Of a stretch of 46,243 nt of DNA, positions 1 through 46,243 are shown one piece after another. Within the stretch, counting starts at the first letter, position 1; every line of letters begins with the position of its first letter. The stretch is from positions 1-46,243 of the forward strand of contig DASQHX010000004.1 of assembly GCA_035631875.1 (NCBI GenBank). Direction: 5' to 3'. The notes under the pieces are model-generated. The model searched no databases and had not been told where the DNA came from. It saw only the letters and a list, made by a program, of their open reading frames with translations. The DNA is from Nitrosopumilaceae archaeon. Its GTDB lineage: Archaea; Thermoproteota; Nitrososphaeria; Nitrososphaerales; Nitrosopumilaceae. The translations under genes and the position numbers were made by a program.

Positions 1-1085
1 AATCAATCTATCCTGGACTGCACCTACAAGCAACGGTGGCTCTGCAATCACTGGTTACAAGATAGAGAGATCAACTGATAGTGGAACAACATGGTCTACC
101 ATTGTGGCAAATACAGCTAACACAGCTATAACATATTCTGACACAGGACTTGCTGCAAGTTCAACCTACACATATCGTGTTTCTGCAATTAATTCAATTG
201 GAACTAGCTCACCATCAAACACAGCATCTACAACAACTAGTGGTACTAGTACCACGCAGGTAGCCATATCAGTAAACTCAGTTGACTTGTCAGGAAAACC
301 AATCACTGGCATGTCTACTGTAATTCGTTATACTAACGGTACAACCATAACAGAGGGCTTTACACCCATATCCTTTACAGTTACATCTGGAACTACATAT
401 GTTGTCCATGTAAGAGATTACGGGAATAACGTATTCAATCACTGGAGTGACGGAACCACAAACAGCTACTTTACCATCACACCAACTCAGAATACAGTTC
501 TGACAGCATACTATAGTACAGCAAGTGTAACTACAGTGCCAACAAGTCTAACAGCTACAGCTGCATCATCACAAATCAATCTATCCTGGACTGCACCTAC
601 AAGCAACGGTGGCTCTGCAATCACTGGTTACAAGATAGAAAGATCAACTGATAGTGGAACAACATGGTCTACCATTGTGGCAAATACAGCTAACACAGCT
701 ATAACATATTCTGATACAGGACTTGCTGCAAGTTCAACCTACACATATCGTGTCTCTGCAATTAATTCAATTGGAACTAGCTCACCATCAAACACAGCAT
801 CTGCAACTACAGCTAGTACACAATTATCTCTAACAATCAAATCAGTTGACATGTCCGGAAACCCAATCACTGGCATGTCTACTGTAATTCGTTATGCTAA
901 CGGTACAACCATAGCAGAGGGCTTTACGCCTATATCGTTCACAGTTACATCTGGAACTACATATGTTGTCCATGTAAGAGATTATCTTACAACTGTCTTT
1001 AATCACTGGAGTGACGGAACCACAAACAGCTACTTTACCATCACACCAACTCAGAATACAGTTCTGACAGCATATTATAGTACAG
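1..1085. repeat. Tandem repeat unit of about 570 bp inside the FN3 gene
   Basis: Bases 1-237 recur at about 574-810 (offset 573) with only a few changes, and about 259-522 recurs at about 823-1085 (offset 564). Together they form two nearly identical units, each coding for one FN3 domain plus one 88-residue module. Synonymous positions are also conserved, which indicates recent duplication or gene conversion. Confidence 0.85.
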
Positions 1086-1090
1086 GCTAG
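2..1090 (+). CDS. FN3-repeat surface/secreted protein, 3' part only
   Basis: The reading frame is open from the window edge, so the true start and any signal peptide lie upstream. The visible 362 residues alternate fibronectin type III domains (INLSWTAPTSNGGSAITGYKIERS, the usual ...SAxNxxGxSxPS ending) with an about 88-residue beta-rich module that ends in FNHWSDGTTNSYFTITPTQN-type sequence. Two copies of the FN3-plus-module unit are visible. The protein is rich in Thr and Ser and has no membrane anchor at its C terminus. FN3 arrays are common in archaeal extracellular proteins; adhesion or carbohydrate binding is inference only. A GTG at base 104 is an internal Val codon, not a credible start. 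Confidence 0.85.
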   Translation: MNLSWTAPTSNGGSAITGYKIERSTDSGTTWSTIVANTANTAITYSDTGLAASSTYTYRVSAINSIGTSSPSNTASTTTSGTSTTQVAISVNSVDLSGKPITGMSTVIRYTNGTTITEGFTPISFTVTSGTTYVVHVRDYGNNVFNHWSDGTTNSYFTITPTQNTVLTAYYSTASVTTVPTSLTATAASSQINLSWTAPTSNGGSAITGYKIERSTDSGTTWSTIVANTANTAITYSDTGLAASSTYTYRVSAINSIGTSSPSNTASATTASTQLSLTIKSVDMSGNPITGMSTVIRYANGTTIAEGFTPISFTVTSGTTYVVHVRDYLTTVFNHWSDGTTNSYFTITPTQNTVLTAYYSTG

Positions 1091-1121
1091 ATGTATTTTT
1101 AGATATTTTTAATATAACCAT

Positions 1122-2060
1122 CTATTTTCTGACAAAGGGTACAAGATCCACAGCGTTATGAATTTTTTCTAATTGTTTTTTTGATATGAAAATATGCGCT
1201 GCTTCAAATTTAGGATATGCTTCTTTGCAAGAAAATAATGTTAATATTTTGTCATCATGATCTATTTTAAACCCATTACATGGTTCGTGTCCTCTTACAA
1301 TGACCTTGGTTCTTGACATTGTCAGCCATTTTTTTGTTATGTTTATTCCAAAATGTTTTCCGTACATCCTCCTTGATTTTTCCCAATTGCCTCCATTTTG
1401 TATAGTACGTGGATCATTCCACAACAACTCCTCGAGTGATTTTTTATGTATATTATATGATTGTGCTGTTTCAATTAATTTTTCAAAATCTTTGTATTCA
1501 ATTTCGGTTGGCAGTCCTCCATGCACTAACCATAGTTTATTTTGTATTATGGTTACCAAGTATAGTAATTGAAACAAGGTAGATATTTTGCCATGTATGG
1601 CTTTTTCATAATTGTCTCCAAAATATTCGATAATTTTTAACGGTAAATCATGAGACGAAAAAGGAAATTCCATATGTGCTTCATGGTTTCCTCTCATGAG
1701 TATTACAGAATTTGGATATTTCCGTTTCAGATAACACACTGTATACAAAACACCAATAGAATGATTGCCCCTATCTACATAATCTCCTAAGAAAATTAGT
1801 TTGTTACTGTGATTTGAAAGGAAATTTTCATAATCTATCTCTTTAAGAATATGTTGAAGCGATCGTAAATCTCCATGAAGATCGCCTACAATTACAAGAT
1901 TTTCAGGTATGTTTAATTCAATTAATCCTGAATTAATTTTTCCACCAACAATATGTCTTGTTATTCTCCTTTCCTTTTGTAAAATATTGATAACAGAATC
2001 TATAACCTCAATAAATTCATAAACGTCTGAGAAATCAAGTTTTTGTAAATTATTATTCAT
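1122..2060 (-). CDS. PPP-family serine/threonine protein phosphatase
   Basis: This is a metallophosphoesterase of the PPP type. In order it carries GDLHGD (about residues 59-64), GDYVDRG (92-98), RGNHEAH (123-129), a later VHGG and VRGHEP; these supply the His, Asp and Asn ligands of the dinuclear metal centre and the catalytic His. About 312 residues is a normal catalytic-domain length, with no extra domain. The ATG at 2060 is chosen; an in-frame TTG at 2081 would add seven residues. It lies 36 bases downstream of the TFB gene on the same strand, so the two may be cotranscribed. The substrate cannot be inferred. Confidence 0.88.
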   Translation of the reverse strand: MNNNLQKLDFSDVYEFIEVIDSVINILQKERRITRHIVGGKINSGLIELNIPENLVIVGDLHGDLRSLQHILKEIDYENFLSNHSNKLIFLGDYVDRGNHSIGVLYTVCYLKRKYPNSVILMRGNHEAHMEFPFSSHDLPLKIIEYFGDNYEKAIHGKISTLFQLLYLVTIIQNKLWLVHGGLPTEIEYKDFEKLIETAQSYNIHKKSLEELLWNDPRTIQNGGNWEKSRRMYGKHFGINITKKWLTMSRTKVIVRGHEPCNGFKIDHDDKILTLFSCKEAYPKFEAAHIFISKKQLEKIHNAVDLVPFVRK

Positions 2061-2096
2061 GTAAAAATCAATTTCTTGCAATCAAAAGTGCAAATT

Positions 2097-3074
2097 TTAT
2101 TTCTTGTCGACATTTTCATCTTCAAGTAATTTATTTGATAGTCCTTTTTCATTTGCTTGAATTGATCTCATATTTTCTAATATCTTAGATAATTCCAAAC
2201 TTCTTTTACGAATGGTTATGGTTGTTAGCTCAGACGCCATTGCGATACGAAGCTGTGTTGTATGTTCATTAGTTTGAAAAGATGCCAAATAAAGTGCCGC
2301 GGTAGCTAATGAAACAGGTTTTTTACCTATTATTATTGGATTATCCTTTACCTGTTCCAAAATCTCTAACGCTTTTCTTTCTGTTTTTACACTCAATCCT
2401 GCTTTTTTAGCAATTCGTGATATACTGTGTGAAGGACTAACTATTCTATTATTCATCCCTAATTGTCTTAATGTAAACTTGTAATAGTGATTGATACTTT
2501 TCTTTGTTAAAGTGTTTGAGAGTTCTACAATTTTATCTATTGAGCATGGGATATTCATTTCTTCGCATGCTACACAAATAATGGCACCTACAATTCCAGT
2601 AATTGATCTACCTCTGATTGCTCCTTTGTTGAGCATCTTACGATATATGTAACTGGCTCTTTCAGCAATCAAAGCATTAAACCCAATTATCTCTGTAATT
2701 CTACGGATTTCGCTAATCGCCTTGTTTAAATTCTTTGTTTTCGAATTGCTAGAAATTGTGAATTTATTTAACTTTCTTAGTTTTTCTATTTCATGATTAT
2801 GAATATGTTTTCCATTCGCATCAATATTTTTACTGTCGATGATACTTGGTAATCCTATATCATACATCATAAGAGAAGTTGGGCCATCATTATTTGTTGT
2901 GTTTGTAGTTGATGACAAATCAGTTTCATTGAGTGACAATCCATGATTCTCTCCTGTAACTATCCCACACAAACTACAAATTTTTTCACCATTGTAAAAA
3001 TCAGAAACAAGTTTTCCATTACAAACTGTACACGTTATATCATCCATTGTTTCTAACACATTTCTAGTTAACAT
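2097..3074 (-). CDS. tfb: Transcription initiation factor IIB (TFB)
   Basis: TFB bridges TBP-bound promoter DNA and RNA polymerase. The N terminus has a zinc ribbon with two CxxC pairs (CTVC and CSLC, 15 residues apart), followed by a linker and two cyclin-like repeats containing typical TFB phrases (AERASYIYRKMLNKGAIRGR in the first and SLATAALYLAS in the second). Length of about 325 is normal. GTG 3083, ATG 3074 and ATG 3047 are all possible starts; ATG 3074 is used here. Nitrososphaerota usually encode several TFBs, so this may be one of several paralogues. A PPP phosphatase gene follows on the same strand. Confidence 0.93.
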   Translation of the reverse strand: MLTRNVLETMDDITCTVCNGKLVSDFYNGEKICSLCGIVTGENHGLSLNETDLSSTTNTTNNDGPTSLMMYDIGLPSIIDSKNIDANGKHIHNHEIEKLRKLNKFTISSNSKTKNLNKAISEIRRITEIIGFNALIAERASYIYRKMLNKGAIRGRSITGIVGAIICVACEEMNIPCSIDKIVELSNTLTKKSINHYYKFTLRQLGMNNRIVSPSHSISRIAKKAGLSVKTERKALEILEQVKDNPIIIGKKPVSLATAALYLASFQTNEHTTQLRIAMASELTTITIRKRSLELSKILENMRSIQANEKGLSNKLLEDENVDKK

Positions 3075-3234
3075 TATGCTCACAACAAAAAACTAGTTTT
3101 AAAGCTCTTTGCAAGATAGTTTAATAATTATTTACGATAAAAATTCTTAGAAAAATATTCTAGTTGGAAGTTAGGAAGATTGTTTTTAATAATCAGAATT
3201 TAATAATTTTTAGAAGATAAAAATTAAAATAAAT

Positions 3235-3510
3235 TTAGAAATTCAGCACTTTTCCGTTGTTTGTGGGAGTAGCAACTAGATCAGTAATTTCACTATATGA
3301 TCGAAGAAATTTGTATCCCTTTTCGCTTATTTTATAAAGTTGTGTACCTGCCTCATACGTTAACAATTCGTTGTCCTGTAGAAATGATATGTATTCCTTA
3401 ACTTGAGTGTATGATAAGTATGCCTTGTACATTATCTTCGTCTTCGTAGCTCCGGCCCTTGATGCCTCTAGAATCATTGCTACTATCTCCGTTCTGCTAC
3501 GGTATTTCAT
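3235..3510 (-). CDS. Small winged-helix DNA-binding protein (copy 1)
   Basis: This 91-residue protein begins MKYRSRTEIVAMILEA and continues with an HTH (GATKTKIMYKAYLSYTQVKEYISFL) and a wing (LYKISEKGYKFL). This is the small winged-helix type that is abundant in Nitrososphaerota. It is closely related to the genes at 4219 and 4924; the first bases of the genes at 3510 and 4497 are almost identical at DNA level. A regulatory role is likely from the fold; the target is unknown. TGTTCTAG lies about 40 bases upstream of the start. Confidence 0.82.
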   Translation of the reverse strand: MKYRSRTEIVAMILEASRAGATKTKIMYKAYLSYTQVKEYISFLQDNELLTYEAGTQLYKISEKGYKFLRSYSEITDLVATPTNNGKVLNF

Positions 3511-3703
3511 ATTTATACGCCATAATTATGATATAAAAAATTATTGAAACAATGTTCTAGTAGATCAATCCTGTTTTCAAATTTTTATATAAATCTAATC
3601 AATAATTTCAATAAAATTAACACTTTCATTTTGTATTCTATTTGGCATAGTTTGCCTGTAACTCTTCTATTGGTTTATTCATCCTAATAAAACATCTGAA
3701 AAA

Positions 3704-3738
3704 TGTTCTAGTGATTTTTACGCATACTCTGATAACCT
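3704..3738 (+). promoter_or_regulatory. 35-bp conserved upstream element, copy A
   Basis: This 35-bp block differs at only three positions from 7508-7542 and is also shared with 18540-18574. It starts with TGTTCTAGT and ends with GATAACCT. Its end is 20 bases from an ATG at 3759, the same spacing as copy B. The 3' GATAA(C/T)CT part sits where a TATA box for a leaderless mRNA would be; this role is inference. Confidence 0.6.
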
Positions 3739-3758
3739 CCAAAACCCACTATTAATCA

Positions 3759-3944
3759 ATGATGAGATCTCAACACGATAACAATAAATTAGATAAAAAA
3801 TTCTTAAATAAAAATAAACAAACCTTTTCACATTTATTTAAAAAAAATAAGGATTATTTGTTTATCAAATTTATACATCCGATCAATTTGAAGAAAAAAT
3901 CATACAAACATATACGATCTATAGTTTTCGATATGTCAATTTAG
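3759..3944 (+). CDS. Hypothetical small Lys/Asn-rich protein, doubtful
   Basis: A 61-residue frame beginning MMRSQHDNNKLDKKFLNK, basic and of low complexity, with no recognisable domain. Base composition is very AT-rich, so it could be chance. The only support is that the conserved 35-bp element at 3704-3738 precedes its ATG at the same spacing as at 7563. Confidence 0.3.
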   Translation: MMRSQHDNNKLDKKFLNKNKQTFSHLFKKNKDYLFIKFIHPINLKKKSYKHIRSIVFDMSI

Positions 3945-3974
3945 CAGAAAAATAAACCAAAAGATCTATTTAGG

Positions 3975-4184
3975 TTATGAATAACCCATTATCCTGCCAG
4001 AATAGGAGTCTACTCTGACTTGTCTGGTTTGCGTATTTGAGAATCCAAGATATGCTGTAACTATCCACACATTATTATCTAAAATTGCATCTACGTCAAT
4101 GACAGTATGGTATTGTCCAAGAAATCTTCTTGTTATTTCTTTTGCTCTTTCTGCATTTATTTGTGAGATGTTTTGTTCAGTCAT
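3975..4184 (-). CDS. Small PepSY-like protein
   Basis: The protein has 69 residues from ATG 4184 (MTEQNISQINAERAKEITRRFL). An N-terminal helix is followed by strands and ends in QVRVDSYSGRIMGY, the VDxxTGxIxGY-like ending typical of PepSY-type modules. A longer frame to 4235 would overlap the neighbouring winged-helix gene, so the shorter start is preferred. It follows that gene on the same strand with a 34-base gap and may be cotranscribed. There is no signal peptide. The PepSY assignment rests on pattern only. Confidence 0.6.
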   Translation of the reverse strand: MTEQNISQINAERAKEITRRFLGQYHTVIDVDAILDNNVWIVTAYLGFSNTQTRQVRVDSYSGRIMGYS

Positions 4185-4218
4185 AGAATTATCACATTTT
4201 ATACATTTGATAAAGATT

Positions 4219-4497
4219 TCATGAATGGGAAGCAAATTTCGTTTGCTCTTTTTTCAATGGAACCATGCCCTCAAGTTCTTTGTATACATGTACGAGCCTT
4301 CGACCTTTTTCTGTTAATGTATAAAGTTCCGAACCTGGTTTACACTCGATCAATTTGTTTTCAATCAAAAATAACATGTACTGATTTAGCTGTGAATATG
4401 ACAAATATGCCTTGTACATTATCTTCGTCTTGGTTACTCCTTGGCTGGCTACCTCCAAGATCATTGTTATTATCTCCGTTCTGCTACGGTATTTCAT
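4219..4497 (-). CDS. Small winged-helix DNA-binding protein (copy 2)
   Basis: The 92-residue product starts at ATG 4497 (MKYRSRTEIITMILEVASQGVTKTKIMYKAYLSYSQ). It shares the whole HTH and wing layout with copy 1 and copy 3. The frame extends upstream to 4539, but the paralogues begin at MKYR, which decides the start. DNA around the first codons is nearly identical to copy 1 (about 4465-4499 against 3477-3511), suggesting a recent duplication. Function beyond DNA binding is unknown. Confidence 0.82.
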   Translation of the reverse strand: MKYRSRTEIITMILEVASQGVTKTKIMYKAYLSYSQLNQYMLFLIENKLIECKPGSELYTLTEKGRRLVHVYKELEGMVPLKKEQTKFASHS

Positions 4498-4714
4498 ATC
4501 TTTCTTATTAGCTAAAATACTATAAAAAAGATATGACATTTAGTTATAGAACACGTATACATTTTTTGTATTAATAAAATATTAAATACAGTGAATCATA
4601 GAATTTTTATTTTACTCATAATTTTTTCTACAGTTTAAATAATTTAGTATTAGAAGATTGTTACCTATAATTCATCGACAAGTCTTATGAAAAATAAGTA
4701 CAAAATAAAATCAT

Positions 4715-4788
4715 GCGGTTATGGTGTAATTTGCACGTTAGGCAATCCAACCTAAAGGAAGCGGTGTAAAACCGACTTGACCGCACCA
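4715..4788 (+). ncRNA. tRNA-like cloverleaf ending in CCA, non-canonical
   Basis: The sequence can form a 7-bp acceptor stem (GCGGTTA with TGACCGC), a 4-bp D-like stem (GTGT/GCAC), a 5-bp anticodon-like stem (TTAGG/CCTAA) and a T-like stem (AAGCGG with CCG-A-CTT, one bulge). ACCA follows. It lacks the D-loop GG, the TTC of the T-loop, a 7-base anticodon loop and the expected U33, so a decoding tRNA is unlikely as written. It could be a decayed tRNA gene, a pseudo-tRNA left by an integration event or an unusual RNA. Confidence 0.35.
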
Positions 4789-4923
4789 AACATATTTTCT
4801 CTTCATGAATGAAATTGACATATATTTTCAACCTATGTTCTTTATATCAGAATGACAAAAAGAAACAATGATACATGTAATTTCTACGAATTCCTTTAAT
4901 GGTGTATTTTGAAGATCCATGTA

Positions 4924-5202
4924 ATGAAATACAGAGGAAAAATGGAAATCATTGCTATGATTTTACAGGCTGCAGTGGAAGGCGCTACTAAAACAAGAAT
5001 AATGTATGCCGCATACTTGTCTTTTCAACAAGTAAATGACTACTTGGAATTCCTAAAGGAAAATGATCTATTACAATATGAGAATGAAAGGGAATTTTAC
5101 AGAGTGACTGAAAAAGGACACGCGTTCATGAAAATCTCAAATGAAATGAATGATTTAATCCCTTTTAAAAAATCAAAATTTAATGATCCTTTTGGAATAT
5201 AA
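4924..5202 (+). CDS. Small winged-helix DNA-binding protein (copy 3)
   Basis: A 92-residue paralogue of the genes at 3235 and 4219, on the opposite strand: MKYRGKMEIIAMILQAAVEGATKTRIMYAAYLSFQQ and wing FYRVTEKGHAFM. ATG 4924 is chosen because it matches the paralogues; an in-frame TTG at 4909 would add five residues. The protein is more diverged than the other two. It lies directly after the tRNA-like element. Confidence 0.82.
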   Translation: MKYRGKMEIIAMILQAAVEGATKTRIMYAAYLSFQQVNDYLEFLKENDLLQYENEREFYRVTEKGHAFMKISNEMNDLIPFKKSKFNDPFGI

Positions 5203-5498
5203 AGAAAACTCAATCAAAAAAGAATTCTAGTTTATCTGACAGATTCTCCAGAATTGTAACTTAGGATTCTGACATTTATGGAATCTATTGCTCGCCTATG
5301 TTTCTTTATCAATCATTTTCTGTTAAGACTATATTGATTTTTTCTATTTTATTTGTCATCTGTGATTAATCTTGTTGCACAGGCTCTAACTGTACCATTT
5401 CTAGTATGTATCAAGTTCAATGGTATAAATCACATAGAATTTTGTTACTGAACAATTTACCATATTGTATTATAATATCAGACACAAAAATAAAGTAA
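5203..5498. other. Intergenic region without recognisable gene
   Basis: About 296 AT-rich bases. No frame with a credible start and more than about 20 codons was found on either strand. TTCTAGT occurs near 5223 and TTTCTAGTA near 5396, matching the motif that recurs near small genes in this window. Confidence 0.6.
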
Positions 5499-6209
5499 AT
5501 GAAAGCAGTCATACATCAACCTCATTTTTTTCCATATCCTGGGTTTTTTCATAAACTGAGTTTGGCCGATATCTATGTTATAATGGACGATGTTCAGTAT
5601 GACAAAAGGTGGACTAATAGAAACAGAATTATCGCAACAAATGGATGGACGTGGTTAACTGTACCAATAAACAAAGATCATAAATTTTTGCCAAACATAC
5701 TAGTTGAAATTAATAATGAAATACCTTGGAAAGAACATCATTGGAAGAAAATTTATCAATCTTATGCAAAAACAAAGTACTTTCATTTATACAAAGATTA
5801 TTTTGAAAATCTCTATAAAAGAGAATGGAAATTTCTTTTTGACTTAGATTTTGAAACAATTAAAAAAACAATTGATTGGCTTGGCTTAAACATCGAAATT
5901 GTAAGAGAATCTGAATTATACGTGAAAGGTGAATCCACAGAACGACTAGTTAATGTCTGTAAGGCCATTGGTGCAGATACCTATGTGGCAGGAAAAGGCA
6001 GTAAAAACTATATCGAAGAAAAACTATTTCTGAAAAACAATCTGAAAATAGAATATCAAAACTATATGTCAACGCAGTATGCTCAACGTTTCACAGATGT
6101 TTTTGTACCTGATCTTTCCATTATTGATATGGTGACAAATGTAGGACCTGATAGCTTAAAACTGATAACTTCAATACCTGAAGATCTTCCTACTATTGAA
6201 ACTAAATGA
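5499..6209 (+). CDS. WbqC-like family protein
   Basis: The 236-residue protein opens MKAVIHQPHFFPYPGFFHKL and continues DDVQYDKRWTNRNRI, the N-terminal signature of the WbqC family. Members occur in O-antigen and other surface-glycan clusters, where they are thought to act in modification or transfer of sugars; the reaction is poorly defined. The protein is soluble with no signal peptide, and its length is normal for the family. It starts a region enriched in glycan genes (PIG-L deacetylase, ATP-grasp enzyme, PelF/PelG-like genes), which supports a cell-surface carbohydrate role. Confidence 0.85.
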   Translation: MKAVIHQPHFFPYPGFFHKLSLADIYVIMDDVQYDKRWTNRNRIIATNGWTWLTVPINKDHKFLPNILVEINNEIPWKEHHWKKIYQSYAKTKYFHLYKDYFENLYKREWKFLFDLDFETIKKTIDWLGLNIEIVRESELYVKGESTERLVNVCKAIGADTYVAGKGSKNYIEEKLFLKNNLKIEYQNYMSTQYAQRFTDVFVPDLSIIDMVTNVGPDSLKLITSIPEDLPTIETK

Positions 6210-6347
6210 TTTAGGAATTATTTGAAGATAATGAGAAAATATACAACGCCATGATAAATTTCTCTAGAAAAATACACTAATCAATAAAATCAGAAATTGA
6301 GCATCATGTGAACCACTAGATATGCATCTCAAATATGATTGGTTTAG

Positions 6348-6647
6348 TTAATCAAAAATTTCTGCTAATTGATTATATGCTATAATGTATCTCCTACCCG
6401 CCTCAGCTGTTTTATAGGTATATCTTTTTGAATTGGAAAATTCAGGTTCCCTTTCAAGTAATTGCTTGTCTAATAGAAATTGTATGTATTGATCAATTTG
6501 TTTAGAGTTAAGATTACATTTGTACATTATGTGCGTCTTCAAAGATCCCTTTTTACAAACTACCAAAATAAAATAAATAATTTCAAGCCAACCACGATTC
6601 CCCCATCCCATAACATTTGTCTCAACATAATCAATCAAATCATTCAT
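6348..6647 (-). CDS. Winged-helix DNA-binding protein (diverged)
   Basis: The 99-residue protein has the same helix-turn-helix core as the MKYR group (GSLKTHIMYKCNLNSKQIDQYIQFLLDKQLLE) and a longer wing (SNSKRYTYKTAEAGRRYI), after an N-terminal extension of about 18 residues. It is likely a DNA-binding regulator. It is 25 bases downstream of the PIG-L deacetylase gene on the same strand, so it may belong to the same transcript. Confidence 0.75.
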   Translation of the reverse strand: MNDLIDYVETNVMGWGNRGWLEIIYFILVVCKKGSLKTHIMYKCNLNSKQIDQYIQFLLDKQLLEREPEFSNSKRYTYKTAEAGRRYIIAYNQLAEIFD

Positions 6648-6672
6648 AATCTCTAAATCTGTTTAGAATTTT

Positions 6673-7368
6673 CTATGCTAATTCTAGAATTTCATTCAAA
6701 TCCTCTATGCCCTGTCCTTTTTGACTAAGATGTGGAACTTTGAGCAATTTGAATTCTTTATCTAAACATAATTTCAATACTTCAAATGCTTCTACATGAT
6801 TAACGGTTGAATTTAACCTGCTTTGTAGTGCACGATATTCTGCAAGTCCTTTAATTCCATCTGCCTGAAGGTAAAGTTTACTTTGTTGAGACGAAAATTT
6901 CTTTATCAATTCAACTTTATCATCTATCACATCTGTGATATCAAAAAACACCTGTGGTGAAAAATTCCTTGTCAATGGAATCTCATATGATAAAATATTT
7001 GAAACAAACCTTCCAGCTTCTACTGTTGATAATGATACTGCGCGATGATCGTGGTGTACATCACCATGAGAATGTGTAATTATGATCTCTGGATCCACTT
7101 TATTTACAAAGAATTCTATGTGACTGATTAATTCGCTACTAACAGTCAGTCTGGTATCTTCAAAGTTATCTATCCATAAATTTTTAGCACCAATAAACTT
7201 GGCTGATTGCATAAGCTCCTTGGTTCTTTGCTTTGGATCTCCTCCGACAGATCCTCTTGTAACAGAATACATGTGAACCTCATGTCCTTGTCTTGCCGCT
7301 TTAAGCAAGAGCCCACCACATCCTAATTCAATATCATCTGGGTGTGCACCAATTGCCAATATTTTCAT
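6673..7368 (-). CDS. PIG-L (LmbE-like) family deacetylase
   Basis: Zinc-dependent deacetylases of this family remove N-acetyl groups from GlcNAc-containing lipids and thiols. The N terminus shows GAHPDDIELGCGG (residues 7-19, with H9, D11 and D12 of the HPDD motif), and HSHGDVHHDHR (about 99-109) gives the third zinc ligand. Length of 231 is typical. There is no signal peptide, so action is cytoplasmic. The position near a hexosamine-related glycan cluster makes an N-acetylhexosamine substrate plausible, but this is inference. Confidence 0.9.
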   Translation of the reverse strand: MKILAIGAHPDDIELGCGGLLLKAARQGHEVHMYSVTRGSVGGDPKQRTKELMQSAKFIGAKNLWIDNFEDTRLTVSSELISHIEFFVNKVDPEIIITHSHGDVHHDHRAVSLSTVEAGRFVSNILSYEIPLTRNFSPQVFFDITDVIDDKVELIKKFSSQQSKLYLQADGIKGLAEYRALQSRLNSTVNHVEAFEVLKLCLDKEFKLLKVPHLSQKGQGIEDLNEILELA

Positions 7369-7507
7369 ATCATGATATTATTTTGAATTTATTTATGCAT
7401 GAAGTAATATTCTTCTATATCTTTTTATCCTAAAAATGATCCTAACATGAATTTTTTTTATATAAAAAATGAAAGACTAAAAATTATCATGATTCTTTTA
7501 AGATGAT

Positions 7508-7542
7508 TGTTCTAGTAATTTTTACGCATACTCAGATAATCT
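7508..7542 (+). promoter_or_regulatory. 35-bp conserved upstream element, copy B
   Basis: This block is identical to 3704-3738 at 32 of 35 positions and to 18540-18574 at 29 of 35. It begins TGTTCTAGTAATTTTTACG and ends GATAATCT. An ATG follows 20 bases later at 7563, the same spacing as copy A. A promoter role (upstream activator site plus weak TATA-like GATAATCT) is inferred from its fixed placement. Confidence 0.65.
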
Positions 7543-7562
7543 ACAGATTTCATTGTGTACGT

Positions 7563-7797
7563 ATGAAAAAACATCATCACATAACAATATCTGGAGGCGA
7601 TATTTATTCAAATAATTGATGATGAACAAACACAAGATGTAATACATCACCATGACTTTCTAACACAAACATGTTCATTGTGTGGCGAGAAGATGTTGTT
7701 ATCTGAGGGCGATATGATATATGGAGATAAATGGTATCATAGCACCTGTTGGAATTTGGTAGAACAAAATATGGAATATTATATTTCTAGAAAATAA
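7563..7797 (+). pseudogene. Frame-disrupted small zinc-finger protein
   Basis: ATG 7563 opens MKKHHHITISGGDIYSNN and stops at 7619. Overlapping in another frame, a stretch without any ATG, GTG or TTG before its zinc motif runs to TAA 7797 and contains CSLCGEKM, then GDKWYHSTCW: a CxxC...HxxxC arrangement like half of a LIM or treble-clef finger. One base change of frame near 7600-7619 would join them into a protein of about 78 residues. This may be a frameshifted pseudogene, a sequencing error or programmed frameshifting. Confidence 0.5.
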
Positions 7798-7905
7798 TCC
7801 AAGATTGAAGATTATCGATTAATGTTTAAGCATTTCTTTTTATGGTATTGTATAAATTTTCAAAGTTACATATGAAAATAAATACAAAGGCATCTAATCC
7901 TTATT

Positions 7906-9330
7906 ATGAATAATTCAATGCATATCCCAAATGAATTAATAGATTTTCTTGAACGTGAAACCTATTCATTACTTATCAAAGGGGATGCTGGCACGGGAAA
8001 AACCACTCTTGCACTGACTATTTTACGTGTCTTAAATATTAATAAAAACTGCCTCTATATTTCGACCAGAATTTCACCCGAGCAACTTTTCAAATATTAT
8101 CCATGGCTTGAATCATTTTTTGCTCAGTCACAGAAATCAGAATTAGAACAAATCTCCGAATTTGAGACCGATAGGCCTATTTTTGTTGATGCTAGACTTG
8201 ATGAACCTGGTTCATTATTTGAAAGAATCACAAACCAATTGATGGATGTTAAAGCGCCGATTATAATAATCGACAGTTGGGATGCCATAGGGTATTTTAT
8301 GGACAAAGAAGCACTCATGAATAATGCACGAGTACTTCAAACTTGGAGGGAAAGATCCGGCGCAAAAATAATTTTTATCGCCGAAGCACCAAAGGATACA
8401 ACACTTGATTATCTTGTAGATGGTATAGTGGAATTACAACAAAAATATTATGATAACAGAATAGTACGAGAGATTTTTCTTTCAAAATTACGTGGAGTCA
8501 GAATAAATAGGCCATCTTATATTTTCACGCTCAACAGTAATGTGTTTCGTAGTTATGAGCCATATCGTCCTACTGATTATATGATTACTAATGTTCTAGA
8601 TAAAAAACCTGAAGACACACCACGAACATTCAGTAATAATCATATAAAAACAGGATATGCGGAACTAGATAGAATACTTGGTGACGGGCTTCATAAGAAA
8701 AGTTTTGTAAATATCGAGCTTGATTCTAACATAAATGCCAAAGTAATCTTGGCATTTCTGGGCAAAATTATTTCAAACTTTGCTAGTACAGGTAACCCTG
8801 TTTTATTCCAACCTTTTGAAGGAATTAACTATGAGTATCTTACAAAATATCTGGAATCTCGTTTATCAAAAGATGCTATGAAAATGCTAGAAATTCCACA
8901 ATTTGTCAATAAATCAAAAAGCACATCTACATATTCTACACAAGATCTAAGGTATCCTGACAGTATACAACAACTAGAATCTATCAAAAAAGACATCATA
9001 AAAATACAGAAAAAACACCCAAAGAAACTTTTACTCGCTATCGTGGGATCAGACTTGTCTCATGAATCCCACACTGGTGATATGAGAAAACAAGTAAAAC
9101 AACAAATTGAGTTTATAAAATCAAAAACTGATCTTTTCATCTTAGTAACAAGACATTCACAAGATAATATTCAAGAAAAACTGTCTAAAATATCTGATAT
9201 GTATCTCAATGTATCTGAAATAAACGGTACATTGTTTTTAAAATCAAAAATTCCATGGTCACATCTTTATGCAATCGTTACTGATAGAAATCATGGATAT
9301 CCAAACATTATCTTAGAACCAATAGTCTAA
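7906..9330 (+). CDS. RecA/KaiC-like (RAD55-family) ATPase, two-domain
   Basis: The first half has a Walker A motif GDAGTGKT (residues 26-33) and a Walker B stretch IIIID ending at Asp 123, as in KaiC/RAD55-type ATPases. The second half starts with KTGYAELDRILGDGL, the usual KaiC-domain entry, but the P-loop position reads ELDSNINAK and lacks the GKT motif, so it is probably a non-hydrolysing domain. Length is 474. A histidine kinase and a receiver follow on the same strand within 0.9 kb, suggesting a signalling module. The overall shape recalls GvpD-like or archaeal KaiC-like regulators; the exact role is unknown. Confidence 0.8.
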   Translation: MNNSMHIPNELIDFLERETYSLLIKGDAGTGKTTLALTILRVLNINKNCLYISTRISPEQLFKYYPWLESFFAQSQKSELEQISEFETDRPIFVDARLDEPGSLFERITNQLMDVKAPIIIIDSWDAIGYFMDKEALMNNARVLQTWRERSGAKIIFIAEAPKDTTLDYLVDGIVELQQKYYDNRIVREIFLSKLRGVRINRPSYIFTLNSNVFRSYEPYRPTDYMITNVLDKKPEDTPRTFSNNHIKTGYAELDRILGDGLHKKSFVNIELDSNINAKVILAFLGKIISNFASTGNPVLFQPFEGINYEYLTKYLESRLSKDAMKMLEIPQFVNKSKSTSTYSTQDLRYPDSIQQLESIKKDIIKIQKKHPKKLLLAIVGSDLSHESHTGDMRKQVKQQIEFIKSKTDLFILVTRHSQDNIQEKLSKISDMYLNVSEINGTLFLKSKIPWSHLYAIVTDRNHGYPNIILEPIV

Positions 9331-9383
9331 AGCTGTTTATTTTCAAAATTTCTTCTTCAAAATGACCACAACTTATACATTAT

Positions 9384-10184
9384 ATGATAACATTTGTTTA
9401 TAATAGAACATTTTATCATATGATTTTATATTCTATAACTTTGTTTAATATAACTAATTTGATGATACGGCACAAAAATAACAATGGATTATCTGATCTT
9501 ACAGAGTTCATCAATATAGCTAGTCATGAAATGAGAACACCTATTCAATCCATTCTAACACATGCAGAATTTTTGTATAATAGTCCGGAAAAAAATACTC
9601 AAGAATATTCACAGATAATATTTAGAAATGCTATGAGACTTCAAACACTTTGTAATAATTTATTGGACATAAATAGAATTGAACGTCAAATGCTGAAACT
9701 GAAAAAAGAAAAATTTGATCTAACAGAACTCATATCATATGTGATACAAGATTTCAACAGTTTAATTAAAAATTCTCTTTATGACGCAACAAATATAAAA
9801 TTATTATTTGAATCTGCAGGTGAGGTTATCGTAGAAGCTGATAAAGATAGGATCTATCAGGTTATAACTAATCTGGTAGATAACGCACTCAAATTTACTG
9901 ATGCAGGAAGTATCAAGATAACACTAGAAAAAAAAGATGAAGAAACTGCTGTTATCACTGTCAAGGATACTGGCAGTGGAATAGATTCACACGTTCTACC
10001 AGATTTGTTTTCAAAGTTTACAACAATTTCAGGGAAGGGTACAGGATTGGGATTATTCGTATCTGAAAACATCATAAAAGCACATGGTGGAAACATATGG
10101 GCAAAAAATAACTCTGATGGGAAAGGCGCATCTTTCATATTTGTTATTCCATTACTAATTAAGGAAAATACAAAAATTGTATAA
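9384..10184 (+). CDS. Sensor histidine kinase without sensor domain
   Basis: The H-box SHEMRTPIQ has the phosphorylated His at residue 48. The HATPase domain carries N-box NLVDNALKF (163-171), G1 DTGSG (195-199) and G2 GKGTGLGL (217-224). Only about 40 residues precede the H-box, with one short hydrophobic stretch (residues 13-22), so there is no PAS, GAF or extracellular sensor. A start at ATG 9462 would remove even that stretch. A receiver gene follows 38 bases downstream and is the likely partner. The input is probably delivered by another protein, perhaps the ATPase encoded just upstream. Confidence 0.9.
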   Translation: MITFVYNRTFYHMILYSITLFNITNLMIRHKNNNGLSDLTEFINIASHEMRTPIQSILTHAEFLYNSPEKNTQEYSQIIFRNAMRLQTLCNNLLDINRIERQMLKLKKEKFDLTELISYVIQDFNSLIKNSLYDATNIKLLFESAGEVIVEADKDRIYQVITNLVDNALKFTDAGSIKITLEKKDEETAVITVKDTGSGIDSHVLPDLFSKFTTISGKGTGLGLFVSENIIKAHGGNIWAKNNSDGKGASFIFVIPLLIKENTKIV

Positions 10185-10222
10185 AATCATAAAAAAATAT
10201 AGCAAATTTTTTAAACATTAAG

Positions 10223-10606
10223 ATGGATTTGATCGCATTGAAAAAAATCCTTGTTGTAGACGACGAGCCAGATATTTCATCATCCATAAAAAGAGGTTTA
10301 GAGCGTAACGGATTTCAAGTTGATGCATATGTGGATCCAGAGAAGGCTTTATCAGAATTTAAACCAGGAATGTACGATCTTTTGCTTGTTGATATAAGAA
10401 TGCCAAAATTAAACGGTTTTGAATTGTACCGTGAAATAAAAAAGAGAAACGATCATGCCAAAGTTTGTTTTTTTACAGCATTTGAGGTGTATTATGATGA
10501 ATTTAAAAAAGTCTTTCCAACACTTGACGTAAAGTGTTTTATTCGTAAACCCATTACAATAAGTGATTTAGTAGTACACATTAACACAGAATTAAATAAC
10601 AAATGA
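10223..10606 (+). CDS. Stand-alone response-regulator receiver domain
   Basis: A single REC domain of 127 residues: acidic pair D13/D14 (VVDDEPD), phosphoacceptor D57 (LLVDIRMP), T85 and K109 (FIRKP). No output domain follows, so it works through protein contact, like CheY, or in a phosphorelay. It lies 38 bases after the histidine kinase on the same strand and is its probable target. Confidence 0.93.
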   Translation: MDLIALKKILVVDDEPDISSSIKRGLERNGFQVDAYVDPEKALSEFKPGMYDLLLVDIRMPKLNGFELYREIKKRNDHAKVCFFTAFEVYYDEFKKVFPTLDVKCFIRKPITISDLVVHINTELNNK

Positions 10607-10813
10607 TCAAATTAAAATAAATTAATGTTTTTGATAATTGATGATATTATTACAACCACAAAAATAATTATTATTTTTGATTGGTTCAAGTATTGATCAT
10701 TTTATGCCATTTCCAACTTTGGAAGGGTGATTTTTTATATTATAATTCTAATTCATAAAAATCCTGGTTCTTTTTTAGCTAAAACAAATAAACTAAGAAA
10801 CTTATGATAATAC

Positions 10814-11881
10814 ATGAGAGCTAAGGCAACCGTGTTAGTGACTGCAGCTGGGGGAATAGTTTCACAAGGTATAATGAAATCTTTGAAACTGTCTAATATG
10901 AAAAAAGATCATCCAGTAATGTATGAAATTGTTGCAACTGATGTTAATGCACAGGCAGCAGGTCTGTACCGCAGTGATATTGGTATTCTCATGCCTTCGT
11001 ATTCGTCATCAGATTATGTTGATTCCATAATTAAAATCTGTAAAGAACAAAATGTTCAAGCCATTTTTGTGGGATCAGAACAAGAATTATTGCCTATTGC
11101 ATTTGCTAAAGAAAAAATAGAAAAAGAAACAGGTTCAGCAGTACTCGTAAATCCTATAGACGTGATATCTATAGCAACAGACAAATGGAAAACTTTCGAG
11201 TTTCTAAAGAAAAATAATCTTCCATGCGCTGAATCTTCATTGCCTGAAAACCAAGAAGAATTTATTGAAGAATTTGGTTTTCCTCTAGTTGTAAAACCAC
11301 GAGAAGGACATGGTTCATTACACTTTTACATTGTAAATAATAGAGATGAAATTAGACAAGCAATTTCTGCAATTCAAAAAGTAGGCTGGCGTCCAATCAT
11401 TCAAGAATACCTTGATGGAGAAAATGTAGAATTTACCTCAGGAGTTGTGGTAAACAGAACAGGAAAGAACGTAATGGCTTCAATCTCTATGAGAAAAACG
11501 CTCAAACAAGGCCAAACATACAAGGCATTTGTAGATGATTTTCACGATGTACGCAGGTCTGCTGAAGAAACTGCATTGAAATTTGGTTGTAGAGGATCAA
11601 TCAACATACAAGCAAAAATGATTGAAAATACGCCCAAAATATTTGAAATTAATCCTCGTTTTTCAGCCACTTGTCCGATACGTGCAGTGGCAGGAATTAA
11701 TGAACCAGATATAGTTTTTCGTAATTTTGTCCTAGGTGAAGAAATCAAAATAGACGCATATCAAAAGCTTGTCTGTATGAGATATTGGAATGAAGTTTAT
11801 GTTCCGTATTCTACTTATGAAAAAACAAATAGAATGGGAAAAGTTTCAAACTCAGATTCATTCATTCCGGATTATTTTTAA
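10814..11881 (+). CDS. ATP-grasp domain protein (CarB/PylC-like)
   Basis: The N terminus VLVTAAGGIVSQGIMKSLK is a Rossmann-like pre-ATP-grasp domain. The ATP-grasp core covers about residues 115-320 with FPLVVKPREGHGSLH (ATP-binding strand and loop), IIQEYLDGENVEF and the metal-binding IFEINPRFSATCP (E and N of the ENPR-like motif). Such enzymes form acyl-phosphate intermediates and join carboxylates to amines. Members of this kind are common in polysaccharide clusters, where they are suspected to attach amino acids or similar groups to sugars. The gene converges on the PelG-like gene 16 bases away. Confidence 0.85.
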   Translation: MRAKATVLVTAAGGIVSQGIMKSLKLSNMKKDHPVMYEIVATDVNAQAAGLYRSDIGILMPSYSSSDYVDSIIKICKEQNVQAIFVGSEQELLPIAFAKEKIEKETGSAVLVNPIDVISIATDKWKTFEFLKKNNLPCAESSLPENQEEFIEEFGFPLVVKPREGHGSLHFYIVNNRDEIRQAISAIQKVGWRPIIQEYLDGENVEFTSGVVVNRTGKNVMASISMRKTLKQGQTYKAFVDDFHDVRRSAEETALKFGCRGSINIQAKMIENTPKIFEINPRFSATCPIRAVAGINEPDIVFRNFVLGEEIKIDAYQKLVCMRYWNEVYVPYSTYEKTNRMGKVSNSDSFIPDYF

Positions 11882-11897
11882 ACTAGATTAAAATTTG

Positions 11898-13547
11898 TCA
11901 AACGTATTTTGAAAAAAACATGGTTCCTGCATTTTTTACGATCTTTCTGGCATACAGTGTAGATGTTATTGCAGCCATGATGGTTGCTCCTAAATAAGCA
12001 AATACTATATTTTCAAAACCTGATTGTGCTAAAATCGTGCCAGCAATCACGACTATTGACGTTCCTACTATAACAATCGATGCCATCATTTTTATTCTAT
12101 TTAGGAATGCCATGAATAAACTGTTTACTGCAAATATTGAAAGGAATATGTTACTAATAGATGCAATACGTAATACTTGAATGCTGATTTGGGAACCACC
12201 TGCGTGAAAGACGATCGTCGATGCCACAAAATTCAGAATAACAACTGTCGTTATTGCAGAAATAATAGTTATGAGCAGCAATCGCTTGTAGCGTTGTTGC
12301 AAAAACGAATTGATTTTTTTCATTTCAGAAATTTTATGATTTATAGTCATATTTCCTAATTGTAAATAAAGTGGGCTCATTAAGACAAATTGTATAATTG
12401 ATGTTGATAATAGTACTAGTAATGCTAGATCAGCACCTGCATGATACACAGAATTAAACTCCATTGGAAGACCAATGTGCTTAGCCATCGGGTTAAATAT
12501 CCATGAAAGTATTCTATCTGAAAAAATCATGCAAAAGTAGAATGTTCCAAATAAAAAGTGGGGCATTGTTTCCCATAGTTGTATACTGAGCCTAGACATG
12601 ATAGTTTTATCGGTTACGCTCATTGGACGATAAAAATGCAATACTTCATTATTTGCTACAGATCCTGATGTTTTAGAAATTATCTTATAGTGATGATATA
12701 TTGCAAGAACTGATAAAACTACAAACGCTGTACCCAAAGCAACAAAATATCTTGTAGACGTTTCAGGTATGAAATTAGGAAGAAAATAATAAACTGAAAG
12801 CAACGCAACAAACGCACCAGAATATGCAAAAATTACATGCTTAATTTTCTTTAATGCGTAAATTATCATGTAGCTAGTTCTATGTAATGAAATTGTTACT
12901 GTGCTGATTACACTTACATTTATGAGGTTATATGGAATATGCATAATTGTTGCTATGCCATATAGTGAACATACAGCCAAAGATATGATAAGTGATAACA
13001 GAATATAATTTCTTTTTAGTATTCTTTTTACTTCACAGACATTACCTTGATCATGATAAAAAGTAAATAATCTACTGAAAATTTGTAAAACCCCCTCCGT
13101 TATTGCAAGCCCAAGAAATACTCCAGCTATAAAGGCTGTTGTTATTGTGATAGGAAGTCCAAAAGCCATCCAAAGCGAGACACCAAAAACTAATAAGAGC
13201 ATCAATGAGCCTAACCACGGAAAGACCAGACTGAAACCTTCTACTATTCTGTGTTTTGTATCAGGTATTTGCTTGTAAAATGATTTAACAATATTTTCTT
13301 TATTTTTGTCCGAGTTATCGTATGCATCAATAAAACCATAAAGATACTTTGAAAGATCGTAATAATCACTAAATCCATATTTCTTTAGTGTTTCTTTACT
13401 ATATCCTAATACCTCAAGCAGCACAATGATATCTGCAATATTATTGACAACAGGTTGGATCTCTATTATGGATCTTGCCACCTTTTGTGCAAAAATACGA
13501 ATTTCTTCTGTTAGGATCCTGTCACTATCATATTTTGATATAGGCAA
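11898..13547 (-). CDS. PelG-like polysaccharide exporter (MOP-type membrane protein)
   Basis: This 549-residue protein has a soluble N-terminal part of about 110 residues followed by roughly twelve hydrophobic segments. The stretch ETMPHFLFGTFYFCMIFSDR followed by ILSWIF resembles the FGxFYxxxxxxDxxxxW region of PelG, the inner-membrane MOP-family transporter of the Pel exopolysaccharide. It is the last gene of a four-gene operon, 14 bases after the epimerase gene. Other Wzx-like flippases remain possible, since only motif-level likeness can be seen. Confidence 0.65.
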   Translation of the reverse strand: MPISKYDSDRILTEEIRIFAQKVARSIIEIQPVVNNIADIIVLLEVLGYSKETLKKYGFSDYYDLSKYLYGFIDAYDNSDKNKENIVKSFYKQIPDTKHRIVEGFSLVFPWLGSLMLLLVFGVSLWMAFGLPITITTAFIAGVFLGLAITEGVLQIFSRLFTFYHDQGNVCEVKRILKRNYILLSLIISLAVCSLYGIATIMHIPYNLINVSVISTVTISLHRTSYMIIYALKKIKHVIFAYSGAFVALLSVYYFLPNFIPETSTRYFVALGTAFVVLSVLAIYHHYKIISKTSGSVANNEVLHFYRPMSVTDKTIMSRLSIQLWETMPHFLFGTFYFCMIFSDRILSWIFNPMAKHIGLPMEFNSVYHAGADLALLVLLSTSIIQFVLMSPLYLQLGNMTINHKISEMKKINSFLQQRYKRLLLITIISAITTVVILNFVASTIVFHAGGSQISIQVLRIASISNIFLSIFAVNSLFMAFLNRIKMMASIVIVGTSIVVIAGTILAQSGFENIVFAYLGATIMAAITSTLYARKIVKNAGTMFFSKYV

Positions 13548-13561
13548 TTGAAATTAATCTC

Positions 13562-14530
13562 CTAAATTGGTAACATGTTATATTCAGCCCTTTTTTTGAA
13601 AAACTCTGCCAGATCGGTCAAGCCATCCTTTAATGTAATTTTTGTCTCATATCCAAGAATGTTTTTTATCTTGTCAATATTTGCCAAGCCGAATCGAACA
13701 TCGCCTGGTCGTGTAGGACCGTACCTATGAAGTATGTCTTTTGTTTTTGTAATTTTTTTTAATGTTTCTAATACTTCGATAATACTAGTTGGTATCCCGG
13801 AGGCAACATTAAAGACATCCCCTACCGCGTTTTGTGATTCCATTGCAAGCATGTTTGCTTGTACGATGTCTTTTATATGGACAAAATCACGTACCTGTTT
13901 TCCATCTCCGTGAACAGTTGGAATTTCTTTATGTAATAATTGATTCGTAAAAATGGTAATCACACCACTATAGTCATTTAACGTCTGTCTAGCCCCAAAC
14001 ACATTGAAATATCTTAAAGCTACAGTCTCAAGACCATAAGTATTATAGTATGCAGCAAGATAGTCTTCAATTGCAAGCTTTGATGCTCCATATGGTGAGA
14101 ATGGTTTACACACCATGTCCTCTGAGGCATTATGATCTTTTATTACTCCATATACCGCAGCTGATGAGGCAAAAACAAATCGTTTTACGTTTTTCTCTAA
14201 ACAAAAATTCATTACATCAAGTGTCATGTTCACATTAACATTGTGAACTAACATGGGTTCACTTACTGATAATGGAACACTTGCAATTGCAGCTTCATGA
14301 AAAACTAGATCGATATCACTGACACCAAATAAAAGCCGACCTATGTGCTTTGCATCTCCGATCACTAAATGAAATAGCTTGTTGTGTTCATGTTGTCTTA
14401 GATTCTCTATTGAACCTGTGCGCAGATTATCAATGACGTATGTCTCAATGCTTCTGTTGATGAGTTCATCTACTATGTGACTTCCTATGAAACCTGCACC
14501 ACCAGTGACTATAGCTCTTGAAACTTTCAT
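13562..14530 (-). CDS. NAD-dependent sugar epimerase/dehydratase (GalE-like)
   Basis: This extended SDR enzyme has the NAD-binding motif GGAGFIG (10-16), the acidic D34 in the ribose-binding position (VIDNL), a Ser-rich strand ASSAAVYG (121-128) and the catalytic Y147xxxK151. The C-terminal part has the RYFNVFG and VxVRDFVHIKD-type phrases of UDP-glucose/UDP-GlcNAc 4-epimerases. Its start codon overlaps the stop of the PelF-like gene by four bases (14527-14530), so translation is coupled. In this context the likely product is UDP-GalNAc or UDP-Gal for the polymer. Confidence 0.88.
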   Translation of the reverse strand: MKVSRAIVTGGAGFIGSHIVDELINRSIETYVIDNLRTGSIENLRQHEHNKLFHLVIGDAKHIGRLLFGVSDIDLVFHEAAIASVPLSVSEPMLVHNVNVNMTLDVMNFCLEKNVKRFVFASSAAVYGVIKDHNASEDMVCKPFSPYGASKLAIEDYLAAYYNTYGLETVALRYFNVFGARQTLNDYSGVITIFTNQLLHKEIPTVHGDGKQVRDFVHIKDIVQANMLAMESQNAVGDVFNVASGIPTSIIEVLETLKKITKTKDILHRYGPTRPGDVRFGLANIDKIKNILGYETKITLKDGLTDLAEFFKKRAEYNMLPI

Positions 14531-16020
14531 TGTATGACTACCTCCGCTAATTTTGCTTTCTTTTTTACTTCACATGAATTCATCAAATCTTCATACATTT
14601 TTTTTATTTGTTCTACAGTTTTTTCAATAGTAAATTCGTCCTTTACTTTTTTTATAGCCGCCTCTCCTAATTCCTTTCTTAACTGTTCATCATTGAGCAA
14701 TGTTACTATGCCATTGGCAATATCTTTAGGGCGCATGCTTCTTACAAGTAGGCCACAGCCTTCTAATGCTTCTCTGACACCTCCAACGTCTGCTGCCACG
14801 ACAGCTTTTCCACAAGCCATGGCTTCTATTATTGAAAAAGGAAATCCCTCTGTAATACTGCTAAACGCAATCACATCGGCTGAATTGTAAGCTTTTTCTG
14901 GTTCGCTTGTGCCTCCCATGAACTTGACATTGTCTGTCAAATTGAGACTCTTGATTTTATTTACACATTTTATAGAATATTCAAGATCTGTTGATCTACC
15001 ATATATGAGACATTGAATGTTTGGTATCACTTCTTTTACATGACTAATTGCTCGTATGAGACAAACAATGTCTTTGTAAGGCTCTATCCTTCCAACAGAC
15101 ACTACTGTTGGTCTGGCATCTTCTCTTTTTATTTCCACGGGGCAGAATTTTTGAATATTTACACCATTGTAGATCACTTTGATTTTTGCTGGATCTGCAC
15201 CAAGATCTTTCTCCCAATCTGCGTTTGCTTCACAGACTGGTGTTATTACATCTGCAATTGAATACATTGCTCTAGTAATATTGCGCGAAAAAAATTTCCA
15301 GAATATTTTAGCTGGTTCATCATATAACACCGCATTATAGTATAACATCAATTCTCTGAACGCTACACCGTGCTCTGTTATTATAACTGGGCAATTGCTT
15401 TCGCGTTTCGCACAAATTGCAATCATGGAGGGCAGCCACGCAAGAGAAGAATGTATAATGTCAACTTTTGGCACTTGAAAGGAAAGGAGCTGCATACTTC
15501 TGCTAATAAGTTGAAAAGCAGTCAACGTCTCTTTTAGAGACATATTTTCGTAGAGTCGGTCCTTTTTTATATGATCAAGAAAACTATCCCATACTAGATT
15601 GTACTCAAAACACTTTTTGGAATCATAAATAATTAAAAATTGATGGAGCTGCCAAATTATTTCTACAAGCTCTTCTGGATAACATGTCTCTGATAATACA
15701 ACATTTAAAAATTTTTTATATAGAGGCATGAATTCATTTTTAATAACTGATTCTGTTGTACGAAGAATTTTTAATAACAGTGAACGCTTTTCATTATAAA
15801 ATTCTTCATATCTGTTTGTTCCAAATATCGGTATTTCTATTACCTTGGTAACATTATTAGGAATCGAATATTTTCCATTGCCGTTTGGATTTGAGAGTTG
15901 ATTTATAACTACAAATTCCCACTCTGGCATGCTGTCTATCAAAGTCTTAGTCCAGGTGTAAATTCCACCTGAAGCATAATTAGGATAAGCATCCCAGCTA
16001 ATCAGTAATACTTTCTTCAA
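14527..16020 (-). CDS. PelF-like GT4 glycosyltransferase
   Basis: The N-terminal lobe begins MKKVLLISWDAYPNYASGGIYTW, followed by an unusually long helical insert (about residues 75-185) before HSSLAWLPSMI. TEHG (215-218) and FRELMLYYNA then match the PelF pattern. The C-terminal lobe has IYNGVN (283-288), VGRIEPYKD (309-317) and the nucleotide-sugar E-x7-E motif with E391 and E399. PelF is the cytoplasmic glycosyltransferase thought to polymerise Pel. The gene overlaps both operon neighbours by four bases. The GT4 assignment is secure; the PelF subfamily is likely but needs a profile search. Confidence 0.8.
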   Translation of the reverse strand: MKKVLLISWDAYPNYASGGIYTWTKTLIDSMPEWEFVVINQLSNPNGNGKYSIPNNVTKVIEIPIFGTNRYEEFYNEKRSLLLKILRTTESVIKNEFMPLYKKFLNVVLSETCYPEELVEIIWQLHQFLIIYDSKKCFEYNLVWDSFLDHIKKDRLYENMSLKETLTAFQLISRSMQLLSFQVPKVDIIHSSLAWLPSMIAICAKRESNCPVIITEHGVAFRELMLYYNAVLYDEPAKIFWKFFSRNITRAMYSIADVITPVCEANADWEKDLGADPAKIKVIYNGVNIQKFCPVEIKREDARPTVVSVGRIEPYKDIVCLIRAISHVKEVIPNIQCLIYGRSTDLEYSIKCVNKIKSLNLTDNVKFMGGTSEPEKAYNSADVIAFSSITEGFPFSIIEAMACGKAVVAADVGGVREALEGCGLLVRSMRPKDIANGIVTLLNDEQLRKELGEAAIKKVKDEFTIEKTVEQIKKMYEDLMNSCEVKKKAKLAEVVIQ

Positions 16021-16625
16021 GAGGGTTGCCTCTGTTTATTCTTAGATGTATTATCTATCATGCTATCTATAATGGGATCTGGTTTTCTTAGACGCATAAA
16101 TTTCTGAATCTCTTCTTCTATTTTGTCAGAGGCTTGATGATTAGTATGTGTCACACTCATTGTATCAGATGCACGTTTTTTTCTTAGTTTCATCCTTTGC
16201 ATGATTTCATCTTCACCGGAAAATGGATTCACTTTTCCTGCTAGAAAAAGAGCTTTATTGTAAACTTTCTCAGCTTTATCACCGTCTACACCTAGTAAAT
16301 AATATTCATAAGCCTCCTGAAGCGACCAAAGAGATTCTCTAATAGACTCTCCAATAATATAATCAGCATTTTCCTCATAAATTCTTGCAGCCTCCAAGTA
16401 TAATTGACGCGCTGCTATTGGATTACCTTGATGTGCAATACAGATTGCTGCACAAGAACAACTCAAAGCTGCTTTAACAAACAAGTTATTTTTTAAACAT
16501 TCTGCGGAATCTTTTAAATAACACACAAAGGCTTCAAAATAATTTCCACCATCTTCCAACTTGATAGCATTAAACCACAAATTATCGTCATCGGTAATCC
16601 TATCTATCCATGTTTTTACTTTCAA
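16017..16625 (-). CDS. TPR/SNAP-like helical protein, first gene of glycan operon
   Basis: The 202-residue protein consists of amphipathic helix pairs resembling TPR repeats (NYFEAFVCYLKDSAECL, FVKAALSCSCAAICIA, PIAARQLYLEAARIYEE) over residues 20-135, then a charged tail. There is no membrane segment. Its stop overlaps the start of the PelF-like gene (16017-16020). Bacterial pel operons include PelE, a membrane-anchored TPR protein; this one could have a scaffolding role in the same place, but sequence identity with PelE is not visible and no function should be assumed. Confidence 0.65.
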   Translation of the reverse strand: MKVKTWIDRITDDDNLWFNAIKLEDGGNYFEAFVCYLKDSAECLKNNLFVKAALSCSCAAICIAHQGNPIAARQLYLEAARIYEENADYIIGESIRESLWSLQEAYEYYLLGVDGDKAEKVYNKALFLAGKVNPFSGEDEIMQRMKLRKKRASDTMSVTHTNHQASDKIEEEIQKFMRLRKPDPIIDSMIDNTSKNKQRQPS

Positions 16626-16741
16626 TCTAGTTTTATTTGCTATGTGTGTTTTTTAAAATAATGGTAAGTTTCTATAGGTAAAATGTTTTAGTAAATAGTT
16701 CTATAACGCTTAAGAAACTTGTTGCACCATTTTATAATTTA

Positions 16742-16746
16742 GAGGT
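16742..16746 (+). promoter_or_regulatory. Shine-Dalgarno site of glmS
   Basis: GAGGT lies 8 bases before the ATG at 16755. An AT-rich TTTTATAATTT at about 16731-16741 lies just upstream. A visible ribosome site suggests a leadered mRNA. Confidence 0.45.
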
Positions 16747-16754
16747 TACAAAAA

Positions 16755-18515
16755 ATGTGTTCTATTATTGGTTACATTGGATCCGATAAAGCAGCGCCAG
16801 TATTAGTTCAAGGGCTAAAACGAATGGAGTATAGAGGATACGATAGTGTAGGAATAGCAACATTTTCTGATAATCAAATTTTAATAAAAAAAGGAGTTGG
16901 AAAAGTTGATCAGGTAAATAATACCTCTAAACTAGACACACTTTCTGGCCATATCGGGATTGGTCATACCAGATGGGCTACACACGGTGGGGTAACGTCT
17001 GCAAATGCTCATCCACATCCATCAAGCTCAAGCAAAATTGCTATAGTTCATAATGGAATTATTGATAATTTTTCAGAACTAAAAAAAGACTTGCAACAAA
17101 AGGGTTTTCTATTTAAAAGTGAGACAGACAGCGAAGTAATTGCAAATCTTTTACAATATGAGTTTGATCAAACAAAAAATGTCAAAAAATCTATGTTACA
17201 AACTGTTGGGCAATTAGTAGGGAATTATTCTTTTGTTGCAGTATTTAATGACGGAATGATTGCCGCAGCCAGATTTCATGAACCATTAATTGTAGGAATT
17301 GGAAAAGAAGGATATTTTGTCTCAAGCGATGTTTTGGGATTTGTAGGACATACTGATCAAGTGATTTATCCAGATAATCGCGAGTTTGTTATAATTAATA
17401 CACATGGGATTCAAATGTTTGATTTTGATGGAAATCCAGTAAGACATCAAATAACAAAAATATCAAAAGAATTTGCTGATTCATACAAAGGCGAATATGC
17501 ACACTATACCATAAAAGAAATCTCAGAACAGCCCAGAACAATATTAAAAGCAGGTCATAATACAAAAATCGAACTTGACCTTGTAGCTGATTTAATAAAA
17601 CAAGCAAAAAACATGTTCATAACTGGAAGCGGAACAAGCTACAATGCCGCACTTGTTGCAAAACACATTTTTTCAAAATATGCAAAATTAAAGATTGAAT
17701 CTCTCATATCCAGTGAAGTACCATATTCTCCGAACTTTTTTGATGATCAATCAATATTGATTGCCCTCTCTCAGAGTGGAGAAAGTGCAGATGTGCTTGA
17801 GGCTGTAAATATTGCACAAAATGATGGCACAAAAATAATTTCTATTGTAAATATGATGACATCTTCGCTTGCAAATATGTCATCAATCTCGATAGGATTG
17901 AACTGTGGGCCAGAGATTGGTGTTGCGGCAACCAAGAGCTTTACCTCACAACTTGCTGTATTGTATCAACTCACTGACAAGCTTTGTGGAAACTGCTTAG
18001 GACTTGATTTAAATGAAATTTCACAGGCCATGTCAAAGACATTATTAGATCATTCAAAAATCATAGATATTGCAAAACAACTCAAGAATGTTTCTGACAT
18101 CTATATACTTGGAAGAGGAATACATTACCCAATAGCTTGTGAGGCCTCACTAAAAATAAAAGAACTGACATATATTCACGCGGAGGGTCTTCCTGGCGGT
18201 GAATTAAAACATGGCCCCCTTGCGTTAATGGATTCCAATGTTTATGTTATAATAATTAATCCGCATGATTCAACATATGCTAATACTCTGACAAGTGCAC
18301 ATGAAATAAAGGCTCGTGGTGCAAAAATAATTGGGATCTCTGATAAACCAAGTGATGTTTATGACTTTTGGATACAAATCCCGACAGTTGGTGAAGCTTT
18401 TTATCCTTTAATAGAAATCATTCCAATTCAACTGCTTGCATATTATTCTGCTCTTGAGAAGAATGCAGATCCTGACTACCCAAGAAATCTTGCCAAATCT
18501 GTTACTGTAAAATAG
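16755..18515 (+). CDS. glmS: Glutamine-fructose-6-phosphate aminotransferase (isomerizing)
   Basis: GlmS makes glucosamine-6-phosphate from fructose-6-phosphate and glutamine, the entry into UDP-GlcNAc. The N-terminal class II glutaminase starts MCSIIGYIG with nucleophile Cys2 and has GHTRWATHG and HNGIIDN. Two SIS domains follow (FITGSGTSYNAALVAKHIF with LSQSGESAD; YILGRGIHYPIACEASLKIKE). The C-terminal DYPRNLAKSVTVK is the family hallmark. The full length of 586 is normal. It is transcribed divergently from the PelF/PelG-like operon, consistent with precursor supply for an amino-sugar polymer. Confidence 0.97.
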   Translation: MCSIIGYIGSDKAAPVLVQGLKRMEYRGYDSVGIATFSDNQILIKKGVGKVDQVNNTSKLDTLSGHIGIGHTRWATHGGVTSANAHPHPSSSSKIAIVHNGIIDNFSELKKDLQQKGFLFKSETDSEVIANLLQYEFDQTKNVKKSMLQTVGQLVGNYSFVAVFNDGMIAAARFHEPLIVGIGKEGYFVSSDVLGFVGHTDQVIYPDNREFVIINTHGIQMFDFDGNPVRHQITKISKEFADSYKGEYAHYTIKEISEQPRTILKAGHNTKIELDLVADLIKQAKNMFITGSGTSYNAALVAKHIFSKYAKLKIESLISSEVPYSPNFFDDQSILIALSQSGESADVLEAVNIAQNDGTKIISIVNMMTSSLANMSSISIGLNCGPEIGVAATKSFTSQLAVLYQLTDKLCGNCLGLDLNEISQAMSKTLLDHSKIIDIAKQLKNVSDIYILGRGIHYPIACEASLKIKELTYIHAEGLPGGELKHGPLALMDSNVYVIIINPHDSTYANTLTSAHEIKARGAKIIGISDKPSDVYDFWIQIPTVGEAFYPLIEIIPIQLLAYYSALEKNADPDYPRNLAKSVTVK

Positions 18516-18523
18516 ATGTATTG

Positions 18524-18530
18524 TTTTTTT
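18524..18530 (+). terminator. Possible T-tract terminator of glmS
   Basis: Seven T residues begin eight bases after the glmS stop codon. Archaeal RNA polymerase terminates on such U-tracts without a hairpin. No other support. Confidence 0.4.
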
Positions 18531-18539
18531 ACTTATGAC

Positions 18540-18574
18540 TGTTCTAGTAATTTGTTAGCAAATTAAGATAATCT
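18540..18574 (+). promoter_or_regulatory. 35-bp conserved upstream element, copy C
   Basis: This block shares 29 of 35 positions with 7508-7542, with the ends best kept: TGTTCTAGTAATTT at the 5' end and GATAATCT at the 3' end. A zinc-ribbon gene starts at 18599, 24 bases after it. This is the third instance upstream of a tiny gene in the window. Confidence 0.6.
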
Positions 18575-18598
18575 TTAGTTGTTATAATAATGTAAGTC

Positions 18599-18730
18599 AT
18601 GAGTTGTGATATTTGTTGGAAAATAGTTGATGATTCTGACATTGAGGTTGAATTTGATTCTGATGAACTTGTCATATGTTCTGAATGTAGAACAAATCAT
18701 GGAGAAGAGTTTACTTTTGCAAAATTCTAG
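18599..18730 (+). CDS. Small zinc-ribbon protein (43 aa)
   Basis: The product is MSCDICWKIVDDSDIEVEF followed by an acidic part and ICSECRTNHGEEFTFAKF. Two CxxC pairs (C3/C6 and C30/C33) about 23 residues apart would bind one zinc. Such minimal zinc ribbons are common in archaea and may contact nucleic acid or protein. The conserved 35-bp element precedes it. Its stop codon lies in a 16-bp palindrome at 18721-18736. Confidence 0.7.
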   Translation: MSCDICWKIVDDSDIEVEFDSDELVICSECRTNHGEEFTFAKF

Positions 18731-18736
18731 AATTTT
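18721..18736. repeat. Perfect 16-bp palindrome AAAATTCTAGAATTTT
   Basis: The two halves are exact reverse complements around CTAG. It overlaps the end of the zinc-ribbon gene and lies 24 bases before the next start. It could be an operator for the secreted-protein gene at 18760. Its core TTCTAGAA recurs at 33641-33648 and near 30905. Confidence 0.5.
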
Positions 18737-18759
18737 ATTACTACAAAAGCAGAATAAAA

Positions 18760-19374
18760 ATGACACATTATAATATTTCAAAAAGATTTGTGATGGTGCT
18801 ATTTTTTACTGTATTCTCTACTGCCATGTTATTTGCACCAAATTATTTTTTGAAATCGGCATCAGCTGACCAGATGGTTCCAAGAGATGAAGGTGAGATT
18901 ATTTTTCCAGGTTCAAATGATGCAGGTGGAAACACAAATCACACTGTTTCCATCATTCCCATACAAAACACCACATCTGTAAACACTATACATGTAAACA
19001 CAAATCACACAGTTTCCATCATACCAACACAAAACACTATACATGTAAACACAAATCACACTGTTTCCATCATCATACAAAACACCACCGTATATGACAA
19101 AACCAATCCAGTGGGAGGTTTTAGCAATATTGTATGTAAGAGTGGATATCAATATGTACAAATGACAGGGCAGTATACTGCTGGAGATATTTCATATAAG
19201 GTGATTTTTCTACAAATGGAATTATTAGATGGTAATGGTAATGTCATAGCTAAAGGGTCTGGATTTGTGGATGATATTGATGCACATATGACTAAAAATT
19301 TTAACGCAATAACGAGATATCCGTCAACCTTCTCATCATGTATTATTCAAATTGATGGCACAATTCCAAAATAA
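18760..19374 (+). CDS. Secreted or anchored repeat protein, unknown function
   Basis: The 204-residue protein has an N-terminal hydrophobic segment (about residues 9-28, RFVMVLFFTVFSTAMLFAP) that looks like a signal peptide ending near SASA. Three copies of a NTNHTVSII...QNT motif follow (about residues 57-107), rich in NxT sequons that could be N-glycosylated. The C-terminal 90 residues form a beta-rich domain with two Cys. No family is recognised. It is probably extracellular. Confidence 0.7.
   Translation: MTHYNISKRFVMVLFFTVFSTAMLFAPNYFLKSASADQMVPRDEGEIIFPGSNDAGGNTNHTVSIIPIQNTTSVNTIHVNTNHTVSIIPTQNTIHVNTNHTVSIIIQNTTVYDKTNPVGGFSNIVCKSGYQYVQMTGQYTAGDISYKVIFLQMELLDGNGNVIAKGSGFVDDIDAHMTKNFNAITRYPSTFSSCIIQIDGTIPK
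18931..19090 (+). repeat. Imperfect tandem repeats in secreted protein gene
   Basis: AACACAAATCACAC(A/T)GTTTC occurs three times, starting near 18931, 18999 and 19050, each followed by a variant of ATACAAAACAC. The copies encode the NTNHTVSII motif. Copy spacing varies (about 68 and 51 bases), pointing to slippage or unequal crossover. Confidence 0.7.
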
Positions 19375-19521
19375 CTTCTGGAAATGTTGCAGTTACTGAA
19401 TGGGCAGCTTCTAGTGTTTTGAGCCTTCAGTTCATCCATTAGTAAATAAAGAAAATCTACACCAAATTTCAAAAATTCTTCATACATCTACTGTGTATTA
19501 AAGCCTGTAATTCAATTATGA

Positions 19522-19794
19522 TTAAGCTATAATTTCTTGTCTTTTTTCTGATTTACAGGAAAGCAATTCCATTATTCTATAATATGAGTTCAAGTACAGT
19601 GTACCTTTTTCAGTTATTTTGTAAATCTGTGTATTTTCTTCATTTTTTATTAATGAGTTTTTTTGTAATAATTCTAGGCATTTATTTAATTTCCACAAGG
19701 ATAAACCCGTATGACTAGATAGATCGTGTATATTTTCTAAATTGATGTTTTTTAGAATGCTAACACACATCTCGTTCTCGTCATGATATCTCAT
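19522..19794 (-). CDS. Winged-helix DNA-binding protein
   Basis: The 90-residue protein begins MRYHDENEMCVSILKNI and has an HTH region (LSSHTGLSLWKLNKCLELLQKNSLI) and wing (IYKITEKGTLYLNSY). It belongs to the same broad class as the MKYR proteins but is clearly diverged. A 16-bp repeat TAGTACATTGTTCTAT lies about 48 bases upstream of its start and could be an operator. Confidence 0.78.
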   Translation of the reverse strand: MRYHDENEMCVSILKNINLENIHDLSSHTGLSLWKLNKCLELLQKNSLIKNEENTQIYKITEKGTLYLNSYYRIMELLSCKSEKRQEIIA

Positions 19795-19841
19795 GTTTTA
19801 TGACTAGTGACCTTGAATTTAACCAATTTGTCTGATCAATA

Positions 19842-19857
19842 TAGTACATTGTTCTAT
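19842..19857. promoter_or_regulatory. 16-bp direct repeat, copy 1
   Basis: TAGTACATTGTTCTAT is repeated exactly at 20017-20032 in the same orientation. It sits upstream of the winged-helix gene ending at 19794 on the minus strand. A chance exact 16-mer within 175 bases of AT-rich DNA is unlikely, so a protein-binding site is plausible. Confidence 0.5.
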
Positions 19858-19923
19858 ACTTGCATTATGATCTATGAATTAACCATGAATATTTGCTAAA
19901 TAAAAATTTGAAACTGCAGAGCG

Positions 19924-19939
19924 GTGTCAAATATGACAC
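19924..19939. promoter_or_regulatory. Inverted repeat GTGTCA-aata-TGACAC
   Basis: Six-base perfect arms are separated by four bases, a typical size for a dimeric winged-helix operator. It lies between the two copies of the 16-bp direct repeat, in the divergent spacer between the gene at 19794 (minus) and 20080 (plus). Confidence 0.5.
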
Positions 19940-20016
19940 ACTGGGTTTGGGGTATGACTCTACAGTTTCTGTTATCTTTCCACTATAAAGGAAATAAGAT
20001 TTGTGCAGTTCTCTTC

Positions 20017-20032
20017 TAGTACATTGTTCTAT
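20017..20032. promoter_or_regulatory. 16-bp direct repeat, copy 2
   Basis: This is an exact second copy of TAGTACATTGTTCTAT. It is 47 bases before the GTG start at 20080. The pair of repeats flanks the GTGTCA/TGACAC inverted repeat. Confidence 0.5.
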
Positions 20033-20079
20033 TTTGGTTTGAAATAATGGTTAAAAACTATATCAAACTCCCTGATTGA

Positions 20080-20340
20080 GTGGCAACTATCAAGTTAAAT
20101 CAGTCCAAGAAACTTTTTTTGACACAATCTTGTCTTAAAGATCAGAAAACCATGGACTATATTCTAAAAGCTACTAGGAAACAAAACTTTCCAGAAAAAA
20201 ACATAATCAAAGGCGTAAACATAGATATAACAAAGTCAGGAGATTATCTAGTTCGGTGTTTAGATGATACAGTACACTTGTTTGAGATACAGTTGACTAT
20301 TCCGTCTGGCTTTACAACAAATTTACTAGGAAATTTATAA
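20080..20340 (+). CDS. Hypothetical protein, 86 aa
   Basis: The start appears to be GTG 20080, because an ATG at 20047 runs into a stop. The product begins MATIKLNQSKKLFLTQSCLKD and is soluble with no recognised domain. Its middle (IKGVNIDITKSGDYLVRCLDDTVHLFEIQLTI) has alternating hydrophobic residues like beta strands. Divergent winged-helix genes and repeated sites surround it. Moderate confidence that it is a gene. Confidence 0.5.
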   Translation: MATIKLNQSKKLFLTQSCLKDQKTMDYILKATRKQNFPEKNIIKGVNIDITKSGDYLVRCLDDTVHLFEIQLTIPSGFTTNLLGNL

Positions 20341-20370
20341 TATGATGTTAGTGTACTTTTGTTTGTTACA

Positions 20371-20706
20371 CTATAACGTGTCACTTAATTGGTATTTGCA
20401 CAAAACATCTCTAAAATTTCTGCAATTATTTAGAAAAAACATGCCTTCACTTGTCAATTTATATCGTCGATTATTAGAAGTATCATATCTTAGGACAAGC
20501 CCTGCTCCGATTAGTTTTTCACAATTCCTAGTTGCGGCACAATGAGACATATTAGTAAATCGCGCTATGGAACTGATGATAGCATCACTTGAGTATTGTA
20601 AATGTTCTAAAATCTGAATGAGTTGATCAAGTTGTCCTCTTTTTTTCTTATTTTGCTGGTTTTGTTCAATCAATTGTGGGTATATTGATAGTTCTTGTCT
20701 GGTCAT
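20371..20706 (-). CDS. Winged-helix regulator (SNNRRYKLT wing type)
   Basis: From ATG 20706 the product has 111 residues (MTRQELSIYPQLIEQNQQNKKKR...). A basic linker is followed by LDQLIQILEHL, an HTH (ISSIARFTNMSHCAATRNCEKLIGAGLV) and wing (YDTSNNRRYKLTSEGMFFL). The frame extends to 20757 only with a TTG start, so ATG is preferred. It resembles the next upstream gene at 20836 in the S-x5-CxKLI helix, so the two may be tandem relatives. Confidence 0.75.
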   Translation of the reverse strand: MTRQELSIYPQLIEQNQQNKKKRGQLDQLIQILEHLQYSSDAIISSIARFTNMSHCAATRNCEKLIGAGLVLRYDTSNNRRYKLTSEGMFFLNNCRNFRDVLCKYQLSDTL

Positions 20707-20835
20707 GCTATTACCCTGAGAATAATCTTTTATAATTCTGTGGCATGTAATAGACAATTACATGCTTTTTTTTATCATCTTTTAACTCAATAATTGTATC
20801 TGTATTTCAAATATCTCTTGAAAACTCTACATCTT

Positions 20836-21168
20836 TCAGCATCTGATGTTTATTTCTTTAACCATATCATAGAATTTTTGAAATTCTTTAAAGAATTTGA
20901 TTCCTTTTTCAGTGATTGTAAAAATATGTTTTCTTTCGTTTCTGATAGATCTTATCATATCTGCGTTAATTAATTTCTGGCAGTTGTTCATTGCTGTAGT
21001 GTATGACAGATTTGCCTTTTGAGATATTTTAGATATCAATATGCCATCAACACCTGCATCCATACATGCTTGGAGAATATCTCCAGTTATGCTCAAAGTA
21101 GATCTGTGTTGATGTTTTAAAAATAATTTACTTGTAGGCAAGTCAGTTGAAGTGCTTGTCAATGTCAT
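20836..21168 (-). CDS. Winged-helix DNA-binding protein
   Basis: This 110-residue protein has an N-terminal Thr/Ser-rich extension, then STLSITGDILQACMDAGVDG, the HTH ISKISQKANLSYTTAMNNCQKLINADMI and a wing HIFTITEKGIKFF. It is similar in layout to the product of the gene at 20371 on the same strand. The perfect palindrome TTCTAGCTAGAA lies 48 bases upstream of its ATG and is a candidate autoregulatory site. Confidence 0.8.
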   Translation of the reverse strand: MTLTSTSTDLPTSKLFLKHQHRSTLSITGDILQACMDAGVDGILISKISQKANLSYTTAMNNCQKLINADMIRSIRNERKHIFTITEKGIKFFKEFQKFYDMVKEINIRC

Positions 21169-21513
21169 TGAAATTTATTTTATATGAAATCCTACTATTA
21201 TCCATGATCGAAAAATTCTAGCTAGAAATACTACTTATTGTAGCGGTGAGCGAACCTTAATAACAAGTTGCAAAATTTTTTATACAAAAAAATTAATCAA
21301 TATTAAACAATACTTGAATTTTAATTTTAAGTAATAAGAAATACATGTCTTAACAGGGCATTGACAAGAGTTATCAGTCAAGACGTGATGCCGCTTTCAC
21401 TGTATATTGTGGTAAAACATTTTTTCTTTTCTGATTACAACTGAGAAGATTGTTACAGTACAAATCTACTTCAATTTTTTAAACTTTTAACGGGAAATGA
21501 ATGTATCCAAAAA
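21169..21513. other. 345-bp intergenic region with palindrome
   Basis: No credible gene on either strand. It separates the divergent winged-helix gene and the Spherulin-4-like gene and should hold both promoters. The clearest structure is a 12-bp perfect palindrome at 21216-21227. The rest is AT-rich with T-tracts near 21420-21430 and 21475-21490. Confidence 0.6.
21216..21227. promoter_or_regulatory. Perfect palindrome TTCTAGCTAGAA
   Basis: A 12-bp exact palindrome in the divergent spacer between the winged-helix gene (start 21168) and the glycosidase-like gene (start 21514). It has the TTCTAG half-site seen at several other promoters in this window. Operator role is inference. Confidence 0.5.
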
Positions 21514-22593
21514 ATGAAAACTCTGTACTTTGGAATAATTGGTGGAATTTTTATCATGGTTATTTTTATCAGTAATACTGCATTAACTGCGCAACAAGAC
21601 TCTAACAACCAATCTACATCAAGCACAACTACAGGAGACTTGGCTACGCGGATTGGAGGTAACGCCATAGGCATCTATTATCCAATGTATGATCTAAGCG
21701 AGCTTCCTCAAGTGCTTGCAGCAAAGAAAGCTTTCTCCATCGTACCATTCGATGTAAACATAAATCCAGAATCTGGACCGGGAACAGAGCCTTCTATATC
21801 TTGGGCAGATGCGATCACCCAGCTCAAGAATACGGGTGACGTAGTTACAGGTTATGTACCTACAGGATACGGAACAAGGACTGTTGCAAATGTAGAAGAT
21901 ATGATATCTGCATACCATCAATTCTACCCCAAACTAGATGGAATAATGTTCGATGAGGTGTCTAGCTCTTCATCAGAATTTACATTTTACCAGACAATCT
22001 CAAACTATGCAAGGTCGCTAGGTTTCTCATACATACGAGCAAACCCAGGAAATTCAATACATCAAGGCGATGTACAACTCTTTGACCATATAGCAATATA
22101 CGAATCTTCAAGATATCCAGATGAATCGACACTTCAATCAAGAACCTTCTATCCTCAATATTCAAAGGATGTAGTTGGTTTTGGTGTCACAATACATTCT
22201 CAGCCAACATATAATTCGACTTGGCTTCATATGGCAACAAAATATCTGAAGTGGGTTTACATCACAGACCAAACAGAACCAAATCCATATGCTGTATTTC
22301 CATCATACTTTAACCAGTATCTTACTGATCTTTCATCTTTAGACATGGCCCTAACAATAAATGATCTGATCAACAATGTAAAATCAATGAATCTACAGGA
22401 AGATGAAACAACAATCTTTGATTCTAAACTTCAGGTAGCAATTAAATCGCTTAACTCAAACAACAATGAAGCCAAGAATCAGCTTAACGCATTTATTCAC
22501 GAGGTTAACGCACAAACTGGAAAGAAGATAACGCAAGATCAAGCAAATCAATTGATACGATCTGCACGAAATATTCTAAACTCAATACACTAG
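21514..22593 (+). CDS. Secreted Spherulin-4-like glycosidase (GH135-type)
   Basis: An N-terminal signal or anchor segment (about residues 5-26) is followed by a Ser/Thr-rich linker and a TIM-barrel-like domain, about residues 50-270. Family signatures are IVPFDVNINPESGPG (76-90), GYVPTGYGTR (113-122) and LDGIMFDEVS (141-150), the last with adjacent acids D147/E148. This matches Spherulin 4, which includes fungal Sph3, an N-acetylgalactosaminidase acting on galactosaminogalactan. A helical tail of about 80 residues follows. The product probably acts outside the cell on a hexosamine polymer; proximity to PelF/PelG-like genes makes it a possible counterpart of the PelA hydrolase. Confidence 0.8.
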   Translation: MKTLYFGIIGGIFIMVIFISNTALTAQQDSNNQSTSSTTTGDLATRIGGNAIGIYYPMYDLSELPQVLAAKKAFSIVPFDVNINPESGPGTEPSISWADAITQLKNTGDVVTGYVPTGYGTRTVANVEDMISAYHQFYPKLDGIMFDEVSSSSSEFTFYQTISNYARSLGFSYIRANPGNSIHQGDVQLFDHIAIYESSRYPDESTLQSRTFYPQYSKDVVGFGVTIHSQPTYNSTWLHMATKYLKWVYITDQTEPNPYAVFPSYFNQYLTDLSSLDMALTINDLINNVKSMNLQEDETTIFDSKLQVAIKSLNSNNNEAKNQLNAFIHEVNAQTGKKITQDQANQLIRSARNILNSIH

Positions 22594-22638
22594 ATTTTTA
22601 AAAAAAGTTCCAGAAAAAAATTGTAAAAATTCTAAGAA

Positions 22639-23184
22639 TTATCTTTTCTTGATAGACAAGGTTTTTTGTACCTCGTTCATGCTGCTAATGAATTTCTGCT
22701 TTGCTTCATATTCATCTGATACCTTGACAACAATTTCAGATGACGAAAACATTACATCCTTGACTAAAATTGGTGCACTTAGTCCTAACAGCTCACTCAA
22801 TATGTCAAATATGTTGTTAAACTTGGTTCCGTTTTTGTACTTGAAGATTGTATTGCCTTCTGATAGTTTTGGGGGCAATTCTAAAGGAATCACCAACTCT
22901 GGTGAAGTAATTTCTGTAACAAAAGTATTGGTATCATTTTTTATCATCTCGACTAGTTTTTCTTTTTCAGACACAAGCTCATTTTTTATCTTTTCAAGTT
23001 CACCCAATTCGTCATGATACTGTTCTCCTACCATCTTTGCAAATGTGGACTCTGTGACACTCTTTAATGGAACTTCATGAATTCTAAAATTAACTCTGGC
23101 AAGCTCAGCTTCTACATTGGTTAATTGCTGTCTATTGGATTTTATCCTGCCAGCTATCTCTTCAAGATACTGAAAATCAACCAT
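22639..23184 (-). CDS. Coiled-coil protein next to tubulin-like gene
   Basis: The 181-residue protein has two long charged helices with heptad character (residues 5-35 and about 60-95), a middle segment with Pro-rich VIPLELPPKL, and an alpha/beta C-terminal part (VKDVMFSSSEIVVKVSDEYEAKQKFI). It starts 10 bases after the tubulin-like gene and is surely cotranscribed with it. No family is recognised. Its place suggests a partner or regulator of the filament protein, which is inference. Confidence 0.7.
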   Translation of the reverse strand: MVDFQYLEEIAGRIKSNRQQLTNVEAELARVNFRIHEVPLKSVTESTFAKMVGEQYHDELGELEKIKNELVSEKEKLVEMIKNDTNTFVTEITSPELVIPLELPPKLSEGNTIFKYKNGTKFNNIFDILSELLGLSAPILVKDVMFSSSEIVVKVSDEYEAKQKFISSMNEVQKTLSIKKR

Positions 23185-23194
23185 CTTTCAATAC

Positions 23195-24583
23195 CTAACT
23201 AAACTGATGAACTACGTCCATCAGGCTCTGCTTGAATTCTTCTGTAGTCAAACCCCATCTACCATATTCCTCCTTGTAAGCATCCCATGAGACTTCGGCC
23301 TCGCTTGCAATTTCAAGTATTTTTGGTCCTATCGCCTTTGTGTTAACTAGAATTGTCACGTTTGCCTGTTCGCTTTCAAGTATTGGTATCTTGACAAAAA
23401 TCATTCTAGAATCTTCAATGTTAAATCTGTCTTTGATGATTGCCTTGAGCGCATCTCTTTCTTTTACATCAAATTCTCCGCTGACTTTGACTAGTGCACA
23501 GCAAGAATCCTTTGGACCGCCCTTGTCTCGGACATCATTCTCATCAATATCGAACAAAAGTGCGTCTTCTTTTTTGTGAATGTGTTCTACAATTCTTTCC
23601 ATGGTGTTGCTTTTTCCTTTTGACATTAGATCTGTACTCCATATTTTTTCCTCAGATATGATTGGGATGACCCATGGAATGGCAAATTTTGGTCGTTTTG
23701 TTGCAAGCCATGTTCTATAGTTTGACATGTCCCATTCTGTTTCTCTTGCAAATGATGAAACAAACATCGAAATGGCACTTGCTGCAATCAGATTCATACC
23801 GCGATAATCCTTCCAGCCTACTTCTTGTTCTTTTGGAAGATCATCAATTATTGATGGAATCTTGTCCAATTTTTTTTCAAATCTATGAGCTAAGAGTCTT
23901 AGGGTTTTATTTGAAAAGAGTATTGAACAATCACTATATTTTATTTGGTGTTCTAGATTCATCACTATGTTTATTGCAGCAGCCTCAAAAATTATAGGAT
24001 CCCATCCAAACTCTGGTAAAAGTCCTAATGTTGCAATGGTTGCATGCTCTTTAGTATCTTTTTTTATGTATTGGATAAATCCACTTGCAAATGAACTGCC
24101 AGTTCCGCCTCCCATTGCAAACGGTACACAGAATCCCCTTACTGGTTCTGGTGAAAGAGCGGCAATTTGTTTTTGCATATCAAATTTAGTACTTACCTCT
24201 TTTATGAATCGGGTTCTGCCCTCTGCCCAATTTCTTGCTGCTCCTCCTGAACCATGAATTACGTGTTTATCTCTTAGGGCAAAAAGATCAGGATATGATT
24301 GTAAAATGAGATTTGCAGCTCTTGGATCCAAGTCAATTAGCAATGCTCTTGGTATGAGTGGTATCTCTCCACTTCCATATGATGGTGGAAATCTCAGTAT
24401 GGTGCTGCCGTATCTTTTGAGCACTCTGGATTCTTCCTTTTCACCTTTAAGAGTAGGTTTGAGCGGGTCTGCACCTACATCAAGAAGTAATCTTCTGTAT
24501 GCTTCTGCACCCAATCCTATGCCGCAATGACCAAAACATGTCATTAGCACCGGGGCTGGTGGCAGTGGATCAAACTTTGACAA
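23195..24583 (-). CDS. Tubulin/FtsZ-superfamily GTPase, tubulin-like (artubulin-type)
   Basis: At 462 residues this is tubulin-sized. The tubulin landmarks appear in order: CFGHCGIGLGAE (16-27, the GQCGNQ loop), LIDLDPRA (82-89), GSGGAARNWAEG (111-122, compare DAANNxARG), the GTP signature GGGTGSS (158-164), EAAAINIVMNLEHQIKYSD (200-218) with N205 at the guanine-binding Asn, and a C-terminal domain with VIPIISEEKIW and EEYGRWGLTTEEF. The T7 loop reads WDMSNYRTWL (284-293): Asp285 is kept but Asn288 replaces the catalytic acid, as beta-tubulin also lacks it. Tubulin homologues are reported from Nitrosarchaeum. It is likely cytoskeletal. Confidence 0.82.
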   Translation of the reverse strand: MSKFDPLPPAPVLMTCFGHCGIGLGAEAYRRLLLDVGADPLKPTLKGEKEESRVLKRYGSTILRFPPSYGSGEIPLIPRALLIDLDPRAANLILQSYPDLFALRDKHVIHGSGGAARNWAEGRTRFIKEVSTKFDMQKQIAALSPEPVRGFCVPFAMGGGTGSSFASGFIQYIKKDTKEHATIATLGLLPEFGWDPIIFEAAAINIVMNLEHQIKYSDCSILFSNKTLRLLAHRFEKKLDKIPSIIDDLPKEQEVGWKDYRGMNLIAASAISMFVSSFARETEWDMSNYRTWLATKRPKFAIPWVIPIISEEKIWSTDLMSKGKSNTMERIVEHIHKKEDALLFDIDENDVRDKGGPKDSCCALVKVSGEFDVKERDALKAIIKDRFNIEDSRMIFVKIPILESEQANVTILVNTKAIGPKILEIASEAEVSWDAYKEEYGRWGLTTEEFKQSLMDVVHQFS

Positions 24584-24765
24584 TATTACTCACCATTATA
24601 CAGAATGATTTGTCTCTTTAACCAACAAGTGCAAGAATGTAAAGTGTCAACTTGACTGTTATAGACATTAAACTGTGATAATAGCAAATTTGTAGACCTA
24701 ATAGCAATCTTGGTGTGATTGCATTTAAGATTTAAGGAGAAAAGATTCATCTAAGACAAAATTCA
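24584..24765. other. Intergenic region upstream of tubulin-like operon
   Basis: 182 bases without a gene. It contains the promoter of the minus-strand tubulin-like operon and the 3' end of the SHOCT gene transcript. A short inverted repeat GTCAACTTGAC sits at about 24647-24657. Confidence 0.45.
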
Positions 24766-25107
24766 TTAGGTTTCTTTTAGCACTTTCTTTAGTTCTTGAA
24801 ACTCTTCAATGGTAATTTCTCCAGCAGCAAGTCGATTTTTTAGAATTTTAAGAGCATTGTCTTCTTTTGATTGAACTTTATCTGATTTTTTATTTTGTCC
24901 TTTGGTTTTTTTTGTTTTGATTTCTTTTTCTGATTTAATTTGTTCTTGTTCCTCTAGAGTTTTAATTAGACTTTCTACATATTTGTAATCTGACATGTAT
25001 AGGGGGGTGCCATGTTTTAGTACATTGAAAATCTCATGTAGTCTATTACTGTCCCCTTTACCAGAATCAATTAATTTTTGAACTGTTTTTATTAAATCAT
25101 CAGACAA
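24766..25107 (-). CDS. SHOCT-domain protein with shared N-terminal module
   Basis: The 113-residue protein ends in a SHOCT motif (ALKILKNRLAAGEITIEEFQELKKVL). The middle is a Lys/Glu-rich linker. The first 50 residues (MSDDLIKTVQKLIDSGKGDSNRL...) match the N terminus of the membrane protein encoded at 32818-33579. SHOCT segments usually mediate oligomerisation. The gene follows the TPR gene by 10 bases, so an operon is likely. Confidence 0.78.
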   Translation of the reverse strand: MSDDLIKTVQKLIDSGKGDSNRLHEIFNVLKHGTPLYMSDYKYVESLIKTLEEQEQIKSEKEIKTKKTKGQNKKSDKVQSKEDNALKILKNRLAAGEITIEEFQELKKVLKET

Positions 25108-25117
25108 TTTTTTTCAC

Positions 25118-25936
25118 CTATTTTACCAGTGTCCTAAATCGCAAATCATCTTTTATGCTCTTAAATGATTTGTCCTTTATTGCCCAGTTTTTAATAGTCT
25201 TACCGTAATGTGATATGGCCTCTGCAAGTAGGATGAGGGATTCATCAATCTCGCCAATCTCTGCCTTGCTACGGGATTTTGCATATATTACGTTACCATT
25301 TTTTGGATGCTCTTTTAGCACTGAATCAAATGCATCTATGGCATCTAAATGCCTGCCAAGTTCGGCTAGCTCTGTTCCTCTGTAAAATGAGACCTCATTA
25401 TACTGGGGATCTATCTTCAGCACACCATCAAAACAGGCAAGTGCCTCCTCATGTTTTTTTTGTTTGCCTAATACCAGTCCCTTGTAAAACAATGCGTCAA
25501 TATTTTGTGGTTCCAATCCTAGGCAATTATCAAGACACGATATCGCTTCATCATATTGACTGAGTTTGTTTTTTGCTATTGCCTTATTGTAAAAAGATGC
25601 TGCATAATCTGGTTTGATTTTCAAAGCTTTGTCATATGATGCTATGGCCTCTTCATAATGACCAATTTCTGCAAGTGAGTTTCCTATGTTGTTAAGAGCA
25701 GCAACATGTTTTGGATCTATTCCTAAAATCTTTTCAAAACATGAAATGGCCTCTCTATTTTTATCAAGATTGGTTAATGCCAGTCCTTTGTGGTATAGTG
25801 CATCAACATTTTGAGGATCTGCCTTTAGAGCCTTGTCAAAAAATGAAATTGCATCCTTGTCTTTGTTAAGCTTGGCAAGTGAAATTCCTTCAGAGACTAG
25901 TGCTTCAATATCCTTTGTTTGTCCAAAAAACTTCAT
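25118..25936 (-). CDS. TPR-repeat protein
   Basis: About six to seven tetratricopeptide repeats fill the protein, e.g. DALYHKGLALTNLDKNREAI and the next repeat starting CFEKILGIDPKHVAALNNIG. It has about 272 residues from ATG 25936 (MKFFGQTKDIEAL); GTG 25945 is an alternative start. It is a soluble protein-protein interaction scaffold with no catalytic domain. It lies just upstream of the SHOCT gene on the same strand and downstream of the antiporter gene. The partner is unknown. Confidence 0.85.
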   Translation of the reverse strand: MKFFGQTKDIEALVSEGISLAKLNKDKDAISFFDKALKADPQNVDALYHKGLALTNLDKNREAISCFEKILGIDPKHVAALNNIGNSLAEIGHYEEAIASYDKALKIKPDYAASFYNKAIAKNKLSQYDEAISCLDNCLGLEPQNIDALFYKGLVLGKQKKHEEALACFDGVLKIDPQYNEVSFYRGTELAELGRHLDAIDAFDSVLKEHPKNGNVIYAKSRSKAEIGEIDESLILLAEAISHYGKTIKNWAIKDKSFKSIKDDLRFRTLVK

Positions 25937-25976
25937 TAAAATCACTTATCTTGTGTTTGAGATTAATATTGTGATC

Positions 25977-27266
25977 CTATTGTGAATTTTCTTCTGTAAC
26001 AGTATCTGGAAATGCTTTTTTGATGTATCTTGCTAGTGCTGGATACTGTATTATCAAGGACGCAAGAACCACACCGAAAGTTATTGTTTGTAAAGTTTGC
26101 TTAAACTCACTTTCTGGAAGTGTTGCAACCAACGCTACAGATAACGCTCCTCTCATGCCACCAATCCAAACAACATTTCTCCATTTCATTGGAATATTCT
26201 CTTTAGTGAATTTGTTAGTTAGACGGAGTATTGGATAAGTGGATACAGCTCTTGCAGCCAACACAACAACAAATGCCAGTATTATCAATGGTAGATTTTG
26301 ACCGATTCGCATCAAGTCCATGCTTAATCCTAAATAGAGGAAGGCTAGTGAATTGGCAAAAAAAGCAATCATCTCCCAAAAATTCGAAGTATATGTTCTT
26401 ACTTTGGGGCTGATGATTTTTTCACTTTTCATTGTTATATTTCCAAAGTATAGTCCTGCAACAGCTGCTGCTATTAGACCAGACATACCTAATGAATTTG
26501 CAACTACTACAGAGCCAAACATCACTGCAACTGAAAGAGCTGTTTCTGAAAATGGATCATCTAATAGTTTGTGCAATCTATGTGCAGCTGCAGAAATAGC
26601 CAACCCGACAGCTATTCCTCCAAAAAATACTATCGCAAAATTTTCTAATTGTTGAATAATGTTTACATTTATTCCAGCATTAACACTCGGTATTTCTAGG
26701 GTTGAACCCTGTGCTAGTGCTATTGCAATTATTGATGAAAATATTATAACGCCAGTTGCATCATTGAAACTTGCTTCAGACTCCATTAGGGTGGAAAGTA
26801 ATTTTGGTGTTCTGACCCTCTTGAATATCTCTATTACAATGGCTGCATCTGTTGGTGCAATCAAAGCTGCAAATGCAAAAGATACGATAAATGGCAAACC
26901 TGCAACATAAAATAAAAGAAATCCGCCTACTAGGGTTGCAAGAAGTACTCCAACAGTAGATAACAACAATGTGGATATTTGCACTTGTTTGAATTCTTCA
27001 TGTTTAATTTTCATCATTGCCTCAAAAATTAATGGCGGAACTATGAAAACCAGAATTAATTTTGGGTCTACCTTGAACTGGGCTATATTCGCAAAATTAA
27101 GTCCTGTAAAATGAGACAAGGAAATTGCAATTCCTATTCCAACAAGAATCATTGTGTAAGGAATTTTTATCTTAGATGAGATCAAAGATGCGATAAATAT
27201 TGTAACTAGAAACAACGGAATCAAATACTCTGTACTTAGAAACTGGGTTAGAATAGAGCTGGCCAT
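25977..27266 (-). CDS. Na+/H+ antiporter (CPA1/NhaP-like)
   Basis: The membrane protein has about twelve hydrophobic segments and 429 residues from ATG 27266 (a TTG at 27284 adds six). Features of the CPA1 type include FIVPPLIFEAMMKI, the PTDAAIV motif (acidic ion-binding Asp of the TD pair), EASFNDATGVIIF (ND motif) and GGMRGALSVAL (Arg-containing motif late in the protein). It exchanges Na+ (or K+) for H+ across the cytoplasmic membrane. There is no cytoplasmic regulatory domain. It is clearly separated from the aminopeptidase gene upstream. Confidence 0.93.
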   Translation of the reverse strand: MASSILTQFLSTEYLIPLFLVTIFIASLISSKIKIPYTMILVGIGIAISLSHFTGLNFANIAQFKVDPKLILVFIVPPLIFEAMMKIKHEEFKQVQISTLLLSTVGVLLATLVGGFLLFYVAGLPFIVSFAFAALIAPTDAAIVIEIFKRVRTPKLLSTLMESEASFNDATGVIIFSSIIAIALAQGSTLEIPSVNAGINVNIIQQLENFAIVFFGGIAVGLAISAAAHRLHKLLDDPFSETALSVAVMFGSVVVANSLGMSGLIAAAVAGLYFGNITMKSEKIISPKVRTYTSNFWEMIAFFANSLAFLYLGLSMDLMRIGQNLPLIILAFVVVLAARAVSTYPILRLTNKFTKENIPMKWRNVVWIGGMRGALSVALVATLPESEFKQTLQTITFGVVLASLIIQYPALARYIKKAFPDTVTEENSQ

Positions 27267-27358
27267 ATTGATTACGTTCCTCAAGTTTCCAAATTATAAA
27301 AAGAGTTCCAAGGAATCGTCTTGTTGTTTTTAAAATTAGAAAAGCATGTAAAACTATC

Positions 27359-29854
27359 TTAAAATTCTAGACCAAATTCTTGTTGCGTTGTTTTCAGAAA
27401 TTTAGAATTAATTCTAATTCGCTCCAAAGTCTGGGCAATCTTCATTTCAGTTCCAGGCGTTCTGTGTTTCGTAAAGAAGCATCTTACCTCTTGCTCTTTT
27501 TTGATATCAGATTCTATGGCCATAGTGCCTATGATTCTATTTAACAATGGATTGCCTACTCCGAATCTTACTACTATTTTATTCCAATTTTTCTTTATCC
27601 ATGGCCAGATCAATTCCTTTCCAAAGGGGTTGGCAGCCATTCTCATAATAGGTACAAACAAGTTTTGAGAACGAACCTCCTTTGACAAAGTAAACTGTAA
27701 TGATTGGAAAAGAAGTTTTGTATCTTGGAAATTAGATAACGCGCCAAGGAATCTTATTTTTTCTTCCTGGGATGGTGCCTTTCTGTACATTTTTCTTAAA
27801 AGTTGGTATGTTTTCTTGTCACCGCTCCAAGCTACTAGAGAATACACTGCGCTACGCAAATCTGGATCAAGTGAGTTTGATTTTAAGAAACCAGAAAATC
27901 TTTTTTGAGCATCCTGCAAAATTTCATCATCGCCAAGCTTGCCAAGAGAGCTAATGACCGAATTTCTAAGAAGAGCATCTGTTGGTTTTTCTCCCTTTCT
28001 TGGCTCCCATCCCAGTCTTTCAAATATTCTTCTAAAGTATTCCTTGTTGTATTCTTTAATCTCATCCCCAAAACTCTCCTTAGATAACAGGCCGTAAATG
28101 AAATTCAGGCTGCTTACTATGTCTGCTAGGACCAAATAATCATCTTCTTCAGCATAGAATTTTACAAATTCAAGATACCTGTTCAATGATACTTGATTGG
28201 AAATACACAGGGCAAATAGATCATGTTGAAGACTCCAACGATCTACATTGCTTAGCATTTTTTCTTGTACTAGTTCTCCTAGCCGCTCTAGTGTTTCATC
28301 ATCATATTTTACCCTGTAGAAACCCTTCTGGCCTGAATTTATCTTAAACCAACCAAATTCACTATTAATTGGAATTGTAATAGGCTTGGTCATCAATTTT
28401 GAAACAAGTTTGTTACCTGTTTTTACAGAAACTGGTATTATCCAATTTCCAACTTTTGATCTTCCATTCTCAAGCAAGAATCTCTTTTGCTGTAGTTTTA
28501 TTTTAGAATCATTTATGGTTGCCTCAATTAATGGATATCCTACTTGCCTAACCCAACTGTTCATCATCTGTCTTACAGGTTTTCTTGATACTGATGCCAG
28601 TGAATTCCAGAGATCTTCACCTTTGGCATTGCTATACTTGTGTTTTAAAAGATAATTGTGTAATCCAGTACGGAAATTCTTTTCTCCAAGAAAATCTTCT
28701 AACATCATTAGTACACATCCTCCCTTGTTGTAACTTATCTCATCAAAAATCTGTCTCACATCAGAGGGACTTTTTACTTTGACATCAATTGGATGGGATG
28801 TTTTAAGTGAATCAAGACTCAAACCTCCCGTCATCTCAGATATTAGAAATTGATCCCAGAAATCCCACTCTGGATAAAATTTGTCTACTGCTTTAGTAGC
28901 CATAAATGTAGCAAAGCTTTCATTGAGCCATAGATCATTCCACCATTTCATAGTAACCAGATTGCCAAACCACTGGTGTGCAATTTCATGAGATACTACT
29001 TCGGCAATATGCTGTTTAGTTTCAGTTGAGGATGTTTTTGGATCATAGAGCAATACCGTCTCTCTGAATGTTATTGCTCCCCAGTTTTCCATGGCGCCTG
29101 ATGCAAAGTCTGGAATTGCTATCATGTCTAGTTTTGGAAGCGGATATTTTATTCCAAAATAATTTTGAAAATACGAAAGAAATTGTTTTGTAAATTCAAG
29201 GGAAGCCTTGCCCAACATTTTCTTGCCTTTTGTTGTAATGATTCTAATCTGCGTCTTGCCAAGTCTACCCTCTAAAAACTCGAATTCACCAACACCAAGA
29301 TACAAAAGATATGTTGACATTATTGGCGATCTTGCAAACCTGAATGCTGTCTTTTTTCCATTTTTCTTTTTGGATGTTACTGGCATGTTAGAAATTGCAG
29401 TTAAATTACTATCCACAATAAGAGTAATATCAAAAGTTGCCTTGGCCTCGGGCTCATCCCAGCATGGAAAAGCTCGTCTTGCATCTGCAGCCTCAAATTG
29501 AGTGGTAGCAAGAAGTCTTTCTTTACCCTTGTATTCGTATTTGCTTCTGTAAAAGCCGACAAGTTTGTCATTTAAGGTACCTGTAAAATCTATTGAAAGT
29601 ATGGCCCTTCCTGAAATCTTTTCTGGTAAAGAAAGAACTAGTTCCTCATTTTTGGCATCTAGCCGTATCTTGGGCTTGATAGTTTTTTTATCTAGTATTA
29701 TTTGGCAGTCCTTTATCTCTAATTCTGCAGAGTTTAGAACTATCTGCCTTGTGGCACTTGCCTGTATGGTGATCTTTTCTCTTCCTTTGAATCTGAATTT
29801 ATTAAAATCCGGCTCAAATTCCAGATCATAGTTAATTGGGAAAACTGACTTCAC
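27359..29854 (-). CDS. M1-family zinc aminopeptidase (tricorn factor F2/F3-like)
   Basis: The 831-residue protein carries the M1 exopeptidase motif GAMENWG (253-259) and the zinc site HEIAH (289-293) with E312 as third ligand in NESFATFMA. The four-domain M1 layout is complete, with the helical C-terminal domain extending to the end. Archaeal relatives trim peptides from the proteasome or tricorn protease. The start is GTG 29854, fitting the MKSVFPINYDLEFEPD opening typical of these enzymes. It is cytoplasmic, without a signal peptide. Confidence 0.95.
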   Translation of the reverse strand: MKSVFPINYDLEFEPDFNKFRFKGREKITIQASATRQIVLNSAELEIKDCQIILDKKTIKPKIRLDAKNEELVLSLPEKISGRAILSIDFTGTLNDKLVGFYRSKYEYKGKERLLATTQFEAADARRAFPCWDEPEAKATFDITLIVDSNLTAISNMPVTSKKKNGKKTAFRFARSPIMSTYLLYLGVGEFEFLEGRLGKTQIRIITTKGKKMLGKASLEFTKQFLSYFQNYFGIKYPLPKLDMIAIPDFASGAMENWGAITFRETVLLYDPKTSSTETKQHIAEVVSHEIAHQWFGNLVTMKWWNDLWLNESFATFMATKAVDKFYPEWDFWDQFLISEMTGGLSLDSLKTSHPIDVKVKSPSDVRQIFDEISYNKGGCVLMMLEDFLGEKNFRTGLHNYLLKHKYSNAKGEDLWNSLASVSRKPVRQMMNSWVRQVGYPLIEATINDSKIKLQQKRFLLENGRSKVGNWIIPVSVKTGNKLVSKLMTKPITIPINSEFGWFKINSGQKGFYRVKYDDETLERLGELVQEKMLSNVDRWSLQHDLFALCISNQVSLNRYLEFVKFYAEEDDYLVLADIVSSLNFIYGLLSKESFGDEIKEYNKEYFRRIFERLGWEPRKGEKPTDALLRNSVISSLGKLGDDEILQDAQKRFSGFLKSNSLDPDLRSAVYSLVAWSGDKKTYQLLRKMYRKAPSQEEKIRFLGALSNFQDTKLLFQSLQFTLSKEVRSQNLFVPIMRMAANPFGKELIWPWIKKNWNKIVVRFGVGNPLLNRIIGTMAIESDIKKEQEVRCFFTKHRTPGTEMKIAQTLERIRINSKFLKTTQQEFGLEF

Positions 29855-29893
29855 GATATTCTAGTTCTAAAAAACGAGTAATATACCTTTGAT

Positions 29894-30388
29894 CTAACGT
29901 AGAACACTAACTAGCCAATGTGTGAAATAGAAACCAAGGAATACTATTGCAACGGCCTTTACTGTCTTGCCAGTTGTCATTGCAATTGTGTATTTTATAA
30001 TGTTGTATCTTTTGGTTCCAGCTACAATAGATACAACATCTCCAACTATAGGAAGCCAAGGGGAAAAGAAAATTATTGTAACCCAACCGTACTTGGCCAT
30101 CATACCTATGCTTTTTTGCTGGTATTTTTCAGGAGTTTTTTTGAATTTTTTTAGTAGCCTTCCATTATATCCAATATAGTATGCAATATAGCCGCCAATT
30201 ATGGAACTAATAGTTAGAACCAAAAAGACATCTATTGGGTTTATTCCGCCCAAAAGCAATGCAGAGATGGTTGCCTCTGTTGGAATTGGAATAAAACTTG
30301 AGAACATTCCATTAAAAAATAGTCCCAGTAGACCATATTTTATGAATAAGGTGTTATGTAGTATGGAATTGATGGCATCGCCTAACAT
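29894..30388 (-). CDS. DedA/SNARE-associated (VTT domain) membrane protein
   Basis: The 164-residue protein has four to five hydrophobic segments and the family pattern FFNGMFSSFIPIPTEATISALLL near the N terminus and GYIAYYIGYNGR. The later FSPWLPIVGDVVSIVAG corresponds to the conserved membrane-reentrant region. DedA/VTT proteins are linked to lipid carrier transport in bacteria. Its stop is 39 bases from the aminopeptidase start on the same strand. Confidence 0.85.
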   Translation of the reverse strand: MLGDAINSILHNTLFIKYGLLGLFFNGMFSSFIPIPTEATISALLLGGINPIDVFLVLTISSIIGGYIAYYIGYNGRLLKKFKKTPEKYQQKSIGMMAKYGWVTIIFFSPWLPIVGDVVSIVAGTKRYNIIKYTIAMTTGKTVKAVAIVFLGFYFTHWLVSVLR

Positions 30389-30403
30389 TGTCTGACATCC
30401 TTT

Positions 30404-30637
30404 CTAGCTTGTTTTAAATGAATTGCCAAATTTTTCATCATAATCATAAATTGCAATGGCAATCTGAGATAACAATTTCATTTTTGATTTTTGCGCTTTG
30501 GGATTGTTGCTATAGTCTTTTTGTTCTACAAGAATTTGTAGACGTTCTAACTGTACACGTGCAAGACCCTTTACACCTCTTTGTGCTACGAGATCTAAAA
30601 GTTGTAGTCGTTCAAGATCATCATTAGAATCAGACAT
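30404..30637 (-). CDS. Hypothetical helical protein, 77 aa
   Basis: The protein reads MSDSNDDLERLQLLDLVAQ followed by a basic helical part and IAIAIYDYDEKFGNS. It is predicted to be almost fully alpha-helical, soluble and charged. It is 15 bases upstream of the DedA-like gene on the same strand and divergent from DUF167. No family is recognised. Confidence 0.6.
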   Translation of the reverse strand: MSDSNDDLERLQLLDLVAQRGVKGLARVQLERLQILVEQKDYSNNPKAQKSKMKLLSQIAIAIYDYDEKFGNSFKTS

Positions 30638-30690
30638 TATACTAGATAGAAATCAAGTTGTTTAATATTTATCTTATATCTAGATTGATT

Positions 30691-30903
30691 ATGATATACA
30701 AAGTCTCTGTTACATTTCACAAGGATTTCATTCTAGTAAACAATGATGAGATATCTGTAGGGATACAATCAAAACCAGAAAAAGGTGAAGCTAATAGGGA
30801 ACTGATCAAGAAACTTTCAAAACACTTCAATGTATCACAGTCTCAGGTAAAGATAACATCTGGAGAAAAATCCAGGAAAAAATTAATTCAGATAATAACA
30901 TAA
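30691..30903 (+). CDS. DUF167 (YggU-like) family protein
   Basis: The 70-residue product begins MIYKVSVTFHKDFILV and has the family core KPEKGEANRELIKKLSKHF and VKITSGEKSRKKLIQI. ATG 30691 is chosen because it matches the family start; the frame reaches an ATG at 30658. These small alpha/beta proteins are widespread and of unknown function, with proposed nucleic-acid association. Confidence 0.9.
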   Translation: MIYKVSVTFHKDFILVNNDEISVGIQSKPEKGEANRELIKKLSKHFNVSQSQVKITSGEKSRKKLIQIIT

Positions 30904-30958
30904 AATTTCTAGAATTTTCAAAACCCTAAAAAGTGCCATATCATTATGGTAATATCAA

Positions 30959-31366
30959 ATGAAATCAATGCTATTTTTGATGACCATATTTGTATTTGCA
31001 GTTATGCTAGTACCAATATTGCACAATGCTTTTGCTATCCAAGGAGATGTGTCTTCTACCGCTATGAAAACTGGAACTTGGGAGACCAAGGTAAACAAAC
31101 AAGTTCAGATAACATCTGATGTGACAAACGGTCAGGATAAGACTCAACCTTTTGCATATCTGGTGCAAATTCAAAATCAAGATGGAGTGGTGGTATCATT
31201 ATCGTGGCTCACAGGCTCGTTAGACCCCGGTCAATCTTTGAATCCTTCACAATCCTGGACACCTGTATTGGCAGGAACTTATACTGCGCAAATATTTGTG
31301 TGGGCAGGAATAAACAATCCTGATGCATTGTCTCCACCATTAAACATGATGATCACTGTAACCTAA
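30959..31366 (+). CDS. Secreted beta-rich protein, unknown function
   Basis: The 135 residues start with a signal-like segment (MKSMLFLMTIFVFAVMLVPI) ending near HNAFA-IQG. The mature part, about 110 residues, has beta-strand character (YLVQIQNQDGVVVSLSWLTG, GTYTAQIFVWAGI), like an Ig-type fold. Similar short secreted proteins are frequent in Nitrososphaerota. The function is not known. Confidence 0.75.
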   Translation: MKSMLFLMTIFVFAVMLVPILHNAFAIQGDVSSTAMKTGTWETKVNKQVQITSDVTNGQDKTQPFAYLVQIQNQDGVVVSLSWLTGSLDPGQSLNPSQSWTPVLAGTYTAQIFVWAGINNPDALSPPLNMMITVT

Positions 31367-31396
31367 CTATTTTCAATAAGATCAGAAATTATTATT

Positions 31397-31810
31397 TTAT
31401 TTTTGTGACTCGGCAAGAAAAGTACTCATGTTTTTGTGCACTAGAGGAATTACTTTTTTTATTATGGTCTCATGGAAGTTTGGAGTATCTGCATCAAAAG
31501 ATAACAACAGGACGTAGGACAGTCTGCTGGCTTCATCAGCAATTGGAATAGTTGCCCGTGTAATTTTGGAATAATGTGAACTTGCATACAAAATTCTGCC
31601 CAAAAGATATTCCCACCGTAGTCTGGTGTATTGTCGTGTTGCTGCAGTTATTGCGTATTGTGCGCGCTCTTCCGGTGTGAGTAATGCTTGCAGACCTTTT
31701 CTCTCTGCAGTGGCCTCTAATTTTCCATCCTCATCTGATATTCCTGCAAAGCGAATTGATGAATCCAGCGCTATTACTTTATCGCAAAATTCCTGAAAGA
31801 ACTTTTTCAT
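31397..31810 (-). CDS. DUF6659-like family protein
   Basis: The 137-residue protein has the pattern LDSSIRFAGISDEDGKL near the start, AQYAITAATRQYTRLRWE in the middle and RATIPIAD...YVLLLSFD late. This matches a family common in marine Nitrososphaerota and called DUF6659; the assignment is from memory of the pattern. A profilin-like alpha/beta fold is possible. ATG 31810 is used; the codon before it is TTG. It is cytoplasmic. Confidence 0.75.
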   Translation of the reverse strand: MKKFFQEFCDKVIALDSSIRFAGISDEDGKLEATAERKGLQALLTPEERAQYAITAATRQYTRLRWEYLLGRILYASSHYSKITRATIPIADEASRLSYVLLLSFDADTPNFHETIIKKVIPLVHKNMSTFLAESQK

Positions 31811-31875
31811 CAATTAGTGTATTTTGTGGAGGTATATTTATCATTACAGATCTTTGAAAATAATCAAAACGTCAT

Positions 31876-32085
31876 TTATTTATCAAGAGTTACTTGCTTT
31901 GGTCTAAATGTTTGAAATAGATAGTTACAAAATAACATTAACGCAATCCATATAGCTAACATAAGAATTGGCGTCCAATGGCCTATGCAATTCTGACAAA
32001 GAAATCTGTTTATCAAAAAAACCACCAGTCCTCCAACAAAAACTCCTATGGAATAATCTAATAGCCTCCACCAAAAATACTTCAT
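31876..32085 (-). CDS. Small membrane protein, 69 aa
   Basis: The protein MKYFWWRLLDYSIGVFVGG... has two hydrophobic segments (about 10-27 and 36-56) separated by a short loop with two Cys (FLCQNCIGHW). The C-terminal tail is basic. No family is recognised. It sits alone on the minus strand between DUF6659-like and thioesterase genes. Confidence 0.6.
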   Translation of the reverse strand: MKYFWWRLLDYSIGVFVGGLVVFLINRFLCQNCIGHWTPILMLAIWIALMLFCNYLFQTFRPKQVTLDK

Positions 32086-32144
32086 TGGCTTTGTATGATA
32101 TAACCAAAATATAAAATTGTGACAATGCTTCTAATAGACAATAA

Positions 32145-32261
32145 TTGAACGAAACTACTGAACATTCAGTTCATTGTGAATACCGCAACAAAAATGGATA
32201 CCGCCATGATTTCTGTGCATGCTGGTGTCATAAACTGGAGAAGCTAAAGAATCAAAAATAA
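32145..32261 (+). CDS. Tiny Cys/His-rich protein (38 aa), putative
   Basis: A frame with TTG start reads MNETTEHSVHCEYRNKNGY followed by RHDFCACWCHKLEKLKNQK. Four Cys and several His in the arrangement C...HxxCxCxCH suggest metal binding. There is no ATG, so the start is uncertain, but the composition is unlike chance AT-rich sequence. It is immediately upstream of the thioesterase gene on the same strand. Confidence 0.42.
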   Translation: MNETTEHSVHCEYRNKNGYRHDFCACWCHKLEKLKNQK

Positions 32262-32292
32262 AGTTCCGCTTATTAAGGAGAATTGAATAGAA

Positions 32293-32769
32293 ATGGATCT
32301 GAAACCAAAAAGTCCCAAAGAATCAAAGGCCGAGATGACAGTCAGAATGTTTCCATCTGATGCAAATCCAAACGGTAACGTCTTTGGAGGCGAGATTTTA
32401 AAACAAATTGATCTTATTGCTGGTTTAGTGGCACAAAGACATGCAAGAATGAATACGGTAACAGCTAGTATTGACAGAGTTAATTTCCTTAAACCTGTTT
32501 TTGTTGGAAATGCTATCATACTTAGTGCCAGAGTAAACTATGTTCACAGATCATCTATGGAAATTGAAATCAAAGTTGAATCTGAAGATTTGATGAATGG
32601 AAACATAACGCTTACAAATACTGCATTTGTCACAGCAGTAGCGCTTGGACCTGACGGCAAAACAAGAGAAGTTCCCCCATTACTCTTAGAAACTGATGAG
32701 GAAAAGAAAAGATTTGCAGAGGGAGAAAAAAGAATGAATCATAGGCTCAAGGAACGAAATACAAAATAA
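32293..32769 (+). CDS. Acyl-CoA thioesterase, hotdog fold (YciA/BACH-like)
   Basis: The core matches acyl-CoA hydrolases: MFPSDANPNGNVFGGEILK followed by the active-site helix LIAGLVAQRHA, and then VTASIDRVNFLKPVFVG and a late ALGPDGKTREVPPL. The 158-residue length is a single hotdog domain plus a Lys/Glu-rich tail. It hydrolyses acyl-CoA to fatty acid and CoA in the cytoplasm. The physiological substrate in an isoprenoid-lipid archaeon is unclear. Confidence 0.9.
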   Translation: MDLKPKSPKESKAEMTVRMFPSDANPNGNVFGGEILKQIDLIAGLVAQRHARMNTVTASIDRVNFLKPVFVGNAIILSARVNYVHRSSMEIEIKVESEDLMNGNITLTNTAFVTAVALGPDGKTREVPPLLLETDEEKKRFAEGEKRMNHRLKERNTK

Positions 32770-32783
32770 AATCAATGTTACAA

Positions 32784-32791
32784 TTTTTTTT
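32784..32791. terminator. T-tract between convergent genes
   Basis: An eight-T run (plus strand) lies 15 bases after the thioesterase stop, within an A/T-rich convergent spacer of 48 bases. A run TTTTAATATT follows. Likely transcription termination site. Confidence 0.4.
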
Positions 32792-32817
32792 CAAAATTTA
32801 TTTTAATATTAGATAGA

Positions 32818-33579
32818 TCAACACTGATAGCCACCTGGAGGGCCATTTTTTACAGTGTTTGCAAAATCTGTACCAGAATAATCTTTGCTAATTGTAAATG
32901 GAATGATGCCAAAAATTGGTGCGTCAAGTTTTGTTGTAACTTTTGCCTCAGTTGCATTAAAACCCGAACCCATGTTTGCAACTTCGGAAATTGCTTGCCT
33001 GTCCAAAGTAAACGTACCCTCTAAAATTGTGGATGATTTTGGAGATATTGTAATGCCGTCAATTAAGGCTGTTTCAAGAACTTTGGACTTGTAAATGGCG
33101 CTTATCTGGTAATTATGAAAACTAACAGGAAAGTAAGATGGGTTGCAGGCCTGAGCTTGAATATGTAGGACCGTGTCAGAAATTGCATATTGATTACCCT
33201 GATGTGGTTTTATCTGCAATGAAGTAACCGCATATGCATCAGCTCCTATGTAGCCGAAAAATATAGCTGCGGCAACAATTCCAGCTATAGCTATTTTTTT
33301 TCTGTCAATTTTTGGTACTTTTGGGACTGTACTTGCTTCAGGAATACTAGGATCGGATTCACTATCTGGCTCGTTGATTGACTCTGAGGTATTTTCAAAT
33401 GTAATGGAATCATATTTTGTTTCAGATTCAGTTAAAGAAAGACTCTCAATGTATTGCTGATCAGATAATTCAAGAGGCTGTTCATTCTGAAGGGAGTTTA
33501 AAATATTGCGCAATCTCTCACCATTCCCCTTTCCTGCATCGACGAGTCCTTGAACTTTCTTGATTATCTCTTCAGACAT
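32818..33579 (-). CDS. Membrane-anchored LEA14-like protein with shared N-terminal module
   Basis: The N-terminal 50 residues (MSEEIIKKVQGLVDAGKGNGERLRNILNSL...) match those of the SHOCT protein at 24766. An acidic linker, one transmembrane helix (about residues 93-112, IAIAGIVAAAIFFGYIGADA) and an outside beta-rich domain follow. That last part (AISDTVLHIQAQACNPSYFPVSFHNYQISAIYKS) resembles LEA14/WHy-type beta sandwiches with the NPxxxPV pattern. Function is unknown; the layout suggests linking an inner protein contact to a surface domain. Confidence 0.7.
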   Translation of the reverse strand: MSEEIIKKVQGLVDAGKGNGERLRNILNSLQNEQPLELSDQQYIESLSLTESETKYDSITFENTSESINEPDSESDPSIPEASTVPKVPKIDRKKIAIAGIVAAAIFFGYIGADAYAVTSLQIKPHQGNQYAISDTVLHIQAQACNPSYFPVSFHNYQISAIYKSKVLETALIDGITISPKSSTILEGTFTLDRQAISEVANMGSGFNATEAKVTTKLDAPIFGIIPFTISKDYSGTDFANTVKNGPPGGYQC

Positions 33580-33638
33580 ATACTCTGCCCGATTTATACT
33601 GAATTTAAAGTCATGCTATTGTGATACAAATATGCCCA

Positions 33639-33650
33639 AATTCTAGAATT
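33639..33650. promoter_or_regulatory. Palindrome AATTCTAGAATT in divergent promoter
   Basis: A 12-bp exact palindrome, followed a few bases later by ATTCTAAAAT. It lies between the minus gene starting at 33579 and the plus gene at 33718. Same TTCTAGAA core as at 18721-18736. Confidence 0.45.
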
Positions 33651-33717
33651 ATATTCTAAAATCAAGATTACATTAATCCATTCAAACCCATATCTAATAG
33701 AGATTACATAATACAAC

Positions 33718-33870
33718 ATGTCAAAGATCAAAACTATTGTAAAGTCAGTCGTGCTAATAATTAGTGGAATAGCGATAGTTGTCGTTGGAGGATTTATGAT
33801 GGGTGCTATTGCAAGATTATGGACAGGCAAAGAGCCAAAAAATCCTAAAGAATCTGAAACTAAAAAATGA
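33718..33870 (+). CDS. Small single-span membrane protein (50 aa)
   Basis: The product is MSKIKTIVKSVVLIISGIAI followed by VVVGGFMMGAIARLWTGKEP and a charged tail to TKK. It has one transmembrane helix (about residues 10-31), basic residues before it and a charged C-terminal tail. It looks like a genuine small membrane protein; function is unknown. Confidence 0.6.
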   Translation: MSKIKTIVKSVVLIISGIAIVVVGGFMMGAIARLWTGKEPKNPKESETKK

Positions 33871-33943
33871 GTTTAGAAAATTGTAAAATAAAACGTATTA
33901 TTCCTACATAGAACTTAAGTATTAGATTTCACAAATTAATCTC

Positions 33944-34063
33944 ATGTGTGAAATGATTGATGAGATAGAAATTGAACATCTGAGAATGGCATTAGCACGT
34001 GCAAGAAAAGAAACCAATCCTCAACCAGAAGAGGAAAAACCACTTGCAGCTGTAGCACAATAA
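33944..34063 (+). CDS. Small acidic-basic helical protein (39 aa), putative
   Basis: The product is MCEMIDEIEIEHLRMALARA followed by RKETNPQPEEEKPLAAVAQ. One amphipathic helix is followed by a Pro/Glu tail. It is too short to assign; it starts 73 bases after the previous gene and might share a promoter region with it. Confidence 0.45.
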   Translation: MCEMIDEIEIEHLRMALARARKETNPQPEEEKPLAAVAQ

Positions 34064-34108
34064 AATTATCAAATTAGTATTTTGTTTACACAAAATATTA
34101 ATAATTAT

Positions 34109-34127
34109 ACATACGGAAAACGTATGT
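34109..34127. promoter_or_regulatory. Inverted repeat ACATACG-gaaaa-CGTATGT
   Basis: Perfect 7-bp arms with a 5-base loop, in the spacer between the 39-aa gene and the CAP-domain gene. It could be an operator or an RNA hairpin ending the small-gene transcript. It lies 134 bases before the CAP gene. Confidence 0.45.
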
Positions 34128-34261
34128 TAAATAACTTTGAAGAATAAAGACATGATCTAGATTTTAATGCGGTTTCTTGTAATTTAGCCTTATTCAAACA
34201 CCTTTTCAAACTGATGAATTGTTGGTAATCAATTTTAGTTAGCACCAATAACCCGATTCCA

Positions 34262-35641
34262 TTGAAACATCGTCTCGAGATCGTCATTTCCATAGGTTGT
34301 GTGCTATCCATCATTGCATCTTTTTCTTTCTTAAACCAAAGTGCATTAATTCATTCTGGTGAAACTACACAATCAAACAATGAGATGCCAAATGGAAACT
34401 ATATTGTTCTAACTGGATGCACCACGGATTCTGATGGAACAGGCAGGACAGATGTCTTTTGCCCAAATCATGATGTATTTCACTTGTCAAGAGACCCGCC
34501 AATAGCAGAATCAAAATGGACTGATGTACAATTGACGATAGATAACGGTCAATATACTATACAGTATACTACTCCAATAGGAACTAACCAATACACATTG
34601 GTTGCTTACAATACATCTACTCCAATTAAAAAAATATTCAGTTCCCCAAGTTATGCTGTTCAGCAAATTAGCCAATCAGTGGAATCTGAAAAGCAATCTA
34701 TAGGAAATATATTTGAACAAGCGACACAAACCTTCAATGCAAAACCTCCTCCAACAAAAGAGGAACTATATCAATATGCTTTGCAAGTAATTAACCAAGA
34801 CAGGAAAGCTCATAGATTAAACCCTGTAGCATTAAGCAATATTTCTTCTGCACAGAATCATGCAGACGATATGCTAAATTCAGGATACTTTTCGCATTGG
34901 AATACTGATGGCGTCAAACCTTATGTAACATATACCAAACTTGGTGGAAGAGGAAATGTAGATGAAAATATTAGCGTTACAGCAGCTTACTGCCCTTCGT
35001 CAAGCTGTATGCCAAATTCTTTTGATCCTTTCAAACAAATCAATGACAGCGAATACAACATGATGTACAAGGATGCAGGCTCTTACTGGGGACACAGAGA
35101 TAACATTCTCAATCCATATCATACCGATGTGAATATTGGAATTGCCTATAGCAATGAGAGATTTTATTTCGTAGAACATTTTGAGAGCAATATTGTAAAA
35201 TGGCAAACCATCAAACTAGAGGGTAACCAACTTCATCTAGTAGGACAGATGCCTTCAGGATATTCATTGTATCAAATAGAAGTGTTTGCAGATCCTAGTC
35301 CCAAGTCTCTGACAAATAATGATCTTAATGGAGCATCGCCGTATAATTTTGGATATTATGATCAAGGAGACTTTGTAGGAATAATATTGCCACAACCAGA
35401 CTCTAATTCACATTATCCGGAATGTTCCCAAGGAAAGGCAATACTTGAAACCACAAAGGGGAAACTATGTACAGACTATGTAACCTATTCTAATGTAAGC
35501 ACAATTGGCAACGGAATAGACATATCATTTGATGTTTCAAAATGGATGGGTTCAGGATTGCATACCGTTTATGTTACACTGAAAGATCAAAATGGCATTC
35601 AAGCAGACACTACATCTCTGACTCTGGAATATCTGAAATAA
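34262..35641 (+). CDS. Secreted CAP-domain (SCP/PR1-like) protein
   Basis: The likely start is TTG 34262, giving a signal-anchor (about residues 7-24, IVISIGCVLSIIASFSFL). A beta-rich segment follows, then a CAP domain at about residues 165-320 with ALQVINQDRKAHRLNPVAL, AQNHADDMLNSGYFSHWN and YWGHRDNILNP...NIGIAY. These carry the His and Glu/Asp cavity residues of the family. The C-terminal 130 residues are another beta domain. Extracellular role; CAP proteins bind lipids or act in surface interactions, and this one's ligand is unknown. Confidence 0.85.
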   Translation: MKHRLEIVISIGCVLSIIASFSFLNQSALIHSGETTQSNNEMPNGNYIVLTGCTTDSDGTGRTDVFCPNHDVFHLSRDPPIAESKWTDVQLTIDNGQYTIQYTTPIGTNQYTLVAYNTSTPIKKIFSSPSYAVQQISQSVESEKQSIGNIFEQATQTFNAKPPPTKEELYQYALQVINQDRKAHRLNPVALSNISSAQNHADDMLNSGYFSHWNTDGVKPYVTYTKLGGRGNVDENISVTAAYCPSSSCMPNSFDPFKQINDSEYNMMYKDAGSYWGHRDNILNPYHTDVNIGIAYSNERFYFVEHFESNIVKWQTIKLEGNQLHLVGQMPSGYSLYQIEVFADPSPKSLTNNDLNGASPYNFGYYDQGDFVGIILPQPDSNSHYPECSQGKAILETTKGKLCTDYVTYSNVSTIGNGIDISFDVSKWMGSGLHTVYVTLKDQNGIQADTTSLTLEYLK

Positions 35642-35729
35642 GTATGTCAAAGAACATTTAGTACTAAAAATTCCGTAGTCGATTAGTAACACTTCCAGTC
35701 CTAGTTGATCCTTGTAATGAAAAGTAATT

Positions 35730-35972
35730 TTATGGATAGGGATTTTTTATTTTAATCTGAGATGTAACATTTTGCACATCAGACGACACCATTTTTATTT
35801 CAGACACAACGTCTTTACCTTTGACGGTGACATTGGAAGTTGCCTTTTCCGTGGAACTAAGTGTCTTCTCAACTACTGGGCGCGCCAAGTCAAATATGTT
35901 TGTAAAGTAGAATATGGCAACTATTGCAATTACTGCTATTACTATGCCTATAGCTGTACCGTTTTTGCCCAT
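35730..35972 (-). CDS. Small membrane-anchored protein (80 aa)
   Basis: ATG 35972 is chosen: MGKNGTAIGIVIAVIAIVAI opens with a transmembrane helix (about 7-25). The rest is a Ser/Thr/Val-rich periplasmic-like helix or coil (VEKTLSSTEKATSNVTVKGK). The longer frame to 36065 adds a Cys-rich stretch without support. Function is unknown. Confidence 0.6.
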   Translation of the reverse strand: MGKNGTAIGIVIAVIAIVAIFYFTNIFDLARPVVEKTLSSTEKATSNVTVKGKDVVSEIKMVSSDVQNVTSQIKIKNPYP

Positions 35973-36060
35973 TGTGGTATAATGTGATTTTTTTAATAAA
36001 ACGTTAACGCATAAATCATCAGTTTCACAGCAAGTTAAAACATAATCACAGGTATTAGAA

Positions 36061-36101
36061 AACAATGTTCACTAGTATTTTAAAATAACAATGTTCGCTA
36101 G
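36061..36101. promoter_or_regulatory. Direct repeat AACAATGTTC(A/G)CTAG
   Basis: Two 15-mers, 36061-36075 and 36087-36101, differ at one base and are 26 bases apart. They lie in the divergent spacer between the small membrane protein gene and the first Ig-repeat protein gene. The related AACAATGTTCTAG occurs near 3549 upstream of a winged-helix gene. Confidence 0.5.
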
Positions 36102-36234
36102 ACTCGAATCATTGATCATTTAAAAAAATATCTATTTGTACATTCACAAAAAAATTTCTATTTATCCATTACTACTTTTAGTTACTGATGAGAGAGAAGT
36201 TTTACATAAATATTTTAAAAACAAAATGTTCACA

Positions 36235-37368
36235 ATGAAAAAAGCTGTCGGTGTCGCACTTGGGATCCTGGCCTTTGTCATAGCTGGAGCTTCAGTGTAT
36301 GGAATTTTTAGTTTAAATGAAACAATTCAGGCAAAACCAAATCAAATTCAAGTATCAAACTATTCGGCACAAATTGGTTCATTACAACCACAAATCAATT
36401 CAATTAGTAACAATGTGTCATCTTTGAATACACTAAAGGGTGACATCACAGACATTAGGGGAAAATTATTTGATTTGGAATCCAAGATAAGTCAGGCACA
36501 ACAAACTTCAGTGTCTGTGAAACCGGAAATACTCACAAGCCAGTCTACCTATTTCCCAGGTGAAATATTATACATTGTAGCAATTGGTTTTGATCCACAA
36601 GAAGCAGTTCAAATACAATTACTTGACAATTATGGATTTGCAATAATGCAAAAAGATGTTTTAACAGATTCATCTGGAAGAGTTTTGGATTATCTACAAC
36701 TACCTAGCAATCTAGAACCAGGAAGCTTTCAGGTTAAACTAGTCTCAGGACAGCTTACGGCCTCACAATCAGTTACAATCATGCAATCAAGTCCAGTCTC
36801 TGTGTCATCATCTTATCCGTCATATCTATTCACTGCACAAACAGACAAGACCATATATCAAACAGGAGAAGAAATTGGGATCTTTGGAATAGGCGTTCCT
36901 AACACCAGTGTTACGGCCATTCTCACAAGTCCATTAGGGACAACATCCGAAGCAGTTACGACGGTGCAATCGTATGGCACTTATAACATGTTTTTTTCTG
37001 ATTCACCGCCTTTTGAGACAGGAACTTGGTCGATAGTAGTAAAAGATCAAGGAATAGAAAAAATACTCTTTGTCACTGTACAATTGGGCAATTCTAGTCC
37101 GCCTACATTTACCGCACAAACCGATAAGACCATATATAAAAAAGGAGACCTAATTCAGATTTCTGGAACAGGTCCATCTTATGCCAGTGTAAATACTATC
37201 TTGACAAGCCCATCGGGAATAAAATACAATGGTGCTGCTACCATAAACTTTGACGGATCATACAATATTGATTATTCTACTTTGCCTTCATTTGAAACAG
37301 GAAATTGGTACGTCACACTCGCCGAAGGATCACAAGTAAAAGTAATCTCAATCTTTTTGGAGCCATGA
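36235..37368 (+). CDS. Surface protein with Ig-like repeats (copy 1)
   Basis: Start ATG 36235 (MKKAVGVALGILAFVIAGASV) gives a signal-anchor helix; ATG 36226 is an alternative. A coiled-coil stalk follows (SAQIGSLQPQINSISNNVSS...DLESKISQAQ, about residues 35-90). Then come a beta domain and two about 85-residue repeats with TAQTDKTIYxxG and ETGxWxxxxxxQG. The protein probably lies in or on the S-layer. The next gene begins in the stop codon (ATGA at 37365-37368) and encodes a longer relative, so the pair is translationally coupled. Confidence 0.8.
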   Translation: MKKAVGVALGILAFVIAGASVYGIFSLNETIQAKPNQIQVSNYSAQIGSLQPQINSISNNVSSLNTLKGDITDIRGKLFDLESKISQAQQTSVSVKPEILTSQSTYFPGEILYIVAIGFDPQEAVQIQLLDNYGFAIMQKDVLTDSSGRVLDYLQLPSNLEPGSFQVKLVSGQLTASQSVTIMQSSPVSVSSSYPSYLFTAQTDKTIYQTGEEIGIFGIGVPNTSVTAILTSPLGTTSEAVTTVQSYGTYNMFFSDSPPFETGTWSIVVKDQGIEKILFVTVQLGNSSPPTFTAQTDKTIYKKGDLIQISGTGPSYASVNTILTSPSGIKYNGAATINFDGSYNIDYSTLPSFETGNWYVTLAEGSQVKVISIFLEP

Positions 37369-37370
37369 AA

Positions 37371-38822
37371 ATGAAAAAAGCTGTTGGTGTCGCACTTGGC
37401 ATCTTGGCCTTTGTCATAGCTGGAGCTTCAGTGTATGGAATTTTTAGTTTAAATGAAACAATTCAGGCAAAACCAAATCAAATTCAAGTATCAAATTATT
37501 CGGCACAAATTGGTTCACTACAACCACAAATCAATTCAATTAGTAACAATGTGTCATCTTTGAATACACTAAAGGGTGACATCACAGACATTAGGGGAAA
37601 ATTATCTGATCTGGAATCCAAGATAAGTCAAGCACAGCAACCTCCTTTGGCATCTGTGAAACCTGTAGTAGTATTGGGCAGGTCTATTTATCTTCAAGGT
37701 GACAGTGCATACATAAGTGCCGCTGGTCTTGATCCACAAGAAGCAGTTCAAATACAATTACTTGACAATAATGGATTTGTAGTAATTCAAGAACAGAGCA
37801 GGTCAGATTCAGCTGGAAGATTGACATTAAGTCTACCACTTCCGAGCACCGTGGCACCAGGAAACTTTCTGATCAAGATAATCTCAGGTCAACAAACGGC
37901 TTTGCAGCCAATTGTGATTGTATCCTCAACTCAGAGTTCAGGTTCTGTACTATTAACTGGTTCATATCCGTTCTTTGCACAAACAGATCAGACTGTGTAT
38001 CTGCCAAGTGGTACAATTAAGGTCACTGGTACTGGTGTGCCAAACACCACCATTACTGGTACTCTGACAGGTCCATCAGAAAGAACATACACTTCAAACA
38101 CAACGATAAGGGCTGATGGCACTTTTGCCATATTTTATTCCGATCCACGCACTTTTGACACAGGATACTGGCATGTCACTTTGAACAGTCAAGGACTAAC
38201 CAAAGTACTTTATCTTAGAATAATACCGCCAATTATTAGTTCATCTGGCAGTTGGTACCCATTTACTGCACAGACTAGCTCTTCCATTTACCAAGCAGGA
38301 GACCAAATTACTGTTTCAGGAAGTGGTGCACCTTACACCACAGTTAATTCTGTTTTGACAAGTCCATCAGGAATAACATACACATCTACTACGACGACAA
38401 GATCTGATGGTTCTTACCGTCTGTCCTATTTTACGTCACAATCATCTGAATTGGGATATTGGACTGTCAACTTAGCCAACCAAGGACAAACCAAGCAAGT
38501 TTTCATTTATCTTGGAGAACCTGGTAGTACATCAAGTGGTAGTTCTTCCACCACGTTTACAGCACAAACTGACAGGATAATCTACAAGCAGGGAGACCAA
38601 ATTACCATTTCAGGAACAGGCAAGCCTTACACTGCAGTCAAGGCAACTTTGACAAGCCCATCAGGAATAACATATGATAATGCTGTCACTGCACATCTTG
38701 ATGGCTCATACGTTCTTTCCTTTACTACATCACCAGTATATGAAACAGGAAATTGGTACATCTCAATAACTAATTGGTCGCTAACAAAAATAATTTCTAT
38801 ATATTTAGAACCAATGAATTGA
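37371..38822 (+). CDS. Surface protein with Ig-like repeats (copy 2)
   Basis: The N-terminal 88 residues are almost identical to copy 1 (MKKAVGVALGILAFVIAGASVYG...), then a beta domain and three about 95-residue repeats (AQTDQTVY, AQTSSSIY, AQTDRIIY starts; YETGNWYISITNW at the end). An ATG six bases earlier (37365) overlaps the stop of copy 1 and may be used. The repeat count differs from copy 1, typical of expanding surface proteins. Its role as S-layer or adhesin is inferred from repeats and anchor. Confidence 0.8.
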   Translation: MKKAVGVALGILAFVIAGASVYGIFSLNETIQAKPNQIQVSNYSAQIGSLQPQINSISNNVSSLNTLKGDITDIRGKLSDLESKISQAQQPPLASVKPVVVLGRSIYLQGDSAYISAAGLDPQEAVQIQLLDNNGFVVIQEQSRSDSAGRLTLSLPLPSTVAPGNFLIKIISGQQTALQPIVIVSSTQSSGSVLLTGSYPFFAQTDQTVYLPSGTIKVTGTGVPNTTITGTLTGPSERTYTSNTTIRADGTFAIFYSDPRTFDTGYWHVTLNSQGLTKVLYLRIIPPIISSSGSWYPFTAQTSSSIYQAGDQITVSGSGAPYTTVNSVLTSPSGITYTSTTTTRSDGSYRLSYFTSQSSELGYWTVNLANQGQTKQVFIYLGEPGSTSSGSSSTTFTAQTDRIIYKQGDQITISGTGKPYTAVKATLTSPSGITYDNAVTAHLDGSYVLSFTTSPVYETGNWYISITNWSLTKIISIYLEPMN

Positions 38823-39194
38823 GAAATAATTTCTATTGAAATGTTGTAACAAAGACAAGTAATGGAATCCTTGAGCTAAAGAATAGAACAAAATCACTTT
38901 GTCACGAAAAATTGTTATGAGAATTAACTGAGAAAAGCTGCGTCAATCTTATTTATTATAATTACACTTATTCAATATGGTCACAATCAGTGAAACATAC
39001 AAATTAACTTGTGTATGTGAACATGATCTCATAGACCACATAGGTCAGAAAGAAGGTTTTCTCTGCAATCAGCAACATTGTATATGTAGGTTTTATCACC
39101 AACAAAGAAAGACATAGGGAAATCCTCCTAAATTTTATTTTTCTAGAGAGATCCTATTTCATTATAATTACATTTTTCATCAGTTAAATTGAAA
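38823..39194. other. 372-bp region with one tiny gene
   Basis: Bases 38823-38976 hold an AT-rich promoter-like stretch (TTATTTATTATAATT at about 38949-38963) before the Cys-rich small gene at 38977. The part from 39118 to 39194 is A/T-rich and contains convergent ends of that gene and sod. Nothing else is seen. Confidence 0.5.
38977..39117 (+). CDS. Small Cys-rich protein (46 aa)
   Basis: The product reads MVTISETYKLTCVCEHDLID and continues through LCNQQHCICRF to a basic end. It has CxC, a later C and CxC with nearby His residues: five Cys in 46 residues. It probably binds zinc or another metal. A TATA-like stretch lies about 15-28 bases upstream of the ATG, which fits a leaderless mRNA. Confidence 0.55.
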   Translation: MVTISETYKLTCVCEHDLIDHIGQKEGFLCNQQHCICRFYHQQRKT

Positions 39195-39818
39195 TTATGA
39201 TGCCACTCGAAGAAATCTTTCTTCAACCTCAGTCCAGTTTATTGTATTCCACCAAGCTTGTATGTAATCAGCTCGCCTGTTTTGATACTTGAGATAATAC
39301 GCATGCTCCCAAACATCTAATCCCAATAACGGAATGGCACTTTGTGTATAAGGACTGGTCTGGTTTTCCGTTGTTCTAAATTCTATTCTGGAAAAAGTTT
39401 GATTGTAAACTAGCCAGCCCCAACCGCTGCCTTGTATTGCAGCTGTACCGGTTGAAAATTTTTCTTTAAACTCTTTGAAGCTGCCAAAGTAAATCTTTAT
39501 CTCATCAGCAAGTCTGCCTCCTGGCTCTCCTCCACCATTTGGTTTCATGCTCTCCCAAAACAATCTGTGATTTTCAAATCCACCGCCGTAAAAATTAATT
39601 GCATTTCTTGCGTTTTCAGGAACAGAACTTAGATCTGATAAAATTCCAACAATATAGTTTTTGTGAGTTAGAGCGTTAATACTTTGTAAAGCTGCATTTA
39701 GGCCATCTGCATAAGCTTGGTGATGCTTGGTGTAATGTATCTCCATTGTCTTTGCATCTATGTGTGGTTCTAGTGCATCATACGAATATGGTAATGGTGG
39801 CACAACATATTTTCCCAT
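39195..39818 (-). CDS. sodA: Superoxide dismutase (Fe/Mn family)
   Basis: Fe/Mn SOD converts superoxide to oxygen and peroxide. The metal ligands are visible as H28 (EIHYTKHHQAY), the second His in ENHRLFWESM and the D-x3-H of DVWEHAYYLKYQNRR. The 207 residues include both the helical and alpha/beta halves, with WGWLVYN in the middle. There is no signal peptide, so it acts in the cytoplasm. Metal choice (Fe, Mn or both) cannot be told from the sequence. Confidence 0.95.
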   Translation of the reverse strand: MGKYVVPPLPYSYDALEPHIDAKTMEIHYTKHHQAYADGLNAALQSINALTHKNYIVGILSDLSSVPENARNAINFYGGGFENHRLFWESMKPNGGGEPGGRLADEIKIYFGSFKEFKEKFSTGTAAIQGSGWGWLVYNQTFSRIEFRTTENQTSPYTQSAIPLLGLDVWEHAYYLKYQNRRADYIQAWWNTINWTEVEERFLRVAS

Positions 39819-39902
39819 GATTTTTCTTTGAAAAATTCGTCTTATATCCTAACTGACCAAATCTGCCCAAAGTATTAATCATAACCATTCTCACCCACTA
39901 GT

Positions 39903-40601
39903 GTGAAAATAGAACAAAAAATAGAACCTGATCTCCAAAAGCCCCTAATTATTGCAGCCATGCAAGACATGGGAGATGTTGGAAGTATTGTTGTTGATTT
40001 TATTAACAAAGGCCTTGACACATATCCGTTCAGAGAAATTTCTTCGTTACTTCCAGGATATGTAATTGACAATGGCGGTTTCATCGAATTACCAGAAGAA
40101 AAATGGGAATATCGGTATGCCAAAGATACTATTGTCTTTGGTGGCGGCGCAGGACAACCACAAACAAACGAAGAACTAAACGCATTATGCCAGGATGTGA
40201 TTGACATTGCAAAAAAATATTCTGCTAGATTCATCTATACGGTAGGAGGATTTCACACAAACCGTGATTTTGGAAAGGAGCCAAAAACATTTGTTACAAC
40301 AACCTCTGCAAGCCTTGCAGACAGGGTAAGAAAATTAGGCGTAGATACCACCCCTGAACAATCTATTATCACTGGTTTTAATGGACTCATTCTTGGGTTT
40401 GCAAAACAAAACAACATTGAAGGTATAGGGCTGTATGGCGAGCTAAATGATCCAAAGATGCCTCAATACCGCTCAGCTAAGAGCGTCATTAAAACATTGG
40501 AGAAACTAACATACCAGAAATTTGGTAACACTACAGAATTTGATGTGATGGCAGACGCAGTTGAAGATAAGGTGCGCACTAAAGGGTCTCTTGATATCTG
40601 A
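39903..40601 (+). CDS. PAC2-family protein (proteasome assembly chaperone-like)
   Basis: The 232-residue protein starts at GTG 39903 (MKIEQKIEPDLQKPLIIAAM). PAC2 features are MQDMGDVGSIVVDFINKGL, IVFGGGAGQPQ, IYTVGGFHTNRD and ITGFNGLILGFA. Eukaryotic PAC2 helps assemble the 20S proteasome; the archaeal function is less certain. It lies divergent to sod. Confidence 0.9.
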   Translation: MKIEQKIEPDLQKPLIIAAMQDMGDVGSIVVDFINKGLDTYPFREISSLLPGYVIDNGGFIELPEEKWEYRYAKDTIVFGGGAGQPQTNEELNALCQDVIDIAKKYSARFIYTVGGFHTNRDFGKEPKTFVTTTSASLADRVRKLGVDTTPEQSIITGFNGLILGFAKQNNIEGIGLYGELNDPKMPQYRSAKSVIKTLEKLTYQKFGNTTEFDVMADAVEDKVRTKGSLDI

Positions 40602-40608
40602 TTTTTTA
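40602..40608 (+). terminator. Possible T-tract terminator
   Basis: A T-rich run (TTTTTTATT) begins right after the PAC2 gene stop. The SDR gene begins 77 bases further on. Confidence 0.35.
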
Positions 40609-40684
40609 TTTAGATTGTTGCTGATAAAATTCGTAGCTAGAAAATTCTTTTTTAATTGGCAGTATAGATGAATTGTGAATACAT

Positions 40685-41407
40685 TTGAAAGATTATGATT
40701 TTGAAGGCAAGGTTGTCCTGATTACTGGAGGAACCGGAGCATTAGGTAGAGAAGCTAGCTTGTCATTTCTAAAATCAAATGCAGTTGCAGCAATAACTCA
40801 TGTTACTGATAGAGAAATTTCACAACTTGAATCAACACTTGGGGATTTGATGAAAAAAGTGATGCTAATTAAAGCAGATATCGGTGATGAAGAACAGGTA
40901 GAGAAAACTGTATCTGACATTGTTAAAAAATATGGCCGCATTGATATTTTGATAAATGTGGTTGGCGGATATATTGGCGGAAAAAAAGTAACGGAGATGA
41001 CAGGAAAAGAATGGGACTTGATGATGAATCTAAATTTGAAAACAGCCTTTTTGATTAGTAAACACGTGGTAGGACAAATGCTAAGGCAAGGGTCTGGCAA
41101 AGTTGTTCATGTTGCTGCAAGATTAGGACTAAAAGGAATTGCTGGCAATTCCGCATATGGCGCGTCAAAATCTGGTCTTATTAGATTGGTTGAATCTCTC
41201 TCAGATGAAGTAAAAGACAAAAACATCAATGTAAACTGCATAATGCCAAGCATCATAGACACTGGTGCAAACAGAAAGGACATGCCAGATGCGGATTTTT
41301 CCAAATGGGTTAAACCATCAGAAATTGCACAAGTTATGCTTTTTCTTGCATCCGATGATTCAAAATCAATTCACGGAGCTGCTATGCCAGTTTATGGCCT
41401 AGTCTGA
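40685..41407 (+). CDS. Short-chain dehydrogenase/reductase (FabG-like)
   Basis: Classical SDR: cofactor motif TGGTGALG (14-21), DILINVVGG (NNAG position replaced by NVVG), and catalytic Y-x3-K in SAYGASKSG. The Ser normally before it reads VHVAARLG: an Ala stands where the catalytic Ser is expected, so activity should not be taken for granted. The start is TTG 40685. Its last 26 bases overlap the end of the convergent cupredoxin-like gene. Confidence 0.87.
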   Translation: MKDYDFEGKVVLITGGTGALGREASLSFLKSNAVAAITHVTDREISQLESTLGDLMKKVMLIKADIGDEEQVEKTVSDIVKKYGRIDILINVVGGYIGGKKVTEMTGKEWDLMMNLNLKTAFLISKHVVGQMLRQGSGKVVHVAARLGLKGIAGNSAYGASKSGLIRLVESLSDEVKDKNINVNCIMPSIIDTGANRKDMPDADFSKWVKPSEIAQVMLFLASDDSKSIHGAAMPVYGLV

Positions 41408-42182
41408 ATCTTGCAACTATGATTGTTGCAATTATGGATATGACCAAGATCATTTCTGCTATTGGACCAAATTCTGGAACAACAGAACTGCCAACAACGC
41501 TGACTTGTTCTGTCATTGGGGTGATGGGTATTTTTATGACATTAATTCCGATCTGAGATTCTACTGTGAAATTTTTTATAAACTGGCCATCAAGCTGCAC
41601 TCCAAGAAATGGCGCGTTTACTAATCCAGTTGGAAGATTGAGCACTAGAATACTGCTAGAGTTTACTTGGCCTGCTAGAGTAAAAGTAACTGACTTGTCT
41701 TTTGTACTGACTACTGCACCAACAATGTCCTTTGGTGATGAATATTGTACATTGAATGTTGTCTTACCATCGCCTGCATCTGCACCAACACTGTTAATTA
41801 TTTTGTAACCTGATTGGGTAGCTTGAACATTTAATGTGCCAGTCATCCATGGATACGTTTTATCGTAGAAATGAATGATTCCAATATCTGTAGACTTTAA
41901 TGTGTAGCTAAAAGATTGACCTAGTCCAATTGTACCGCTATCAAATCTCGAGTCTGGATTATTTGGGGTGCCAGAAGTAACTGAATGAACAACCTGGTCT
42001 GCATTACTCCATTCTATTGTTTCTCCCACTAGTGCATTAGTAGATGGTGGAGAAAAAGTACGGCTTACTTGCGAACCTGCTGAACCTCTCATGATTATTA
42101 TCTGCACAGTATCAGCAAATGAATAAGAAACTAGAGGAATCAGTAAAACAAGAATTACCAAAGATATTATAATTTTACGCAC
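41382..42182 (-). CDS. Exported cupredoxin-like protein with PEFG C-terminal signal
   Basis: The 266-residue protein has a signal peptide (residues 3-23), a cupredoxin-like domain (about 25-118), a second beta domain (about 120-225) and a C-terminal PEFG (236-239) followed by a transmembrane helix and basic tail. This is the PEFG-CTERM sorting signal of Nitrososphaerota. In the cupredoxin part, H66 (VVHS) and M113 (PWM) are kept, but the expected Cys and second His of the YxCxxHPWM loop read D107 and Y110, so a blue copper site is not expected. Confidence 0.82.
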   Translation of the reverse strand: MRKIIISLVILVLLIPLVSYSFADTVQIIIMRGSAGSQVSRTFSPPSTNALVGETIEWSNADQVVHSVTSGTPNNPDSRFDSGTIGLGQSFSYTLKSTDIGIIHFYDKTYPWMTGTLNVQATQSGYKIINSVGADAGDGKTTFNVQYSSPKDIVGAVVSTKDKSVTFTLAGQVNSSSILVLNLPTGLVNAPFLGVQLDGQFIKNFTVESQIGINVIKIPITPMTEQVSVVGSSVVPEFGPIAEMILVISIIATIIVARFRLGHKLA

Positions 42183-42273
42183 GCCACAATCTGGAATTGT
42201 TAGTTAATAGATTTTACTGGTGAAACATTCTTTACTTAATGCATTTTTGGAACAATGAATGTGTGATTTTGAA

Positions 42274-42930
42274 TTATTTGCGCTTGAATATTCGGTTTAT
42301 AGTTAACATTATTCTTTCAACTTGTCTTGTTGCAGCTACAAAAAGAAACGCTATCCCAACACCAAGCAATATTCCGCCTATGACATCTAAAGGATAGTGC
42401 CCTCCGACATAGACTCTTGAGATGCAGACAAGTGCAGCCTCTGCTGCCAAAGCTAGCGATATTGCAATTTTTCTTTTAGAGTCTCGAAATAATGCTAAAG
42501 CTATGGCTGCACCAGCAGAAACTATTGTAGCATGACCAGACGGATAAGAATAATCTGAATCCTGAGCTAGTATAAGATCAGAATCTGGAATTGACGGACG
42601 CTCCCTTTGCACCAAATCCTTTGCAGCATATCCAATTGGTATTAGAACAATAAATGCCAGTGCCAAAACTATTGCAGTCTTTTTGCCAGTAATTCCGCCA
42701 AATATGAACAAAATAATTATTGTCGCTATCCAAAATGCCTCCCTGCCATACTTTGTTAGCAAAACCATTAACTTGTTGAGAAAATGAACGTGGGAATCAT
42801 TTACTTTTAGAAATGCTGACGTGTCTTTAGATATTATTCCTGAATTGTTGCCAGCTTGTGGCGATACCAGTATGGCCAAAACTACAAACAATGCAAGAAT
42901 GATAATTGAAGATGTGTGATATTTGTTCAT
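42274..42930 (-). CDS. PAP2-family phosphatase, membrane-bound
   Basis: All three motifs of the PAP2/phosphatidic acid phosphatase superfamily are present: KDLVQRERP, PSGH (SYPSGHATIVSAG) and SRVYVGGHYPLDV. About five to six transmembrane segments cover the 218 residues. The active site faces outward or into the periplasm-like space, and the substrate is a lipid or polyprenyl phosphate. It could recycle the lipid carrier for glycan export. It follows the aminotransferase gene by 12 bases on the same strand. Confidence 0.92.
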   Translation of the reverse strand: MNKYHTSSIIILALFVVLAILVSPQAGNNSGIISKDTSAFLKVNDSHVHFLNKLMVLLTKYGREAFWIATIIILFIFGGITGKKTAIVLALAFIVLIPIGYAAKDLVQRERPSIPDSDLILAQDSDYSYPSGHATIVSAGAAIALALFRDSKRKIAISLALAAEAALVCISRVYVGGHYPLDVIGGILLGVGIAFLFVAATRQVERIMLTINRIFKRK

Positions 42931-42942
42931 AGTCTCATTCTC

Positions 42943-44247
42943 CTAAATACGAGCAGAAAAACGATTTGATGCATCAATAAGATCTTTTACGTCAGAGTGT
43001 GAATGAGAAAAAGAAAATGCCCCAAGCTTGCCTGGCAGGAAAAATATTCCATCTTTTGCTATCATCTCAAAATGATATCTGTGAAGCATATCTATATCAC
43101 ACATGGCAGCATCTGATGCATTTCTGATTTGGATCATTCCATCTGGTGCAAAATGTGTCATAAAAAGCGAACCCAATCCAGTTGTGATTACCTTGCCGTC
43201 AAAGATTTTGTCCAATGCCTCTCTAGTGCGATGTCCTAGATTGCCAATTTTAGAATAAACTGAACTGTTTTTTTTAAGAAATGAAAGCATTGCACTGCCC
43301 GATGTCATTGTGATTGGGTTTGCAGAAAATGTTCCACCTCCGATATAAGAGCGGTCAAGTTTTTTGTGCAATTGCGTATTTGATATTTCCATTATCTCTT
43401 CTTTTCCACAAATTACTCCAATTGGAAATCCGCCGCCTACAATTTTTCCTAGTGTTACTATATCAGGATCAAGATTCATTGTTTTGTAATGACACCCAAA
43501 TGAAAATCTAAAACCAGTAACAATTTCATCAAGCAAAAACAATGCATTATTTTTGTGCACAAACTCTTGAATCCCTAAAAGATATTCTTTTGTTGCAGGG
43601 ATGCATCCACCGCCCCCAAGCACAGGCTCTATAATTACTCCGGCAAGATCATTTTTTACATGATTTAAAATTTCAAGAGATCTTTCCAAGTCATTGTATG
43701 GAATTGAAACAATGTTCTCCTCATTGACTAGTCCTGCGCTTTCAGTCTCGTCAAACGGATAGTTGACTGATTTTAAAAGATCCGAAGTGTACCCATGCCA
43801 GCCGCCATCAATTTTTGCAATTATTTTTTTCCCAGTTGAAGAACGAGCAATCCTTACTGCATACATTGTTGCCTCTGTACCAGTAGAGACATAGCGAATC
43901 TTTTCTGCAACAGGTACTGCCTTTTGAATTATTTCTGAAAATGATACTGTCATCGCATTTACCGTTCCATGCATCCAACAGGATGGCAACTGTTTTTTTA
44001 CCAAACTTGCAACTTGGGGAGCTGCATGACCCAAGATCAAGCTCCAGTGACCCATCCAATAATCGGTGTACCTGTTTCCATCTACATCGTAGAGATTTTT
44101 TCCTTTTGCTGATTTTGTTACAAAAGGATAAGGCTCAAAGAATCTGATATTGTGTGATACTCCGTTTACATGAAATTTCTTGGACTTTGCAAAAAGCAGT
44201 CTTGACTTTTTGGTTTTCTTTTTGTATATCTCCAAAGCGTTTAGCAA
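42943..44247 (-). CDS. Class III aminotransferase, glutamate-1-semialdehyde aminomutase-like
   Basis: PLP-binding residues are visible: [11 protein letters not shown] with D240, and the Schiff-base lysine K268 in [27 protein letters not shown] (121-135) binds the phosphate. The overall layout and SGTEAxxxAxRxAR motif match GSA aminomutase (HemL), which makes 5-aminolevulinate for haem and cobalamin. Length 434 is normal. The start TTG 44247 is used. It could be a HemL paralogue; a second hemL elsewhere would settle that. Confidence 0.8.
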
Positions 44248-44319
44248 TAACCAAACTGTTTGACAGAATAATATTTAGTGATCGTAAGATACTTGAAAAA
44301 ATTTCCGTTTTAGGCATGG

Positions 44320-44328
44320 TTTATATTA
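44320..44328 (+). promoter_or_regulatory. Candidate TATA box for the rRNA operon
   Basis: TTTATATTA fits an archaeal TATA element and lies upstream of the 5' processing stem arm (44471-44493), as needed if that stem is in the precursor. Not proven; an AT stretch at 44502 is too close to 16S to include the stem. Confidence 0.4.
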
Positions 44329-44470
44329 TTTCTCATTGATCCACTTTTTGCATACGTAACAGCAAGGCGGCGCTTGTGATGATTGTTGGTATTGTACCAT
44401 TTTGTGATTCACAGGCCTCCAGTTGCGCATACAAGATGTGGGTTCGATCCTAAACGATCTTATCTGAAAT

Positions 44471-44493
44471 TTGAAGAAATTGTGCATTCCGAC
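44471..44493 (+). other. 16S rRNA processing stem, 5' arm
   Basis: This segment pairs with 46027-46048 as a near-perfect reverse complement; the only mismatch is one extra T in the upstream arm. The pair encloses the 16S gene, as in the archaeal pre-rRNA bulge-helix-bulge stems cut during maturation. Confidence 0.7.
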
Positions 44494-44534
44494 CAATTCC
44501 CAATAAAATATACTTCTAATAATACGATAAACGA

Positions 44535-46005
<1,471 letters not shown>

Positions 46006-46026
46006 GAACATAAATTGGTGAAAGGT

Positions 46027-46048
46027 GTCGGAATGCACATTTCTTCAA
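46027..46048 (+). other. 16S rRNA processing stem, 3' arm
   Basis: This is the reverse complement of 44471-44493 apart from one bulged base. It lies just after the 16S 3' end. No tRNA is found in the spacer between the two rRNA genes. Confidence 0.7.
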
Positions 46049-46154
46049 CAACAAATGCACCAGGGCAAGAAATTGCTCGGGGAAGGACGAAGCTGGTACC
46101 ACCATGTACTAGCGATGATCGTCATGTATAGTCGTGTAATATTATGACTGAATA

Positions 46155-46243
46155 TGCTGGTGTGCAGACGCCAGTTGGAGGATGGCTAGGCTTGAGAAGA
46201 GATGAAGGACGTGGCAAGCTGCGATAAGCTTAGGGTAGGTGCA
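46155..46243 (+). rRNA. rrl: 23S ribosomal RNA, 5' part
   Basis: The sequence GGAGGATGGCTAGGCTTGAG and GAAGGACGTGGCAAGCTGCG is the conserved 5' region of 23S (compare GATGAAGGACGTG and CTGCGATAAGC). The exact 5' end is approximate. The gene continues past the window edge. Confidence 0.9.

Follow-up and report, generated by a model that had tools for sequence, protein, structure and literature searches.

The window analysed here is a 46,243-nucleotide stretch (positions 1 to 46,243, forward strand) of contig DASQHX010000004.1 from a Nitrosopumilaceae archaeon (assembly GCA_035631875.1). The contig end carries archaeal 16S/23S rRNA, so the host is an archaeon. Four minus-strand genes are packed between positions 11898 and 16625, separated by gaps of +14, -4 and -4 bases. 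The genes and features at this locus and around it are as follows.

6673..7368, minus strand: PIG-L/LmbE-type putative GlcNAc/GalNAc de-N-acetylase, a possible cytoplasmic deacetylase
10814..11881, plus strand: ATP-grasp (carbamoyl-phosphate-synthase-like) protein, convergent neighbour
11898..13547, minus strand: PelG-family (MOP-type) polysaccharide exporter, 549 aa, about 11 TM segments, with an extra N-terminal helical region (1-105)
13562..14530, minus strand: SDR nucleotide-sugar 4-epimerase (GalE/WbpP type), 322 aa, probably UDP-GlcNAc to UDP-GalNAc
14527..16020, minus strand: PelF-family GT4 glycosyltransferase (putative polymerase), 497 aa, no TM segment
16017..16625, minus strand: soluble helical-repeat (TPR/SNAP-like) protein in the PelE position, 202 aa, putative scaffold
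16626..16754: 129-bp divergent intergenic region between the operon and glmS
16755..18515, plus strand: GlmS, glucosamine-6-phosphate synthase, divergently linked
21514..22593, plus strand: secreted Spherulin4/GH135 protein, Sph3-like putative endo-alpha-1,4-N-acetylgalactosaminidase

To determine whether the glycosyltransferase and the exporter belong to the Pel families, as had been proposed by a sequence-only reading of the four genes, we performed profile searches with Pfam and NCBIfam. The results showed that the glycosyltransferase passed the curated PelF equivalog model NF038011 (153.9 bits, cut-off 100, residues 10-476) and matched DUF3492 (PF11997, 117.7 bits, cut-off 23.3), although other GT4 families also matched its C-terminal half. 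It contains the GT4 E391-x7-E399 motif, and T215-E216-H217-G218 and R222-E223 were invariant in 13 archaeal and bacterial sequences. For the exporter, single-sequence searches gave nothing at E 0.001, and the only full-length Pfam hit was PelG (PF16933), which was weak for the window protein (16.6 bits, cut-off 29). To resolve this, we turned to orthologues and profiles, and found that an orthologue from another genome scored above the cut-off (31.8 bits), and that hhalign against bacterial PelG gave 95.4% probability and E 1.8e-8 over 401 columns. These results support the PelF and PelG assignments.

The epimerase matched PF01370 with 194 bits, and WbpP, WbgU and other epimerases were among its best PDB hits. 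It contains S123/Y147/K151 and a small residue, G281, at the GalE Tyr299 position, leaving room for the N-acetyl group, and Y147, K151 and G281 were invariant in five relatives. This feature is not decisive for the substrate, since 4zrm, named UDP-glucose 4-epimerase, has Ser there. The 202-aa protein gave only sub-threshold TPR/SNAP Pfam hits; its AlphaFold model (pLDDT 83) had Sec17/SNAP and TPR proteins as best matches (Z 11.8). It matches PelE only by position and helical-repeat fold; no similarity to bacterial PelE was found by HMM or hhalign and no TM segment was detected. GlmS was identified by TIGR01135 (625.6 bits), and is adjacent in many homologous loci, also in Methanomassiliicoccales.

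To examine whether the gene order is conserved, we searched 400 genomes of the class with an archaeal exporter profile, and found the cassette in 30 of them. The four genes stayed adjacent in all 29 uncut loci, in three families of the class, while the 30th locus is cut by a contig end. Protein identity was 37-67% outside the closest relative. The pelE-like, pelF and pelG genes also occur together in Bathyarchaeia, Hecatellales and Methanomassiliicoccales. Both checks named in the sequence-only reading, family membership and conserved adjacency, therefore came out positive.

To determine whether the locus is a stripped archaeal form of the bacterial pel operon, as the same reading had suggested, we analyzed PelF trees and searched for PelD. 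Archaeal PelFs formed one clade on a long branch, outside the PelD-type Pel clade, and the five PelFs of canonical pel operons fell on a separate side of a branch with support 100/100 in two trees. No PelD hit appeared in the 80 named loci of the nearest relatives using a home-made profile. The PelD GGDEF domain was also absent from 14 exporter-positive archaeal genomes, although it was found in two of three control plasmids; only this domain was searched for, and streptococcal PelD also lacks it (PMC7112168). These results indicate that the locus is not simply a stripped canonical pel operon.

The sequence-only reading did not include the GH135 gene at 21514-22593 or the PIG-L gene at 6673-7368. 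The GH135 protein matched PF12138 with 102.9 bits and has an N-terminal hydrophobic segment (6-24), and its predicted structure matched Aspergillus Sph3 (5c5g) with Z 26.3, rmsd 2.5 and 224 aligned residues, the next unrelated match being 15.4. Among the aligned sequences, D147 was present in 18 of 18 and E197 in 16 of 18 (Asp in 2); their equivalence to the catalytic residues of Sph3 is inferred from motif position and not from a residue-level superposition. GH135 occurred in all 30 exporter-positive genomes and in 6 of 370 others (Fisher 1.4e-39, not corrected for phylogeny). It lies within 5 kb of pelG in 16 of 30 (chance about 1e-17 under a simple model), and 195-1292 bp from it in 14 loci. 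In Nitrososphaeraceae, and in a close relative of the window, GH135 is in the genome but not beside pelG. Presence and absence of the two agreed inside three genera, apart from one GH135-only genome in one of them, whereas the pattern was mixed in a fourth genus.

We also analyzed the other neighbours. The PIG-L protein (PF02585, 88 bits) had strong matches in 5 of 5 exporter-positive and 2 of 56 other relatives, and its gene is divergent next to pelE in Nitrososphaeraceae loci. The ATP-grasp protein (NF009402, 323.5 bits) is linked in most loci, with strong matches in 4 of 5 exporter-positive and 1 of 56 other relatives. These co-occurrences are suggestive but come from few genomes. No dedicated extracellular deacetylase is linked. 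The CE4 deacetylases of the genome lie in another GT2 locus or elsewhere, and no Agd3 match was found in 61 genomes, in a search without a positive control.

Compared with the bacterial Pel systems (pelABCDEFG of P. aeruginosa and pelDEA(DA)FG of B. cereus), the archaeal locus likewise encodes a PelF-family GT and a PelG-family exporter together, a TPR-like protein in the PelE position and a GalE-type epimerase, which is also found at Gram-positive pel loci (PMC7112168). It differs in the PelD result, the lack of sequence-level PelE similarity, the separate PelF clade, the cell envelope, and a GH135-type hydrolase instead of the PelA-type one, although no PelA-specific search was run. With the fungal galactosaminogalactan (GAG) pathway of Aspergillus and Neurospora (epimerase, Gtb3, Agd3, Ega3, Sph3), it shares an epimerase and a GH135/Sph3-type hydrolase linked to the synthase, in the cluster logic of PMC11356417 and PMC4817252. 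However, its synthase is a soluble PelF-type GT4 with a separate exporter, not the putative transmembrane GT Gtb3 (PMC4817252), and no linked GH114 was seen. The annotated but uncharacterised plasmid-borne pelF clusters of Deinococcus, Streptomyces and Kocuria have a PelF of the wider non-canonical branch, with an epimerase (Deinococcus, Streptomyces) and GH135 (Streptomyces, Kocuria) in one cluster. They also carry GH114-annotated enzymes, and an Agd3-like deacetylase in Deinococcus. We tested the polytopic protein of the Deinococcus/Streptomyces clusters as a PelG orthologue, and found only a 38-residue N-terminal match.

Taken together, we consider it probable, in the absence of biochemical data, that the cassette is an archaeal Pel/GAG-type exopolysaccharide system. 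In this model, the linked GlmS is inferred to supply hexosamine, and the epimerase is inferred to make UDP-GalNAc from UDP-GlcNAc. The cytosolic PelF-type GT4 would polymerise it, scaffolded at the membrane by the TPR-like protein, as inferred from Pel, where PelF polymerises Pel from UDP-GalNAc (PMC13254593). The PelG-type exporter is inferred to carry the chain across the single archaeal membrane, and the secreted Sph3-type GH135 hydrolase is inferred to trim the nascent alpha-1,4-GalNAc polymer outside the cell. GH135 (Sph3) acts on fully acetylated GAG and is needed for its synthesis (PMC12054363). The product would be a capsule or biofilm matrix, its chemistry being inferred. A nearby KaiC-type ATPase or the histidine kinase/response-regulator pair are candidate regulators.

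A less likely possibility is that the PelF/PelG-type machinery exports a different polymer, such as a hexose or GlcNAc polymer or a heteropolymer, and that GH135 co-occurs because it acts on that polymer or on a shared matrix. The position of PelF outside the clade of canonical pel loci leaves room for a different sugar, GalE-type enzymes can be bifunctional, and the fungal GAG itself contains galactose (PMC4817252). On the other hand, the only characterised activity of GH135 in the papers read is on acetylated GalNAc polymer (PMC12054363), its co-occurrence with the exporter is tight, and the GlmS and PIG-L neighbours point to amino sugars. It is more doubtful still that GH135 degrades fungal galactosaminogalactan as a nutrient source, as proposed for Gagatemarchaeaceae (PMC10640624), with the PelF cassette being a separate capsule system and the co-occurrence reflecting a shared soil lifestyle. 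Several record titles point to soil or peat, and GH135 is secreted, multicopy and present in six genomes without the cassette. However, this reading fits poorly with the presence of GH135 in all 30 exporter-positive genomes, its tracking within genera, its proximity to pelG, and the pelF and GH135 genes in one cluster in Streptomyces and Kocuria, and many of the hosts are probably autotrophic ammonia oxidisers. An ordinary GT4 plus Wzx-type flippase locus for surface glycan or S-layer glycosylation, to which the low PelG score of the window exporter might point, is largely refuted by the full-length PelF and PelG evidence and by the adjacency of PelF and a PelG-like exporter in archaea and many bacteria.

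More tentatively, archaea may have their own, possibly ancient, lineage of poly-alpha-1,4-GalNAc matrix synthesis that is independent of c-di-GMP, belongs to a PelF branch spanning Archaea, Eremiobacterota, Bacillota, Acidobacteriota and Chloroflexota, and shares its trimming enzyme with fungal galactosaminogalactan. Canonical PelD-controlled Pel would then be one specialised offshoot of a wider cross-domain polymer system.

Pel-type machinery appears to have been described from bacteria only, and the bacterial operon survey in PMC7112194 does not mention archaea; we found no paper describing an archaeal Pel or GAG system in the open-licence literature searched. An archaeal version in which PelD was not found gives a concrete gene set for the exopolysaccharide and amino-sugar glycocalyx proposed in soil ammonia oxidisers (PMC7554672, PMC11559005), for which we saw no such genes named. 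The linkage of GH135 to the cassette offers an alternative to its published reading in acid-soil Gagatemarchaeaceae as possible fungal-wall degradation (PMC10640624), suggesting instead the processing of a self-made polymer. It also links the bacterial Pel and fungal GAG polymers through one hydrolase family in a third domain.

We confirmed that the four ORFs of the operon are present in the window. The spacing is 14 bases between the epimerase and exporter genes, and there are 4-base overlaps at the other two junctions. A divergent glmS gene starts 129 bp from the first gene, and a convergent ATP-grasp gene ends 16 bp from the last. The contig ends in archaeal 16S and 23S rRNA, and the window therefore comes from a genus close to Nitrosotalea.

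To determine the families of the four proteins, we performed profile searches, profile–profile alignment, hydropathy analysis and structure prediction. The 497-aa protein passes the NCBIfam PelF equivalog (153.9 bits, cut-off 100) and Pfam DUF3492, and keeps the E391-x7-E399 motif. The 549-aa protein has about 11 hydrophobic segments, and its only full-length family hit is PelG, which is below the cut-off for this protein alone (16.6 against 29), while the orthologue in the related genome G057 scores 31.8. Profile–profile alignment with five bacterial PelG proteins gave a probability of 95.4% and an E value of 1.8e-8 over 401 columns. The 322-aa protein is an SDR epimerase with Y147/K151 and a glycine at the position of E. 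coli GalE Tyr299, as expected if the N-acetyl group must fit, though this residue does not prove the substrate. The 202-aa protein is predicted as a soluble helical repeat resembling SNAP/TPR proteins (pLDDT 83; best Z 11.8), which is a common arrangement, and sequence homology to bacterial PelE was not found.

To examine the distribution of the cassette, we searched for the exporter in related genomes. It was found in five of 61 relatives and, using an alignment as the query, in 31 of 400 genomes of the class, belonging to three families. One of the 31, genome G176, carries only a fragment with stops (contig C16, 7586-7819), and broken GH135 pieces without the exporter were found in genome G174, consistent with joint decay. 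In the 30 loci read, the pelE-like, pelF, epimerase and pelG genes lie together in all 29 not cut by a contig end, with order changes in three. A scan of named genomes found pelE-like/pelF/pelG in Nitrosotalea, Nitrososphaeraceae, Gagatemarchaeum, Bathyarchaeota, Hecatellales and a Methanomassiliicoccales genome, and pelF next to PelG-like exporters in Eremiobacterota, Bacillota, Acidobacteriota and others. In two PelF trees, which did not include P. aeruginosa and B. cereus PelF and whose root is not inferred, the archaeal sequences form one group (97 SH-aLRT; 95/82), and the PelFs of the canonical pel loci sampled (four annotated with pelG on proteobacterial plasmids plus Cetobacterium) are separated by a long, fully supported branch.

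We then analyzed the surroundings of the cassette in the window, where the following features were noted:
104-1090, 18760-19374: fibronectin-III protein and a repeat-containing protein with an N-terminal hydrophobic segment, near the cassette
7906-9330: KaiC-family ATPase
21514-22593: protein with an N-terminal hydrophobic segment and a Spherulin4 (PF12138, GH135) domain
23195-24583: tubulin/FtsZ-family GTPase-domain protein of 462 aa

The GH135 protein, which the sequence-only reading had missed, scores 102.9 bits against PF12138. Its predicted structure (mean pLDDT 79; mostly 84-98 per ten-residue block over residues 51-210) matches Aspergillus Sph3 at Z 26.3 with 2.5 A over 224 residues, whereas the next match is Z 15.4. 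D147 is invariant and E197 nearly so in archaeal and bacterial relatives. A GH135 paralogue in the window's genome (locus L083, 8592-9917) has DQ in place of DE at the conserved catalytic Asp motif. In 400 genomes, all 30 with an intact exporter have the domain, against 6 of 370 others (Fisher 1.4e-39, without phylogenetic correction). Presence and absence agree inside the genera designated g1, g8 and g17, apart from one genome of g8 with GH135 only (G183), and the pattern is mixed in genus g31. The GH135 gene lies within 5 kb of pelG in 16 of 30 loci and directly beside it (195-234 bp) in four, while in the window itself it lies about 8 kb from pelG and 3 kb beyond glmS. Fibronectin-III (fn3) domains are fused to GH135 in at least one relative. 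A PIG-L deacetylase-like gene and the ATP-grasp gene also track the cassette in the smaller set of genomes.

To compare the cassette with related bacterial clusters, we analyzed plasmids of Deinococcus, Streptomyces and Kocuria. The results showed that they carry uncharacterised clusters of pelF with an unknown polytopic protein and, in various combinations, an epimerase, GH135, GH114 and an Agd3-type deacetylase. This is the enzyme set of the fungal GAG cluster (PMC11356417, PMC4817252) built around a PelF-type GT, and it supports reading PelF plus GH135 as one pathway.

To assess whether the archaeal system could be controlled through PelD, we searched for the PelD GGDEF domain. It was not found in 14 exporter-positive genomes, while two of three control plasmids gave a hit, suggesting that c-di-GMP control of the Pel type is unlikely. 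The PelE-like protein of an Eremiobacterota locus (L142, 8759-9997) carries a response-regulator receiver domain, suggesting phosphorelay rather than c-di-GMP control in that branch. KaiC-family ATPases sit beside the cassette in a Bathyarchaeia-type locus (L137, 7493-8194) and near it in many Nitrososphaeria loci. The proposal of the sequence-only reading that these genes form a Pel-like operon is supported, but the operon is not a member of the canonical pel operon, as the PelD GGDEF domain was not found in the genomes searched, its PelF lies outside that clade, and PelE is unproven.

In our search of the literature, which was confined to open-licence papers, we found none that describes Pel or GAG machinery in archaea. 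EPS genes in ammonia oxidisers are mentioned in general terms (PMC7554672, PMC11559005).

We infer that GlmS and the epimerase supply UDP-GalNAc, that PelF polymerises it with the TPR-like protein as a scaffold, that PelG exports the chain, and that GH135 trims it outside; the sugar identity, linkage, direction of transport, activity and matrix function in this scheme are inferred. If the polymer is deacetylated, the candidates are the PIG-L protein, which lacks an obvious signal segment, and unlinked CE4 enzymes. The window's genome also contains a second exopolysaccharide-like locus (locus L195 on contig C1, 1879-7005), with a CE4 deacetylase, a GT2 (chitin-synthase-like) protein and a second CE4 protein. 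GH135 in Gagatemarchaeaceae has been read as potential fungal cell-wall degradation (PMC10640624), and the six genomes with GH135 and no exporter keep this reading open. However, in the G. stordalenia locus (L077) GH135 lies 1.26 kb from pelG, so self-processing is the simpler reading.

Follow-up and report, generated by a model that had tools for sequence, protein, structure and literature searches.

A near-invariant asparagine at the catalytic T7 position and a constant coiled-coil partner gene in archaeal artubulins

Two traits were found to run through the artubulins, a family of archaeal tubulin-like proteins: an asparagine in the T7 loop, at the position of the acid used in GTP hydrolysis and accompanied by an arginine in the T3 loop, and a coiled-coil protein gene that constantly follows the artubulin gene. 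It is these family-wide traits that are new here. The gene from which they were traced is an ordinary member of the known family, and lies in the 46,243 nucleotides analysed from contig DASQHX010000004.1 of a Nitrosopumilaceae archaeon of the ammonia-oxidising type (hereafter the window). The searched literature passages, which included few subscription papers, held no description of a T7 asparagine with a T3 arginine or of a dedicated partner, and an earlier description is possible; the searched passages of the original family description (PMC3349469) contained no discussion of the T7 asparagine or of a coiled-coil partner.

Since artubulins lie close to the base of the tubulin family, their behaviour bears on whether hydrolysis-driven dynamics are ancestral to tubulins or were lost in artubulins. 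The lineage that carries them includes cultured ammonia oxidisers, and no experimental study of artubulin function was found in the parts of the literature that were searched.

The artubulin gene and its family

The open reading frame that the initial annotation had named as a tubulin-like GTPase, giving no strand, is real; it lies on the minus strand and is free of internal stops from its TTG start (Table 1). Its product matched the Pfam family Tubulin (PF00091, E = 4e-15, above the curated cut-off), and searches of NCBIfam and PHROGs matched no family. All the motifs cited for it were found, namely GGAARNWAEG (T3), GGGTGSS (G-box), EAAAINIVMNLEHQIKYSDCS, SEEKIW, EEYGRWGLTTEEF and WDMSNYRTWL, which contains N288. 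Upstream of the gene, 182 nt hold no listed gene on the same strand. The window contig bears an archaeal 16S rRNA gene, and the source genome (1.76 Mb, 99.99% complete) has Nitrosopumilales/Thaumarchaeota MAGs as its closest relatives. Elsewhere in the window (34262-38822, plus strand), consecutive genes encode a protein with a CAP domain and two surface-like proteins with MG2 domains.

Table 1. Positions of the artubulin gene, its partner gene and their parts in the window
Feature	Position	Strand	Remarks
Artubulin gene	23195..24583	(-)	462 aa, TTG start; Pfam, relatives, tree
T3 loop GGAARNWAEG, residues 113-122	24218..24247	(-)	R117 for alpha-tubulin N101 in 37/37 aligned members
G-box GGGTG, residues 158-162, intact	24098..24112	(-)	alignment
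Residues 280-293, T7 loop and beginning of helix H8, RETEWDMSNYRTWL	23705..23746	(-)	longest near-invariant run of the protein
E283 codon, invariant acid at alpha-tubulin N249 position	23735..23737	(-)	alignments
N288 codon, at catalytic-acid position (alpha-tubulin E254, FtsZ D212)	23720..23722	(-)	MAFFT alignment
Partner gene	22639..23184	(-)	181 aa, begins some 10 nt past the artubulin stop; coiled-coil hairpin and small alpha/beta domain predicted
Partner residues 1-92, predicted helical hairpin (H4-37, H40-52, H59-92)	22909..23184	(-)	AlphaFold, mean pLDDT 90
Partner residues 106-180, predicted beta-alpha-beta-beta-alpha domain	22645..22869	(-)	AlphaFold; homologues elsewhere

Artubulins were described in 2012 in Nitrosarchaeum (Yutin and Koonin, PMC3349469) and are known from Nitrosotenuis uzonensis (PMC3835317). 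The window gene is 76-82% identical to the Nitrosarchaeum and Nitrosotenuis loci over 457-462 residues and shares their motifs, with the same T7 asparagine in all members checked. The artubulin relationship named in the initial annotation is supported. Identities of 76-98% were seen for relatives in Nitrosotalea, Nitrosotenuis, Nitrosarchaeum and some Nitrosopumilus. In a phylum sample of 398 genomes, no artubulin was found outside the window's family; relatives in deeper lineages of the order, at 50-59% identity, came from a wider class sample. One artubulin contig (BMAH01000059.1) is filed under a gammaproteobacterium, a record that is very likely mislabelled or contaminated. In four genomes from other families of the order, open frames some 900 aa long showed a weak match (31-34%) to artubulin residues 128-214, and possibly encode large tubulin-like proteins. 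The sole match in viruses was rejected, being a structural gene of a phage in which AARNWAE occurs by chance.

In a maximum-likelihood tree, artubulins and the eukaryotic and Asgard tubulins formed one clade (100/99) with CetZ and FtsZ outside, and the artubulins including the window gene formed a single clade of their own (100/99); the tree has long branches, and AtubB is represented in it by only the first two thirds of its sequence. Of the reference sequences, which included beta-tubulin and E. coli FtsZ, those of alpha-tubulin, gamma-tubulin and CetZ1 were checked against PDB chains. The gene thus groups with tubulins and not inside FtsZ or CetZ, in agreement with the tubulin-like character first assigned to it. 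The exact position of artubulins is left open in published work as well (PMC13394414, PMC9871819). By hhalign, the artubulin profile matched tubulins from end to end (99.3%, E = 1e-20). The closest solved structures by sequence are those of Asgard AtubA/B and OdinTubulin, with AtubB as the best PDB match of the profile (E = 7e-22).

The AlphaFold model of artubulin (mean pLDDT 50, about 30 in the T7 region) was too poor for residue-level alignment of T7 or for inspection of the active site. All the structural matches listed for this low-confidence model were tubulins (best Foldseek E = 1.5e-13), and the top VIA score (Z 13.2, with 191 residues aligned and rmsd 2.9) went to a chain of gamma-tubulin, tied with alpha/beta-tubulin.

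Asparagine in the T7 loop and arginine in the T3 loop

When artubulins were aligned by MAFFT with alpha-, beta-, gamma- and Asgard tubulins, CetZ and FtsZ, ETEWDMSN stood against ALNVDLTE of alpha-tubulin, which pairs E283 with N249, D285 with D251 and N288 with E254. A pairwise phmmer comparison with OdinTubulin gave the same register for N288 at a weak score, and one hhalign run shifted N288 by a few residues at low local confidence. In helix H8, the pattern of hydrophobic residues (M286, Y289 and L293 against L252, F255 and L259) favours the register of MAFFT and phmmer, and the equivalence of N288 with E254 appears well supported. The asparagine first reported at the catalytic T7 position is placed there by two independent alignments.

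The initial annotation had treated this asparagine as a property of a single gene, but it is family-wide, being found in 78 of 79 artubulin loci from named genomes and in 62 of the 63 site-covering sequences of a second genome sample that overlaps the first. The one exception is a serine in a member of the window's genus, and Asp or Glu never occurred. With the window included, the codons at this position were AAC (62), AAT (17) and AGC (1). In the two genomes that hold a pair of artubulins (pairs 85% and 93% identical), all copies have N288. The longest near-invariant stretch of the protein runs from R280 to L293 and exceeds the T3 loop; synonymous variation within it is free. Near-invariance of the residue together with free synonymous codons indicates that the amide is under purifying selection and is not a product of decay.

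Catalytic interfaces in our alignments carry Asp or Glu at the N288 position (alpha-tubulin, AtubB, FtsZ, CetZ and OdinTubulin, with Glu in AtubB and OdinTubulin), and the acid is missing from artubulin, beta-tubulin, gamma-tubulin and AtubA. That beta-tubulin also lacks the acid, as was stated initially, is true, and gamma-tubulin (Gly, in a T7 loop reading NNDLIG) and AtubA (Lys, in a protein paired with AtubB) belong to the same list. The T7 acid thus marks catalytic interfaces, not membership of the tubulins. In alpha/beta-tubulin, K254 of beta leaves the alpha site unhydrolysed, and K248 of AtubA is thought to act likewise (PMC13394414).

The nucleotide-binding motifs T1-T6 and the G-box were found (GHCGIGLG, DLDP, GGAARN, GGGTG, N225 and N264), and D84, the GGGTG G-box, N225 and N264 of the GTP site are conserved across artubulins, which suggests that artubulin binds GTP. 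The T3 loop of tubulins senses the gamma-phosphate. The second invariant change of artubulins, from N101 of alpha-tubulin to R117, falls in this loop and would concern the same active site as N288. Beside N288, all 37 aligned artubulins keep the acids E281, E283 and D285. Where the T7 loop had been called non-catalytic, the replacement of its acid stands; the loss of catalysis may follow from it, subject to the invariance of these three acids and of R117.

The coiled-coil partner gene

Artubulin had initially been regarded as a single gene, which is correct in that there is no second tubulin, but an adjacent coiled-coil gene is always present. It was counted by us in 86 of 86 genomes with a clear artubulin (400-genome class sample), lies directly downstream at 6-41 nt in 71 named loci, and is the sole neighbour kept across clades; upstream SHOCT, TPR and Na/H-exchanger genes are common to close relatives only. 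Three genomes in which no artubulin was detected hold the partner as a pseudogene remnant with stops or frame breaks; where artubulin has been lost, the partner gene is decaying. On the other side of the partner in the window, a convergent gene for a Spherulin4-family protein (21514-22593, plus strand) is not kept at the relatives' loci.

The partner was modelled confidently by AlphaFold (pLDDT 90) as a helical hairpin (residues 4-92) followed by a beta-alpha-beta-beta-alpha domain, and matched no family in Pfam, NCBIfam or PHROGs. Its E8 is invariant, further charged residues are conserved, and its identity between deep clades is 25-35%, against 54-59% for artubulin. Several assignments were tried and rejected. 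Pcc1 of KEOPS has a similar order of beta-alpha-beta-beta-alpha elements, but hhalign against 30 Pcc1 proteins of the order gave 0.1% probability. For Snf7 there was no Pfam match, just weak and scattered coiled-coil matches. Comparison with the PDB returned generic coiled coils only (SerRS arm, Z 7.4; tubulin cofactor A, Z 6.5, not meaningful), with the C-terminal domain barely covered. In Nitrosarchaeum a CdvB/Snf7-like gene precedes artubulin, by our own reading of the locus and according to PMC3349469, whereas the source genome has no such neighbour: its Snf7 genes are on contig C9, and artubulin is on contig C4 with no Snf7 or CdvB gene adjacent.

Two other families of the order also have homologues of the partner, there without artubulin: full-length ones in one family and a shorter version of the C-terminal half in the other. 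No hidden artubulin was found beside them. The full-length homologues at five loci stand between radical-SAM-like and AMP-ligase-like genes, near flagellin/archaellum-like genes; the shorter ones, at nine loci, mostly share a conserved position next to Nep1-like and RNase P-like (Rpr2-like) genes, these neighbours being named by reading of the sequences. Since the homologues stand alone in these families, the domain predates or outlives its pairing with artubulin and has a further role. As a constant companion, the partner is a candidate for the missing protein in a reconstitution of artubulin.

Proposed slow hydrolysis and its alternatives

We propose that artubulin is a genuine GTP-binding member of the tubulin family, encoded together with its own dedicated coiled-coil partner as a two-gene unit. 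Having bound GTP, for which the basis is its conserved motifs, artubulin would polymerise head to tail into protofilaments as expected from its family. Because the incoming subunit would offer Asn, not Asp or Glu, at the E254 position, GTP at the longitudinal interfaces would be trapped there and hydrolysed slowly or not at all. The invariant amide at the place of the catalytic acid thus predicts no GTP turnover and stable filaments, and with little or no hydrolysis the filaments would be long-lived, their turnover and placement being set by something else. Strict linkage makes the partner the simplest candidate, its hairpin coiled coil binding or cross-linking the filament. To this GTP-dependent, slowly hydrolysing polymer with turnover set by the partner we give about an even chance. 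We hold more tentatively, and at clearly less than even, that artubulins are a family-wide natural class of tubulins with filament turnover independent of GTP hydrolysis, in which the site was rebuilt on either side of the gamma-phosphate by E254N in T7 and N101R in T3 and a dedicated coiled-coil protein took over filament control, so that the two make up an archaeal cytoskeleton of two components.

The nearest model is provided by engineered human alpha-E254N microtubules, which show no GTP hydrolysis and no catastrophes during growth (PMC8764682; PDB 7sja). The residue and its position are the same, and there hydrolysis is blocked and the microtubules are stable. However, the human change was made in the laboratory and affects one of the two subunits of a heterodimer, whereas the asparagine of artubulin is natural, in an apparent homo-oligomer, and comes with E283 and R117; a homopolymer may therefore behave otherwise. 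No report of polymerisation or GTP binding by any artubulin was found in the parts of the literature searched. Against slow hydrolysis, the invariant E281, E283 and D285 could partly replace the acid and R117 could assist catalysis in cis, so that residual catalysis is possible. Extended to full activity, this becomes a serious rival, in which artubulin still hydrolyses GTP with E283, D285 or E281 taking over as the acid, R117 helping in cis, and forms a dynamic filament. The invariance of all four residues in 37 aligned members, at two of which (E283 and R117) alpha-tubulin has Asn, speaks for it, and concerted changes to either side of the gamma-phosphate suit a rebuilt site better than a dead one; but the aligned catalytic members of the superfamily (alpha-tubulin, AtubB, FtsZ and CetZ) retain the acid at the N288 position, and beta-tubulin and AtubA, having no acid at the interface, leave that site inactive (PMC13394414). 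On balance we consider such a rewired site a fair possibility, though less likely than slow hydrolysis.

Hydrolysis might instead take place only when the partner is bound, the coiled-coil protein completing the active site or acting as an activating factor. Its strict presence and adjacency, its decay where artubulin is lost, and its invariant E8 and conserved charged residues would fit, but the partner has homologues in genomes without artubulin and is much more variable than artubulin, unlike a catalytic module, and we think this improbable. To an equally small degree, artubulin might be a non-polymerising, GTP-loaded scaffold or nucleator. Gamma-tubulin, the nucleator for alpha/beta-tubulin, is likewise a single tubulin without the E254 acid, is among the best eukaryotic sequence matches of artubulin, and gave the best structural match of the weak model; it differs in having Gly, not Asn, and in keeping Asn at the N101 and N249 positions. 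The T7/H8 block of tubulins contacts the neighbouring subunit, and its extreme conservation in artubulins argues for a preserved longitudinal interface; moreover, the genome has no alpha/beta-like tubulin to nucleate. Finally, beta-tubulin and AtubA, which have no acid, pair with a catalytic subunit (PMC13394414), and artubulin might form a heterodimer with a second tubulin having an acidic T7 loop, as in alpha/beta, BtubA/B and AtubA/B, each of which has a second tubulin with a complementary T7. The search for such a paralogue, which the initial annotation had suggested, found none in the 99.99% complete source genome, and the genomes with two artubulins have Asn in both. The heterodimer is largely refuted and would need a very divergent tubulin to have been missed, which we regard as highly improbable.

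Besides artubulin, the PF00091 search of the source genome yielded only one superfamily gene, a degenerate FtsZ of 317 aa with a G-box reading NLAGKSGA and a gap in place of T7 (contig C11, about 336910-337359). The FtsZ homologue of N. maritimus has no T7 loop and did not polymerise in yeast (PMC3684127). One other genome, in which contamination is possible, has four superfamily genes. Two are artubulins, 85% identical and each with its own partner; of the other two, both FtsZ, one looks intact (INIDFAD) and one is degenerate. A degenerate FtsZ of the NLAGKSGA type is present in nearly all related genomes checked.
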